DNA of 64,000 nt, taken from assembly GCF_964204865.1 (NCBI RefSeq), contig NC_135258.1:6315001-6379000 (forward strand), read 5' to 3'. Position 1 is the stretch's first letter; each line of letters starts with the position of its first letter. The notes beneath the pieces are model-generated. The model saw nothing but the letters and a program-made list of their open reading frames with translations, searched no databases and was not told the DNA's origin. This DNA is from Styela clava (lineage: Eukaryota > Chordata > Ascidiacea > Stolidobranchia > Styelidae). A program made the translations under genes and the position numbers. Positions 1-64,000 of this stretch are shown here, piece after piece.

Positions 1-3000
1 GTACGGATATCGAAGGGGCTAATTGAAAGTAATACTGCAGTTGGTGAGTTTTCAGTCTTATAGAATGTCGAGTTTGCCATATGGTCTGAGCAATGTGATA
101 TTTCGAATTCCATTTCGATAAGCTATCGATAGGAGGTATAGCGTAATGAATATACAGGGAGTCCTCGGGTTACGACGGTCGCGACTTACGCTGTTTCGAG
201 GTTACGCATTCCATAAAAATAAAAAAGATAATACTGTACTGTAATATCTAAGCCCTTAAACTGGATCATTGTGATCACAAAAATCAGTGCTTTGGGCTCA
301 TTGGTTTTCGTCATATACATCGTAAATGACGTGGACAATACAGTACGATATGAGTACGTACGAGTAATTTATGTACTGTACGGTATAATGTTCCGACTTA
401 CACTGAAATTCGGGTTACACCGATTCTCATGAACGAAACCACGTCGTAAGTTGAGGACTGCCTGTACATAAAAAACATCTTCTCATATCTATAACACTTG
501 GTATATAGAGAGTTCTCTTTGGTTCCCTTTATGCGTAAACACTCATTTGAAGACATTTAACATACCAATCAAATTTTTATTTAAATTGTTCCCGTAAAAA
601 GCTGATTGAAATGTGAATATGTTTTTTGTTCCATGTATATATTATAACTTTATTTTTCACAACTTCGTAACCTACAGAATCAACGTTTATTGTTGTCAAA
701 CTCAATTTCTTTGCAGCTTTTTCATATTGATCTTCTGTTAAGTAAACTTTTCAAAGTCAAGGCATTGAAAAGCGTTCATTTTAATTAATGTTTTAGACAT
801 GAAACAATGTTACATGCGCTCAACTGTATTATAGAAAACATGAATACTTCAAATAGAGCATAGATTCACTTTGGGTAGATTCCTGAGCATGGTGTTTAAA
901 TCGAAATCTCTCTACTATGATAAGGCACCATAGGAAGAACGAACTTTTTTGTCACCAAATTTTGTAGATATTGATTAAAACTAGATTTTTTTTTAATAAT
1001 AACGATTATAAAAGTAAACCAAAACCGACAGATATTACGTGATATCCCATTAAAATTAAATATATAATAGATTCGAATTTCCCATTAAATTCATTTTATT
1101 TTCTATTCAGTCCCCGAAGTGCCTCAAGACGTTGCAATAAGTAATATCACCAGTTCAACAGTAGTCGCAGTCATCACACCTCCAAACAATACTCTAATTG
1201 CTGTCACACAATATATCATAACAGTGAGGTAACATATTATTAAATATTTTAAGTAGAGAAAAGTTTTTCCATTTCACGAGTTAGAGATATCCATTAAGCT
1301 GATTGTATATTACGACTCTTGTCAGCAATAATGTAACGAGAATATCGGTCGGAGACCGAAGACTTATTGATCGAGCGATAATTAATTAATTAATATCTCG
1401 CTAATTATACGACCCAAAATCTATAGGCTTCTGGTCCGTGATATGATGCATGCACATGCAAAATTTGGAGCAGATTCAACCTCGCGTTCGTGAGATAACG
1501 CGTTCATCTAACAGACATACATACAGACAGACAGACAAATACCTATCAATATACCATCTATCGGGCGCTATCAAGAGTACTCTATGAGATGTAGGTCCAG
1601 TAATCGGGGTTACGGCATTGAACGTCACAATACGCCCGAACGATCTTAAGATCGATAGGTAACAATAATGAAAACGCTTAAGTTCCTGACTCAGAAATAA
1701 TGACTTCTTACTCAATTCTTTACCAAATTCTTCTCCAGTTTCGACCCAGGGTAATAAAATACGACTACGACTGCAAAACTTTTCTTCCTAATTCCATGGT
1801 CCCTGCTACCCACACTAAAAAACTGGCATCACATATTGTTAGTATGAAATCATATATTTCAGGTTTCTATATTGATAACTCCCCTCTATATACATATATC
1901 ACTTTGTGAAACATATTTACATTCTTTTTATTAACATAGACAAGATATCGATGACTGCAATTCATTTAATGACGCAAGTTGCCATGAGAACGACCAGCAA
2001 ACATTCGCAGCTACAGCTGACAACAGATACACAATAACTGGCCTACAAGCCTACAGGTAAAGTTTTTTATTAATTACAATGCTATTTTTTACAATATTTG
2101 GTGATAAAATAATAAACAGATATATTTTATGTTGGAATATCCAGGAAAACATAAAATTAAACAACATAGGTTGAAGCTGATTACTGATTTTTAAATGGCG
2201 AAAAGCACAGTGTGACAACAAACGATTAAACTCTGAGCTAATGCTTTAGCCAGTACAGTCATGTGTAAGCATTGCAGCCTTATTCGTAATTTTAAACAAC
2301 ACTAAATAACATAAGGTTATAAATTGATAAAATCTAGTAAATACATGAGATAATAATAATATTCAACATTTCTCATTTTAACATAGAAAATACGTCGTCT
2401 CTGTGGTCGCCGTATCTCTCGGTGGGAGAGGTGAATCAAGTTCGAATTTTACATTTACTACAGCCGCTGGACGTAAGTATCCTGAAGTATATATTCTCTG
2501 AATGTCAATTACATTACCATTTTAATTTTAACATATACTTTTTTACAGGACCAAACCCCATCTTTAATGTAGTGACTGTATCACTACCGGAAGTAATTAT
2601 TGTGACGTTCAATGCCGGAACCCCGATTACTGGACCTACATCTCATGGAGTAATCTTGATAGCGCCCGATGGATCAATTCGGCAAGCGGCGGTTAGTACG
2701 CGCATATATATAATATTTAAATACGCAAATAATTTAGAATATGTTGGAGTTATTTCCGCAAAACAATGTTGTGCGTTTTTTAGATTCAAATATTATATAC
2801 TAAACGTCAAAGTCGGAATCTCTAATGGAAACTAAAAAGACTTATAACCATAGTGTGTTGTGATTTAGACCTAGTGTTGAGTTTTTTTTTTTTATTTGCT
2901 GTATACTTCGCGACGGATAGGAATGTTAACAAATAACGAGTTGGATACTATCTGGAAAGGAAAATTAAATATATAATAAAAAAATATGTTGTTACTGGCT

Positions 3001-6000
3001 TGAAGCATTCTGGCAAGCCCTATGGCTCGTGGCCCCCTTTCGTAAGCATTTTATACTGATGGGCTCGCTGTTTATGATTCCAGTAGTATTTATAGTGTTA
3101 TTTTTATGGATAGATTCCGACTACCATTATGTTAATGCTCAACAGAGTGAAAGTACCCGATAAAATAACCTTAGCGAGCAATGAGCATAGGAAGAACGTT
3201 TTTTTAGTAAAACAAGGCAAGGGCAAGGTAAAATCAGTTTTGTTTCTAGCCTTGTGAACACACATTAACTTATCCCCGAGCCCCCGATTTGGAACTACTG
3301 ATAAATCATATCTGCGTTCAATAAATGCAGAAACATTAAGTCTAAATAAAAATCGTTATTCCAGGTTACAGCATCATTATCATCTTCGATATCTATAACC
3401 GTTCCAAATGTTTCATATAATACTGTTTATAAGCTTCATATTACATCAACCGTAAACGATGTTGGTTCATCTCAATTACCACCAGGAACAACCGTTACAT
3501 CAGGTATGAAATTTACGTGAACATGTATTATATTTTATACAAATTGTTCCACAGATTTGCTTTAAACTAGTATCAGGCAGGACAACAAGCCTAGCTGTAC
3601 GTACATACAAGATGTACTATGTGTTTCGGAGAACGCGAACCTTTTTGCCCCAGTATCGCATATCAAAAATATCATACGTGGATTAGGTGAAGAGTGTGCA
3701 GTTTAATCGCGAATCATTGACACATCAAATAGCTACTTGTGTATTTCTTAGCAATATTGTCAGTAGATACTGGTTTAAATGTAATTTCAAGCTCTTAACA
3801 CCCGTAGAGTAATGAATCTACCGACACCTTACGTCGATAAATCATAGCAAATTTTCATCTCTACCTCAAACCATATTTGCCAAGAATGACGCTGATGCCA
3901 AGGCGCCGTTTAAAATCGCCCCTATAAAATATCAAATAAAATAGTCTAGTAGATACAATTTAAAATTACGAAATTTCAGAAGTTGATATAATTGTCTTAC
4001 AGTACCTTCAAGTCCGTCATTCACCGTGGCACGTGATAGTGACGTTCAGCTTACACTGACAATACAAGCTGATGGAGCAACATCTTACTTGGTTTCATAT
4101 ATACAGGTAATATGACTGTTTTTTACAATATACGTTATGTGCAAGCTTCGTGCATTGTACTGACCAATTGTAGCTTGCTATTGAATTCACGTCCAATTAC
4201 CCAGTAATTGCAAATACTTTGACGATAATACTTTGATTTCATAAATGGTTGAAGATGCAAAAAGCGAATACGAAATCAACTCTTTTTATATATTGCAAAA
4301 AAAGTATTATACTCTACTTTTGAATTTCTCAAAAATACTACAATCATCAAAACTTTGTTGCAGTGCAGTTCATCAAATTCAAATTCAAACTGACAAGTGT
4401 TAAAGCATCTATATCTGTTAATACTATAAATATTATCTAATGTCAAGGATTATAAACTTTTAAAAGCAGAAATTTTACATAATAAATTAGCTTGCTATTT
4501 TTTGTTTTTAAACATTTGAAGTTGATGCCACAGTTATTAATTAAAAGCCTTTTCACAGATTATAAATATTAATATATGTTCATACATTTCAGGCCAATTG
4601 TCCCAACTGCACTGCTCAGACTTTAACGTCTACTGACACAACTGTGGTTCTGAGTGAACTCATAGCATATACAACATACAAGTATGTTAAGTTTTATTGC
4701 TTAGGTTATGAAGCCATAACCAAGTTTGTTACACCTGTTACTATTGACTATTGTATTTATAATTAAAACTTGATTTTAAAAATGTGCAAATGAATGATAT
4801 GCCAATGTGGGAATCATTTTTGTCATATTTTGACTGGTGAAATTTTTTATACAAGGTGAATTAAAAACAGAACCCATAAATTTCTTAATTGTATCTACTA
4901 AAATAAAGAAAATTTACATGACACTGTAGACAAACGTTTTTCCAGTAGTCCTAGTGTGCTTTACGCAAAAGGTATGTTTGTCCAGATTATGTCCAAATGA
5001 CCTGAGTTGTTCTTTTTTGTCACTCTATATTTCAACTTGTCAGACGGATCACAAAAACAAAAGCAAATATGATTGCACCGAGACGTATTACAATTCTCCC
5101 TTTGCATCATAACGTTGGTATTCCATTTAAAACTGAATTTGCTGCTCTCACTACTTCAAATAGAAGATATTTGTTCAATGTACCTGCTTGATTTGCTGCA
5201 ATTCTCCTTTTTACCTCCACAAGGAAATTTTATACCGAACTTTTCACCTAGACCCGCTATCCTGTTGAATCTCTTCCTTGTATTTTGTGTCAACACTTTT
5301 TCAACCTCCAATAATTTATTTCTTCTCTATATTTACAGAATATCTGCATTTGCTGTATCCGCAGCTGGAACCAGTTCAAGAACTACCTTATCACAGCGGA
5401 CAAGAGCAGGAAGTAAGTTTATTTTCTTCGGATAGCGTTGTTACAATGTTTATTTTCTGTGCTATAAAATAATCCAACTCACCCATTTTGTGTGAACATT
5501 TTGAATGCAATACAAATGTGTCTGACAGGAAGCCAAATGCCATTGTAGATGTTAAAACGACTGCTGTTTTTGCATTTGTTTACAAAATTAAAAACTGTCC
5601 GAGAGGAATGATTTTAAACCAATCATATGCTACAGAAGCAGTCAATGACATTGAGTTAAAGAAGTCAAAAAATGCGAAATATTTATATATACATCCATTG
5701 TAGACTTTGCAATGTAAAAACCCCATGCCAGATCAAATATACAAATGTGGAACCTGCCAAATACATGATGAAATATATGTACCCACACATTGCACTTTTT
5801 TTACACTTTCAAGCTCCTACTCTCAGAGATCCAAACTACACAACATCTTTTACAAATACGAGCGATGAAGAGACGTACCCTCCCTATTACACTGTCACAG
5901 TTAACAACGTATGTGAGGAAAAGTCTGTTGTATTTAATGAAGATACTGGAGTAATTACAAAAATGATTTATATAGTTACTCAAAATGGGTCAACAGGTAA

Positions 6001-8761
6001 ATGGAATTATTCTTACTTTGAAAAATTAGATGATATTCATAAATATTTATATATTTATGGTTATGCCTTGCTCTACATATAGTACTCTTCATAAGAAGCC
6101 ATTTTTATGTAAGACTCAGAAGCTAATATATTATGGAATGATCAGTTATTTTTAGATTCAGAATTCCCTATCCATATTTTTGCACTCGGGGTAATTTATT
6201 GTGCATGTGATTAGAACCCATTTTAATCTGCGATACCAAATTAGTAAAAACCAACGTTGTTTGGTATGTCCAGTAGGGAACAATCGGTTTGAGGATTTTG
6301 CATGATATGTCCTTCTAGTAGCAACCTGCATATTCAACTATACATAAAATTTGAAAGATATTTTCCCAGTAATGGTTTAATAATAACGCGATTTTCATCC
6401 TTGCAACAAGGCTCTAGCAGAACGATTCATAGTCTGTTGTTCATTTTGTTTCAAAATAAAAAATTTTCCATGGAACTATGTACAACATGATAAAAGACTA
6501 ATTGTGCCTATTTATTTTGCAGTGAGCATTGATTTATCAAGATTTTGGGCAACTTTTGGTCAAGAAGATGTTTCTTCTCCTTATGTTTCTTTTACCGTTC
6601 GATGCGAGAATACCAGTAATCGAAAAAAGCGTGCTGTTGTGAACAATGGTGTAGTTATTGGTAAGTTTAGTATCGTGACTGATAATTTTACAAAAGCATA
6701 CTATGTTTTTCTGATGTTTCATTTAAAAATGTTTTGGTGTGTATGAGCGTGTCAACGATTATACATATTCAGAAGCACAATTTATTTTTAAATAATCGAG
6801 TTACTCCCAGATGAACTACTGACAGCTAATTATAGTCTATTTTATCTTATTCTTCGGGACCGTTTCGGGATTGAAACTCTGAAAATCACTGCATTTTTTG
6901 TATTATGCCTATATTTACGACCATGTCTAAAACTGTCCAATGGCAGTCAAAAAACGAGAACGATATGAATGTTTAAAATCAAACCTGAAAATATTTCTGA
7001 GTGACAAAAAGTTCGGAGCAACTGCTCTTACGGAGGTTAACATGGGAGTCGATTCTCGGGGAAACACCCGTTTTAATCTTACTCATGGTTAAGAAAAGAT
7101 GTGCACCTTCTTTTTCGAATGTCTTCATAATCATTTTGTATAATTTAACACCATTAAAACTTGATTACAGTATCTTTCCTGGCATCCATATTCATGCTTT
7201 CAATGTGGTTTTTATCATTCATGTATCGCTTTTATGCTGATTATGGATTCAAAATATCATTACATACTTCCATGCATAAAGGTGCTGACAATACTTGCCA
7301 AACGGGTACGAATACAGAATGTAATGGACGATTGAAACCAGACACAGCCTACACTATACGAGTATGTGGTGCGAATGAAGATAACAATTCAGTTTGTACT
7401 AAACCGAGTGTAGTTGTAAAAACTTCATGTAAGAAAAATACACTTTGTGAATTATATATATGTATTTTGACTGTGAACTATATGACCTTGTCAGGCATGG
7501 ATGAGAACCTGTACCTTCTTCATATTCAAACATTTATTGCTGAACAACAAGTCAGTCATATAAACTTGATCTCAAAACTTTGAATCTGAAACATTCGTAT
7601 ATCATTAGAGCCAGAGATTTTATATTGAAAATACGTTCATCCATCAGGGCTGGATTGGGGTAAATTTTACAACAAAAATGTATGTAAACATATTTATTTG
7701 TATCACATATAGCGGTTGTGCAATAATTGACGATTCTTCATCTTACTAGGGAGAGACTGTCCAGATAATCACCACTTGTTCATATTTTCTTTACGGTACA
7801 CAAACAGCAGTTCCCAATTTTATATCACCGTTGATAAATTCAATTTTGCTTTTGAAATTTGGCGATTGGAAAACGATAGAATAAAATTTGGAGAATCCTT
7901 GATATAAGATGTGGTTTACAAAATAGAATTCAAAGAAACTAACCTTAAAAGCTAGGTTTAAAAATAAATGTTAATATGCGTTTTACCCCTTCTTTTTTCA
8001 GTACGCGAACTTACTGCAGGGGAAGTAGCTGCAATTATGCTTTGCTATATTCTAGTACTCATTATCATCATTCGCATTACTGTATATTGCGTGGAAAGAA
8101 GGTAATCATATTTGATATCAATAGCATTATCACTGTACCATGGCGTAATATTAGACAGACTATCTTAGCACATCATAGATAGATAGATTGATCCCATCGT
8201 TTCTTTACAAATCAAGAAAGTTATTTGTGTTTAATTGGCTTTTTGAATTTTCTTTTATAATTATATAGCAATGAAAAAAATTATAAAAAAGTGTATTTTT
8301 TTTTTAAGACGAGTGTCTTCTGAAGTCTTATTCATATTGATAACCTTTTTTTGACTTACAATTTTTTTTACCAGGCGATCTCATATTCGAAAACATAGAG
8401 TATCGAGAAGTGGAAAACAAAATCCGGCAGTTGATTTTACGATGAGTCAACAAAAAGATCAGTCGGATTCAGCAGCTGAGCCTCAGACACAACACACCGA
8501 ACCAGCAGTTGTGAGTATCTCATTAAAAAAGCATATTTTGAAAATCTCAATTTTTGCTTCTACATAGTCTTCATGTTAGCAGTCAATTTGTTTTGAGAAC
8601 ATTTTATTACAATCGTCAAATCTCCTGTTTGTTTTCATAGTTCTCGTGCAACCTTTCAGGAGGCGAGGGTTTTAGTTTTTTTGAGGTTCAATTTATACAA
8701 AATATATAATAAATTTTATACGATAGCCTACTTCACATTGTTAATTTTTTTTCAGGCATAA
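1..8761 (+). CDS. Fibronectin-III transmembrane protein, RPTP-like ectodomain (5' end outside window)
   Basis: Exons read with GT/AG sites and continuous phase: 1-43, 1111-1228, 1940-2056, 2387-2472, 2549-2691, 3365-3503, 4003-4106, 4593-4681, 5339-5412, 5814-5996, 6523-6660, 7282-7428, 8002-8101, 8375-8510, 8756-8761. They total 1623 bases, an exact reading of 540 residues plus stop. Residues 16-120, 122-215 and 216-304 look like fibronectin III domains (for example YTITGLQAYRKYVVSVVAVS). Residues 305-460 resemble the membrane-proximal region of receptor tyrosine phosphatases: a YIV strand, a furin-like RKKR at 399-402 and a CNGRLKPDTAYTIRV strand. A hydrophobic helix at about 469-484 is followed by a basic stop-transfer and a Gln/Ser-rich tail of about 50 residues with no phosphatase domain. 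Likely a surface adhesion or receptor-like protein. The start of exon 7282 is uncertain: 7169 also has AG and an open frame. Confidence 0.72.
1335..1675 (+). mobile_element. GACA-ending repeat element, copy A, with captured exon fragment
   Basis: This intron repeat begins ACGAGAATATCGGTCGGAGA, passes through TAATTAATTAAT, a GCACATGCAAAATTTGGAGC block and a GACA run, and ends in the palindromic GATCTTAAGATCGATAGGTAA. The same blocks recur at about 12.1, 24.6, 44.1, 55.6 and 60.8 kb. Here the stretch before the terminal palindrome is replaced by a host exon fragment. No protein is encoded. It looks like a non-autonomous element of unknown class. Confidence 0.65.
1558..1632 (-). repeat. Inverted copy of part of the host FN3 exon
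   Basis: The minus strand matches bases 2598-2672 of the exon at 2549-2691 at 71 of 75 positions by hand count, including codons for TFNA.TPITGPTSH. The copy sits in intron 2, opposite in orientation to its source, between the TACCTATCAATATAC and GATCTTAAGATCGAT blocks of a repeat element. It is not expected to be spliced into the gene. Confidence 0.85.
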
Positions 8762-11085
8762 CAGGGAGAAGAATGACGGTCTGAAAGAAGCTGTAATACT
8801 AATCTACAAGCCATAAAAATTTCAGACAGAATTTTTTTTTTTAATTTACTAAAATAACTTTAATATGAATTATGCTAACTATTTGTTTTCTCGTGGAAAT
8901 TAAAAATGGAACTATTTCATATATCGTAATAACATATTCTCCAACATGAATGAATCAGCCAAAACATAGAAAACTAACAAATGTAGTTACTCAATGGTCA
9001 GTCTACGGTCAGTTAACGGTCGACCCCGATTTTGTTTTGCGCGTTCCCGAAGATATTGTCCTGTCTAAAAGTTGCGTTTTATTCTCAATGTGAAAACCCA
9101 TATATTAAAAACAACAACGATTATTTGAACGATTAATCTGGAAGTAAACGAAATATTTCCAAATTTATTTTGAAATTGAAATAACTGCTAAAATTCTAAA
9201 AACTTTCGTATTAAAGCTGACTAAAGGGATGCTCAAAGCCTCCTCAGAAGATAAAACTGATTTGTGTTTCAGGACACATTTGTGCCACCAGCTGTGAGAA
9301 GTCTACTCTTTTATATTAAACAAAGATTGTCTAGTAATTTTAAGTTCTACGCGCCTCTTTGTTCGGTCGTTAACACACACACATCAGAAATTGTTTTATG
9401 ACGTGATTTCATTACCGAATATCACGAATTCAGGAAAGTAAATGTTGTCTCCGTGAGCTATAAAAATTTATTGAATTTCCGAGAACAAAATTAGTATCGT
9501 ACCAGTCAGTATAATAGGATTATCACTATATATTGAGAGAATATAAAAAAGCTTTTAAGCGAGGAAGGGGCTCATGCAGATAATCGTAAAAATAATTAAT
9601 TTAAAAAAACTTTAAATTAATTCATGTTGAAACAAATTTATATAACCAGTTTTTATTAACAAAATTAGGTAAGTGTCACAAACTAATATGAAAATTGTTA
9701 AATAAATTCAATAAATTTATGAACATAATTACAAATGATTGGAGATGGGAAAAATGCAACGTATCAGCTGTGAGTACTGTTTCACATTAAACAAAGCTCC
9801 GTTTAGTACCTTTCAGTTCTACGCAACTCTTGGTTCGACCTATAAAACGCGAACTTCATGGGTTGTTGTATTACAAGATTTTATTGAATATCCGCTCTAG
9901 GATACCCTTATTCTCTGTCGTTCTGTTTGTCTGCCTGTTCAGATGTAACGTCAAAACGGCTGACTAAATCTGGATGAAATTGCTTAAGTGGGTTATCCTG
10001 TCACCCTAGTAATGTGCGTTTTATATAAAGCCTAGATTGAGGTTTTGTTTCCATGGCAACAACGAAAAACGCGCTAATCGTTATGAAATTATTTTTTCAC
10101 AATTTATCGTCGTTTTTTCGTCAACCAAGTTGGACATTGAAATTCCGAGAACGCTACCTTTTTCATGAGAAAATTGCCTCGATTGTCCATAAACTGGAAA
10201 AGACTTAGGAATTTTAGTGAACATTATTTTGTTTTGTAACCACAGTATATCAGTCACGTGAGTATGTCTACAAAACGCCGAGAGCCTGGAATGAACTGGC
10301 AGTTTTGGTAACCCGCTCACTTACTAACGCTGCTGTTATAGATCAGCAAGTTTCTATGGATGGTTACTGATTACTAGAGTGCGGGCCTCAACTATCAGCG
10401 GAAATTCTGAAGCGACATGTTACTGAATATCACGCATTCATAAAATGAAATGTTGTCTCTTTGAATCATATTTTTAATAGATTTTCCAATGAATAAAATT
10501 GGTATTGTAGGATTTAGGACCTTCCTAACCTCTCTTCGCTGTGAACTCTAGAATTTAATTCAAAGTCGTATGACCCCAAGTGTTTATTACAGATATGCAA
10601 GATAAAATCACTTGTTACGTACCAAAATTTTCTGATAAAGAATTACAAATCGAGAGAAAAACTTTGGACAAATTTGATAATCAAGACTAACTTGATATTA
10701 CAAACTAACTGAACATTTAGAAGATAATAATATATTGTGTAGTAGTTTACACTGAAACAAAGATTGCTGATCTGTGATTTTCCCATAATTTGTCTACTAA
10801 ATCTATTTTGATTTTATGAAATATAAATAATGACTACAGTTTTTACCATCAGAAGAATGAGTAGTTGAATACTTGTCCTACCAGGCTTACTCCCGATGAT
10901 CAGATATGTAAAAAATTAAATGAATACAAATCAAAAGAACAACTTTGGATCATTTGACAATCAAGATTGTCCTATAGTTATTTCAAAGCTCAAGCAGTGT
11001 AAGTTAAAAAATTGTAGACGATTAGTATAAACGACTATGATTCATTATATTAGAATGTTTTGCAAATATGTACAAATCTAAACAA
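8762..11085. other. Intergenic stretch with degenerate repeats
   Basis: No convincing exon is seen. A block at about 9290-9420 (ATTAAACAAAG ... TTCTACGC) recurs in diverged form at about 9765-9860. A repeat starting near 9886 (CCGCTCTAGGATACCCTTAT, then GTCTG units and AACGGCTGA) recurs near 29264-29400. The rest is AT-rich sequence. Confidence 0.45.
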
Positions 11086-14000
11086 TTAAAATAACTGAAT
11101 GTTGATATTTTTGCAGAATTCATGATCGACAACCTGCTGAATTGCTAGTCGCTGATGTTTATCATCATGTGTCATTCTTGTGATCAAATCATGGGCCAAG
11201 TGAGGGTAAGGAATCAGTAAATCACTGGGATCAATAACTTTAAATTGTCGACCTAAATAATTCATGTTCGACGTATTAGACCATAATTTATACAAGATGT
11301 AACCCAAGTTATGAATATCGTCGAATGTTGACAATAAAAACCTTGCCGCACGGTTAAAATAAACAATTTTCACATTTTGCATGTCAAGTGAAAACAGAAT
11401 ACCCCACTTCCATGTTCCATGAGCAACATTATGTTTATGCAGATGTTGTAAACCACTAACTATCTGTTTTGCTTGTACGAGAACAAGTCTTGGATCAAAC
11501 GGAAATCTGTTTTCCTTTCTCTCTTTATAATATCCACCAAGAAGTCGAAACTGGCATCTTTCAGTAGCAACAAAATATCTCAAACGTTCCCTCAATGGAC
11601 CATGAGCAAAGACGGATATTACATTTGAATGAGGTGAAAGTTGTTGGATACGTTTCATTATGTGAGGTGAGTCTTGAAGCAATTTAGTATACAGCCATAT
11701 TTCTACAGGTTGTGTACCTGAATTTGGAAGTTGCAATTGGCCTTCATGGACTTGGTGGCCCGTTTCCTTAAAATCATTTTTTCTTTGAACCACCAGATGG
11801 TATCAGTGATTTGTATCCGATCTAAAAATGTGAAACCCTGATCTGAAGCGGATTTGATGCTTTGAAAAAAATATATCATCACACTGTGGGATAAAGTAAA
11901 ACATGATGATGCATACGATTTGAAGAAAAATAAAATTTCTGACTTGAATAAACTGCAAATGCTTTGTACTACTTGTTCAAAATAAAAAGTGCGAAGTTAC
12001 AAAAATGTTTTCATGTTTACCACTAAACGACTTATTGAACGACACGAAGAATGATTGAAGGTGGAATCTTTACTGATGGATCTTAAGATCGGTAAATATG
12101 TTGATAGGTATTTGTATGTCTGTCTGTTTGTCTGTTAGATGAACGCAATATCTCACGAAGATGAGGTTAAATCTGCTACAAATGTGCATTCATCACATCT
12201 CAGACCAGAAGCCTATTGATCGAATTATTAATTAATTAGTGATGGGACACACGGTGTCACTATGGAGTACGGGCGCTGTTTTTGGCGATCACCGAGCGAT
12301 ATTCTCGTTTTAGCTTTACTGGTAGAGGTAGAGGTAAAGGTAGAGTTTTTTTTAATTTTATTGATGAACAAACAATACTGTTAATAGGCAAATTCTTAAA
12401 ATCAGTTTATTCAATGAGGTCATTACAGTACTTTATTTTACGTTTAAAGAAAATGTAAGATAATTTGGAAAACAATTTCAAAAAAGAATGAAAGTAAAGA
12501 TGAAATCAATATTCACACCTTCTGATGTCAAAGATGCGTTTCTAATCTTTTCTTTCTCTTCAAGATATTTTGCAAAGTGGAAATTATTAACAAGCTTTGA
12601 TAATGAAGTTGCAACTTGTGAAGAATGACTGAATTAATATTGATTAGTTTTAGGATGAAAATTTAATTGAGTTTATTTGGTATTGTGTCATAATGATATC
12701 TGCAGTGTTGAATAATCATGGTAATTCCAAAATATATTGTTCGAAGATAATACCTACAAAACATGTCTGGCTAATTCCAGTTTATACCATGTGATAGACA
12801 AGAGATTTTCTTGCTACATAGAAAATAACATTTGGATTATTAGGTTATCATCCATCCAAACAATGCTCGGGACAAGAATTCAAATAAGACTGTGACTAAA
12901 TAGGGACCAGGTATTACTACATATAAATATACAAACCTTTTGGTTTTCTGTTTTGTTGACAAATCTGATTTGAAAGTTCCATTTTCAAAATGTGGAAACA
13001 AAAGTTCATCATGACTACTTGTCGGAGAGCTTTGTGATCTGCCAAGTGGAGATTCCTTCTGTAGATCTCGGAATAGTAAACCTGAACACAGAAAATTAAC
13101 TTTTTAGATAAATCGTTACTTTCACTTAGCGGTCAAACTATATAATTGGGCCTTTGACAATCACAATATTTTCAAGCAAGCTACCGAAATCTTATGAATG
13201 AAAATGTAGTAAACCTAACTACTGACAGCTTCGGAATATCTGCATATAATCAGCAGTCAGCAAACTATAAATATACCTGGATATCTCGAACCGTCGAAAT
13301 AGTTCCTACCTTTTACATTTGGTGGAGCCATATATTGATGAGAAAGAACTTCGTTTATCATTGGACGTTTACGAGGAATAAACTGCAGCATCCATTCCAG
13401 TAAATCTTTTGCAATTTCTTTGTCTGGAACTAAAAGTCCATCCAGATTCATGTTGTTGTGGTTTTTCATGAGATGATTCCAAAGATCTCTTTCATTACCA
13501 AAGGGATGTTCGCCGCCACTCCATACGTAGTAAACAATGACAGCCAGTGAATATATGTCATTTTTTTGAGAAGTTGGAAATCCAGACACAAATGATTCAG
13601 GGGGTCTGCAACCGTCAGTACCGAGGCCTTTTCTTGTGTAAACTGTTAGAGTCTTTGACTCTATGACTTCACTTATGCCAAAATCACCAATTTTGACAAC
13701 TTTTTGATCAAGGGATAAAAACACATTGTCAGGTTTAAGGTCTTTGTGCACTACAAGTTTATCATGAATGTATTGAATTCCAGCAAATAACTGTTTTACA
13801 AAGTCAAGTGCGAGTTAAGGATCAAATGGGATTTCGGCCTTCTTCCGATTTTCCACATAACTTCTCAAGTTATCTTGATTACATCTGTCCATTGCAAATT
13901 GCAATATACATATATTTCATTGGGCCTTGTTGGTATTCGTCTGAGTGAATTGCAAAGACGACATGAGTGTGAGGGTTCAGTAGGAAAAGAATTTTTGCTT

Positions 14001-14361
14001 CTTCCACACTTTGTTTGTTGTATTGAACAAATTTTACTTCACCATGGCTTGAAATTTTTTTATTACGAAACAACAAAATAGAGTCGGAGAGTCTGATCGA
14101 ATCTGAAAAAGAGACTAAATGCAACAAATAAACAAGATTTCAATTATTTATCACATAAATTATTGCTAAAATGACGAATCAGGTAAAATTTAAAATATTG
14201 CTAGATTCTTTCAACTTCTTAACCTCAATAACCAAGTACCTTTAAGAATCTAATACTAATACTGATCGAAAGGTTGGGTTCACGAAGCAATTGCAAGCAA
14301 GAAACAATAGTACAAACAAACCTTGACTATCTTCAGCTTCAGGTTCTATATTTTCCTCCAT
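11086..14361 (-). pseudogene. Tandem kinase-pseudokinase gene, IRE1-like kinase fold, disrupted
   Basis: Five exons join in phase: 14361-14322 (start, MEENIEPEAEDSQ), 14102-13277 (kinase 1), 13081-12937 and 12628-12519 (linker) and 11821-11086 (kinase 2, stop). Kinase 1 has HKDLKPDN (HRD loop) near 13740-13748, DFG near 13677-13685, a PPE in place of APE, and IRE1-like YYVWSGGEHPFG. Kinase 2 has HGT for HRD and YFN for DFG, so it should be catalytically dead. Both kinase exons start alike (D.I..[ST]D[ST]I..F). Lesions: a 7-base tandem duplication at 13891-13904 shifts the frame, TAA at 13815-13817 interrupts kinase 1, and kinase 2 needs a +1 change near a six-A run at about 11777 to join its two open frames. 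No membrane segment or RNase domain is seen. The last lesion could be a sequencing error; the first two look real. Confidence 0.62.
12086..12310 (-). mobile_element. GACA-ending repeat element, copy B
   Basis: Starts TTAAGATCGGTAAATATGTT and contains a GTCTG run, GATGAACGCAATATCTCACG, the TTAATTAATTAG block and a terminal GATATTCTCGTTTT, in reverse order to copy A. It lies in the intron between the linker and pseudokinase exons of the kinase gene. Confidence 0.6.
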
Positions 14362-15640
14362 TTTCAGATTTTTCTGATACTACAGGTGGGTCATTTCAAA
14401 CCAAGATAAATAAAACCAAACTGCCAAAAGAAAAAACAATTTTAAAAAATAAGTCAAACAAAAGTTAAAATTTCACTAGCCTATTTGAAAAGTAGGTTTG
14501 GCTTATTCCGGCTTTGTTCTGAGCTATAATAAAACGCTTGATAAATTGATTAGTGCCTCTTCTACCGTTAATCCTACATATTCTACTCATGTCTGCTTGT
14601 CTAATTCTTTGTTCAGAACAAGAGTCTATAAAAACTTATGAAGAATATTTGAGAGAGGCCTCACTGCATTTATTTCCTGGTGTAAATATTTCCTATTAAC
14701 TTGTGGTAAAATCCTTGGCTCCCCCAGCAGTGATATTTCGCGAGTTTAATCCACAATATGAGCTGTGGGAGTATTTACTTTGCACCCGAATACACAACTC
14801 ATTAGTTTTCAGCGCAAAAATAATTAGTAGCAAAGAGAAGAAGTTATAGATTAAACTTCTGGGAAAAACTAATTGGTAAATTTACTGTGATTGTTTAGCG
14901 TGATATCGATACCAAAATAAGTAATGGCAAATGGTTCCAACAACATTACTTCATCTTTACTTGGTACCTTGGTATCGATATCATATTATATTCACAGTAC
15001 ACTTACCAATTGGTTTTGCCCTTACGGTACTTTGCTACGATTTTTTCCTTACGCTGTCTTACTACGGTACCGGTACTGTACCGTACAGCAATAATGTTGG
15101 TTTTCTGTTCTGCGGGGACGTTACCTTACCGCCTTAGCGAAAGTTGGAAGTCCTACTGTACTGCTTCGCTCGGTGTGAATATATTTGTTAACTTTGATCT
15201 GACGGTACGGTAAACCGTACTGCAAACAGACGTGTCCATATATTTGGGCGTAGCTCTCTTGTTCCTTACGCGTTCTTACCGGTACTACTGTATTGCAATA
15301 AGGTTGGTTTTCTAGCAAATTAATTTTAATAAAAGCAAAATCGGTTACACTGAACTAACTCGTAACTGTCTCGTAAAAGCGGGGCTTGCACCCACTGTTA
15401 TAACCACGACAGTCTGACAGTCTCTGCGCTGTACCGTTACCGTACCGTACCGTCTTAGCGGACGTTGGAATTGAAAAGTTTTCTGTGGGGACGCGGGACG
15501 GTATTGAAAGTTTTTTTATGGGTTCGATACCGGTAGACTGTCAGACTTAAAAACAAACTCTACCTAATACAGTAATACCGGTACCGTAATAGAATAGGAG
15601 TTATCAGTAAAAATAAGAATAGTCTATTTTGTCATAACTT
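14362..15640. repeat. GGTACC-rich degenerate repeat region
   Basis: No gene is supported. From about 14930 to 15600 the sequence is a loose array of GTACCG, CGGTACC and GGTTGGTTTTCT blocks, with recurring TTACCG..TTAGCG..GTTGGAA units at about 15121 and 15437. The retrotransposon LTR begins directly beyond it. Confidence 0.45.
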
Positions 15641-15775
15641 TGTCGAGTAACTGAATCTAACTATTGGGCAAATTAGGGCTCAGACTCCACACACCAATGC
15701 ATATGCCATAACTAGACACTAAATATAAATAAAATAATAAACAATACAAAATAGTACAACTCCAGTCCCGCCACA
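15641..15775 (-). repeat. 3' LTR of Ty3/gypsy element
   Basis: On the minus strand this runs from TGTGGCGGGACTGGAG to TTACTCGACA, a TG...CA repeat of 135 bases, and matches 21804-21938 with four differences. It abuts a purine tract (AAAAGGGGGGTAT on the minus strand), as expected for the 3' copy. Confidence 0.85.
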
Positions 15776-15788
15776 ATACCCCCCTTTT
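15776..15788 (-). other. Polypurine tract
   Basis: The minus strand reads AAAAGGGGGGTAT immediately upstream of the 3' LTR. This is the usual place and composition of the plus-strand primer of LTR retrotransposons. Confidence 0.7.
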
Positions 15789-16192
15789 CATTAGAGAAAA
15801 TTCAGAAGAATTTACTCTCAAAAAAAAAATAAAAACATCCCCTAAGGAAGGTATTATTGACACAGTAGGAATACGAAACTCGTAAAAAACACAATATGTA
15901 CGTCCATCGGCAGGTATTAGCAAAATATGTAACACAGTGGAACAAAATATTAAACAGTAGAAAGCATTCCTGAAAGTATGACAAATATAAAGCATACTAT
16001 ATACAAAATACACAATAAAAATAAACCCTATCTAAAAACACTAACTAGTCCTACCTAAATATATACATTATAGCACAATTCCCAATGTAAATCAAAACAA
16101 AATGTTACAAAACCATAAATTAAGTATGGAAATCATCCAAGTAGGCAGGTCTACGCTTTGTCCTACCAGAACGAGTAACAACCTGATTTTCA

Positions 16193-19100
16193 TCAGACCC
16201 CCCCTACAGGCAAATCTAAATTAACTTCTGGTTCAACTCCAACAGGAATAACAACATCCTGTACATCATCATTGGAAATAGCAATATTGTCTGGAAAATC
16301 GGCATTAATATTAGGTAAATTGTCACAATCTTCCATCAAATATAAACGAAGATGATCAACATGAGCTATTCTACAATTACCAGTGTTAACATTCTTGATA
16401 CGATAAACGAAATGTGAAAAACAATCTAACACTTCAAAAGGACCTATCCAACCAGTCGAAAGTTTTCTACTCTTAGGAGGATAAAAATACCACACACGAT
16501 CACCAACATTAATAGATAAAGGCTTAACAGTTGCATTAAAATTACGTTTCTGTCGAACAGCAGATTTACCTAACTGTTCTCTAGCAAATTCAAAAGCTTC
16601 AGATGTAGCATTATTAAACCATTTAACAAATTCATCATAATACTTAGGGACATTATGATCAGGAGGTTTACCAAAAAGTAAATCAGTTCACAAAGAAATT
16701 TCACGGCCTAACATTAAACGATTTGGAGTAAAACCTGTACTTTCATGTACAGTAGTTCTATAAGCCATTGAAAGATAACGAATGTGTTCATCCCAGTCTG
16801 TGCGACTAGAATCCACAAATGCTTTGGGCATTTGCTGCAAAGTCTTATTCATTCTTTCACATAGACCATCCGACCTAGGATGATAAAGAGTCGTATGAGT
16901 TTTATCAATTTCAAATAAGGAACACATATGCTTAAACAAATGAGATTCAAAATTAACCTCTTGGTCACAATGAATAATTCGCGGAGTACCAAATCTACTA
17001 AAAAATTCCGTTACAAGTACATCGGCTGTTGTACTGGCCCTTTGATTAGGCAAAGGATAAGCCGCAACCCATTTAGTAAAATAGTCTGTGACCACTAAAA
17101 GATGTTCATTGCTCCGTTCAGTTTTAGGTAAAGGACCCACAAAATCAAGACTAATTCTGAGAAGTGCCTCAGTACAAATAATTTTACACATTTCTGCACG
17201 ACGTTTTCCATGAGGGGTTTTGGTAGCAGTGCAAGCTTTACAATAACGACACCAAGAGGATACTTGACTGTGCATTCTAGGCCAATAAAATCGTTCCCTC
17301 AATTTTTTATAAGTTCGTTCTTTACCCAAATGTCCACCAGTACGCAACTCATGGAGTTGTCGGTACATTTCGCGACGCAAAACTAAAGACAACACCATTT
17401 GAAAAATGGATTTCCCTACAGGCGCAGATGGCAAAAACTGGCGATGAAGCACTCCATCAATGACTCTCAATAATTTCCACTGGCTGCACAGGATTCGAAC
17501 TTCTCTGGAGAAAAACAAGAGTTCTGCAGCTGGAGTTGGTTGATCCAACGTTTCCTTCATTGTCAGTACTTTAGAGATGTTATCGTCCTTCATCTGCATC
17601 TCACGCATATCGGTCGCTGAATACGAAGCGAGCCATTCCATAGAATTACCATGACTCGGTTGCAAAGCAGCAACTTTGACAGTTTCCAATTCACACGGCT
17701 GATCACCATTCCCACAACTAGTGCAGGAATCACGCTTACATCGGCAACGAATACGACTCAAACCATCAGCATTGCCATGCTTGGAACCAGCACGATGTTC
17801 AACTGTAAAATCGTAAGTGTCCAGAACTGATATCCAACGAGCTACAGGGTCTTCAAAAATTCAGAAGCCAACGTAGTGAAGCATGGTCAGTTCTCAGTTT
17901 GAAATGGCGACCCCACAGAAAATGACGAAAATGTTTGACCCCCCACTACAACGCAAAAAGTTCTCGATACGTTGCACAATATCTCTTCTGTGCCTTGTTA
18001 AGGATAACGCTGGCATATGCAATGACTTTTTCCTCGCCATTCTGAATTTGACTTAAAACTGCGCCAGCTCCAAAACCAGAACAATCAGTATCTAATATGA
18101 ATTCGTCTCCATCTTCCTGTGGAAATGATAAAACAGGAGCACGAACTAAAAGTTCTTTCAAGCGAAGAAAAGCGACATCACACTGCTTTGTCCAAGCAAA
18201 TTCTACTTTCTTTTTCGTCAGATGAACAAGAGGATGTGCAATGGTAATGAAATCTTCAACAAATTGTCTGTAATAACTACAAAATCCAAGAAATGACGGC
18301 AATTCCTTGACATTAACAGGCTTGGGCCAATCACGAACAGCAGCAATTTTTCCATCGCTACAGCTTACACCATATTCAGATATTACATGTCCCAAATTTT
18401 CCACTTTACGACGAAAAAGTTTACACTTCTCCGGCTTGAATTTAATTCCATCAGCACGAATTCTTACAAAAACTTCACGTAAGCTGCTCATGGCCAGATC
18501 AAAGTTTTCGCCATAAGACAAAATATCATCTAAAAATGCGAGACATATCCTCCATAGAATTCCAGCCAAAACTTTGTCTATTAAACGCTGGAAGCAAGAT
18601 GGCGCATTGGCTAATCCGAAAGCGAGAACACGAAATTGAAAATGGTTATTCCCTGGCAAGCTGAATGCTGTTTTTTCCCGATCTTCTGGGTCGAGTTCTA
18701 CTTGCCAGTACCCACTCGCCAAGATGAAAACCACTTTGCTTTACCCAAGGCATCCAAAATATCATCAATTCTTGGCAAACTGTAGGCATCTTTGATGGTT
18801 ACCAGATTCATTTTACGGAAATCGATACAAAAACGACAACTTCCGTCTTTCGTGGGAACGAGAACAATAGGCGAATTATAGGGACTTTCACTCGTTTCTA
18901 TTACACCTTGATCAAGGATGCTCTGCACTTGTTTCTCTGCTTCTTTCGCCCATCCCATACGTCGCGGTGGAACTTTGATTGGTTCAGATGTTGACGTTTT
19001 AATTTTATGTTTGACTACAGAAGTTTGTCCCAGTTTGCCATCAGGACCAGCAAAAACATCCTGAAATTCGACGAGCAAATCACGAATACCTTGACCTTGT

Positions 19101-19920
19101 TCAACCGTTAAATCTTCTGGATCGTCGACGAGCTTATTTAAATGTACAGGTAGTTCCCTGGTGTCCATGACATCACCAGGCACCACTTGTTCCAGAGAAG
19201 AGACAGTCAGGTTTTCTCTTGGGCATAGTATGCCGATAAGCAAATCCGCAGGTATTTCTACCGCTTCCTTGCTAACATTGACCACCATGAGAGGCACTAG
19301 AGAGCATGAGGCGTCCACCACTCCGGGAAATAAAAATAAACCACGATGGCCATACTCGCTCTCAAAACACACGCAGCCTCTGCCACAGCTATGACGTCAC
19401 TATTGGGTTTCAAACGACCATAAATCACCATCTCACTCCCTCGGGGAACAGTCACACATTTATCTACAACAATTCTACAACTAGGAACAGACGAAACAGG
19501 CTTAGTCAGGGAAACAGTTTTACCATCAACCTCCATTTGACCTACAGACATATGCAAAACACAGTCATGCTCATGGAAATAATCCATACCAAGCAAACCA
19601 CAGGGGGCACCAAGATCAGCAATAATCACTCTCTGAACAGCACACACAGAATCAATACAAATTTTCAAGTCAATCATACCACGAGCTTTCAGAGAAGTAC
19701 CATTAGCAGTTTGAAAACAAACATCACAAGGAGACAAATCACACTCCTTCCCACCAATAGAACAAAGAACTGCATAATCTATAAGCGTGGCAGCACTACC
19801 AGAATCAATAAGAAAACGTACAGTGATGCCATTCACATCAACCATGGCATACCAGCTAGTGGGTAATCTCAAAGAACAAATCAAATTATCAAAATCATGG
19901 CCCATGCATACATTCGTCAT
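16193..19920 (-). pseudogene. Retrotransposon pol: protease, RT, RNase H, integrase (broken frames)
   Basis: Protease lies near 19850 (FLIDSGSAATLID, the aspartic DSG). Reverse transcriptase spans about 18.0-19.1 kb in two frames, with YNSPIVLVPTKDG and FLDD in place of YxDD. RNase H has FILDTDCSGFGAGAVLS near 18090. Integrase at 17761-16688 has the HHCC zinc finger, a first Asp in LDFVGPLPKT, a second Asp in IHCDQEVNF and a Glu in HPRSDGLCERMN. A GPF-type chromatin-end module (GWIGPFEVLD) follows at 16495-16193. Frame breaks occur near 19.3, 18.7, 17.9 and 16.6 kb, so no full polyprotein can be made from this copy. Confidence 0.85.
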
Positions 19921-19949
19921 CTTTCCAGTAGCAACTGAGGACCCCCGTG

Positions 19950-21482
19950 CTACTGATTTCTGTTTGAAGACATATTATTATTCTTGGGAGCAGGGTGAAG
20001 CTGGGGAGTTTGGTCATTCCCACCCCAGGCAGAATTTGAGCTATTCCCTAGTGAGAAATTTCCTACTGAGCCATTGAACGTTGGCTGCGCCGAATACGCA
20101 GTAGAAGGCTGCGAATTCTGTGGAACATAATATCTATCACACTGAGAAGCTATATGACCCCTGCTATTACATCTCTGGCACAAGTTCTCCGGACAATTCC
20201 TACGTAAGTGGCCCTTGGCACCACAACCATAGCAAGAAATACTTTCATTCCTACGCCCACCCTTCTGACGGGAAATTCGGGGTCGACGACTATCGTCTAA
20301 CATAACACGAAATTGGTCAAGTATCTACTTAAAACCATTCGTAGGCTTACTAAATTCAGATTCACACACACCATCATCACGCTCAGATTTATTCACAACA
20401 GCTACCATGGGCTTACTAGCACGATTACAACCAGGTGCACTGTGCGTAGCATCAATAGAATGACATACATCAGCCACAGTAATTAATTCATCCAAACTCT
20501 GAGTCTGCCTGATTGTCAAAGTCTTACACATCTCGAAATCAGGAAAACCTGAAATGAAACGCTCCTTAATCAGATTCTCACGAGCAATAACATCCAAAGA
20601 AGGTTAAGCCTTTCTCGACAATGCACGAAGAGAAGTAGCTTATTCCGTTGGCGTCTCAGTGGCCAACTTCTTCCTGTTATTGAACAAAGTAGCAAAGTAT
20701 GACTCCTTACCCTCTGGATAATACCGCTTTTTCAAGTGATTCACTGCCACACTCAAACTGTGTCTATCTGGAAGGGATAATTCATTCAACAAGGACAAAG
20801 CCTTCTCACGCATACATGCAGCAAAATGAACACCAGCAATTTTATCAGTACATCCATTACAGGTAGTAATGGATGAAAAATGACACAAATAATTATCCAA
20901 AGACATACCATAACCATTAAAAGTATCAGGCTGTATATCCATTCTCAGACTATTATTCATACCAAAAGGAACAGCCTTGCAATCAGTAACGTTACCATTC
21001 ACACTTGCATGCATAAGTGTAGACTGGTCAACCACACACTCATCAGCAAAATTCAATTTTTTAATAGTACCGGTACCATTCATCAAACATTCATTATCAG
21101 GACAGTCTGGTTCCCCATTTCTATCAACACTCTTAGGCCCCTCAGGGGTTTTTAAAATAGGTTTAGGAATGAATGATGGCACCTCACCCTCAGCCATGGC
21201 CTCGCCAATGCCCTCCAGACGGCACAACACCCGTTCAAGTACTTCCTTCATGCCAACATCTCTTTCTTCAAGTTTCGCAACACTAGCATAGACTATTTGC
21301 AGTTGTCTAGCCAGTTTTTTATTTTCAGCTTCTAGTACTTTATTCTTATCTTCAATTTCTTTGTTTGCCATTAGTATTTCTTTATTTGTGTTTTCAATTT
21401 CTTTGTTTTTGGTTCCCATCTGGGCGATTTTAACCCATATTACATCTCGTCCCTGGTCGCAATTCTTTCTTCGGTGTGACAT
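19950..21482 (-). pseudogene. Retrotransposon gag with two CCHC zinc knuckles (broken frames)
   Basis: The N-terminal frame (21482-20640) has a Lys/Glu-rich coiled coil. A capsid-like segment follows at 20597-20325, and the nucleocapsid frame at 20303-19950 carries CYGCGAKGHLRRNC and CQRCNSRGHIASQC. A TAA near 20608 and a further break near 20320 separate the segments. In an intact element these would form the particle protein and RNA-binding tail. Confidence 0.8.
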
Positions 21483-21803
21483 CAGGAACTTTTAATCAAA
21501 AAATTGTCGATTTTCCAATTCTGGCGCTAGCTCGTCAATTTGCAACGGTACGACTTAACCGGAATACCGGTAGGTGCTCGCCATTGATACAGTCTAGTAA
21601 TACTGTAATAATTAGTTCAGAAGATCCAATGTGCTGCAAAGACACACAAATAGGTTCGAAGTTCACGATGCAAACGAAGAGACTAGTGTAAAATAGTGTA
21701 AAATCCACGCTTAAAGCAGATAAAATAAGAGCGACAAAATACGGTCCTTACCCAGCGACAGCCGAAGCAAAGAAAGAGGCTGACCATATGCAGTGGTGGT
21801 TGG

Positions 21804-21938
21804 AGTCGAGTAACTAAATCTAACTATTGGGCGAATTAGGGCTCAGACTCCACACACCAATGCATATGCCATAACTAGACACTAAATATAAATAAAATAA
21901 TAAACAATAAAAAATAGTACAACTCCAGTCCCGCCACA
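21804..21938 (-). repeat. 5' LTR of Ty3/gypsy element
   Basis: This partner of 15641-15775 ends TTACTCGACT on the minus strand instead of the expected CA. The leader that follows begins CCAACCACCACTGC; I could not assign its primer tRNA. Confidence 0.85.
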
Positions 21939-22179
21939 CTTGTAGTGTGTCTGCAAGGAAATTCAATTATTGTCTATTTTTCTTTATTAACCTGATACCT
22001 GCGGTAAAATTAACGTCTAACCTAACGTATATCTTTTTATTCTCGCAACTGTCATGTTTATTCTTTTTTTTATACAGTTTTGCTGGAAACAACAAAAATA
22101 TGCTACGAAGGAAGGATCTCAACTTCTCCGAAAATTTTTAACATGTGACGCATGTAAGTCTTAATGCCAGAGCATACCA

Positions 22180-22450
22180 ACTTCATTTCATTTACATGTT
22201 TACTGTTATTTTATTGCAGTCAAATTAACCTATTCCATTTTATTTTTATGCCTGCAAGCTGCAATGTTTATATTCATCTTGTTGCTTTTTTGTCACAGTT
22301 CTGCTGTAAACACAGAAACAACAAAAATGCCAAGAAAGAAGCATTACAACTTTTTGTATCGTAGGATCAACATGTTCTGAAATATGGTGGTCGCGGTCTT
22401 ACTAATGCAAAAAATATTTGCTGGGTTAACGGCATGTTGCAATTATTGTT
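22180..22450 (+). repeat. Diverged copy of the 204-base repeat
   Basis: Contains TTTACATGTTTACTGTTATT, GTCACAGTTCTGCTGTAAAC and ATATTTGCTGGGTTAACGGC in the order found in the near-identical pair at 23.46-23.87 kb. No protein is recognised in it. Confidence 0.6.
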
Positions 22451-23457
22451 GCGGCTTCAAGTTCATGTACAACATGACTTTTGTTTGTGCTCAATACCAC
22501 AGGCCTAAAAAAAACTTTTAGAGATTTTAAAGCATTAGGAAGAAATATGTCACAATTGCAATTCACTCAAAAGTGTCCTTTATTAGCAATTGAACAAACA
22601 ATGGAGAACTTCATAAAACAGGATGTAAATCTTTGTGTGTTTTGAAAGAATAATTTGAATTCAATTCAATAGTGTAAAATCAAAAACTAGCTGATGTGCG
22701 GTAAGTATCACTGGATTTGTTTCAAAAACACTTCAATGACGGATGTATTTTTCCGAGGGTAATCTCATCAAGTTTACAATGTGCTCTTCTCCTATAATGA
22801 TGCAGTTCCAGTACACGTCTAAAAGCTTGAGCAAAATGAAACTATTTCTACTACCACCTATGCTTGCCAGTCGCCAGCTGGTAAGGATAGCATAAGAACA
22901 GGGCTCCTTAACACCAGTATTGAAATATGCTTTGATCTATCGTTTTTTCAGTAATATAAAATAACACTGCTGTAGTGAAGAATGCATTTTTGTCACCCAC
23001 TATGTAACAGTACTATATGTGACAAACTTGTTTAATAAATATGAATCAGTATTTAATTTTTTATCCAAATGCATGGGCTGAAAGTTAATTAAAAATGCTT
23101 TTTATATGATTCGTGTATGGAATCATGTCCTGGAAGAGGCATACAAAAATTTGTTAAGCAGTAAATAATATTTCATTTACTGTATATGGGAACACGTTTA
23201 AAGACAAACTATAAGTCATTTTGCCATCTGTTTTTTATATTGCTGTGATTGTTCAGTTTTATCAAATATAAATTGATCGATATTCACCTATTTTAAAAAT
23301 CAAATTGTTGCATTTTGCAGATGTGAGAATGAAATATATGACCAGTGACGTAGGTATGTGCCAAATCATATCAATTTTATTTACATGTTTACTCTTACTG
23401 CATTTGCAGTCAAATTAACTTATTCCATTTTTTTGTACGCTTGCACAGCTGCAATGT

Positions 23458-23866
23458 TTATGCTCATCTTTTTGCTTTTTTTCATTACAGTTCTGCGGTA
23501 AACAACATCAATATGCGAATAAAAAGCATTACAATCTTTCCAGTAGTGTTCAACATGTTATGAAATATGGTTGTCGCGGTTTTATCAATGCAAAAAAAAT
23601 ATTTGCCGGTTTAACAGCGTGATGCAATTATTGCAAATAGTTTTCGTGTCCACATATTTGATTATGCTCATCTTTTTGCTTTTTTTCATTACAGTTCTGC
23701 GGTAAACAACATCAATATGCGAATAAAAAGCATTACAATCTTTCCAATAGTGTTCAACATGTTATGAAATATGGTTGTCGCGGTTTTATCAATGCAAATA
23801 ATATTTGCCGGTTTAACAGCGTGATGCAATTATTGCAAATAGTTTTCGTGTCCACATATTTGAGCA
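23458..23866 (+). repeat. Near-identical tandem duplication, unit about 204 bases
   Basis: The block starting TATGCTCATCTTTTTGC and ending near GTCCACATATTTGA occurs twice in direct orientation with an offset of 204 bases. The second copy has only scattered differences, such as CCAATAGTG for CCAGTAGTG. Confidence 0.85.
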
Positions 23867-24570
23867 TTGCTCTCTTGTTTTCCCCATGCCATGTGAGGCC
23901 TGGGAATATTCGCACATGATGCATTGACTTGATCAACTTTAAATGACCTTCATTAAACGAGAGAAGAATTATGCGATTAGCAAACTAGTCAGGCGTGATA
24001 TATACGACTATGATACGACTACGTATACGTTGATACGACTATGCCGTGGTAAAAATTAACACGGGGTATGTTAGTTATTGGGTATCTTTTCAGCGAATAC
24101 GTAAAACGCTTTATTAGAAAAGTGTGAAGCCCTATTACGGCCCTCCATATTTTAAATTTACAAGCTTATCTGCCTGCCTAATTCCTTGTTGTGAGACGAG
24201 ATACAAAAAAATGTGGTTTTATTATTCGCCTATTGCTATTGAATAAAATGATACGTTGGTATAAGCGGGATATACTCCTCATTTTTATAATAATTTTGCA
24301 AAACTTCATCTGCTTTTCCAAACACTTATTCAGAACCAAATTTTGATACACTTTTTAAAAAACTGTTTTATTATTCTTGATTCATCTCCACCAGACCGCT
24401 ATTTGAGACGAATTTTTAGTAAAGCTATCGGTTATCGCCATTATTTGAATGTTTATTACTAACTAGAGCAGTGGTTTCCAACCATTTTTCAAGCAATCTA
24501 AATATTTTAAAAAATAAATTTTGTGAAATTTCCCGACCCTAGTATATGCTTGAAAACACTAGGCAATATA

Positions 24571-24960
24571 TTGTTACTTATCGATTTTAATCGGTAAGTA
24601 TGTTGATAGGTATTTGTTTGTCTGTTTGTTTGTCTGTCTGTTAGATGCACGCGATATCTCACGAAAGCAAGATTGAATCTGCTCCAGGTTTCGCATGTGC
24701 ATTCATCATATGTCGTACCAGAAGCCTGTTGTTTTTGGATAGTGACTCCTTGTGTCCCATCACTAATTAATTAATAACTCGCTAATTATACGACGTAATT
24801 CGCCCAAAATCAATAGGCTTCTGGTCCGAGATAAGATGAATGCACATGCAAAATCTAGATTCAATCTCGCTTTCGTGAGATATCGCGTGCATCTAACAGA
24901 CATACAGACAGACAAATACCTATCAACATACTTACCGATTAAAATCGATAGGTAATAACC
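24571..24960. mobile_element. Inverted pair of GACA-ending repeat elements
   Basis: The left half starts GTTACTTATCGATTTTAATC and runs through GTCTG units and GATATCTCACGAAAG. The right half carries the reverse complement in mirror order, ending ACTTACCGATTAAAATCGAT. The centre is TAATTAATTAATAACTCGCT. The whole is a long imperfect palindrome of about 390 bases. Confidence 0.75.
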
Positions 24961-26967
24961 ATGACCTAATTTCACTGAGACTAATTTTCAGAACCAAGCC
25001 ACCAAATACGCGTATCGTCAATCAGTTTAATATGAAATATGACTTGGTATATAAAAACATTCATTATCTGTAATTTATGAGCGACAATACATGGAGGCTT
25101 GTCACCAGATAAATTGTAAGTACTTAAATCTATATCCAGCATTAAAATAATAACAGTGCAAAGATTTTGGTGGACATACGATTTATTGAATATTAAAAAA
25201 ACACGGATCAATTTTTTTGAAGAATCTTTTTCTACGAAAAGGAGGAGGTTCAATTTGGACTGAGTAGTGATTTAAGAGCCGGCCATGGAGATAGATATAT
25301 GAATGCCATTGCCATTTGTATGTCCTACTCTAAATAAGGCATATTGGGCTTTCATGTAGACAGCTACCTACCACTCAATACACAATACTGTCGATAAAGT
25401 GCGGCATAATAAATGCTTATTCTCCTTACAATAAAACTAGGTCTTTTACAAGGCTTTATTCTTGAATAGTTTCATGAAATCCAATGATACATATCAAACA
25501 AACATGAAAGCGTTCAATCTCATATTGCACTCTGTACGAATATCTTCGCATGGTCGACTGGCCACAGTCGCAAAGCATGCGACATGCAGACGTATGTTGA
25601 GTTCGTATGTCTATGTTTGTATTTCAGAGCAACAAGCTTGCGCAGAGCAGTAAAACCTGGTTTATTCGCATTTTTGTCATAATCAATTCGATATGAAAAA
25701 ATTTCGCAAATACAGTCAAACTTTGACTCCTCAAGTGCTATCCTCTAGCAAGGTAGTAAAATCAGTACGCAGTCAGCATTTTTGGTCACGATCAATTTCG
25801 TTCAAAGAAATATTGGAAGTACAGGTTAGAACTAAAAATTCAGTTCCCATCTATGGTTTCCTGATTTATTTGTAAGTGAATTCCTCAGTGTTTAGAGTGA
25901 ATAACAAAACCATTGGAATTGAAATAATGCCAACGACTTTACATGAACGCTATTGCGTCATACTTAACTAAGACAGCGGTGCGTTTGGTTTTCATGATTG
26001 CCGATTCCCTTCGGGGCAGTTTTAGTTTGTCTTTAGTTGTTTATATTTTGACAATCCTAGCCCGGCCGACAATATAACTACAGGTTTCAAAGAGAAGCTT
26101 GGTAAAGCAAATTCAAGTATTTTGTGTATCATTAATTCTTTGATTGATTTTCTTCGATTTTTTATATGTATACGGGCAATACCTAACCTAAACTAAACGA
26201 CAATTTAGAAAATTAGTGATAATGCCGAAACAGCGACGTCCAGTATTAATTTGAATGTTTGGATAAAATATTTTCAGAGATTTATAATGGAGGCGCAAAG
26301 TCACGACTGCATTTGATCTATATCGGCAAGTACGTGTTAAGCTCGCTTCGCTATTACATCGAGATTAATTAGAGTACAGCAGCCTGATTGCTCTAATAGT
26401 CCAATTTGTTTGTTTTAGTGATGGCCCGGTCCGGCCATTCTCATGCATGGGAAAATGATTTCCATTAAAGTTTTGCAAGCGTAACATACGTCTCCGAATT
26501 GAAGCACGTTCATAATCATTTCACGCTTCATTTTTGGTAGAGGCCGGCTATTCGGATACTCGCTTTGCAAATACCGACATATTTCAGTTATAGCGAGAAG
26601 TTTGCCTGCAGAATTTTAAAATCCAATTTACAAAAAAATCATGATAATGTTCAAGTTCTCGTGTAAGCCAAGACGCAAACGAAAAAGTGTCAACTTGAAG
26701 ATTAAACTGTAATAAATTATTCTATTCTGTATATAGGGACCTTTGCTATGCATGTGGTTCACATTATATTTCACTCACGTTTTCAATTTAATATCCTATA
26801 ATGTATCGTATAAATATTGTCATAAATTAGTTCAATCGCTATCAAGTCAGCAGCGCGGTTGGATGGTAGGGTCGGTGTTTCATTAAAAGAGACGTAGTTC
26901 TGCACTTCATAACAAATAATATGTATGTTCTAATTTAGATATATAATATATATACAGCTACATAAGA

Positions 26968-29900
26968 ATGTTAACGATAATACTACTTAGTGTTGCCACA
27001 TGTTTGGTTTTCCTTTACTTCAAATATTCCAATCGGCCCAAGAATTTTCCGCCAGGACCAAGAGGCTTTCCTGTGGTGGGCTACCTCCCATTCTTCGGTA
27101 CAAATCCTGGTGAAAGTTTTTATAAACTAAAAGAAAAGTACGGTACTGTTGTGTCTGTTCAAGTTGGACGTGAATATTGGGTGATACTGAATGGTTTTGA
27201 CACGATTCACAATGTAAGTAAGTTTTGACAAGTCTGTGGTTGACTTCCTTGTATTCTAAATAAAGTCAGGGCGAAATCAAAATTAAAACATTCCAACTCT
27301 ATACGGAAATAAAAAAGCGGCGGAATTGAAGTTATTCAAAAAACTTCTATTAACATTCGTTTTTTGTTGACTTGGGGCCGATTCCGGTACTGGTACTCCC
27401 GTAGTGTAAGTACCAGGTTAGGGCTAGGCTATAATTTTATTCCAATTGTCCATATTTTTGTTCTATTTTGAGTTCGCAGACTGTAAGTGTTAGTCGAGTG
27501 AATATACCCCTGTTCATAATTTTTTCAGTCTCTTTATACAACTTGATGTAAAGTAGGCGAACAAAATTTTTACCTCCATATTGGTACACACACTGCTGGA
27601 GCGCCGAATTATTATTGTAATGTTATTGTTGTTGTTAATAGTAGTTTAAAAATTGCTCAACATATGGCTACAGCTTGTATAGAGCATTATTCGTAGCGGC
27701 ACTAGAAATATATTGCGACAGTTTGGCAATGTTACCATCTGATTACGATTTTGTCAGACCAATTCTCAGATTTTATGTTATTAGTGTTTGTCTGAACAAG
27801 CTATAGAAATATTATTAATGATATTCCAGGGGAATATGAGCTATATATAGTTCCACTAATGGTGGTTTATACGAGACTTGCGGTGACCGTACATTTGAAC
27901 CCATGTGTATATCCGCGGGTTCAATCTGTATGCGGGTGCTAAAATCATGGGTTAGGGTTAGTATGGGTTCAAATATTCGTAAAACGAAAAAAAAAACCAT
28001 AGGTGCAATAGTATGCAGGTGCAATTGTCATGGGTTCAAATGTAATGGGACCGAGACTTGCAACTGCCGAAACAGTCAAGTAAACAACAGCGTATGACAG
28101 AGGCAGTCCGACATCTAGTGGATACAATGTCTATATGGTTCGGTGACTCAACAATGTTGTTCTCCATTTGTCCTGCACTCCCACGCATGTCTTTCTTCAG
28201 CACATTCATCCAACACAAAAACCTTGAATCATAAATAGGAAAATTGTTTTTTCAGGCTTTATTGAAAGAAGGGGAAAAGTTCTCTGGGAGGCCGAGCAAC
28301 TACATCTTTGAAATAATAACAAAAGGAAAAGGACTTGTAGGTGTTGATTATGGACCAGCGTGGAAAACGTTGCGGAAGTTTGGCAACCAGGCATTGAAGG
28401 GGTGAGGATAAGATCTGGACAACTCATTTTGCATTTTTCTGTCAGTAATTTGTTCGGGAGTAATCAAATCAAGAAAACAAAAATATTAAATTCGAAATGA
28501 TGCGAAAAATTCTAAATGCAAGAGTCCGATTTGCTCACAGCTCTTATATATATTGCATGTGTCCGGTTTTACATTTAAATTTGCTTTAATCGAGGTCACA
28601 CACTCTGAAATACCAAAGTGATCACTGATATGCCTGCTAACGCTTTAAAACTATTCATCGTTTTTCTTGTAGATTCGGAGTCGGTAAGAAAAGTATGGAA
28701 GAACACATTATTGAAGAAATTCCCTTTCTGTTGGAAAGCTTAACAAGCTCGGGAAATAAAACTATCCAGGTATAGCATTCAGGTATTAAAACCAAGCCCT
28801 TTATACGACTTCACCCTGAACAAAGCTATATGCCAGCACCGGAAACTTCGGTGTTACCCCAATTAGTGCACAATGGGTTATGTGATGGTGTACGAATGAT
28901 GTTATATGTGAACAAATTTTCGGGAATGATTCGGTTTAGTTTGCTCTACGATTCCCGGTTTATAGTTTTCTATATTTATCTACTCGACACAACATTGGTT
29001 AGATTATTTATTTTCATTGAAGCTCAGTGAAAATTTAGCACATTTACACTAATTTAAATTGTACAGAAAATATCCGAGGTGACTCAAACACCGAAACCTG
29101 CAAATTTCTTAATTATTTTTATGAAAATGAACGAAAAATTATTTGACATAACATTAACTTCTTCTTGTATGGTCCAAATGATCTGTTTTTTGTTCAGATC
29201 ACCCTGAATACAAATTTCAATATAATTTTAAAACGTAATATTATTCAATAATTATTGGATCTCCGCTCTATAGGAGACCCTTATTCTCAGTCGTTCTGTC
29301 TGTCTGTGTATCTGTCTGTCTGTTTAGATGTAGCCTCCAAACGGCTGGATCAATTTAGATGAAATTTCTCATGTGGGTCAACCTGTCATCCTAGTATTAT
29401 GCAACGCAACGATGAAAAGCAGACGCACAGCGTTCAAAATGATCAGGCAATTTCGGTAACAGTCAGTTTCGGTAACCGTTATTGCATGCGTAAAAGGTCT
29501 GAGATACGATCAGCGTTCAAAATGAATTGACAGTAGTGGTATCCCGGACGCTGCGGTACGCTTAACGCTCTCAGTTTACTTCGGTCACCTTTCTACACTC
29601 ATTGTATGATGAATTGTTATATTTGATTATATTGGAGTCAGCAGACCTAGTGCTACCGTCAAAAAACAAGCAAGTCTGTTTTAGTTGAGACCTCGGACCC
29701 CGATATATAAAATAAAAAATAGATCGCGCGGAGCTAAGTCAGCTCTGCGGTTTGCCACTGCTGTAACATGGCCAACGCTTGAAAATAGAGGAGTGTTATT
29801 ACTCAAATAAAGGCACAAAACGCCTTTTCAAATGATGAGTCACCCCACTTGACGCGAGCTCATCCCATCGCCTTTGCACCGTCTGCACAAGTCTTGACGT

Positions 29901-32900
29901 TTATAGATACAACATTGAAATTCTGTGGTTTTAAAAAACATCAAACCCGACATCGGGATTAGGGAAAGGATAATTTCCAGTTGGAAGTTGGTTTAAAATA
30001 AATCAAAATGGTTTTGTGTAGTGTACGCTAAAATTGCTCTGCGGGCCGCCGGAATGTGTCGGCGGGCCGCATCTTGGACCACCCTAAACCAGGGTGTTAT
30101 GGAATATATAGTTTGTTTGGGAGTCGGGAAATTTTAACGAAAAATTTTAAAGTCATCTGGGTAAGTGAAGAGAAATCGGGCAATGGTCGAACATTATCTA
30201 CGAGTAGAACTAAACAAGCACTGAATAAACGGCATTGCCATCTGGTAAATGTTTTTCAGTTATTGAGTTAGAAACATACTTTTTATCGCGCTACGGATTA
30301 CCGTAGGCGGGTTAGGTACAATAATGATTCTGTCGTGAAAGAATGGGATATAAATGAACGGTAGTTTGTGGCGACCCCACACATCATCCAAGTTCAAGAA
30401 TCTGGAACGAGCAACTGGATAGGTTTTTCCGGAATGAAAATTAGAAATCGCATCTCAAAGGTTGAATATACCTTGAAATATATATTGTTTTTTACGGCTG
30501 TTGATGTTTATATTTGTTGTTTCTGATCAGGTTACTTTGCAGACATCATAACTGAGCATGAGGCAAATTTCAATGCAAATGATATCAGAGATTTCATCGA
30601 TGCGTTCTTATGGGAAATGAAGGAGAGGGGAGGTGACGATCCAGTTTTCAATGTGAGTAATGCATCTTCATTGATAAATTCAACAACGCAAGGAAATCCG
30701 TTATCTTGTGGATGCCTTAGTGGTTCGATGTCTCATGAATCTAGTGTCCCCCCGATGTCTGTTCTTCTCAGTATCCACGACAAATTGGCTAGCTTTGACC
30801 AATTCTTGCTGAGTAGCGATACGGTCTAATTCAGAGAGTATGGCCATTGTCCCGATCATCGATTTCCTTGATTATTTCCTTAACAGTAACCAATGTCCAA
30901 GAAGTCATCAATAACGGGACAATTGCATTTGCACTTCTATCGCTCAGACACAGATAATCAAGAATGGTTGTAAACATTGCACCGTTTTTGTGGTTTTGCG
31001 TGTTGTTCGTCGGTTTTTAGTTGTGTTTTTAGGTTGTAAATGATATATCCTAATTGTCATCATGTTTTTGGAGAGCTTTAGTTTAGTTGCAATAATCAAA
31101 AATGTGTCTCGCATACGCTGGCCAAAATCGGCTATCGGTACCTGTAAGCGGCGCGTGGTTGAAAATTTTTTTTTTAAAAATGATGGTTTCAAACAGGTAA
31201 TCTATATCATAAGCGCCAAAACACTATCGAAATAAGTATAAAATAATTTGCACTAGTAGAGTATGGAAAGAAAATTTTTCGGGGTCGAGGGTTGGCCATG
31301 TCTATAATGTTACTAATAATACAAATTATGCACGAATATTATCGCGTGTGCTTTAATTTTAGAAACAAGAGCTTGTTCAATACATCAGAGATTTGATTGA
31401 TGGAGGAACAGGAACTACAGCCAGTACATTATGTTGGTCACTGCTGTGCTTTGCCAAGTACCCGAAACATCAAGAGAAAATCTATGAAGAGATCGCTGCA
31501 ACTATTGGTGAGATTTTTAGCTTAGTTACGCGTATTTTACTCTGAACAGGGCTCTAGCATGATCATTAATTATTACGTATCGGGAATTTCCATTTTGGCA
31601 TTTTATGACCAGTTTGCGAGAATAGGGAAACTTTAGAAATTTTGAGCTCAACTCTTCAATAACATTGTTGCGGTAAAAGGGGAACGTTTGGCCCTTTTTA
31701 AGGCGTTTTAGCGCATTTCACTCTGAAAACAATTCTCTATATACGTATCCAATTGGAGCTACTACGATGAAATACATGCTGTTCGTCATTGCCGATTTAA
31801 TGCATCATTGAAGTTTTGAACCCGAGATATAAATTACTGAAATAGTCAAGTCCGATTTGTTAATTACCCACTGGGACATCACGCTGGCGAACTGAGCTGG
31901 AAAGCTTTATCCAAAAAGGTTGCATAAAATCAACAGTAATTCCTAATCTTTGAGTTGAAATATTTGAAATGACTGTCAGAAATATAGGTGTTTCTCAGTT
32001 TTGCTTTGAACAAGACTCGAAACAAGATGCCTCTCACTAATACGTGACGATAACCCGGAATTTTTCGTATCTGCATCTGGCGCGGCGGTGTGGCTCAACG
32101 GGCTAAACGTTAGGAATACGCTCGCCACCGCACCTCTAATCACTCTGCGTGGGTTCGCAGGTTTGTATCCCATGCAGGGATGGTTATGTGCGAGAGGATT
32201 GCTGGACTCCTCGCCGTCCTTGGGTGGTTCACGTAACCGCTGGTCGGTTACGGCTTCCTCCACCACCAAGTCCATGCTTCCGAAAACAAACAATACAGTA
32301 AAACTAATCCCATACCCGACTTGGAATGGTAACCGGACGAGAGGCCGTGGTTCGCCCAATGGATAAGCCGTCTTATCGGCTTTCCTCTCCCCCGGGATAA
32401 ATATGTAAATCCTATCCTATCCATTGCTTGTCCGGTTTGCGACTATAAATAAGCCTTAGAACTTTTCATAGAACGTATTACACGTAGCTTACACTGAATC
32501 AGGCTCCAATTAAGCAGCCACAAATAGTTACGGAGATACTGTACTATATTTTGAAATCCTAGAATTTTTCTGGATCGGCATTGTCTGTCTATCTTATTAC
32601 ACTATGGAGTCTTGGAGTGTCGGAGAGGTGGAAGTCACGGTGTTTGTCAGTATATTCTGGAAAACATAAAAATCACTACATCAATGAATTATAAACTTTT
32701 CTTTTGTAGGTGAAAGTGGAATACCGTCAATAGAACATCAGAGTGACATGCCATACACTTGTGCATTTATACAAGAAATAATGCGCCATAGGACTGTGCT
32801 TCCTATGGGAGTTCTGCATAAGACAACAGAGGATGCTGTATTAAATGGATACGCAATTCCAAAGAATACTCCGGTAAATGTTCAAATACTGAAAAAGGTT

Positions 32901-33696
32901 TTTTACTATTGTGTAGGGCTGAGCATTTTGAATTGAAAATCTGAATGGAATCTGAATTATTCAAATCGGTTCAGACAAAAATTTCGAATGGTCGCAAATA
33001 TTTTTTCTTAATTTACGGAAAAGTACCCAAAATATCTCCGAAGCCGATAGGACAGCTTAATTATATGGTGTATCACGGACTCTCGTCCGATATCCAGTCA
33101 ATGTCGGGTACAGTCTTAGTAAAACAGTTTAGCCAGTCATTTGTTTAAGATTCATGGACTTGATGTCGAGGAAGCCGTAACTGACCAGCGGTAACATAAA
33201 CCACCCTCTGCGAGGAGTCAAGCAAACTTATCGCACATAACTATTTCCCAACGGGATTTCAACATGTGAGCCAACGCTAGGTGATCAGAGTTGCAACGGA
33301 ACCTATATATAAGCAAAGTTGTCTATTAATAAATTTAAATTGCTCTGATATTTTTTACTAATCCTTTCAATCACATTCCAGATTTTGCCAAACATGTGGT
33401 CAGTTCACTACGATCCGGAATACTTTGAAAATCCGAGAGAATTTCGGCCCGAGAGATTTATCAACCGTGACGGAAAATTCATAAAATCAAGTCACGTGAT
33501 TCCGTTTTCACTGGGTTCAAGACATTGCTTGGGAGAACATTTAGCCAAGATGGAGCTATTCATATTCCTCACGGCAATTGTGCAGAAATTGGAAATATTG
33601 CCAGATCCAAAACAAACACCGCCTTCGTTTTTTGGTGGCCATATCAATTTGATTTACGAAGCTCCAGAGTTCCAAGCAATATTTTTAGAGCGTTGA
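26968..33696 (+). CDS. CYP2-like cytochrome P450 missing two internal exons
   Basis: Exons: 26968-27213, 28256-28401, 28673-28769, 30531-30652, 31363-31507, 32710-32873, 33382-33696. The first encodes a hydrophobic anchor followed by the PPGP hinge (NFPPGPRGFPVVGY). The later ones carry the I-helix GGTGTT, ExxR (EIMR), the FRPERF segment and the haem loop FSLGSRHCLG with the Cys ligand. Lengths and phases equal those of the complete paralogue at 37960-46451 exon for exon, except that the equivalents of its exons 4 and 5 (110 and 122 bases, about 77 residues) are not found between 28770 and 30530. Exon 3 ends in phase 0 and exon 30531 begins in phase 1, so direct joining shifts the frame. The gene is probably non-functional or misassembled. 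AATAAA follows near 33749. Confidence 0.75.
27391..27605. mobile_element. MITE with CTCCCGTAGT / CTGGAGCGCC ends
   Basis: Lies in intron 1 of the P450 gene. The left end GGTACTCCCGTAGTGT and right end GGTACACACACTGCTGGAGC form an imperfect inverted repeat. The interior (CCAGGTTAGGGCTAGGC, CAACTTGATGTAAAGTAGGC) recurs at 50363-50576 and 58422-58634. Confidence 0.7.
27881..28053. mobile_element. MITE with ACATTTGAACCCA inverted ends
   Basis: Starts GACCGTACATTTGAACCCAT and ends ATGGGTTCAAATGTAATGG, with an interior GGGTTAGGGTTAGTATGGGT. A close copy lies at 45909-46114, in intron 1 of the other P450 gene. Confidence 0.75.
29264..29400 (+). repeat. Dispersed repeat (CGCTCTATAGGAGACCCTTAT family)
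   Basis: Starts CTCCGCTCTATAGGAGACCC, then TCGTTCTGTCTGTCTG and CAAACGGCTGGATCAATTTA. It matches about 9886-10010. It sits in the gap where P450 exons are missing. Confidence 0.6.
32082..32422 (+). mobile_element. tRNA-derived SINE
   Basis: The head carries an A-box-like TGGCTCAACGGGC at 32091-32103 and a B-box-like GGTTTGTATCC at 32160-32170, spaced as in a tRNA gene. The body contains GGTAACCGGACGAGAGGC and the tail is a short (CCTAT)n run. A near full-length minus-strand copy lies at 60365-60592 and pieces of the body occur near 33085-33200. It lies in an intron of the P450 gene. Confidence 0.8.
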
Positions 33697-36600
33697 CACG
33701 ATTGCAAAACTCCTAACTCAAAATAGAAGTAAAATATGAAAAATCGGAATAAAATTATAGCCTAACCCTAACCTTGTACACACACTATGGGAGTACCATT
33801 GTTCGTTCTTAGGTCAATTCATATGTTTATGTTTTAATCCATCAAAATTCCGAAATACGTGAAAATAAACTTTCTATTCTCTGACTATGTTTTTATTTCT
33901 CCTTGAGGGGCTAAACCGGTATTGGGTAATTCGTTGGCGGTCGAAGACGACATTCTTTACGGCGGAAGCTCGAAGTACTTCCCGATCCTTCTTATTGTAA
34001 CGGACCGAAAGGTGTTTATGTTGTGTATTTATTCGGTACATATGGATCGTTTCGTTAGTGAGTCGGTATTATCGCTATTATTCTTTTATTACGTTTTAGT
34101 GTGTTAACCTCTATAACAGACATAAGCAAAATACGACCAGCGGGCCAAATCCGGCCCGTTGGGTGATACAATCTGGCCCGCCTTATGCTGCCACAAAGCC
34201 AAGCTGAAACCAAATATTGAAGTTTTAGCTAAAAAATAGCTCATGAAATTTGTTGAGATTGCGATTAAATTCAGTTTTGGCACGAGGTCTATTGTTGTCC
34301 ACGGTTGCTTTTGTACCACTGAAAATATTGTTCATACATCGTAATTTTCCACATCACACATAAATGACCCCTGGTCCAAAAACCTTCCCCATCCCTGCTT
34401 TATGACAACCTATATCACAAGCGAAGCTTATCAATAAAACTAAACTTATGAAACTGACAAAGATTATAAATGATGAAAACTCAATCTTGGAAAACCAGAG
34501 TGTTGAAAATGTAGAAGAATTCAATTATCTAGGTGTAGTTCCAACAAACAAAGTAAATGACAAGGAGGAAGTAAGACGACGCATATAGCTATGACAAAGA
34601 CTGCAATGATTTCTCTGAACAATATCTGAAAAAGACTGATTGGTTTTCTAACGGACAAAAAACCGGCTCCGTCAAGCTTTAGTTTTCTCAATAGCAACAA
34701 ATGGATCAGAATGCTGAGTATTGAAGGGAGCCAACGTCAAAAAAATGTGGTTTTTGAGTTGTGGTGCTGCCGCAGACTTCTTCGTGTGAGCTGGGTATAT
34801 AAGCAAACAAACTAATCGGTTCTGAAGAAAACTAAAACTCCAGGAAACAATAAACGACAGGAAATTGCGTTTTCTGCGACAAATTTTAAGAGGCGAAAGT
34901 CTGACAAAATATCTGCTCTTTGGTGCCACGCCTGGAACACGAAAATGTGTATGACCAAAAACAACAATGTTAAAGACATAGCATGTCACCTCAACATGTC
35001 TCAGTTGTTGAAAATGTCGCAGAACCGGGACCAATGGCGCCGATTTGTGAAAAGATCCACGACTGGCAAGCAATGATCATCCCGTTCAAGAGGGATTGCT
35101 CACGCTTTAACATTGGCTTCCCAATTTATTACGCCACTGGTGTTCTTTTCCGTTAGGATTTGATGACGAAATTGTCAGTATGGTTACCTTCGTGTTATTA
35201 TTTCTCTGTTGTTTCATATTGACAACCCCACTGGGGTTCGAACACGCCCTAATAAATCTTACATGACACCACTGCCCAATTTATTTTTATACTTTACGAT
35301 AATAAATCATTATAGTTTTTTTTTACGTTCGGCATTGAAGAAATCAAAAATCAGTAGTGAGAAAATCAAATGAAAAACAAACAGACAGAATACATTCATA
35401 CAACTATACATCAATAAATAATAAACTTTTCTTTTGTAGGTGAAAGTGGAATACCGTCAATAGAACATCATCAGAGTGACATGCCATACACTTGTGCATT
35501 TCTACAAGAAATAATGCGCCATAGGACTGTGCTTCCTATGGGAGTTCTGCATAAGACAACAGAAGATGTTGTATTAAATGGATACGCAATTCCAAAGAAT
35601 ACTCCGGTAAATGTTCAAATACTGAAAACGTTTTTTACTATTGTGTAGGGCTGAACATTTTGAATTGAATATCTGAATGGAATCTGAATTATTCAAATTG
35701 TCGCAAATATTTTTCTTAATTTACGGAAAAGTAACCAAAATATCTCCGAAGCCGATAGGACAGCTTAATTATATGGTGTAACACGGACTCTCGTCCGATA
35801 TCCAGTCAATGTCGGGCACGGTATTAGTAAAACAGTTTAGCCAGTCATTTGTTTAAGATTCATGGACTTGAAACTTCTCGCACTTAACTATTCCCCAACG
35901 TGATTTCAACATGTGAGCCAACGCTAGGTGATCAGAGTTGCGACGGAACCTGTTTATAAGCAAACTTGTCTATTAATAAATTTAAATTTCTCTGATATTT
36001 TTTACTAATCCTTCCAATCAAATTCCAGATTTTGCCAAACATGTGGTCATGTGGTCATAAAATCAAGTCACGTGATTCCGTTTTCACTGGGTCCAAGACA
36101 TTGCTTGGGAGAACATTTAGCCAAGATGGAGCTGTTCATATTCCTCACGGCAATTGTGCAGAAATTGAATATATTGCCAGATCCAAAACAAGCACCGCCT
36201 TCGTTTTTTGGTGGCCATATCAATTTGATTTACGAAGCTCCAGAGTTCCAAGCAATATTTTTAGAGCGTTGACACGATTGCAAAACTCCTAACTCAAAAT
36301 AGAACTGAAATATGAAAAATCGGAATAAAATTATGGCCTAACCCTAACCTTGTACACACACTATGGGAGTACCATTGCTCGTTCTTAAGTCAATTCATAT
36401 GTTTATGTTTTAATCCATAAAAATTCCGAATTACGTGAAAATAAACATTATATTCTCTGACCATGTTTTTATTTCTCCTTGAGGGGCTAAACCGGTATTG
36501 GGTAATTCGTAGGCGATCGAAGACGACATTCTTGACGGCGGAAGCTCTAAGTACTTCCCGATCCTTCTTATTGTAACGGACCGAAAGTTGTTTAGGTTGT

Positions 36601-37690
36601 GTATTTATTCGGTACGAAGAGTACATATGGATCGTTTCGTTAGTAAGTCGGTATTATCGCTATTATTCTTTTATTACTTTTTAGTGTGTTAACCTCTATA
36701 ACAGACATAAGCAAAATACGACCAGCGGGCCAAATCCAGCCCGTTGGGTGATACAATCTGGCCCGGCTGATGCTGCCACAAAGCCAAGCTGAAACCAAAT
36801 ATTGAAGTTTTAGCTAAAAAATAGCTCATGAAATTTGTTGAGATTGCGATTAAAGTCTATAGTTAGGTCTATTGTTGTCCACGGTTGCTTTTGTACCACT
36901 GAAAATATTGTTCATACATTGTAATTTTCCACATCACACATAAATGACCCCTGGTCCAAAAACCTTCCCCACTCCTGCTTTATGACAACCCCTATCACAA
37001 GCGAAGCTTATCAAGAAAACTAAACTTATGAAACTGACAAAGATTATAAATGATGAAAACTCAATCTTGGAAAACCAGAGTGTTGAAAATGTAGAAGAAT
37101 TCAATTATCTAGGTGTAGTTCCAACAAACAAAGTAAATGACAAGCAGGAAGTAAGACGACGCATATAGCTATGGCGAAGACTGCAATGATTTCTCTGAAC
37201 AATAGCAACAAATGGATCAGAATGCTGGGTATTGAAGGGAGCGTGTATGTGTATGACCAAAAACAACAATGTTAAAGACATAGCGGACCTCAACATGTTT
37301 CAGTTGTTGAAAATGTCGCAGAACCGGGACCAATGGCGCCGATTTGTGAAAAGATCGACGACTGGCAAGCAATGATCATCCCGTTCAAGAGGGATTGCTC
37401 ACGCTTTGACATTGGTTTCCCAATTTATTACGCCACGGGTGTGCTTTTCCGTTAGGATTTGATGGCGAAATTGTCAGTATGGTTGCCTTCGTGTTATTAT
37501 TTCTGTGTTGTTTCATATTGACAGCCCCACTGGGGTTCGAACACGCCCTTATAAATCTTACATGACACCACTGCCCAATTTATTTTTATACTTCACGATA
37601 ATAAATCATTATAGTTTTTTTTTACTTTCGGCATTGAAGAAATCAAAAATCAGTAGTGAGAAAATCAAATGAAAAACAAACAGACAGAAT
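32690..37690 (+). repeat. Tandem segmental duplication of the P450 3' end
   Basis: The unit 32690-35400 is repeated at about 35420-37690. Shared landmarks include the exon at 32710, the last exon, its downstream AATAAA region, the ACCAGCGGGCCAAATC block (34137 and 36721) and the end ACAAACAGACAGAATA. The second copy is shorter through internal deletions, including one in the last exon and one of about 290 bases around 37.2 kb. Confidence 0.88.
35441..36272 (+). pseudogene. Truncated duplicate of P450 last two exons
   Basis: The exon at 35441-35607 copies 32710-32873 with a three-base CAT insertion. The last-exon copy at 36029-36272 keeps ILPNMW and the haem loop [14 protein letters not shown]. 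It has lost about 90 bases between them, including the FRPERF segment, and the join at ATGTGGTCATGTGGTCAT is out of frame. No upstream P450 exons precede it. It is a dead fragment, or at most an alternative 3' end for the gene upstream. Confidence 0.85.
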
Positions 37691-37959
37691 AAATTCCATT
37701 TAAATTAAACAGCTGATATTCTGCCAGTTTATTTTCATCGCATGAAGTTATCATAAACCTATTTCATTTTGATTAAATTTAATTTATAATTTTGTTTCTG
37801 AATTATCGTTATTTAAATATGACATGGAAATCCAAACTGACAGAATAATTTACATTCAAACCAAATTGTTGCGATTCTGCCAGTTTATTTTTATTCCATC
37901 ACAAGTTATCATAAAATTATTCATTTTGATTGAATTTAAATTACAATTCTTTATCTGAA

Positions 37960-40900
37960 TTAACGTTGTTCAAATTTGACATGGAATTTTGGAGACTCGT
38001 ACGTCATCATGTTGAAACGACCACTTTCAAATGCGGGCAGAGGGTTAGTGTTATCAGGGACGACTTTCAGCTTCTGAACGATGGCCGTCAAGAATATGAA
38101 AAGCTCTAATCTGGCCAAATTCTCTCCCGGGCAGTAACGGGGCCCCATAGAGAAAGAAATCACGTGACTCGGCTTGACAAATTTTCCGTTGGGATCGAGG
38201 AATCTTTCTGGTTGAAATTCTTTTGGGTTTTTGAAATGTCTGGAATCGTAATGAACTGCCCACATATTTGGTGCAATCTAAAAAGATTAACAGTGATAGA
38301 TAACGTAACTGAAATATTTTATTGTAGAGTTGCGCGCATTTTGATCGTATTCCGATTATATAAGAATATAGGTTTGTAGGGATGTATATATGGATGACTC
38401 TTGAATCCAAGAGTTTCGCATCGACATAAATTCGAATCGATTCAAGGCACATTCTGAAAAAAGTGGAGAACGGAAAAATATTAATCCGGATAGCACGAAG
38501 CCATTGTACGACTCATTGGTGTTGTCGCGGCATCCGCTAAAAGCGTATAGTTCACTATTATACTTCGAGCAACTACGCTGTTGCCGAAGGTTTTTCATAT
38601 TTAATCAAAACACTTTTATTGCCGGCAAAGTGAAAGCAAATAAAATTTAGCTACCATGTGGATGAATCCCATTTATGAGGAAAGTCCTGAGTGGCCATTA
38701 TTCAATGCAGAAACGTATACAATTACTGGACTAGGTGTTTTGAGTAACTGACTAGAGGGTATTCAAAGCTTATCAGAATTTTAAAGCATTTTATACGGCG
38801 CTTATTCATGCACGTTGCTCCGAACAAAACTGTTTACTAGCAGTTACTGATATCTAACGAGTAACGACATACGAAGAGATGGTATTTTTGTTAAGATCGA
38901 AAGCTTTTCTGTTCGGAATTGCCAATCAAATTTGTTGCACTCTGGGGAGCATGTGATTTGAAAATGTCCGCCAAATAACTTGAGAAGCAATAAATTAGAT
39001 ATGCATGAATATGTGATAGTTCGGATCAGGATAATCGAGGATTGAGCTGAAGCCGACCGGAGTAACCTTACCTAAGCCAAGGCCGCGAGGGCCAAATCGG
39101 TGCGCAGATGACAAAATTAACCTAACTCAATGAAAAAAGGCAAAATCGTTTCGGTGACTGTTAAATTTAACCTAACGTAAAGCTAGCAACTTGAGTAAGA
39201 AAATATTTCACTATTGTATTCTTTGGAATCGTGTATCCATTTAAAGTTGCTTCCTCTGTCGTTTTATGCAAAATTCCAAACGGTACCACGGGTCTATGTC
39301 GCAGTATTTCTTGTATAAAAGCACAAGTGTACGGCATTTCGTCTTGATGCTTCATTGAAGGTATTCCGCTTTCCCCTTGAAATACAACGTTCCAAAAATA
39401 TTATTTAGCAAGTCTCACTGGTTAGTACGAGTCCTAGTCATTTCATTTAAATCAAGAGTGCGTAACCTTTAATACAGGAAGGAATCATAGAAATAACTGC
39501 GGGTCCCACACTTACTTAACAAGATTCTATGGTAATTGCGAGTACAAAAGTTTTGGTTATTGATCTTATGACATGCCTTTTTCGCTGCGCACAAGCTAGC
39601 TTGCTGTTTGGGTGTTGTAATAAATTGAACTCTTCTATAGGTTTTACAACGCAAAGAGATTGGAAATATTGACATTTACCATATTTAACTAAATTGAAAA
39701 CGCGTTGCGCGTGGCGCATACCATTCAAAATTGGGCCGCGGGCCGCAAAATTTTTCTTTATTGGCCGCATTGGGCCCGCGGGCCGCGAGATGCACACACT
39801 TAATATAGAAGACTCAAGCTACTTCAAGTTTTCGAAACCATTATTTTTCCATAAGGGCAAGTTTCCATGTCGTTTTTTAAAATGGAATGAATAATAAAAT
39901 TTTGAATTTATTACTTCACTAACCTATATTTTCCAAAATCTCTTTATAAATTTTCTCTTGATGATCAGGATAATTTGCGAAGCACAGAATGACCCAACAC
40001 AAAGTACTAGCTGTCGTTCCGGTTCCTCCATCGATCAGATCTCGAACAAAATGTGCAAGTTGTTGTTTCTGGAATTAAAAAATGCCACGTAACAGTAAAT
40101 TTTTGTACCAGGTGTCAACAATTTTGCCATCCCGATTAGCGATCAAATAAGTGTGATGTAAAAAGTTCCATTTCATGAACAGTGTTACAAAAGCGAAACA
40201 GGAAACAAGAAGTCTCGTGCCAATAGTAAATTTAATAGCAATCTCAACCAATTCCTTGAGCTGTTTTTTAATTAAAACATCAAAATTTGGTTTTAGTTTG
40301 GTTGTTGCAATTGTCAAAACAGATTTGAGATTTCATTATTTATGTAAGTGCATGCAGAATGATGTGCAGTTCATGATTATAAGCAGAAATTCATTGCAGC
40401 ATCAGGTGTGCCAGATTGAATCACCCAACGGGCCGGATTTGGCTCGCGGGCCGCAGTTTGCCCACGTCAGTTTTAGACAAAGCAGCTGATGCCTAGCGTT
40501 ATATTTGGCGACGAAAGTTATGTATTAGATTTATGTATACGATGAAACATATTACTACTATAAAGAATTCATCTTACATTGAAACTAGGATCATTCTGTC
40601 CTCTGTCCTTCATTTCTTTCAAAAATACATCAATATAGTCTCGGATGTCATGTTCGTCGAAATCCGCCTCATGATCAGCTATAATATCTTCAAAGTACCC
40701 TAGAATAGGTTGAATCAAATTCAGACATGTCCAAGGAAACTATTTGTTCGTCTCACGTTTCCCATGGGACTAACACTCCCGTGGTCAAGCCTGGAAACTA
40801 ACCAGCCTTTATGAAGCCAAGGGCTACTTACTGGGTACCGCTTAAGCAAAGGGCAACCAGTTCACACACACTTCTGAAAATTTAATTCGCTCGATCAAGC

Positions 40901-43900
40901 AATAATAATTACTGTTAATGGTATTTAGCCATGAGACACTGATATTGTTAAAGATTGTTTGAGCTAATTTTAGAATAGACCTGCGAGCAACTCATGTGGT
41001 TCTCCCTGGCGAGGATATTGGTGCCCATGTGCACAGCGTTGGTGACCTCTGGATAAAAAAATGAAAAAACACCAAGGATAGCACTGACTTAATTAATCAA
41101 GTTTTCATGGGAAACAAAATTTGTTCATCACACGAGACGTATTACAAATGTGTCATTCCCGCAGATTCTAAATAACTCGATTCCATACCCAATGCTTTTC
41201 CATTTTGTTGGGCGAATTCGAACCAAAAAAGTCAGTCCATTAGAAAATCTGCCATCGCAGTGCGTATTAATGACGGCTTGTACCGTTCCATGCTTGGAAT
41301 GAGTGGATGAAACTTAGAATGAATTATTACCATGTTATTTATCGCTGTGTAGTTAACTTGGGCGAAACATATTTTCAGGTTACGTATAATTCTTCCAAGC
41401 AACCATTGAGAAGTAAGAAACTTTTTTAAGCAATCCTTATCTAGTTTTATGCGCAACTGGCTTTTGCACAGTGTAGGACGTATTTTATAATGGGCGCATA
41501 AATAGGTATACTATGCAATTCAATAGCCTTGCTGCACACTAACACAAATGTATTTCTGTGACGTTTCATCTGATTTTGAAATACAGAAATACATTAGTGT
41601 TTGTGTGCAGCAAGACTTTTGATTTGCATAGTAGGCTATGGTATTTTTATTCCTGCTACAACATCCTTGAATTATACGCATGCGGATCCACTAGCGCAAA
41701 GGCATCGAGGAAGGATTTGGAGTTAGTCTCGTGGAACTTCTACTGATAGTTGTGATTAAGTATTATGGTAATGATGAAGAACTGAACAATATCAGTAATT
41801 CTACAGCAAATACATATCGGTCCTACACAATAAATACACCTTGTATCTTGTATGCAGTGGTGGGATTCAAAAATTTTTGTCAGCCGGTTCCATCATACAA
41901 AGGTCATATTTTACAAAAGAGTTTACAAAAAGTCACGTTTGACACATGTTTACAAAAAGTCATGTAGTGCTAACCGGTTCGCTGATCTCATAAAATTCCG
42001 TTAGACGGTTCTATAGAACCGGTGCGAACCGGCTGAATCCCACTACTGCTTGTATGAGGTGGTGAGAATGGGATTTTGGATCCGAGGATTATCCCAAGAG
42101 GGTGCGGAATAATTTATCACTGCATTTACAGATCGCAAATGTCAACACTTGAATTAATTTCTCACCCAGAAATGTTTCGAAATCCCCAACAAAATCCTTC
42201 ACAGCTTGTTTAAAATTTGGTAGAAACCTCAATGACGGAGCCATAACCAACAACGCAACAACCTTAGCTTCTCTGCTGTCCGAAAAACTGAGATATAACG
42301 TAAGATCGGATATAGAGTTTTTAATTATTACAGACAAAAAAGAAAGGACTACAAGGCGGTTAATTCCTCATTGAACGGCCCTTTGTACGGCTCAGTCGTG
42401 GGTCGATATCAGAGGCTACCAGAGTGTAATGACCTTGATGCGGGGCTTTGACCTACCAGCGGTAACAGAACCAGGGTCATTTGGAACATATTTTAGGAAA
42501 AACTTTTGCGCAAAGCATCCTAAATTACTGAAACGTTGGGTGCAATCATGAACAAAAAGTAGTTCAAGTGGTAAATAAATTATCTTTGTTTTCACAGAAG
42601 TAATTAAATAAAGTATGGGTTTTGTTCTTTTGATTTCGTAGGTTGAGTTTTCATGCTTGAACTTGCCAAATAAAACAACTGCTTGAAATGCAAAATTAGG
42701 TAATTTAGTGGTATGAAGCAGCACGCAGTGTTTATTCGTTACGGATCCCCTTTCACTAGGTCTGGTCGGAGGTTGAAATTATATGTTCTGAGATTCACTA
42801 CTCACATTTTTTGAGTGACTTCAGTCATGTGAATGAATCTTTTGTCTTCGTAGTCTAGCCTTGTCCCGAACGTGAGTCGGTTGACGATGTTACAAACTGC
42901 TTGAGTGATTTTGGTCTGTTAAAATTGAAACAAACCAATAATAAAATTGGTTTCGGTGTATATAAGTAAAAATGGCGCATCGTGATGACTTCACTTAATT
43001 ATTACGAGTTGTATTATAGCCTGTATTGCTTGTCGGGTTGTGTTACGTTATTGTATTAAAAAGTTATTACGCGTCTGGCTGTTCGTCTATAACAGTGGCT
43101 ACGAACCTTTTATTGCTCGTGCCCCCATCATGGCATCGTTTAGCAATCGTGGTCCTGTATTTTTCCTTATAGTAGTATTTATAGTGTTATTTTTATTTTT
43201 CCAATTATGGTCAAATAATTCATACTCAACAAGGCGAAAACACCGTGTGAAATAACCTAATCAAACAATAAAACTAAGAATAACAGGGAAGTTTCTTGTA
43301 AAGAAAAAAGTACAATCAGTTTTGCGCATGGCATTTTGCCCCTTTCCTACTGTTATGTAGCCCCCTTAATGGATCATCACGAGCCCCCGATTAGGGAACC
43401 GCTAGTCTATAACGTCATAAATCTCCAAGCATAGCCAAATGTGCGATATATTTTGTGTTCCCTCGCAGTCTGTACGTTTACACTGCATTCTGCTTGCTTC
43501 ATTGCTCTTGTAAGTCAAATCCGAAATCAAATCGAAAAACCATTGCGAAAAATTGTTTTAATACTTGACAATCAACTAGTCATGTGAACTCGTATGTTCA
43601 TACTTGAAATTCTTTCTTGTCCGTACTTGTCAAACTTTCAATTAACCACGCCGCCTCTTCGTTTATATTTTGTTCCATACTCTTCTTTCCAAAGCCGAAT
43701 CTGCGGTTGTAAAAATATAGATAAAGTTGAAATTGTGGGGTATAGAATGTTAAAATATGGAAATGATTTGAACTTTGTTTAAGAATATTTGCCCTAACCT
43801 TGTGCTAATATACTGCATGCAAAGTATTTAATGTCAAATTGTGCTACACAAAACTATTTATATTTTTTTCAAATTATACACAAATTTAAAATGTCAAAAT

Positions 43901-44367
43901 GTTCAAGACTGGGTCAAAAGAAATTGGCAAAATTTATGATAAAATGCCAAATTGCAAATATTTGAATTCAATTATGGTTTCACAAAATTATTTATCTTAT
44001 CTTACCTGGTGACGTTTGCGAAATTATTAGGTTTGAAATTATTTTTGCTAGAAACATTTAGGGTTGATATTGACGGTGTACTGGCTTCCATTTTTCAATC
44101 AGTCGAATAAAAAATGCGACGATACGTAAAACGAGAATATCGGTCAGAGACCGAAGACTTATCGATCGAAAGTTAGGGGATCCCCCAAAACAGCGCTCTT
44201 ACTCCATAGTGACACCTTGTGTCCCATCACTTATTAATCAATAACTCGCTAATTATACGATATAATTCATTCAAAATCAATAGGCTTCCGGTACGACATA
44301 TGATGAATGCACATGCAAAATTTCAAGGAGATTCAATCTCGCTTTCGTGAGATATCGCGTGCATCTA

Positions 44368-44420
<53 letters not shown>

Positions 44421-46451
44421 AGTAATAATTGTTTTTTTTTTTACAGCCACACACGGTGTTTGCGATTGAAAAAAGTGACAACAATTGTTACCATATTTAT
44501 TGTGAGAGTTCTACAATACTTACCCTCTCAATGCATGATATCCGAACTTTTTCAATTTCTTCCATTCTGGCCCGTAATCGCCTCCTGCAATTCCGTACCC
44601 TTTCGTGATCAGGTCGTTAATAAAATTGCTCACTCTTCCAGAAAACTTCTCACTTTGATTCACCAGTGCCTGAAAAGGAAACGAAATATAAAGCAAATTC
44701 GTCGGCAGAAAATACGTGGGAAGTAATGTGCAATTGGTCGAAAAAACAATGGTATTGGTACTTTGTATCTTAATTGAGTATAAGATAATCAAAAGACTCA
44801 CCCAAAATTAAACAGTCTTATATTTGTGCTAGTGTGCTGCAAGACTCTTCAATCAATTAGAATTCATAACGTATTTTCTAGGATTTGTCAATTTTCCGGA
44901 CAACGAGGTATGAGTTTATGAGGCGGCATTATCAAAGCTATACCAATATGAATGTGGTAATATTTAGAGGACAGCTGGACATTGTGTATTGAATTGCGTT
45001 CTCGTCATGGTCGTTGCAGTTGGACAGTACGTGGGGGGTTAAATTAACTGAGATTGATAACATAAACACATCGGGTTTTCCAAATTTCACAATTGTGCTT
45101 GAATATTACTAGGTCGAATAATTCAACAATGATTCTTCGTGATCATAACTTTCGTTTATATGACTTTGTTTTCATATATATAGGCTTGGCTGTGGTATGG
45201 ATGTTTTTCCGACATTTGACCCCAGAAAAATATTCCCTATACTTCACTATTACAAAATTTTGGATGCTTATTTTGCGAGTGTTTTTGGAGAATTGGCACT
45301 TACAAACTGATTTAAGTGTTAAAACATGATTTTTAAAATATAGAACCAGGTATCGCTTACAGGTACTGATAGTCAATTTTTCGCCTAGTCTATCGCAGCT
45401 TTCCTGAGACTAAATTTTCGATTACCGCAACTAAACTGAAGCTAATCGGAAGACAATTAAATTACTTTATTTTTACAACTCATTTTTGAAAACGCTGATA
45501 AAACTGACAAATAACACGCAAAATCGCGAAATCGGGCAATATTTACAACCATGTTCGATATCTGTCTGACCAAACAAAGTGTTTGAACGGCTGCAAAAAT
45601 TGTCGCAGAAACATCCAAGAGATAGAACAGCACACAAGTTAGTTACCATAGCAACTTGAAAATATCATAGCTACTCTTACTTTTTTACTTTCATCTTTTA
45701 AATCTATTACCTATTTTATACTGTGATATCGGCTTAAAAACGAGCATGGCGTATTTATTGATTCGGAATTACCCAGGCATAAATTGCAATGAGATCAGAC
45801 GGGTCGGGAAAATATTCTATATGCCATGAACAAGCCTGCAAATATAGCTATCAGCTCTCTGGAGAATAGTTTACCTAGATTTTAAAAACGCTTTTATGCT
45901 TTAAAAAAGGTGACCGTACATTTGAACCCATGTACATGTCAACCAATGTGTATATCCGCGGGTTCAATCTATATGCGGGTGCTGAAACCCATGGGTTAGG
46001 GTTAGTATGGGTTCAAATAACCGTAAAACAAAACAAAAAATTCCATAGGTGCAATAGTATGCAGGTGCAATTGCCATGGGTTCAAATGTACGTGGGTTCA
46101 AATGTAAGGGAACCTTTAAAAAAGCGCATGATTGCCACTAGACACTTTGCTTTCACTTTGCTCCATCAGACACTTTGCTTTTATGCTTTGTTAACAATAA
46201 ATACCAACCTCAGTAATGCTTTCAAAATCATTCAACACAACCCAGTAATCACGACCAACTTGTACCGACATAACAGGTCCATATTTATCTCTCATTTGTC
46301 GAAATGTTTCTGCAGCATTTTCTCCAAGAAAGGGAATATATCCGATTAATGGAAATCCTCGCGGCCCCGGTGGAAAGTTCTTAGGACGTCGGGTAACTAT
46401 TAAATACAAGCATAAGATTGAAATGCTTGCTAAAATTATTTCCAAAACCAT
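37960..46451 (-). CDS. CYP2-like cytochrome P450, complete nine-exon gene
   Basis: Exons: 46451-46209, 44669-44524, 43700-43604, 42915-42806, 42287-42166, 40699-40578, 40068-39924, 39375-39212, 38277-37960. They total 1467 bases, 488 residues, normal for CYP2. All junctions have GT/AG and matching phase. Hydrophobic anchor at residues 2-19, then NFPPGPRGFP. The I-helix DLIDGGTGTT lies at 290-299, with Gly297 where the family usually has Asp/Glu. ExxR is at 351-354, QPERF at 405-409, and the haem loop FSMGPRYCPG carries ligand Cys432. Expected: an ER-membrane mono-oxygenase using NADPH-P450 reductase; the substrate cannot be told. It runs tail to tail with the plus-strand P450 gene, a clear paralogue. 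Confidence 0.9.
39480..39800. mobile_element. hAT-like MITE remnant (GGCCGCGGGCC family)
   Basis: Contains GGGCCCGCGGGCCGCGAG and TGTTTGGGTGTTGTAATAAA blocks related, partly in reverse, to the elements at 49125 and 56957. It lies in a P450 intron. A shorter relic (AACGGGCCGGATTTGG) lies near 40430. Confidence 0.55.
41508..41640. repeat. Long hairpin-forming inverted repeat
   Basis: The left arm contains CTTGCTGCACACTAACACAA and ATGTATTTCTG; the right arm contains the complement CAGAAATACATTAGTGTTTG and TGTGCAGCAAG. Arms of about 50 bases surround a short loop (TGACGTTTCATCTG). Probably a palindromic MITE in a P450 intron. Confidence 0.8.
41855..42048. mobile_element. hAT-type MITE with 8-base target duplication
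   Basis: Ends CAGTGGTGGGATTC and GAATCCCACTACTG are inverted repeats, with a near-palindromic CGGTTC/GAACCG interior. Both sides are flanked by the same eight bases, CTTGTATG (41847-41854 and 42049-42056), the duplication length of hAT elements. It lies in a P450 intron. Confidence 0.9.
44131..44418 (+). mobile_element. GACA-ending repeat element, copy D, with (GACA)n tail
   Basis: Starts ACGAGAATATCGGTCAGAGA, passes GGGGATCCCCCAAAACAG and TTAATCAATAACTCGCTAAT, and ends in a pure GACA run at about 44367-44418. It lacks the terminal palindrome of other copies. It lies in intron 2 of the minus-strand P450 gene. Confidence 0.7.
45909..46114. mobile_element. MITE with ACATTTGAACCCA inverted ends (second copy)
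   Basis: Starts GTGACCGTACATTTGAACCC and ends GGGTTCAAATGTAAGGGAAC, closely matching 27881-28053. It lies in intron 1 of the minus-strand P450 gene but in the opposite orientation relative to the gene, so it is an independent insertion. Confidence 0.75.
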
Positions 46452-49116
46452 TCTGAAATTTAAGTCTAAAAAGAGGATTATGTTAAAAACATATTATACA
46501 AGAAACGCCGAAATCTTTGCGTTCTGGCCTTGCCTACCTACTGGGTTACTGGCACACCCTGGGTGAGACGGTGGAAATGGGGATCAAAACTAAAGTTTCA
46601 ATCTGAGATGTCAACGTAGTTCACTTTTGCTAAAATTCATAAATTTCACAGTCATTTGGGATTTTATATACGTTGGCCCTGTACGTCGCGGGTTAAGGTT
46701 AAAGATTGAAACCCAATTACCACTACTTCACTGGTCATGTACCAGATCATGTTGGGTATGGAAACACAAAAGATTTGGGTTAGTAAAAATACTTAGCAGT
46801 TCCCAAGGTTTTAGTCGTTCATTTAATATAGCCATGATCAAAGAGAAAATGTGGAACTGTATTTATATACACGTACAATGACTTCCCGAAAAACATCTAC
46901 TCTCATTTAATGTTTCAACCAAAAGTTCAGATTCTCGTCGAACTGAAAACTCAAGTCCTGCGTATAAAATATTTCTAAATTCACTCATACCGAAATAAGC
47001 ATCGCAGTCTTTACAAAATTAAGAATAGCCTAGAAAAGCGGGTATATCTTTGCCTTTCTCAATGCTTTCAGTGCAATCAATTGTAATTTCTCGCGAATGC
47101 GTGTACATACATTTTCTACATTTTACCTGTACCAGAAACAAGCGTCGCAACCTTCACGTCGCAACCAAAATTTAAATGAGGCCCTATAAAATATCTATAC
47201 CGTCGAAACTAACACTTTGTTTTATTATTAGGTCTATACCTTACGATCGGCAATGCATCCATAGCCTTGTTACTTACTGCTACTTATGTCGTTGTTCCTA
47301 TACAGCCCTTCTTGAGCGCGATATCGCAGTGCAACGCCAGCATTTGGTCAATACGTAGACCACGTAGACGTATTATACACTGTATCAAATATAAATTTGT
47401 TACCCCTTCAAGATATATTGACACAGTCTTTGCGTGCTCAAAATGCATATTTGTTTTAATGAACAGCAAACAAACACTTTCATGAAGCGTAGTCAACCCT
47501 AACTAATGCGGATTGCATGGGGCCTAATTTGTAAAAGAAAATGAATTCACATTTTGCATTTTAACAAACTATAAACTTACGATTGATGTAGTATGTTTGT
47601 TGCAAATTGCGTACGCTGATCTATATAATTTGAATTTATAATGATTCAAATGTAATGATTCACATCTATCATTTGACAAGGGCATAATTGCAAGGTTTCA
47701 TAATCGTATAACGCGCGGTGATTTCCCTACACATCCCCTTCCCTATAGAGCGAACACCCCCTTAAATTCCAAACATCGATAATAAAAATGATTTACCACC
47801 CCTTAAATTTGGAAACACCCATCCCATAAAATTTAAAGCTGATGAGCTTATCGAGTATAAAAATATCAGCACATGCAAATCGTGACGTTTTATGCCATTT
47901 CTTAGTTGTTTTCACAACGTATTCCAGCTTTCACAAATACCAACCAGAGGGAACCCTCTGTAAGAGGTTAGTATTTTATTAAGGAGCCACATTTTATTCA
48001 AGGGTATATACATGAAAATTACCGTGGAGGGTGAGGATTAAATACTGCATTCCCAGAAAAGCTTTTCACGTAATATTATCTCATGCAGACCCTGTACGTT
48101 GAACGGACGCAATCGACCGTGACCGACCTCTATGTATTTGCGCAAATGGTTCCCTATGCCAAGGCTACTCAACTGGCTGACCTCTCGGGTGTTTCGTCCG
48201 GAACATATCTGCTTATTGTTTTTAAAAGCGTCGTTTTGCATTTCATAGTTGTAAAGTAAAGCATGTTCACTGAACCATATGAGCAAAAAATTGTGATATA
48301 TATTTTGCCGAGCATCGACTTACTTGTTACTTTGCTAATATTGATTAAATCATCAAGATGTCAACGGTGGCGTAATAATCAGAAGTTTTGCGGCCACTCA
48401 AGCACATTTTTCACCTAGACTATCAGGCATGGTGGTAAACATTTGTCTGTTTTCGTGCTTTTGCATGCTATTTGATAGTTTGGGGTGATACTTTCAAAAT
48501 TTGAATATGAATCAAACAACCCTATGGATATTTTGTTTACCAGTAGTTATAGTTTAGTTGTGATAAAATTTCAACAATGCTTGAAGCCTTCCTTTTTTTA
48601 AATTATAGAAAAAATTTCGTCACGCTTAGTTATGTTTTAACACGATATTCAGCAAAGTTAGCGCTCATCAAGATAGTGAAAGCTTAGCCATAACGATAAG
48701 GATGTACATTAGTTATTGCTCTTGTATTTTGTTAAGCGATGCATCTGAAGTTTTGTTTGCATCAAGTAATTTTTTTTCTGAGATGACCGAACCCAAGTAG
48801 TTTTTAGACTTTGTATACGGAACCTCTCTCAAAATAGGTGAGTAGCCCTACCCTGAGCGTATATTGCAGGGATGCTATAACAGAAATAAATATGACTATT
48901 TTTTTTCCATATTCAAATGTATTTCTGTAACTTTCTGTCACTTTGTAGTATGTAATGCCAAATTTGAAATTTATTCCTGTGTCGATCTGTTGCCTGCAAA
49001 GAGTGTTATGGAGCTCGAGTCATTGCCGAACTCAAGTTGGACACGGGTTATATTTATTTATCAAAGACTTGAAGTGAGTCAAGTCATCTGAATAAAATTA
49101 GCCGCTAGTGAAACTT
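46452..49116. other. Intergenic stretch, no gene recognised
   Basis: Upstream of the minus-strand P450 start and downstream of the styelin-like pseudogene. I see no exon with plausible splice sites and family similarity. Short open frames here are AT-rich and patternless. The duplicated styelin block begins near 49010. Confidence 0.4.
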
Positions 49117-49124
49117 ATCTAAAT

Positions 49125-49460
49125 CAGAGTTGAGCAGCCTGTAAAACAGGAGGGCAAAATACAAATAACTGGGTGAAACCGCGGGCCGTACCTTTATTCA
49201 ACATAGCCTTTCTGGTAGTTACAGATACAAAATTATTTGTGGATTGATCTTATGGCATGCGTTGTTCGCTTCGTACAAGCTGGCCGTTAGGGCATTGTGA
49301 AATATTGGAATTGCTCGCACGTACCAGATTAATCTACATTAAAAAATCGTTTCGCGGGCCGCACACCTTTGAAACTTTAAATATTGGCAATTCTCCGTGG
49401 GCCGCACAATTTTTCCTTGTAGACCGCATTGGGCCCGCGGGCGCACGTTGCATACCCCTG
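49125..49460. mobile_element. hAT-type MITE, copy in duplicated block A
   Basis: Flanked by ATCTAAAT on both sides (49117-49124 and 49461-49468). The right end GTTGCATACCCCTG pairs with the worn left end CAGAGTTGAGCAGCC. It is the same insertion as 56957-57282, inherited through segmental duplication. Confidence 0.85.
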
Positions 49461-50086
49461 ATCTAAATAATTTTTTTGACTCGAGATTTGGATGACACGT
49501 GACTTGTTTTGACCTGAGGTTTATTGACTTGCACCCAACACTGCATTTCCGAAATCTACTATCACTCGGACTCGATTCGACTCGAAAAGGGAGTAAGTAA
49601 AGGGAGTAATTTGACTTGATATACGCGACTCGAAGTTAAAGTACCCAACACTGATCGAACATGCTTCTATACACGGTCACTAGAACGACGTTTATGTTAA
49701 AGATATCTTATCTAATACTGTACGTGGCAGGAAAATATAAAATACAACTGCAATTTACAGTGGCGCCATTTTTTTGTTTTTTTGAATCTGCAATATCTGT
49801 TAGAAACAATAAAAAAAATGGAACATCAAATGAAAACGGGTTGTCTCTTGGTAGGTCTGTCCGCCAGAAAACTCTATTTTTCAATGATTTGATAACAGCA
49901 GCTCATCAGAGTCTGCAATTCCTTCAAGTTCATGCTCAGCCATGAATTGCTTGAATTCCTCTGAAATAGAATAAAATAGAAGTTTAAACTTTATGTTCTT
50001 GGCGAAAGCTAAAAGTTACATTTGGATAGAAAATCGTCTGTTTGGGACAAAAATCTTGCTACGCGCTGTCAACTTAGAGCAGGTGT

Positions 50087-50240
50087 GTGCAACTTTTAAT
50101 ACAAGAGGGCCAGATAAACATATTGGGTGAAACCTTTATTTAACATAGGTTTTCTAGTAGTTGCAGGCACAAAAATTTGCTTTAATCATAATATAACATG
50201 CGTCACACAGGCACAAGCTAGCTGTTCTGGCATTGTAACG
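50087..50240. mobile_element. Truncated hAT-like MITE
   Basis: Starts near GCAGGTGTGTGCAACTTTTA and follows the 49125/56957 family (AGAGGGCCAGATAAAC, TTTATTTAACATAGG, GCACAAGCTAGCTGTT) but lacks the right end. It lies in the last intron of the styelin-like pseudogene. Confidence 0.6.
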
Positions 50241-50362
50241 TCATAGGCATAGATAATAATTTGGACTCAGGTAACCAAATTCATGAACTTACAGTGAATC
50301 AAGTTTAGTTATTTGACTAAATACCGAATCGTAAAGTTCTGGATTATTTCTAAACATTTTAA

Positions 50363-50576
50363 CGATACTCCCGTAGTATGTGTACCAGGTTAGTGTTAGG
50401 CCAAAATTTTATTCTGATTTTTCTTATTTTAGTTCTATTGCGAGTTCGGGGACTGTCTGTGTTATCCAAGTGAATAACCCTCTGCCTATAGGTTTCAGTC
50501 CCTTCACACAACTTGATGTAAAATAGGCAAACAAAATTAGTTCCCTCCACATTGGTACACATACTTCTGGAGCGCC
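50363..50576. mobile_element. MITE with CTCCCGTAGT / CTGGAGCGCC ends (block A)
   Basis: Left end ATACTCCCGTAGTATGTGTA and right end TACACATACTTCTGGAGCGC are imperfect inverted repeats. The equivalent copy in block B is 58422-58634, at the same place in the same intron. Confidence 0.75.
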
Positions 50577-51189
50577 GTTTTAACTCCCTACATATCAAGT
50601 TCCTTCTTATTTGGAACAAACATTTCATATAAACAAATTACCGTCAGGCATGCTGGCAAGTTCGTCCAACATTTCCATCATAATCTGAGCTTCACCATCT
50701 CCAGATTCTGCTGCAATTCCATCAGCGATCATGGACATTATGTTCTTATAGGATTCTTCGTCCTGAACAAAGAGAAAGTTGTGCTGAAATGTTGAAACTA
50801 CAGACACAGGTAATGTCATTGGCACTATTCGTGCGTCTCAATGATTGAGGTGAGCTATAGGAACACGCTTGCAGTCGCACCGCAAATTCAAATTCTTCGT
50901 GCATAATTATTTGCGAGAGAAATAATTGTACTTCTAGCATTTTACAGCAATGACTTGACTGATGAAGTCTGACTATAGTCAGGCAAAACCTTACATGAAA
51001 ACATCTGTTTAAGTCTACAGCAGGACTCTTGAATTGGTCATGTTTATCCCTGCTGCAGAATCTTTGTATTATACGCAACTTCCACCCAACACTGCATTTA
51101 CGAAATACACTATTAATCGAGCTCGACTTAGAAGTTTGGTGAAATTTATTGGTGCTCGGATTTGAGACAAGTTTTGACTTGATATACGC

Positions 51190-51345
51190 GACTCGAAGTT
51201 TAACAACTTTAGAAAGAAGTTTAACAACTTTAGAAAGAAGTTTAACAACTTTGAGGGAAGTTCAAGAACTTTGAGAAAAGTTTATAAACTTTTGTGAGAA
51301 GTTCAAGTACTTTTGAGAGGAGTTCAAGGATTTTTGAGATACGCA
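51190..51345 (-). repeat. Minisatellite, GAAGTTTAACAACTTTAGAAA units
   Basis: Six to seven degenerate units of about 21-26 bases (GAAGTTTAACAACTTTAGAAA, GAAGTTCAAGAACTTTGAGA and variants) lie in the intron between exons 2 and 3 of the styelin-like pseudogene. They are absent from the paralogue. Confidence 0.8.
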
Positions 51346-52854
51346 TGCGAATCCACTAACGCAAATGCATTGAGGAATGATAGGCAGTTAGTCTCGCGTA
51401 ACCTGCACCGATAGATATTTAAAGAGTAAGTTGCTATTATCAGAAGCACTGTAATCTTCCCGGTTCAACATTTCCTAACTTATTTATTACACCCCGGGTG
51501 AGGTGGTGGACATGAGATTTGAACCTGAAATGGGATGCGATGCCAAAACTGTTAAGGCTGACACTTTAATAACCTCTAGACAGATTACCTTCCATTTGAG
51601 CACCCTCAGCTTACTGATTTCTTTTCCATCGCCAAAATTATTTCTAAGGTAATATTTCCCTTTGTATATGCATGCTTTGCATGGCTGCCCAATCTATAAA
51701 AATAAAGTGTCGTAATTATTCAAATTAATGATGAATATACACATGATGGCCCTGAAGTAGGTTTACAGATTAAACTCATTTTGGCACCGTATGTTTCAAA
51801 AATTAAGCAAAGAGGAAAATTTGTAATCCAATTTTTGATTGTTTTAGGTTCAGACTTTCTGAAAATATCGGAATAACATTAGTTAAGTCTTCAATTTTGT
51901 CGAACTAAATAACTTGAATAAATACTTAGTTATCGAGTCATTTTTTATATCACGGCCAAATTCCAAATGAATTATCTATATGTCTTTTCTAAAAACGTAA
52001 TGTTCCATTAAAACATTACGTTTTAATATCCGCCAAGGTAATAAACTGCTAAGTTGGATGAATTGACTATTCGAAAATGTATTTAGAATTAACTTACGTA
52101 GTTCTTTTACCACCACCCCCACCTCCACCCCCACCCCCACCAGCTTTCAGACGCATTTTCTTTGTAGATTTTGTTTATCCTGAAACGTATAATGTAAACA
52201 AATTAGTAGACAATTAGTTTGATGACGTGATTAAGCCTAATAATCAGAAACCCATCAAATTCATCGTGCGATATAACGAAATCTCGGGGCTACTTTGGTA
52301 TGCGATCTCATTGATTTTAGTTAGGTTCGGCTTAGTAACTGATTTCTATGAGAATGTCTTTATGAGATTAAACGTGCCATTTTCATATGCGATTGATATC
52401 ACGTTAAGCAAGTGAGGTCACGTCTCGAAGAAGTTTTTATGACTAAGATCGCATACCGGAATGGCACCGAAATTAGTTAGTTACAACTTTCATTCTGTCT
52501 GTCTGCATATTGTTCATTAAAAATGAAATTAAATCACCAAGTCACGTATTAATTGGAGATGCCTATATTTATGAGATATGAGATTAAACTTTAGCAAGTT
52601 GGATCAACCTAAAGCTAGGGAGATCGCGTACCAAAGCGGTACCGATTTCTCTTTGCTGAAATGCTGTTGCGAGACTAAGCGAATTGCCAGAGTAGACTAT
52701 ATCAAACAGGAAGCGGGACTGCTTGTTGCAAGACGTCATGCACAGTATGTCTAAGTGATTTCAATCTTAAATATTTTCGTTACCATGTTGCTAAATGTCA
52801 TTGAAACATAGAGATTTGAGTGGTTCAGGAATTTAACGCAATTCACATAGTTTA

Positions 52855-52920
52855 ATCTCAGTTCCGTCACAATTACACGACTTGGGTTCGAATCTCGATG
52901 ATCCTGAATTGCTGGTCAAA
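52855..52920 (+). repeat. tRNA-like repeat with B box
   Basis: CATAGTTTAATCTCAGTTCC leads to ACTTGGGTTCGAATCTCGAT, a match to the RNA polymerase III B box (GGTTCGAATC). Related units lie at 61230-61300 and 61335-61410, in the equivalent intron of the paralogue. There is no full cloverleaf, so it is not called a tRNA. Confidence 0.5.
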
Positions 52921-52936
52921 AGAATAAAAATAAATA

Positions 52937-53038
52937 CCTTGTTTCTTTTGAAGAGTTAATACCTTCTTTCTTTTGAAGAGTTGGTCGTTGATTTTCGACG
53001 AAAGTGTAGTCTTGACGTTCAAAGCGTGGCTTTATATT
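52937..53038 (-). promoter_or_regulatory. Core promoter and non-coding first exon of the styelin-like pseudogene
   Basis: TATAAA reads on the minus strand at 53036-53031, followed by GCCACGCTTTGAACG as in the paralogue. The non-coding exon ends at a donor near 52938 (AACAAG then GTATTT). A second copy of this exon end (AAGAAG then GTATTAAC), about 25 bases upstream, duplicates the donor. Confidence 0.55.
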
Positions 53039-53399
53039 TATTATCTGCATAATCAGTATCCTGTGCACTCACTAATAGCATACAATAGTACATATATCTA
53101 TATTACAATACTACAATAATGATGCATGATTTATTGAATGCATTATTTTAATTAAGCACAATGGTTTCTATTCAGGCTGTGTCTAATCAATGGCACAATT
53201 GTCTACTTAGAATCCTTTCAATTAAATTATATTCAATTCAGATTCTATTCTTACATTATATCCCTGTTTTCTATAAGAAATCTATATTAATTTTATATAT
53301 TTCAAATTTATATAGAATAAATGTAAATGAATGCATTCTTTCATGAGAACAATTGCCGACACCCTGGCTTCTTTTCAATTATATTAAAATCCATTCACT

Positions 53400-53770
53400 T
53401 ATGCTAGAAGGTACTACTTTATTTTAGTTCATTTTTCGCTTTTTTATACTTAACATCTGCAACCATTTTATTCCATATGATTTATTGAATGTATTGTCAC
53501 CTGAACACAATTGCCGACATTTCACTTACATTTCAATCATTATTTGATTTAAATTAATCAGAGATTGAACTACTCGCAATAATCCATATGTAACGTGTTA
53601 TATATCGTCTTATGAATTATATCTGCAATATGTTTGCCATGATTGACAGCTAGTACGCTATTGTGAAACAGTGCAATTCAATACCTGAATCCTGAACGTT
53701 AATTATTTCAAATCGAATCGTAATCTGTGACAAATAAAAGCTCAAACTTTCACAAACGATGCATTCTCAA
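53400..53770. repeat. Upstream module of styelin-type genes, partial copy
   Basis: Carries CCATATGATTTATTGAATGT, CAATTGCCGACATTTCACTT and CATATGTAACGTGTTATAT, matching 54420-55100 and 61850-62430. It lies about 0.4-0.7 kb upstream of the pseudogene promoter. Confidence 0.7.
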
Positions 53771-54419
53771 ATGGCCCATTGACTTGCTTACAGACTATTG
53801 AATAGACTCTATTCAATCACACGTAATTTATTTTATTTTATCGTGAATCGCTCTGTGAAAGTCGGATCGGTGGTGACTGCACCAGTGGTCTGCATCGGCA
53901 TAAAAATGAGCTGATCGATATTTAATGATTGATTTCAATCAAAAAGCCTTTTTGGCTGGGCGTTGCGGACGAATAGAGCTATCCATTGCTGTCAAAAACC
54001 TTAAATAAAATTTTATTCCCTTATGCAACGACATACGTGTGTGAGGCACCATTTCCAGCTCTTACCAATATGATGACAAAATACAGGCCGAGAGGGTCCG
54101 TCCAAAATAAGATTGACAAACATGGGTCTGAGGCCCAGAAAGTTTGGGAAATCTCGGACTCCAGTAGTTGAAGCGTCAGATCTAACAATGTTGGCATCGA
54201 TTTCAAAGCCGTTGCCGCCACATCACCCAGTGTGTAATAAATTTGTTAGGAAATGCTGAACCGGAAGGATTCGAGATCTTTCAAACGATGTTAGTTCCTT
54301 GACCAGCAGTGGCCGCTTTCATAGACCTTTTTTGGAGTGAAAAGTATAACAGATCGTCATATATTTTTTTTATTTTTTTAGCTAAAGTTATATAAATTTT
54401 TATAATTGGAACTTTGTAT

Positions 54420-55100
54420 CTATTTCAATAGAACAAAGGTAAATGAATGCATTAAAACTCAATTGCATTAAAATGCATTAAAATTCAATTATACAAGATA
54501 ATACTAGTTTATTCTAATTCATTTTCCTTCGCTTTTTTGTATTTAACATATGTACCCATTATTTTCCATATGATTTATTGAATGTTTTGTCACCTGAACA
54601 CAATTGCCGACATTTCACTTTCATTTTATTCATTATAAGAATCAAATAAATCAGAGATTGAATTCCTAATAATCCATATGTAACGTGTTATATTGTCTTA
54701 TGATTTATATATGCAATATGTTTACCCTGATTGACGGCTAGTACGTCATTGTGAAGCAGTGCAGTTTAATACCTGAATCCTGAACGTTTCCGCACTCAAT
54801 TATAACAAATCGAATCCTGATATGTGAATACAGAAACAATTGTGCCACCAATTTCAAAAAACAATTGTGCCGATTCACACGAGGCTTTCTTTTCTGATGG
54901 CACAATTGCCTTCTTTGAGTCCTTTCAGTTAAACATTATAATAGCTATGAACTCTCAAATTGCTGCAAATATACGTCATTGTGAGGGAGTACAGTTTAAT
55001 ATACCTGAACCCTAAGCGTTTTAGAACCCTTATATCTTGAATCGTTCCAAATCCGACTTCCAAATCGGACACGAATACAACTTTTATCATTTTCAACAGT
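54420..55100. repeat. Upstream module of styelin-type genes, extra full copy
   Basis: Matches 61850-62430 over its length: CATATGATTTATTGAATGTT, AATCCATATGTAACGTGTTA, TTGATTGACGGCTAGTACGT, ATACCTGAACCCTAAGCG. No peptide gene follows it directly, so it is a surplus copy left by the duplication. Confidence 0.75.
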
Positions 55101-55335
55101 TGCATGGGATACTTAGATAATTAAAAAAATAAATGAAAACGCAGAATCGATCTATTGCTCATTATACAATCCGTATCGCACCTTTGGTTAAGTTTGATAA
55201 GTTTCACATCTATCTATCTGTGGAATCCAGTCGTCCTCGGAAATCATAGGAAACCTCCGATGAAACCACGATTGTAAGTGTCATTAATTCACAAATATCG
55301 TGTAAAATTGGGACAGGAATCACTTCCGTTATTAG

Positions 55336-56146
55336 TGGGCTTACCATACGTCCCGCTTTTGGCGGGACAGCCCCTCTTTTCAACGGGTCCCGACAGGTTA
55401 GCCAAATGTCCCGATTTGGCTTTCAACCAGTCAGCATGATATATGAACAATACCATGAATTAAAATAATATTAGACCAATATCCGAATTTTCCTAAAACT
55501 GTTGTTGCTGTGTAGCGTACCGTTAGCCTTCTTACTGAAAGTGGATGCGTGGTTTTGTTACTTATCGATCTTCATCGGTAAGTATGTTGATAATTATTTG
55601 TCTGTTTGTTTGTTTATTTGTCTGTCTGTAAGACACGAGAGGTTGAATCTGCTCCAAATTTTGCATGTGCATTCATGATATCTCGGACCAGGAGGCTATT
55701 GATTTCGGATGAATTATGTCGTATAATTAGCGAGTTATTAATTAATTAATGAATTATTGTTTTTTATTAATTAAATTAATCAATGACAAGGATTTTTTTT
55801 TTTGCGGAAGATTGATAAGTCGGCGGTCTCCGATCGCTATCTCGATTATTTCGTTGTTTTGTTAGCGGATAATTGCTACATTTTGTTACGTGTAAGCCGC
55901 GTACGCCAAAAGGGTACTTAAATAACGTTAACGTAAATTTATTTCTATTATCGAACTGAAACGATAAACTGAAACGATATTTAGACAGACAGCGCATGAA
56001 CTTTCGATTACAATATGGTCAATGAAGACGGCCGGGATGGTTTTAAATGTAGGCCGTCAATGTAACATTTAAAGGCGCAAAAATTACAGCTATGGTCTTT
56101 GGACGCGTCCCGCTTCGAGATCACAAAAGTATGGTAACCCTAGTCA
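55336..56146. mobile_element. DNA transposon remnant with TACCATAC ends
   Basis: The left end GGGCTTACCATACGTCCCGC and right end GTATGGTAACCCT form inverted termini, with GGCGGGACAGCC and GACGCGTCCCGCTTC inside. No transposase frame is seen. A GACA-type element is nested at about 55559-55755. Confidence 0.55.
55559..55755 (-). mobile_element. GACA-ending repeat element, copy E
   Basis: Starts GTTACTTATCGATCTTCATC, then a GTCTG/GTTTG run, GAATCTGCTCCAAATTTTGC and TAATTAGCGAGTTATTAATT. It is nested in the TACCATAC-ended element. Confidence 0.6.
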
Positions 56147-56956
56147 TGAGCCAGTAATTTTGATTCTCACTTATATGCAATCGTATACCAATTACCAAAC
56201 ATGTGTTCTGGCAATCCTGCATAAACATAAGCAATTACATTGACTTTGCATGCTTTGGACAGAACTCATAACATCGTTTACATTTAGCATCGTGTTCAAA
56301 CTTTTTTTTGGAGCATGCAGAACGGAAAAAGCACGCATGCTGATTTCCGGTTTTCTGAATCTTGCGAGATTTTACGGAGCGCTGTCGCGATGAATCGAAA
56401 CCGAAAAATCCAAAAGTGTGATTACTCGGCGCCAAGACGTCGCCGGGCCATCCCGCACGTATCAAACAGCAATATGACGGCGGAAGAGAAATTGCGTAAT
56501 AAACTAACGCAACTTCGTCTTTTCGGCTCCGGTAAAGCGATTGAGAAAAACAACAAAATGAAATTTCCCGCAAACCGGCGAAAATGCTTCGCGGACCGGT
56601 ACCGGTCCGCGGACCAGCGGTTGGGAACCACTGTCCTAGACCATCTTGGAAGTATTAAAACACCGCAATAAGGACATTAATATAACTGTGTTATTGTAGC
56701 ATTCTGTCAAGTGTTCGACGATCAGTAATTAGTACTCAAATGTATTCGCCTGATCGTCGAGTCTTCCATAATTTCTAATGGATTGACACCGCCTATTTGA
56801 AGCCAAGAGGCTTCGCATATATTGCTACAGTCATTGAATTGACTCAAGTTGGACACGAGTCATATTTATTTATCAATGAATCGAAGATAGTCGAGTTATC
56901 TGAATGAAACGACTCGGTCTCATAGTAGATTAGCCGCGAGTGTAACTTATCTAAAT

Positions 56957-57282
56957 CAGAGGTGTGCAACCTTTAATACAGGAGGGCCAAATACAAATAA
57001 CTGGATGAAACCGCGGCTTTACCTTTATTTAACATATCCTTTCTGGTAGTTGCAGGTACAAAATTATTCGGTTATTGATCTTGTGGCATGCGTTGTTCTC
57101 TTCGTACAAGCTGGCTGTTGGGGCATTGTGAGATATTGAAATTACTCGCACGAACCGATTATTCTAAATTAAAAACTCGTTTTGAGGCCTGCACACCTTC
57201 GAAACGTGGCAATTCCCGTGAGGCGAACAATTTTTCCTTGCAGACCGGATTTGGCCCGCGGGCCGTAGGTTGCACACCCCTG
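56957..57282. mobile_element. hAT-type MITE, copy in duplicated block B
   Basis: Ends CAGAGGTGTGCAACCT and AGGTTGCACACCCCTG are inverted repeats. Both flanks carry ATCTAAAT (56949-56956 and 57283-57290), an eight-base target duplication. Confidence 0.92.
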
Positions 57283-57709
57283 ATCTAAATATTTAATATG
57301 ACTTTAAATTTGGATGACACGTGACTTGATTTGACCTGAGGTTCAAGCACCCAACACTGCAATTTCAAAATCTTCTATCACTCAGACTCGATTCGACTCG
57401 AAAAGGGAGTAAGTAAAGAGTAATTCGACTTGATGTACGCGACTCGAAGTTATAGTACCCAACACTGATCGAACATGCTTCTATATACGGTTCCCAGAAC
57501 AACGTTTATCTTAAAGATATCTTATCTAATACTGTACGTGACAGGAAAAAATAAAATACAACTGCAATTTATAGTGGCGCCATTTTTTTTATATTTTTTG
57601 TTTTTGTTTTTTTGAATCTGCAATATCTGTTAGAAACAATAAAAAAAAATGAAACATCAAATGAAAACGGGTCGTCTCTTGGTAGGTCTGTCCGTCAGAA
57701 AACTCCATT

Positions 57710-59777
57710 TTAATGATCTGATAACAGCAGCTCGTCGGAATCTGCAATTTGTTCAAGTTCTTGCTCAGCCACGAACTGGTCGAATTCCTCTGAAATAGAA
57801 GTAAAAAAGGTTAATACTGTATGTTCTTGGTGAGAGCCAAAAATTAGTTGGATAGAAAATCGGCTGTTCGTGACAAAAATCGGCGCTCCAGAAGTATGTG
57901 TACAATATGGAGGTAACTAATTTTGTTCGCCTACTTTACATCAAATTTTGTAAAGGGACGGAAACCTATGAGCTTACACAGACAGCCCCCGAACTCGTAA
58001 TAGCAATTTAATTTCTCTATGCGGCGCTTATTTAAACTTTTAGCTGCAAACAAGGTAGTGGACAACCATCTATCTTGTCCAGTGATATGGAAAACAAAAA
58101 TAAACATTCTTACAGTATCGACGATACTACGTTCTATTGGTAAGAATATCATTTGATTTAAACCAAAAAAAAGAAACAATGACGCGATAATAGGGAAACG
58201 GAAGTCATATTTTAATAGGGGGGAGGAATGGCACACGTGCAATTGCTATCTATTCAATTTAAAGTTGCTTCGCGCACTCCAGTGATATCCGCAACATTCT
58301 AGGTTAAGCGTTCAGATAGAGCTAGAAGTAGGTTCAAACTCAGAAACTTACAATGTGTAAAATGTAGTCATTTGACCAGTTGCCGAATCGTAGAGTTCTG
58401 GCTTATCTCTAAACATTTTAACGGTACTCCCGTAGTGTGTTTACCAGGTTAGGGTTAGGCCGTAATTTTATTCCGATTTTTCTTATTTTAGTTCTATTAC
58501 GAGTTCGGAGACTGTCTGTGTTAGCCAAGTGAATATTACCCTGTCCATAGATTACAGTCCCTTTACACAACTTGATGTAAAATAGGCGAACAAAATTAGT
58601 TACATCCAATTGGTACACATACTTCTGGAGCGCCTTTTCAACACTCTACAAATAAATTCTCTCTTATTCATAACAAATATATTTTTTATATAAACTTACC
58701 GTCAGGCATTCTGGCAAGTTCGTCCAACATTTCCACCATGATCTGAGCTTCACCATCTCCAGATTCTGCGGCAATTTCGTCAGCGATCAGGGACATTGCG
58801 TGTATATAGACTTCTTCGTCCTGAACAAAAAGAAAGTTGTTTTTGATTTTTGAAGCTTAATATCAAGGGACGCGTAAAAGCAGGTTGCACACCTCTGCAC
58901 TAGCGCAAAGACAATGATAAGGGTTAGGGAGTTAGTCTCGCGTAACCTCTAGTGATAGATAACTAGAAGTTAATATTTTTGGAAAGACCGTGATCTTTCC
59001 GGTTCAACATTTCCTAACTTAGTTAACACACCTTGGACAAGATGGTGGACATGGGATTGGAACCCGATATATGTAACACGCGATTTAATACACTTCAACA
59101 GCTAACATCAAGTTACCTTCTCTCTGAGCTTTCTCAGCTTAGTGATCTCTTCGTCTAAGCCCAATTTCTTTTTAAGGGCCTTTTTGCCCAATTCAATTGC
59201 AATGTGGCCCAATCTATAAAAATATAAAGCTGTAAGTATTCTAATTAATGATGAATATATACATGGTGGTCCTGAAGTAAGTTTACAGGTTTTCTTTTAT
59301 TTTTGGTGCCGTATCTCACGAAAACTAAGCGAAAAGAAAAATTTCTATTCCGGTTTTTGATCATTTTAAGTTTAGACATTAAATATTTTATTTGATTTGT
59401 AAAAAAAACGGCTTATCATTATTTAAGCCTTTAATTTTTTCGAATTAAATAACTTGAATAAATACTTAGTAAATGAGTCCTTTTTTGAATCACGTCGAAA
59501 TTCCAAATGCATTATCTATAATCTATATGCCTTTTGTGAAAACCCAATGCAAAATTTCAAACACTTAGGAATTTGTTTTAATATCCGCCACTATTAACTA
59601 TTTGAAGATATGATTAGTAAAAACTTACTTAGTTCTTCTAGCATATTTGTAGCCTTTCACAACCCTCTTTACTACCCTTTTTGCTCCTCGAAAGAAGCCC
59701 CCCCAACCCCCATAAGACTCCTCCGCCAATAGGAGAGAGATTGCGACAACGAGGATAGCTGCAACTTTCAGACGCAT
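57710..59777 (-). CDS. Styelin-type cationic antimicrobial peptide precursor
   Basis: Coding exons 59777-59629, 59213-59117, 58820-58700 and 57789-57710 join in phase (149+97+121+80 bases) to 148 residues. Residues 1 to about 23 are a signal peptide (KVAAILVVAISLLLA core). The mature part probably starts GWGGFF at 24; residues 24-68 hold about 15 Lys/Arg against one acidic residue, with a KRVVKRVVKGYKYARR core and ELGKKAL near 57. Residues 83-148 are strongly acidic (about 22 Asp/Glu), an anionic propiece. Known styelins share this order: signal, GW-starting Lys/Tyr-rich helix, acidic C-terminal extension with an EEF motif. This precursor is longer than the roughly 80 residues I recall for them. 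Expected: secreted haemocyte peptide acting on microbial membranes. Cleavage points are inferred. Confidence 0.85.
58422..58634. mobile_element. MITE with CTCCCGTAGT / CTGGAGCGCC ends (block B)
   Basis: GGTACTCCCGTAGTGTGTTT at the left and ACACATACTTCTGGAGCGCC at the right; it matches 50363-50576. A partial copy of the right side lies near 57880-57990, in the same intron and in reverse orientation. Confidence 0.75.
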
Positions 59778-59999
59778 TTTCGTTGAAGATTTTGTTTATT
59801 CTGAAACGTGATAATGTCAACAAATTAACACATGGAGAGAGAGAGAGATTTTATTTTTTTATCAATCAAAATGAAAGAACAGTCAGAGAATACCAAGTAA
59901 TAAATTAGTTTGGTGTGACATGCAGGAGTGATACGGTCAGGCGGTCATCAAAGTTATGATGACGTGATTAAACTTAATAGTCAGTAATCCATTAATTAT

Positions 60000-60110
60000 T
60001 GAAAAATGAGACGGCGCTCCCGTAGTATGTGCACCAATATAACGCACAACCTGATACCCCTAACCTGGTTCACATACTATGTTCAGGATATGCGCCTTCC
60101 TGGTGCACAT
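60000..60110. mobile_element. Short relic of the CTCCCGTAGT MITE
   Basis: GGCGCTCCCGTAGTATGTGC and CTAACCTGGTTCACATACTA are end and near-end blocks of the family, without the interior. It lies between the coding exon and the non-coding exon of the styelin-type gene. Confidence 0.5.
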
Positions 60111-60364
60111 GAGCACCAATGAGACATGTCGATATCTCTTTGTTGAAATGTTGGCGTGTGACTGGAGGTTTGATCATAAGACCTATCAATGTTTATGTCT
60201 TAAGATTTGTGGTTTGTGTCCCATGCCAACTATATTAACAAGGTAGATAGATTACAGCAAACAGAAAGCTCTCTAATGAATGATTGCTTGTCTGAGCCTA
60301 GTTTAGACATAAGCTACGAATCAAGGCAAAATCTTCCACGTAGGATAACATTTAGATATTTGAC

Positions 60365-60592
60365 CCGGGGGAGAGGAAAGTAGCTATGACGGCTTACTCA
60401 TATGGCGAACCACGCCTCTCGCCCGGTAACCATTTCATGTCAGGTATGGATTAGTTAGCCAGCCATTTGTTTCAGATGCGTGGGCTTGGGGGTGGAGGAA
60501 GCCGACAAGCGGTTACGCGAACCACCTCACGCACCACACGTTTGGTAATCAGAGGTGCGGTGGCGAGCGTAGCACAATGCGTCACACCGCCC
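60365..60592 (-). mobile_element. tRNA-derived SINE, minus-strand copy
   Basis: Read on the minus strand it starts GGGCGGTGTGACGCATTGTG, then CTACGCTCGCCACCGCACCT, the GTGGTTCGCGTAACCGC block and CGAGAGGCGTGGTTCGCC, the order of the copy at 32082-32422. The B-box region is deleted. Confidence 0.75.
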
Positions 60593-60821
60593 AGATATAT
60601 ACGCTTATATCCAGTAAAACAAAGCAAAAAAATCCAACAACGCAATGTCTGCAGTTAATGCCAGAAGAATTAGCACGGCAAAATAAACGATAGAAACTTA
60701 TGAATTCGCACATATCTGGACATAAATTCTTAGATGACTATGAACGTCTTGAATCTAAAATCCATCCTTAACTATGTTACTGAAAGTCAACAAAACAGAG
60801 AGTTAAAGAGGTCAAGTATAT

Positions 60822-61231
60822 AACACGAGAATATCGGTTGGAAACCGAAGACTTATCGATCGATAGTTAGGGGATCCCCCAAAACAGAAACTGCAGTTTC
60901 GATTCATCCGCTCTTGTAACTTGCGCACTGCTCATCGCACACACACACTCGGCGGGTTTCAAAATTCTCTCGCTTTACAAAAATCTAGATCACTATATCA
61001 ATAATTGATTGATAACTCGCTAATTATACGACATAATTCGCCCAAAATCAATAGGATTCTGGGCCGAGATAAGATGAATGCACATGCAAAATCTGGAGCA
61101 GATTCAATCTCGCTTTCGTGAGATATCGCGTGCATCTAACAGACACACAGACAGACAGACAGACATACATACATACAGACAAATACCTATCAATATACTT
61201 ACCGATCTTAAGATCGATAAGTAATAAGGTC
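60822..61231 (+). mobile_element. GACA-ending repeat element, copy F
   Basis: This is the longest copy: ACGAGAATATCGGTTGGAAA, GGGGATCCCCCAAAACAG, TAACTCGCTAATTATACGAC, the GACA run, and the end GATCTTAAGATCGATAAGTA. It lies in the 5' intron of the styelin-type gene. Confidence 0.7.
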
Positions 61232-61410
61232 GCATAGTTTATCTCAGTTTTATTGCAGAATGTATGACTTGGGTTCGAATCCCGATGACCAAGAACAAGA
61301 CCAAAAACATGGAAAATTGAATAGATTATGAATTTAACGCAACGACGCATATTAATCTCGGTTTTGCCGTAGATTATATCTACCCGGGTTCGAATCCCAA
61401 TGAACATAGC
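61230..61410 (+). repeat. Two tRNA-like repeats with B boxes
   Basis: GACTTGGGTTCGAATCCCGA (about 61267) and CCCGGGTTCGAATCCCAATG (about 61384) match the RNA polymerase III B box, each preceded by a TATCTCAGTTTT-like or TAATCTCGGTTTT stretch. There is no complete cloverleaf. Probably SINE-like units in tandem. Confidence 0.5.
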
Positions 61411-61438
61411 TATTAGCCAAATGAATGAAAATAAATAC

Positions 61439-61515
61439 CTTGTTTTCCTTTCAAACTGTTGGTCGTTGCTCTTCGGCTTGTTGTGTTATCCCGCACTCCG
61501 AAGCGTGGCTTTATA
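61439..61515 (-). promoter_or_regulatory. TATA promoter and non-coding first exon of the styelin-type gene
   Basis: TATAAA lies on the minus strand at 61515-61510, followed by GCCACGCTTCGGAGTGC. Transcription probably starts near 61485. The non-coding exon ends at 61439 (AACAAG, then donor GTATTT) and is spliced to the acceptor TTTCAG at 59801, 23 bases upstream of the ATG. The same arrangement is kept in the pseudogene copy. Confidence 0.65.
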
Positions 61516-61849
61516 ACTTCTACCTGCATAATCTGTATCCTGCGCATTTACAAAGAAATTGATAGTGAACAATAGTAAACATATCCATATTAAAATACTA
61601 CAATAATGATGCATGTATGATTTAATGAATGGATTTCTATTGACCACAATGGCCGACAATTCAGGCGATGTCTTATCAAATGACACAATGGCATTCTTAG
61701 CGCCCTTTCAAATGTCTATATTTATTTTATCAAGAAACTCATTTTGTTATTCGTTATCTTTATTAATTTTCCTTAATTAAATTATATTTTGCATCTGTGC
61801 AACCATTTAAATATAGTGAATAAAGGCGAAAAAATGCATCCTCGCATGA

Positions 61850-62430
61850 GAACAATTGCCGACATCTTGGTTTCCTTTCTATTACGCTAAAATCCTTTCA
61901 ATGCAACTATTCCATATGATTTATTGGATGTATTGTAAATTTACTGAATGTATGTACCTGAACACGATTGCCAACATTTAACTTTCATTTTATTCATTAT
62001 AAAAATTGAATAAATCAGAGATTGAATTCCTATTAATCCATATGTAACGTGTTATATTGTCTTATGATTCATATGTGCAATATGTTCACCTTGATTGACA
62101 GCTGGAACGCTATTGTGAAACAGTGCAATTTAATACCCGAATCATAAAGGTTCCCGCACTCAATTATTGTAAATCGAATCCGAATCTGTGAATACAAAAA
62201 AATCCTTTTTTTTTCAAACAACACAGTTCATACGATGCTTTTTCACCAATGGCACGATTGCCTTCTTTAAGTCCCTTATGTTGAACATTATAATCGGCAT
62301 ATCACTCTCACATTGCTGCCAATACGTCATTGCGAGAGAGTGCTATTAAATATACCTGAACCCTGAACGTTTTATAGCACTTATATCTTGAATCGTTCCG
62401 AATCCGACTTTCAATTCAGACACGAATACA
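61850..62430. repeat. Upstream module of the styelin-type gene
   Basis: Shares AATCCATATGTAACGTGTTA, TTGATTGACAGCTGGAACGC and ATACCTGAACCCTGAACGTT with 54420-55100 and in part with 53400-53770. It lies 0.35-0.9 kb upstream of the TATA box and may hold regulatory sites, but none is identified. Confidence 0.7.
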
Positions 62431-62759
62431 AAATTATTCTTTATTTTTAACCGTAGTATGGGAGACTTATATAATTGAAAATAAAAGTATTTGTTAGATT
62501 TGATCTTTATCAACGTGTTTATCAACGTGTTTTTTGAATACTTTCGCCTTACTATCTGTTATTTGTAGCTTCTTGTTATCTAACTATTTTTGAGGTAGGA
62601 CGTGAGACCTTGCCAAATTCTAAAAAGGGGGCGCGACTTAAAAAGTCTGAGAACCACTGTTCTAAGGCCATGACTGTTCAATCCTACCAGAGAGCTTCTT
62701 CTCTTTATTCTCCAGCTAAATGTCTATTCTACTAGAAATCTGTCTATATATGGAACTGA

Positions 62760-63700
62760 TGCAAGATTTCATAAGTTTCATTTATTAAATCTCTTCTGGT
62801 TTATATTTCTTGAGTGTCAAAGATATTGTTTCCTTAGACTTCAAAAATAATAATTATTAAACGAAAGATAAAAATCAATACCTGTCATAAATATAATTAT
62901 CTTTTGTTTGAAAAAACCCTCAACACGATGATTATTGCATTCTTTGTTGCGTTGGAAGTGCGGCTACGACGACTAGATTCTGTGGCATTGCATATTGGTG
63001 ATTTTTTGCAGTTCCTGATTTTCATTGCGCCGCGAATAATAGAAGTTCAACAAAATTTTCTTGGACGTCTTCTGGCAACTTGGTACTGGGCTTTGTTTAG
63101 TTGGCGGTGAAAGGTCGTCATAATAAAAGCTCTCATTATTTCTATAATTATCGGAATCGATTCACCCGTGTGCGGCGGTGCTCCCGAAGTATGTTAACCA
63201 AGATGGCGGAGACCTGAACCTTGTATATGTACCAAGTTATGGTTAGGCCATAATTTTATTCCAGTTTTCCTTATTTTAGTTATATTACGATTTCGGGGAC
63301 TAGCCAAGTGACTCCCGTGGTATTTGTACCTGTAACTATGGCCTAACCCACGTTCCGGTGTCCGCCAACTTGGTTCAAATACTTCGGAGGTACCTGTGGA
63401 GTCATAAAAGCCATGGCAATAGCTGGACAATCAGAAGGCAGCTAGCTACTCTTTATCCGCAGACTGCATGTCTATTCGACTGAAAGTCTGGCTTAAGATT
63501 GACTTAACACACAATTTCACCATGCTTCAATATATTCAAATTTATTCTGGTTCAAATTTTTGTGATTGTACAAGATATTTTTTTAGTGGGTTTCAAAATT
63601 GATTGTTATACAGCAAAAGTGATAATTAAACGAATAAACATTAATGACTTCTGTAATTATCTTTCGTCTGACAAGTCTTCCCTCAACTCAATACTGGCCT
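62760..63700. repeat. Diverged duplicate blocks at the window end
   Basis: TTCATTTATTAAATCTCTTC..TAATTATC at about 62775-62905 matches TTCAAATTTATTCTGG..TAATTATC at about 63533-63662 loosely. Pieces of the CTCCCGTAGT MITE lie at about 63178-63370 and 63883-63942. No gene is recognised. Confidence 0.4.
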
Positions 63701-64000
63701 TAGCGTGGTGATTGGCAAGCCACAAACAAGCTTCGGTGGTGGTCTATCTTGGCCAATATTCACATTACCCGATTCTACCCCATATATGATGGGCCCCATA
63801 GGAGTCCGTGAAAACCAAGAATACATGGGTTAGGCCTCCTTCATTTCATCGGCATATCAAATGTTTTTTTTTTATCACCTTGGCGGTACTCCCGTAGTAT
63901 GTGTACCAGGTTAGGGTTGGGCCATAATTTTATTCCGATTCAAATCACCGGGCGAAACGGCGGAATATTGAACGGAGCGACAAGAGCAAAAATCATTCCT

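Follow-up and report, generated by a model that had tools for sequence, protein, structure and literature searches.

Introduction

In worms, inserts made by polymerase theta average about 10 bp; the largest share (37–44%) derives from sequence very near the deletion and some come from distant sites (PMC5068794). Insertions by MMBIR are inverted copies of a nearby template with microhomology at their flanks, and they have been searched for within 100 bp (PMC8421209), and class 2 templated sequence insertions show a microdeletion, microhomology and added bases (PMC5110952). Atypical secondary structure has been reported at template-switch sites (PMC7954356), and hairpins can originate by template switching, a single mutation making long complementary arms (PMC8794818). 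Helitrons capture genes, and in filler-DNA capture a repeat takes up a piece of a host gene where it is presumed to have broken internally (PMC6544945).

Here we describe a gene of Styela clava in which a piece of an exon is present as an inverted copy inside the terminal hairpin of a short repeat, in an intron of the same gene. Three other paralogs have no repeat at the matching place, and the same scar is found in both this gene and its tandem paralog. It is a clean example of a mutation of a known kind, most likely the result of faulty repair, and not a new system.

The locus resembles each of the systems above in part. As in polymerase theta inserts (PMC5068794), a small deletion is filled with templated, possibly composite DNA, and the one difference common to both known copies could be a copying error; unlike those inserts, 77 bp were taken from ~1 kb away, against an average of ~10 bp. 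It shares with MMBIR templated insertions (PMC8421209) a short inverted copy of nearby sequence with the template kept, but the template lies 965 nt off and not within 100 bp, the distance used by MMBSearch, and the left microhomology is not clean. For polymerase theta and MMBIR alike, an insert of 77 bases copied over 965 bases is large and its template remote, and either pathway, or another, may be responsible. Class 2 templated insertion polymorphisms likewise patch a presumed break with genomic sequence and show no target duplication of their own, whereas their donor is a distant region and ours is the same gene (PMC5110952). Filler-DNA capture by Helitrons (PMC6544945) is similar in the gain of a gene piece inside a repeat; it differs in that no onward transposition of the loaded repeat was found here among at least seven matching genome places. 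Finally, single mutations making long complementary arms are known from PMC8794818, but the cases treated there are RNA-gene stems of 2–10 pairs, whereas here a 965-nt loop holds two exons.

Results and discussion

Host gene and intronic repeat

The window, the whole stretch of 64,000 nucleotides that was analysed (C10:6315001-6379000), carries at 1111-4106 the exons predicted for a gene that encodes a fibronectin type III domain, their limits set by splice consensus and frame (Table 1). The joined exon translation matched Pfam fn3 in one stretch. The repeat sits in the intron that separates exon 1111-1228 from exon 1940-2056. Its borders are marked by TAAC at 1334-1337 and 1660-1663 or, alternatively, by the 8-base CAATAATG at 1326-1333 and 1663-1670, with TAA on both sides. 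In three paralogs (L010, L011 and L012) both flanks of the repeat align, and the repeat itself is absent at the matching place. The repeat-free site reads AGCAATAATGAAAACGG in L012 and has a longer form in L010 and L011. Because of this longer form, a duplication of TAAC fits the paralog sites as well as one of CAATAATG does, and the 8-base target duplication was dropped as the sole reading. Helentron/DINE-1/HINE repeats would have flanking Ts and no such duplication.

Table 1 Features of the fibronectin-III gene and its intronic repeat (window positions).
Feature	Positions	Strand	Basis
Predicted exon upstream of the repeat-bearing intron	1111..1228	+	With next exons joined, Pfam fn3 E 2.1e-12
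Short non-coding repeat, intronic	1334..1663	+	Absent in L010, L011 and L012; related copies elsewhere in the window
Whole 87-base insert replacing TTACC of the repeat's terminal hairpin	1555..1641	.	8 full-length tails and alignment
Inverted exon copy	1556..1632	-	73/77 matches, pair I16
9-base end piece	1633..1641	+	With the following GATC, 11/13 to exon (+) CGCCCGATGGATC
Rest of the terminal palindrome of the repeat, 3' side (GATCTTAAGATCGATAGGTAA)	1642..1662	.	Tail comparison with other copies
Predicted exon, in the loop between the arms	1940..2056	+	Splice consensus and frame
Predicted exon, in the loop between the arms	2387..2472	+	Splice consensus and frame
Source exon, predicted	2549..2691	+	Splice sites and frame only
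Template segment of the inverted copy, within the source exon	2598..2674	+	0/77 differences from the tandem paralog's exon

An AGAC-type microsatellite occurs in the repeat, together with short inverted repeats towards its ends (subterminal candidates read by eye: ACTTATCGATC for the head and GATCGATAAGT for the 3' end) and a palindrome near the 3' end, the last as in Helentron/DINE-1/HINE elements. All three features are reminiscent of DINE-1/HINE (PMC4067079), and the assignment to this class is tentative. In two paralogous copies, at C10:6229897 and 6277793, the repeat head is doubled in tandem.

The tail of the repeat is a palindrome with a variable middle (GATCTTAAGATC, GATCTAAAGATC, GATTAAAATC and others). 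As DNA, the intact hairpin of the copy at 61175-61224 folds with -6.3 kcal/mol (z -4.32). A similarity search of 263 kb, that is the window plus 199 kb upstream, gave eight full tails, with TTACC in seven and TTATC in one; two of them (ends 6230248 and 6278167) are paralogous to each other. Split tails occurred only in the interrupted pair, full tails found by similarity being unbroken almost by construction. One copy (C10:6359130) had the head and core and no recognisable tail. Hairpins may have broken in other copies as well, this one for example, which is compatible with the tail search.

An inverted exon copy in the hairpin

In the window copy, TTACC of the hairpin is replaced by 87 bases, made up of one base (C), the 77-base exon copy and nine bases reading CGCCCGAAC. 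The 77 bases, on the minus strand, are an inverted copy of exon bases 2598-2674 and form with them an inverted pair that is 95% complementary and 965 nt apart. The copied sequence comes wholly from inside one predicted exon, and the template is identifiable and still in place. Judged against the eight full tails of other copies, five bases are missing. The preliminary description had given 71 of 75 matches for 1558-1632 and had described the flanking blocks as nearly adjacent in other copies of the repeat. The count is exact, since all four mismatches (1559, 1577, 1583 and 1612) fall in that span, and only five bases separate the blocks in the full-length tails. With the 75-mer as query, the best non-self match in the genome had an E of 2.7e-27, far beyond chance.

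Inverted pairs <5 kb apart were listed by blastn over the same 263 kb (thresholds E <= 1e-4, length >= 35 and identity >= 70%). Only the fragment–exon pair and its twin in the paralog exceeded 90% identity, the others reaching 70.7–88.3%, in a listing that is not exhaustive and misses two repeat-versus-repeat pairs of the window (I24, 92%, and I25, 93%). Ten of the other listed pairs came from one tandem array.

The tandem paralog and the genome search

A search of the genome for further copies of the fragment covered 376.6 Mb in 379 contigs, counts for repeats being lower bounds. The 75-mer matched at least seven places: two fragments, their two exons and three paralog exons, the latter matching at 83–85% and having no fragment beside them. 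The second fragment and its exon are found 42 kb upstream (C10:6274631 and 6275676), in a tandem paralog that is 96.2% identical over 4742 aligned positions. There too the fragment lies within the repeat, its inner junctions are those of the window copy, and it matches the paralog's own exon at 76/77 positions.

Inverted local copies are a known form of assembly artefact, and a chimeric or fold-back read could in principle produce one. At this locus such an origin is extremely improbable: the structure occurs at two places 42 kb apart, with identical inner junctions and with private changes. We reject a one-off assembly error because the tandem paralog carries this arrangement too.

The two source exons are identical over the 77 bases of the segment; over 74 positions, the three further paralogs show 9, 9 and 10 differences. 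Fragment and exon differ at one position in the paralog copy and at four in the window copy, one of them in common. The common difference is a G at 1577, where both exons have a T (reverse complement); the three remaining changes are private to the window fragment. Since the inner junctions are the same, one difference is common and three window changes are private, a single insertion event is indicated. As read from the sequences, the fragment would most simply have been inserted before the tandem duplication, with three later changes in the window copy. Alternatively, gene conversion between the paralogs could be the source of the second copy.

The preliminary description offered two origins for the fragment, capture of an exon piece by a mobile element and repair that copied the exon. 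For the first, the repeat, or a rolling-circle or DNA-transposon helper, would have acquired the exon piece while transposing and afterwards landed or moved in the gene. The resemblance of its 3' palindrome, AGAC-type microsatellite and short near-end inverted repeats to DINE-1/HINE speaks for this, as does gene capture by Helitrons (PMC6544945). All seven candidate matches were scored, and the 75-mer was found in no repeat copy beyond the tandem pair; among the at least seven places there was no dispersed repeat of the kind expected of Helitron or Pack-type capture. Further, it would be highly coincidental for the repeat to land by chance 1 kb away from the source exon, and the insert is internal, contrary to end bypass. 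Mobile capture is thus unsupported and very improbable, whereas copying of the exon by repair fits and is the best-supported origin.

Junctions and the proposed repair event

The left junction shows GATCCATCGGG on its exon side (reverse complement), and GATC occurs twice in the palindrome of the window copy. The junction itself, TATAC-C-ATCCATC, has no clean microhomology: the G of GATC is missing, as is most of TTACC. In reverse complement, the exon edge is GATCCATCGGGCG; in the window copy of the repeat, TTAA is flanked by GATC on each side. GATC is thus present in both the exon edge and the repeat, the right end matching at 11/13 (modest) and the left end imperfectly. With GATC fixed and 20000 trials each, an 11/13 match at the right end had a chance of 0.00505 under the window base composition and of 0.0106 with the 9-mer shuffled; it is a modest match, sought after the sequence had been seen, and its GATC belongs to the repeat anyway. 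The 7-base end match alone is weak, with a chance of about 0.05.

An inverted copy 965 nt from a template that was kept, a loss of five bases and a palindromic site argue for local templated synthesis, in repair or at stalled replication. We consider it probable that templated repair from the nearby exon made the inverted copy inside the hairpin of the repeat. The short non-coding repeat would first have inserted into the intron of the fibronectin-III gene. Later, most simply before the tandem duplication, DNA synthesis would have failed, or a double-strand break occurred, in the palindromic 3' hairpin. A free 3' end may then have paired near GATC in the exon ~1 kb downstream and copied 77 bases, whereupon the copied end would have been released and rejoined to the repeat, leaving an inverted exon copy in place of five hairpin bases. 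The other broken end, before it was joined, probably copied ~9 bases of the same exon edge; on this reading both ends would have been primed at the same exon GATC. Such an event would belong to the class of templated insertion, also called ‘filler DNA’ or template switching. Since then, the fragment appears to have drifted about as fast as intron sequence. We infer from the sequences the repeat-first order, the hairpin break, the priming at GATC, the two-ended copying, the involvement of a polymerase and the timing before the duplication.

The patch could also have been RNA: a transcript of the gene itself, perhaps nascent at the locus, would have been reverse transcribed to fill the break, as in a class 2 insertion. 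The copied bases all belong to predicted exon 2549-2691, so mature mRNA could be the source, and class 2 insertions are marked by a microdeletion, microhomology and added bases (PMC5110952). Because the copied stretch does not extend beyond one exon, DNA and RNA templates are indistinguishable in it. The copy is, however, without an exon–exon junction, and with the donor in the same gene 1 kb off, a nearby DNA template explains it without a further assumption. We therefore hold an RNA patch to be unlikely.

The predicted pre-mRNA helix

The self-complementary exon–intron pair noticed in the preliminary description is real and stable in predicted folding. In the predicted fold of 1500-2720, the helix is part of both the minimum-energy and the centroid structure. 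The predicted duplex energy is -141.3 kcal/mol for the window and -152.2 kcal/mol for the paralog, against a mean of -29.7 kcal/mol (sd 4.7) for 300 shuffles of the window fragment. Exons 1940-2056 and 2387-2472 would lie in the loop of the helix, and about half of exon 2549-2691 would be paired. By one mutation, a long predicted exon–intron duplex has arisen, with a twin in the tandem paralog and sister genes without it, a tidy natural case. The twin copy and the scar-free sister genes make it a ready-made test of the effects of such a scar on splicing and RNA editing.

Effects of the modelled helix on splicing, editing or circular RNA are possible. In a stronger form, selection would keep the pair, the intron copy pairing with the exon and controlling one of these processes in both paralogs. 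Besides the stability of the duplex and its presence in both predicted structures, two of the three private window changes are C to T opposite an exon G, so that a G-U pair stays, and the source segment is identical between the paralogs. The divergence between window and paralog, gaps left out, points the other way: the fragment differs at 3/77 positions (3.9%) and the introns at 61/2156 (2.8%), though 77 bases give little power to detect selection. The rest of the repeat differs at 2/248 and all six exons at 29/710. The three other paralogs looked at have no partner for the exon. Nor is the identity of the source segment special, as exon 1940-2056 is also unchanged (0/117) and 17 of the 29 exon changes fall in one other exon; selection on the segment was rejected as a reading of its 0/77 changes. 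Because the fragment has diverged at about the pace of the introns, no function is indicated, and we regard a pair kept by selection as highly improbable. Only slightly less so is a model in which, regardless of whether selection has yet had time to act visibly, the repair scar is now a working part of the gene in both paralogs, its pairing triggering editing or exclusion of the fibronectin-III exon while scar-free paralogs would be spliced plainly.

The exon with the 17 changes is 3365-3503 (17/139 bases, the other five exons together differing at 12/571). In the translations read, 9 of its 46 residues differ from the tandem paralog, and its terminal residues GTTVTS are identical across all five genes compared. 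Going by these sequences, this stretch of the protein may be evolving fast or recombining.

Surroundings of the locus

At about C10 6125.3-6133.0 kb there is a tandem array together with an inverted stretch ~4–5 kb on, with offset steps near 175 bases. Upstream of the window, at about -9394 to -905, a block of ~1.2 kb occurs three times, ~3.6–3.7 kb apart, and each of these copies matches C10:6271043-6272220. In the window itself, open frames at 16193-21491 on the minus strand resemble, by eye, the gag-pol of a Gypsy-type retroelement.
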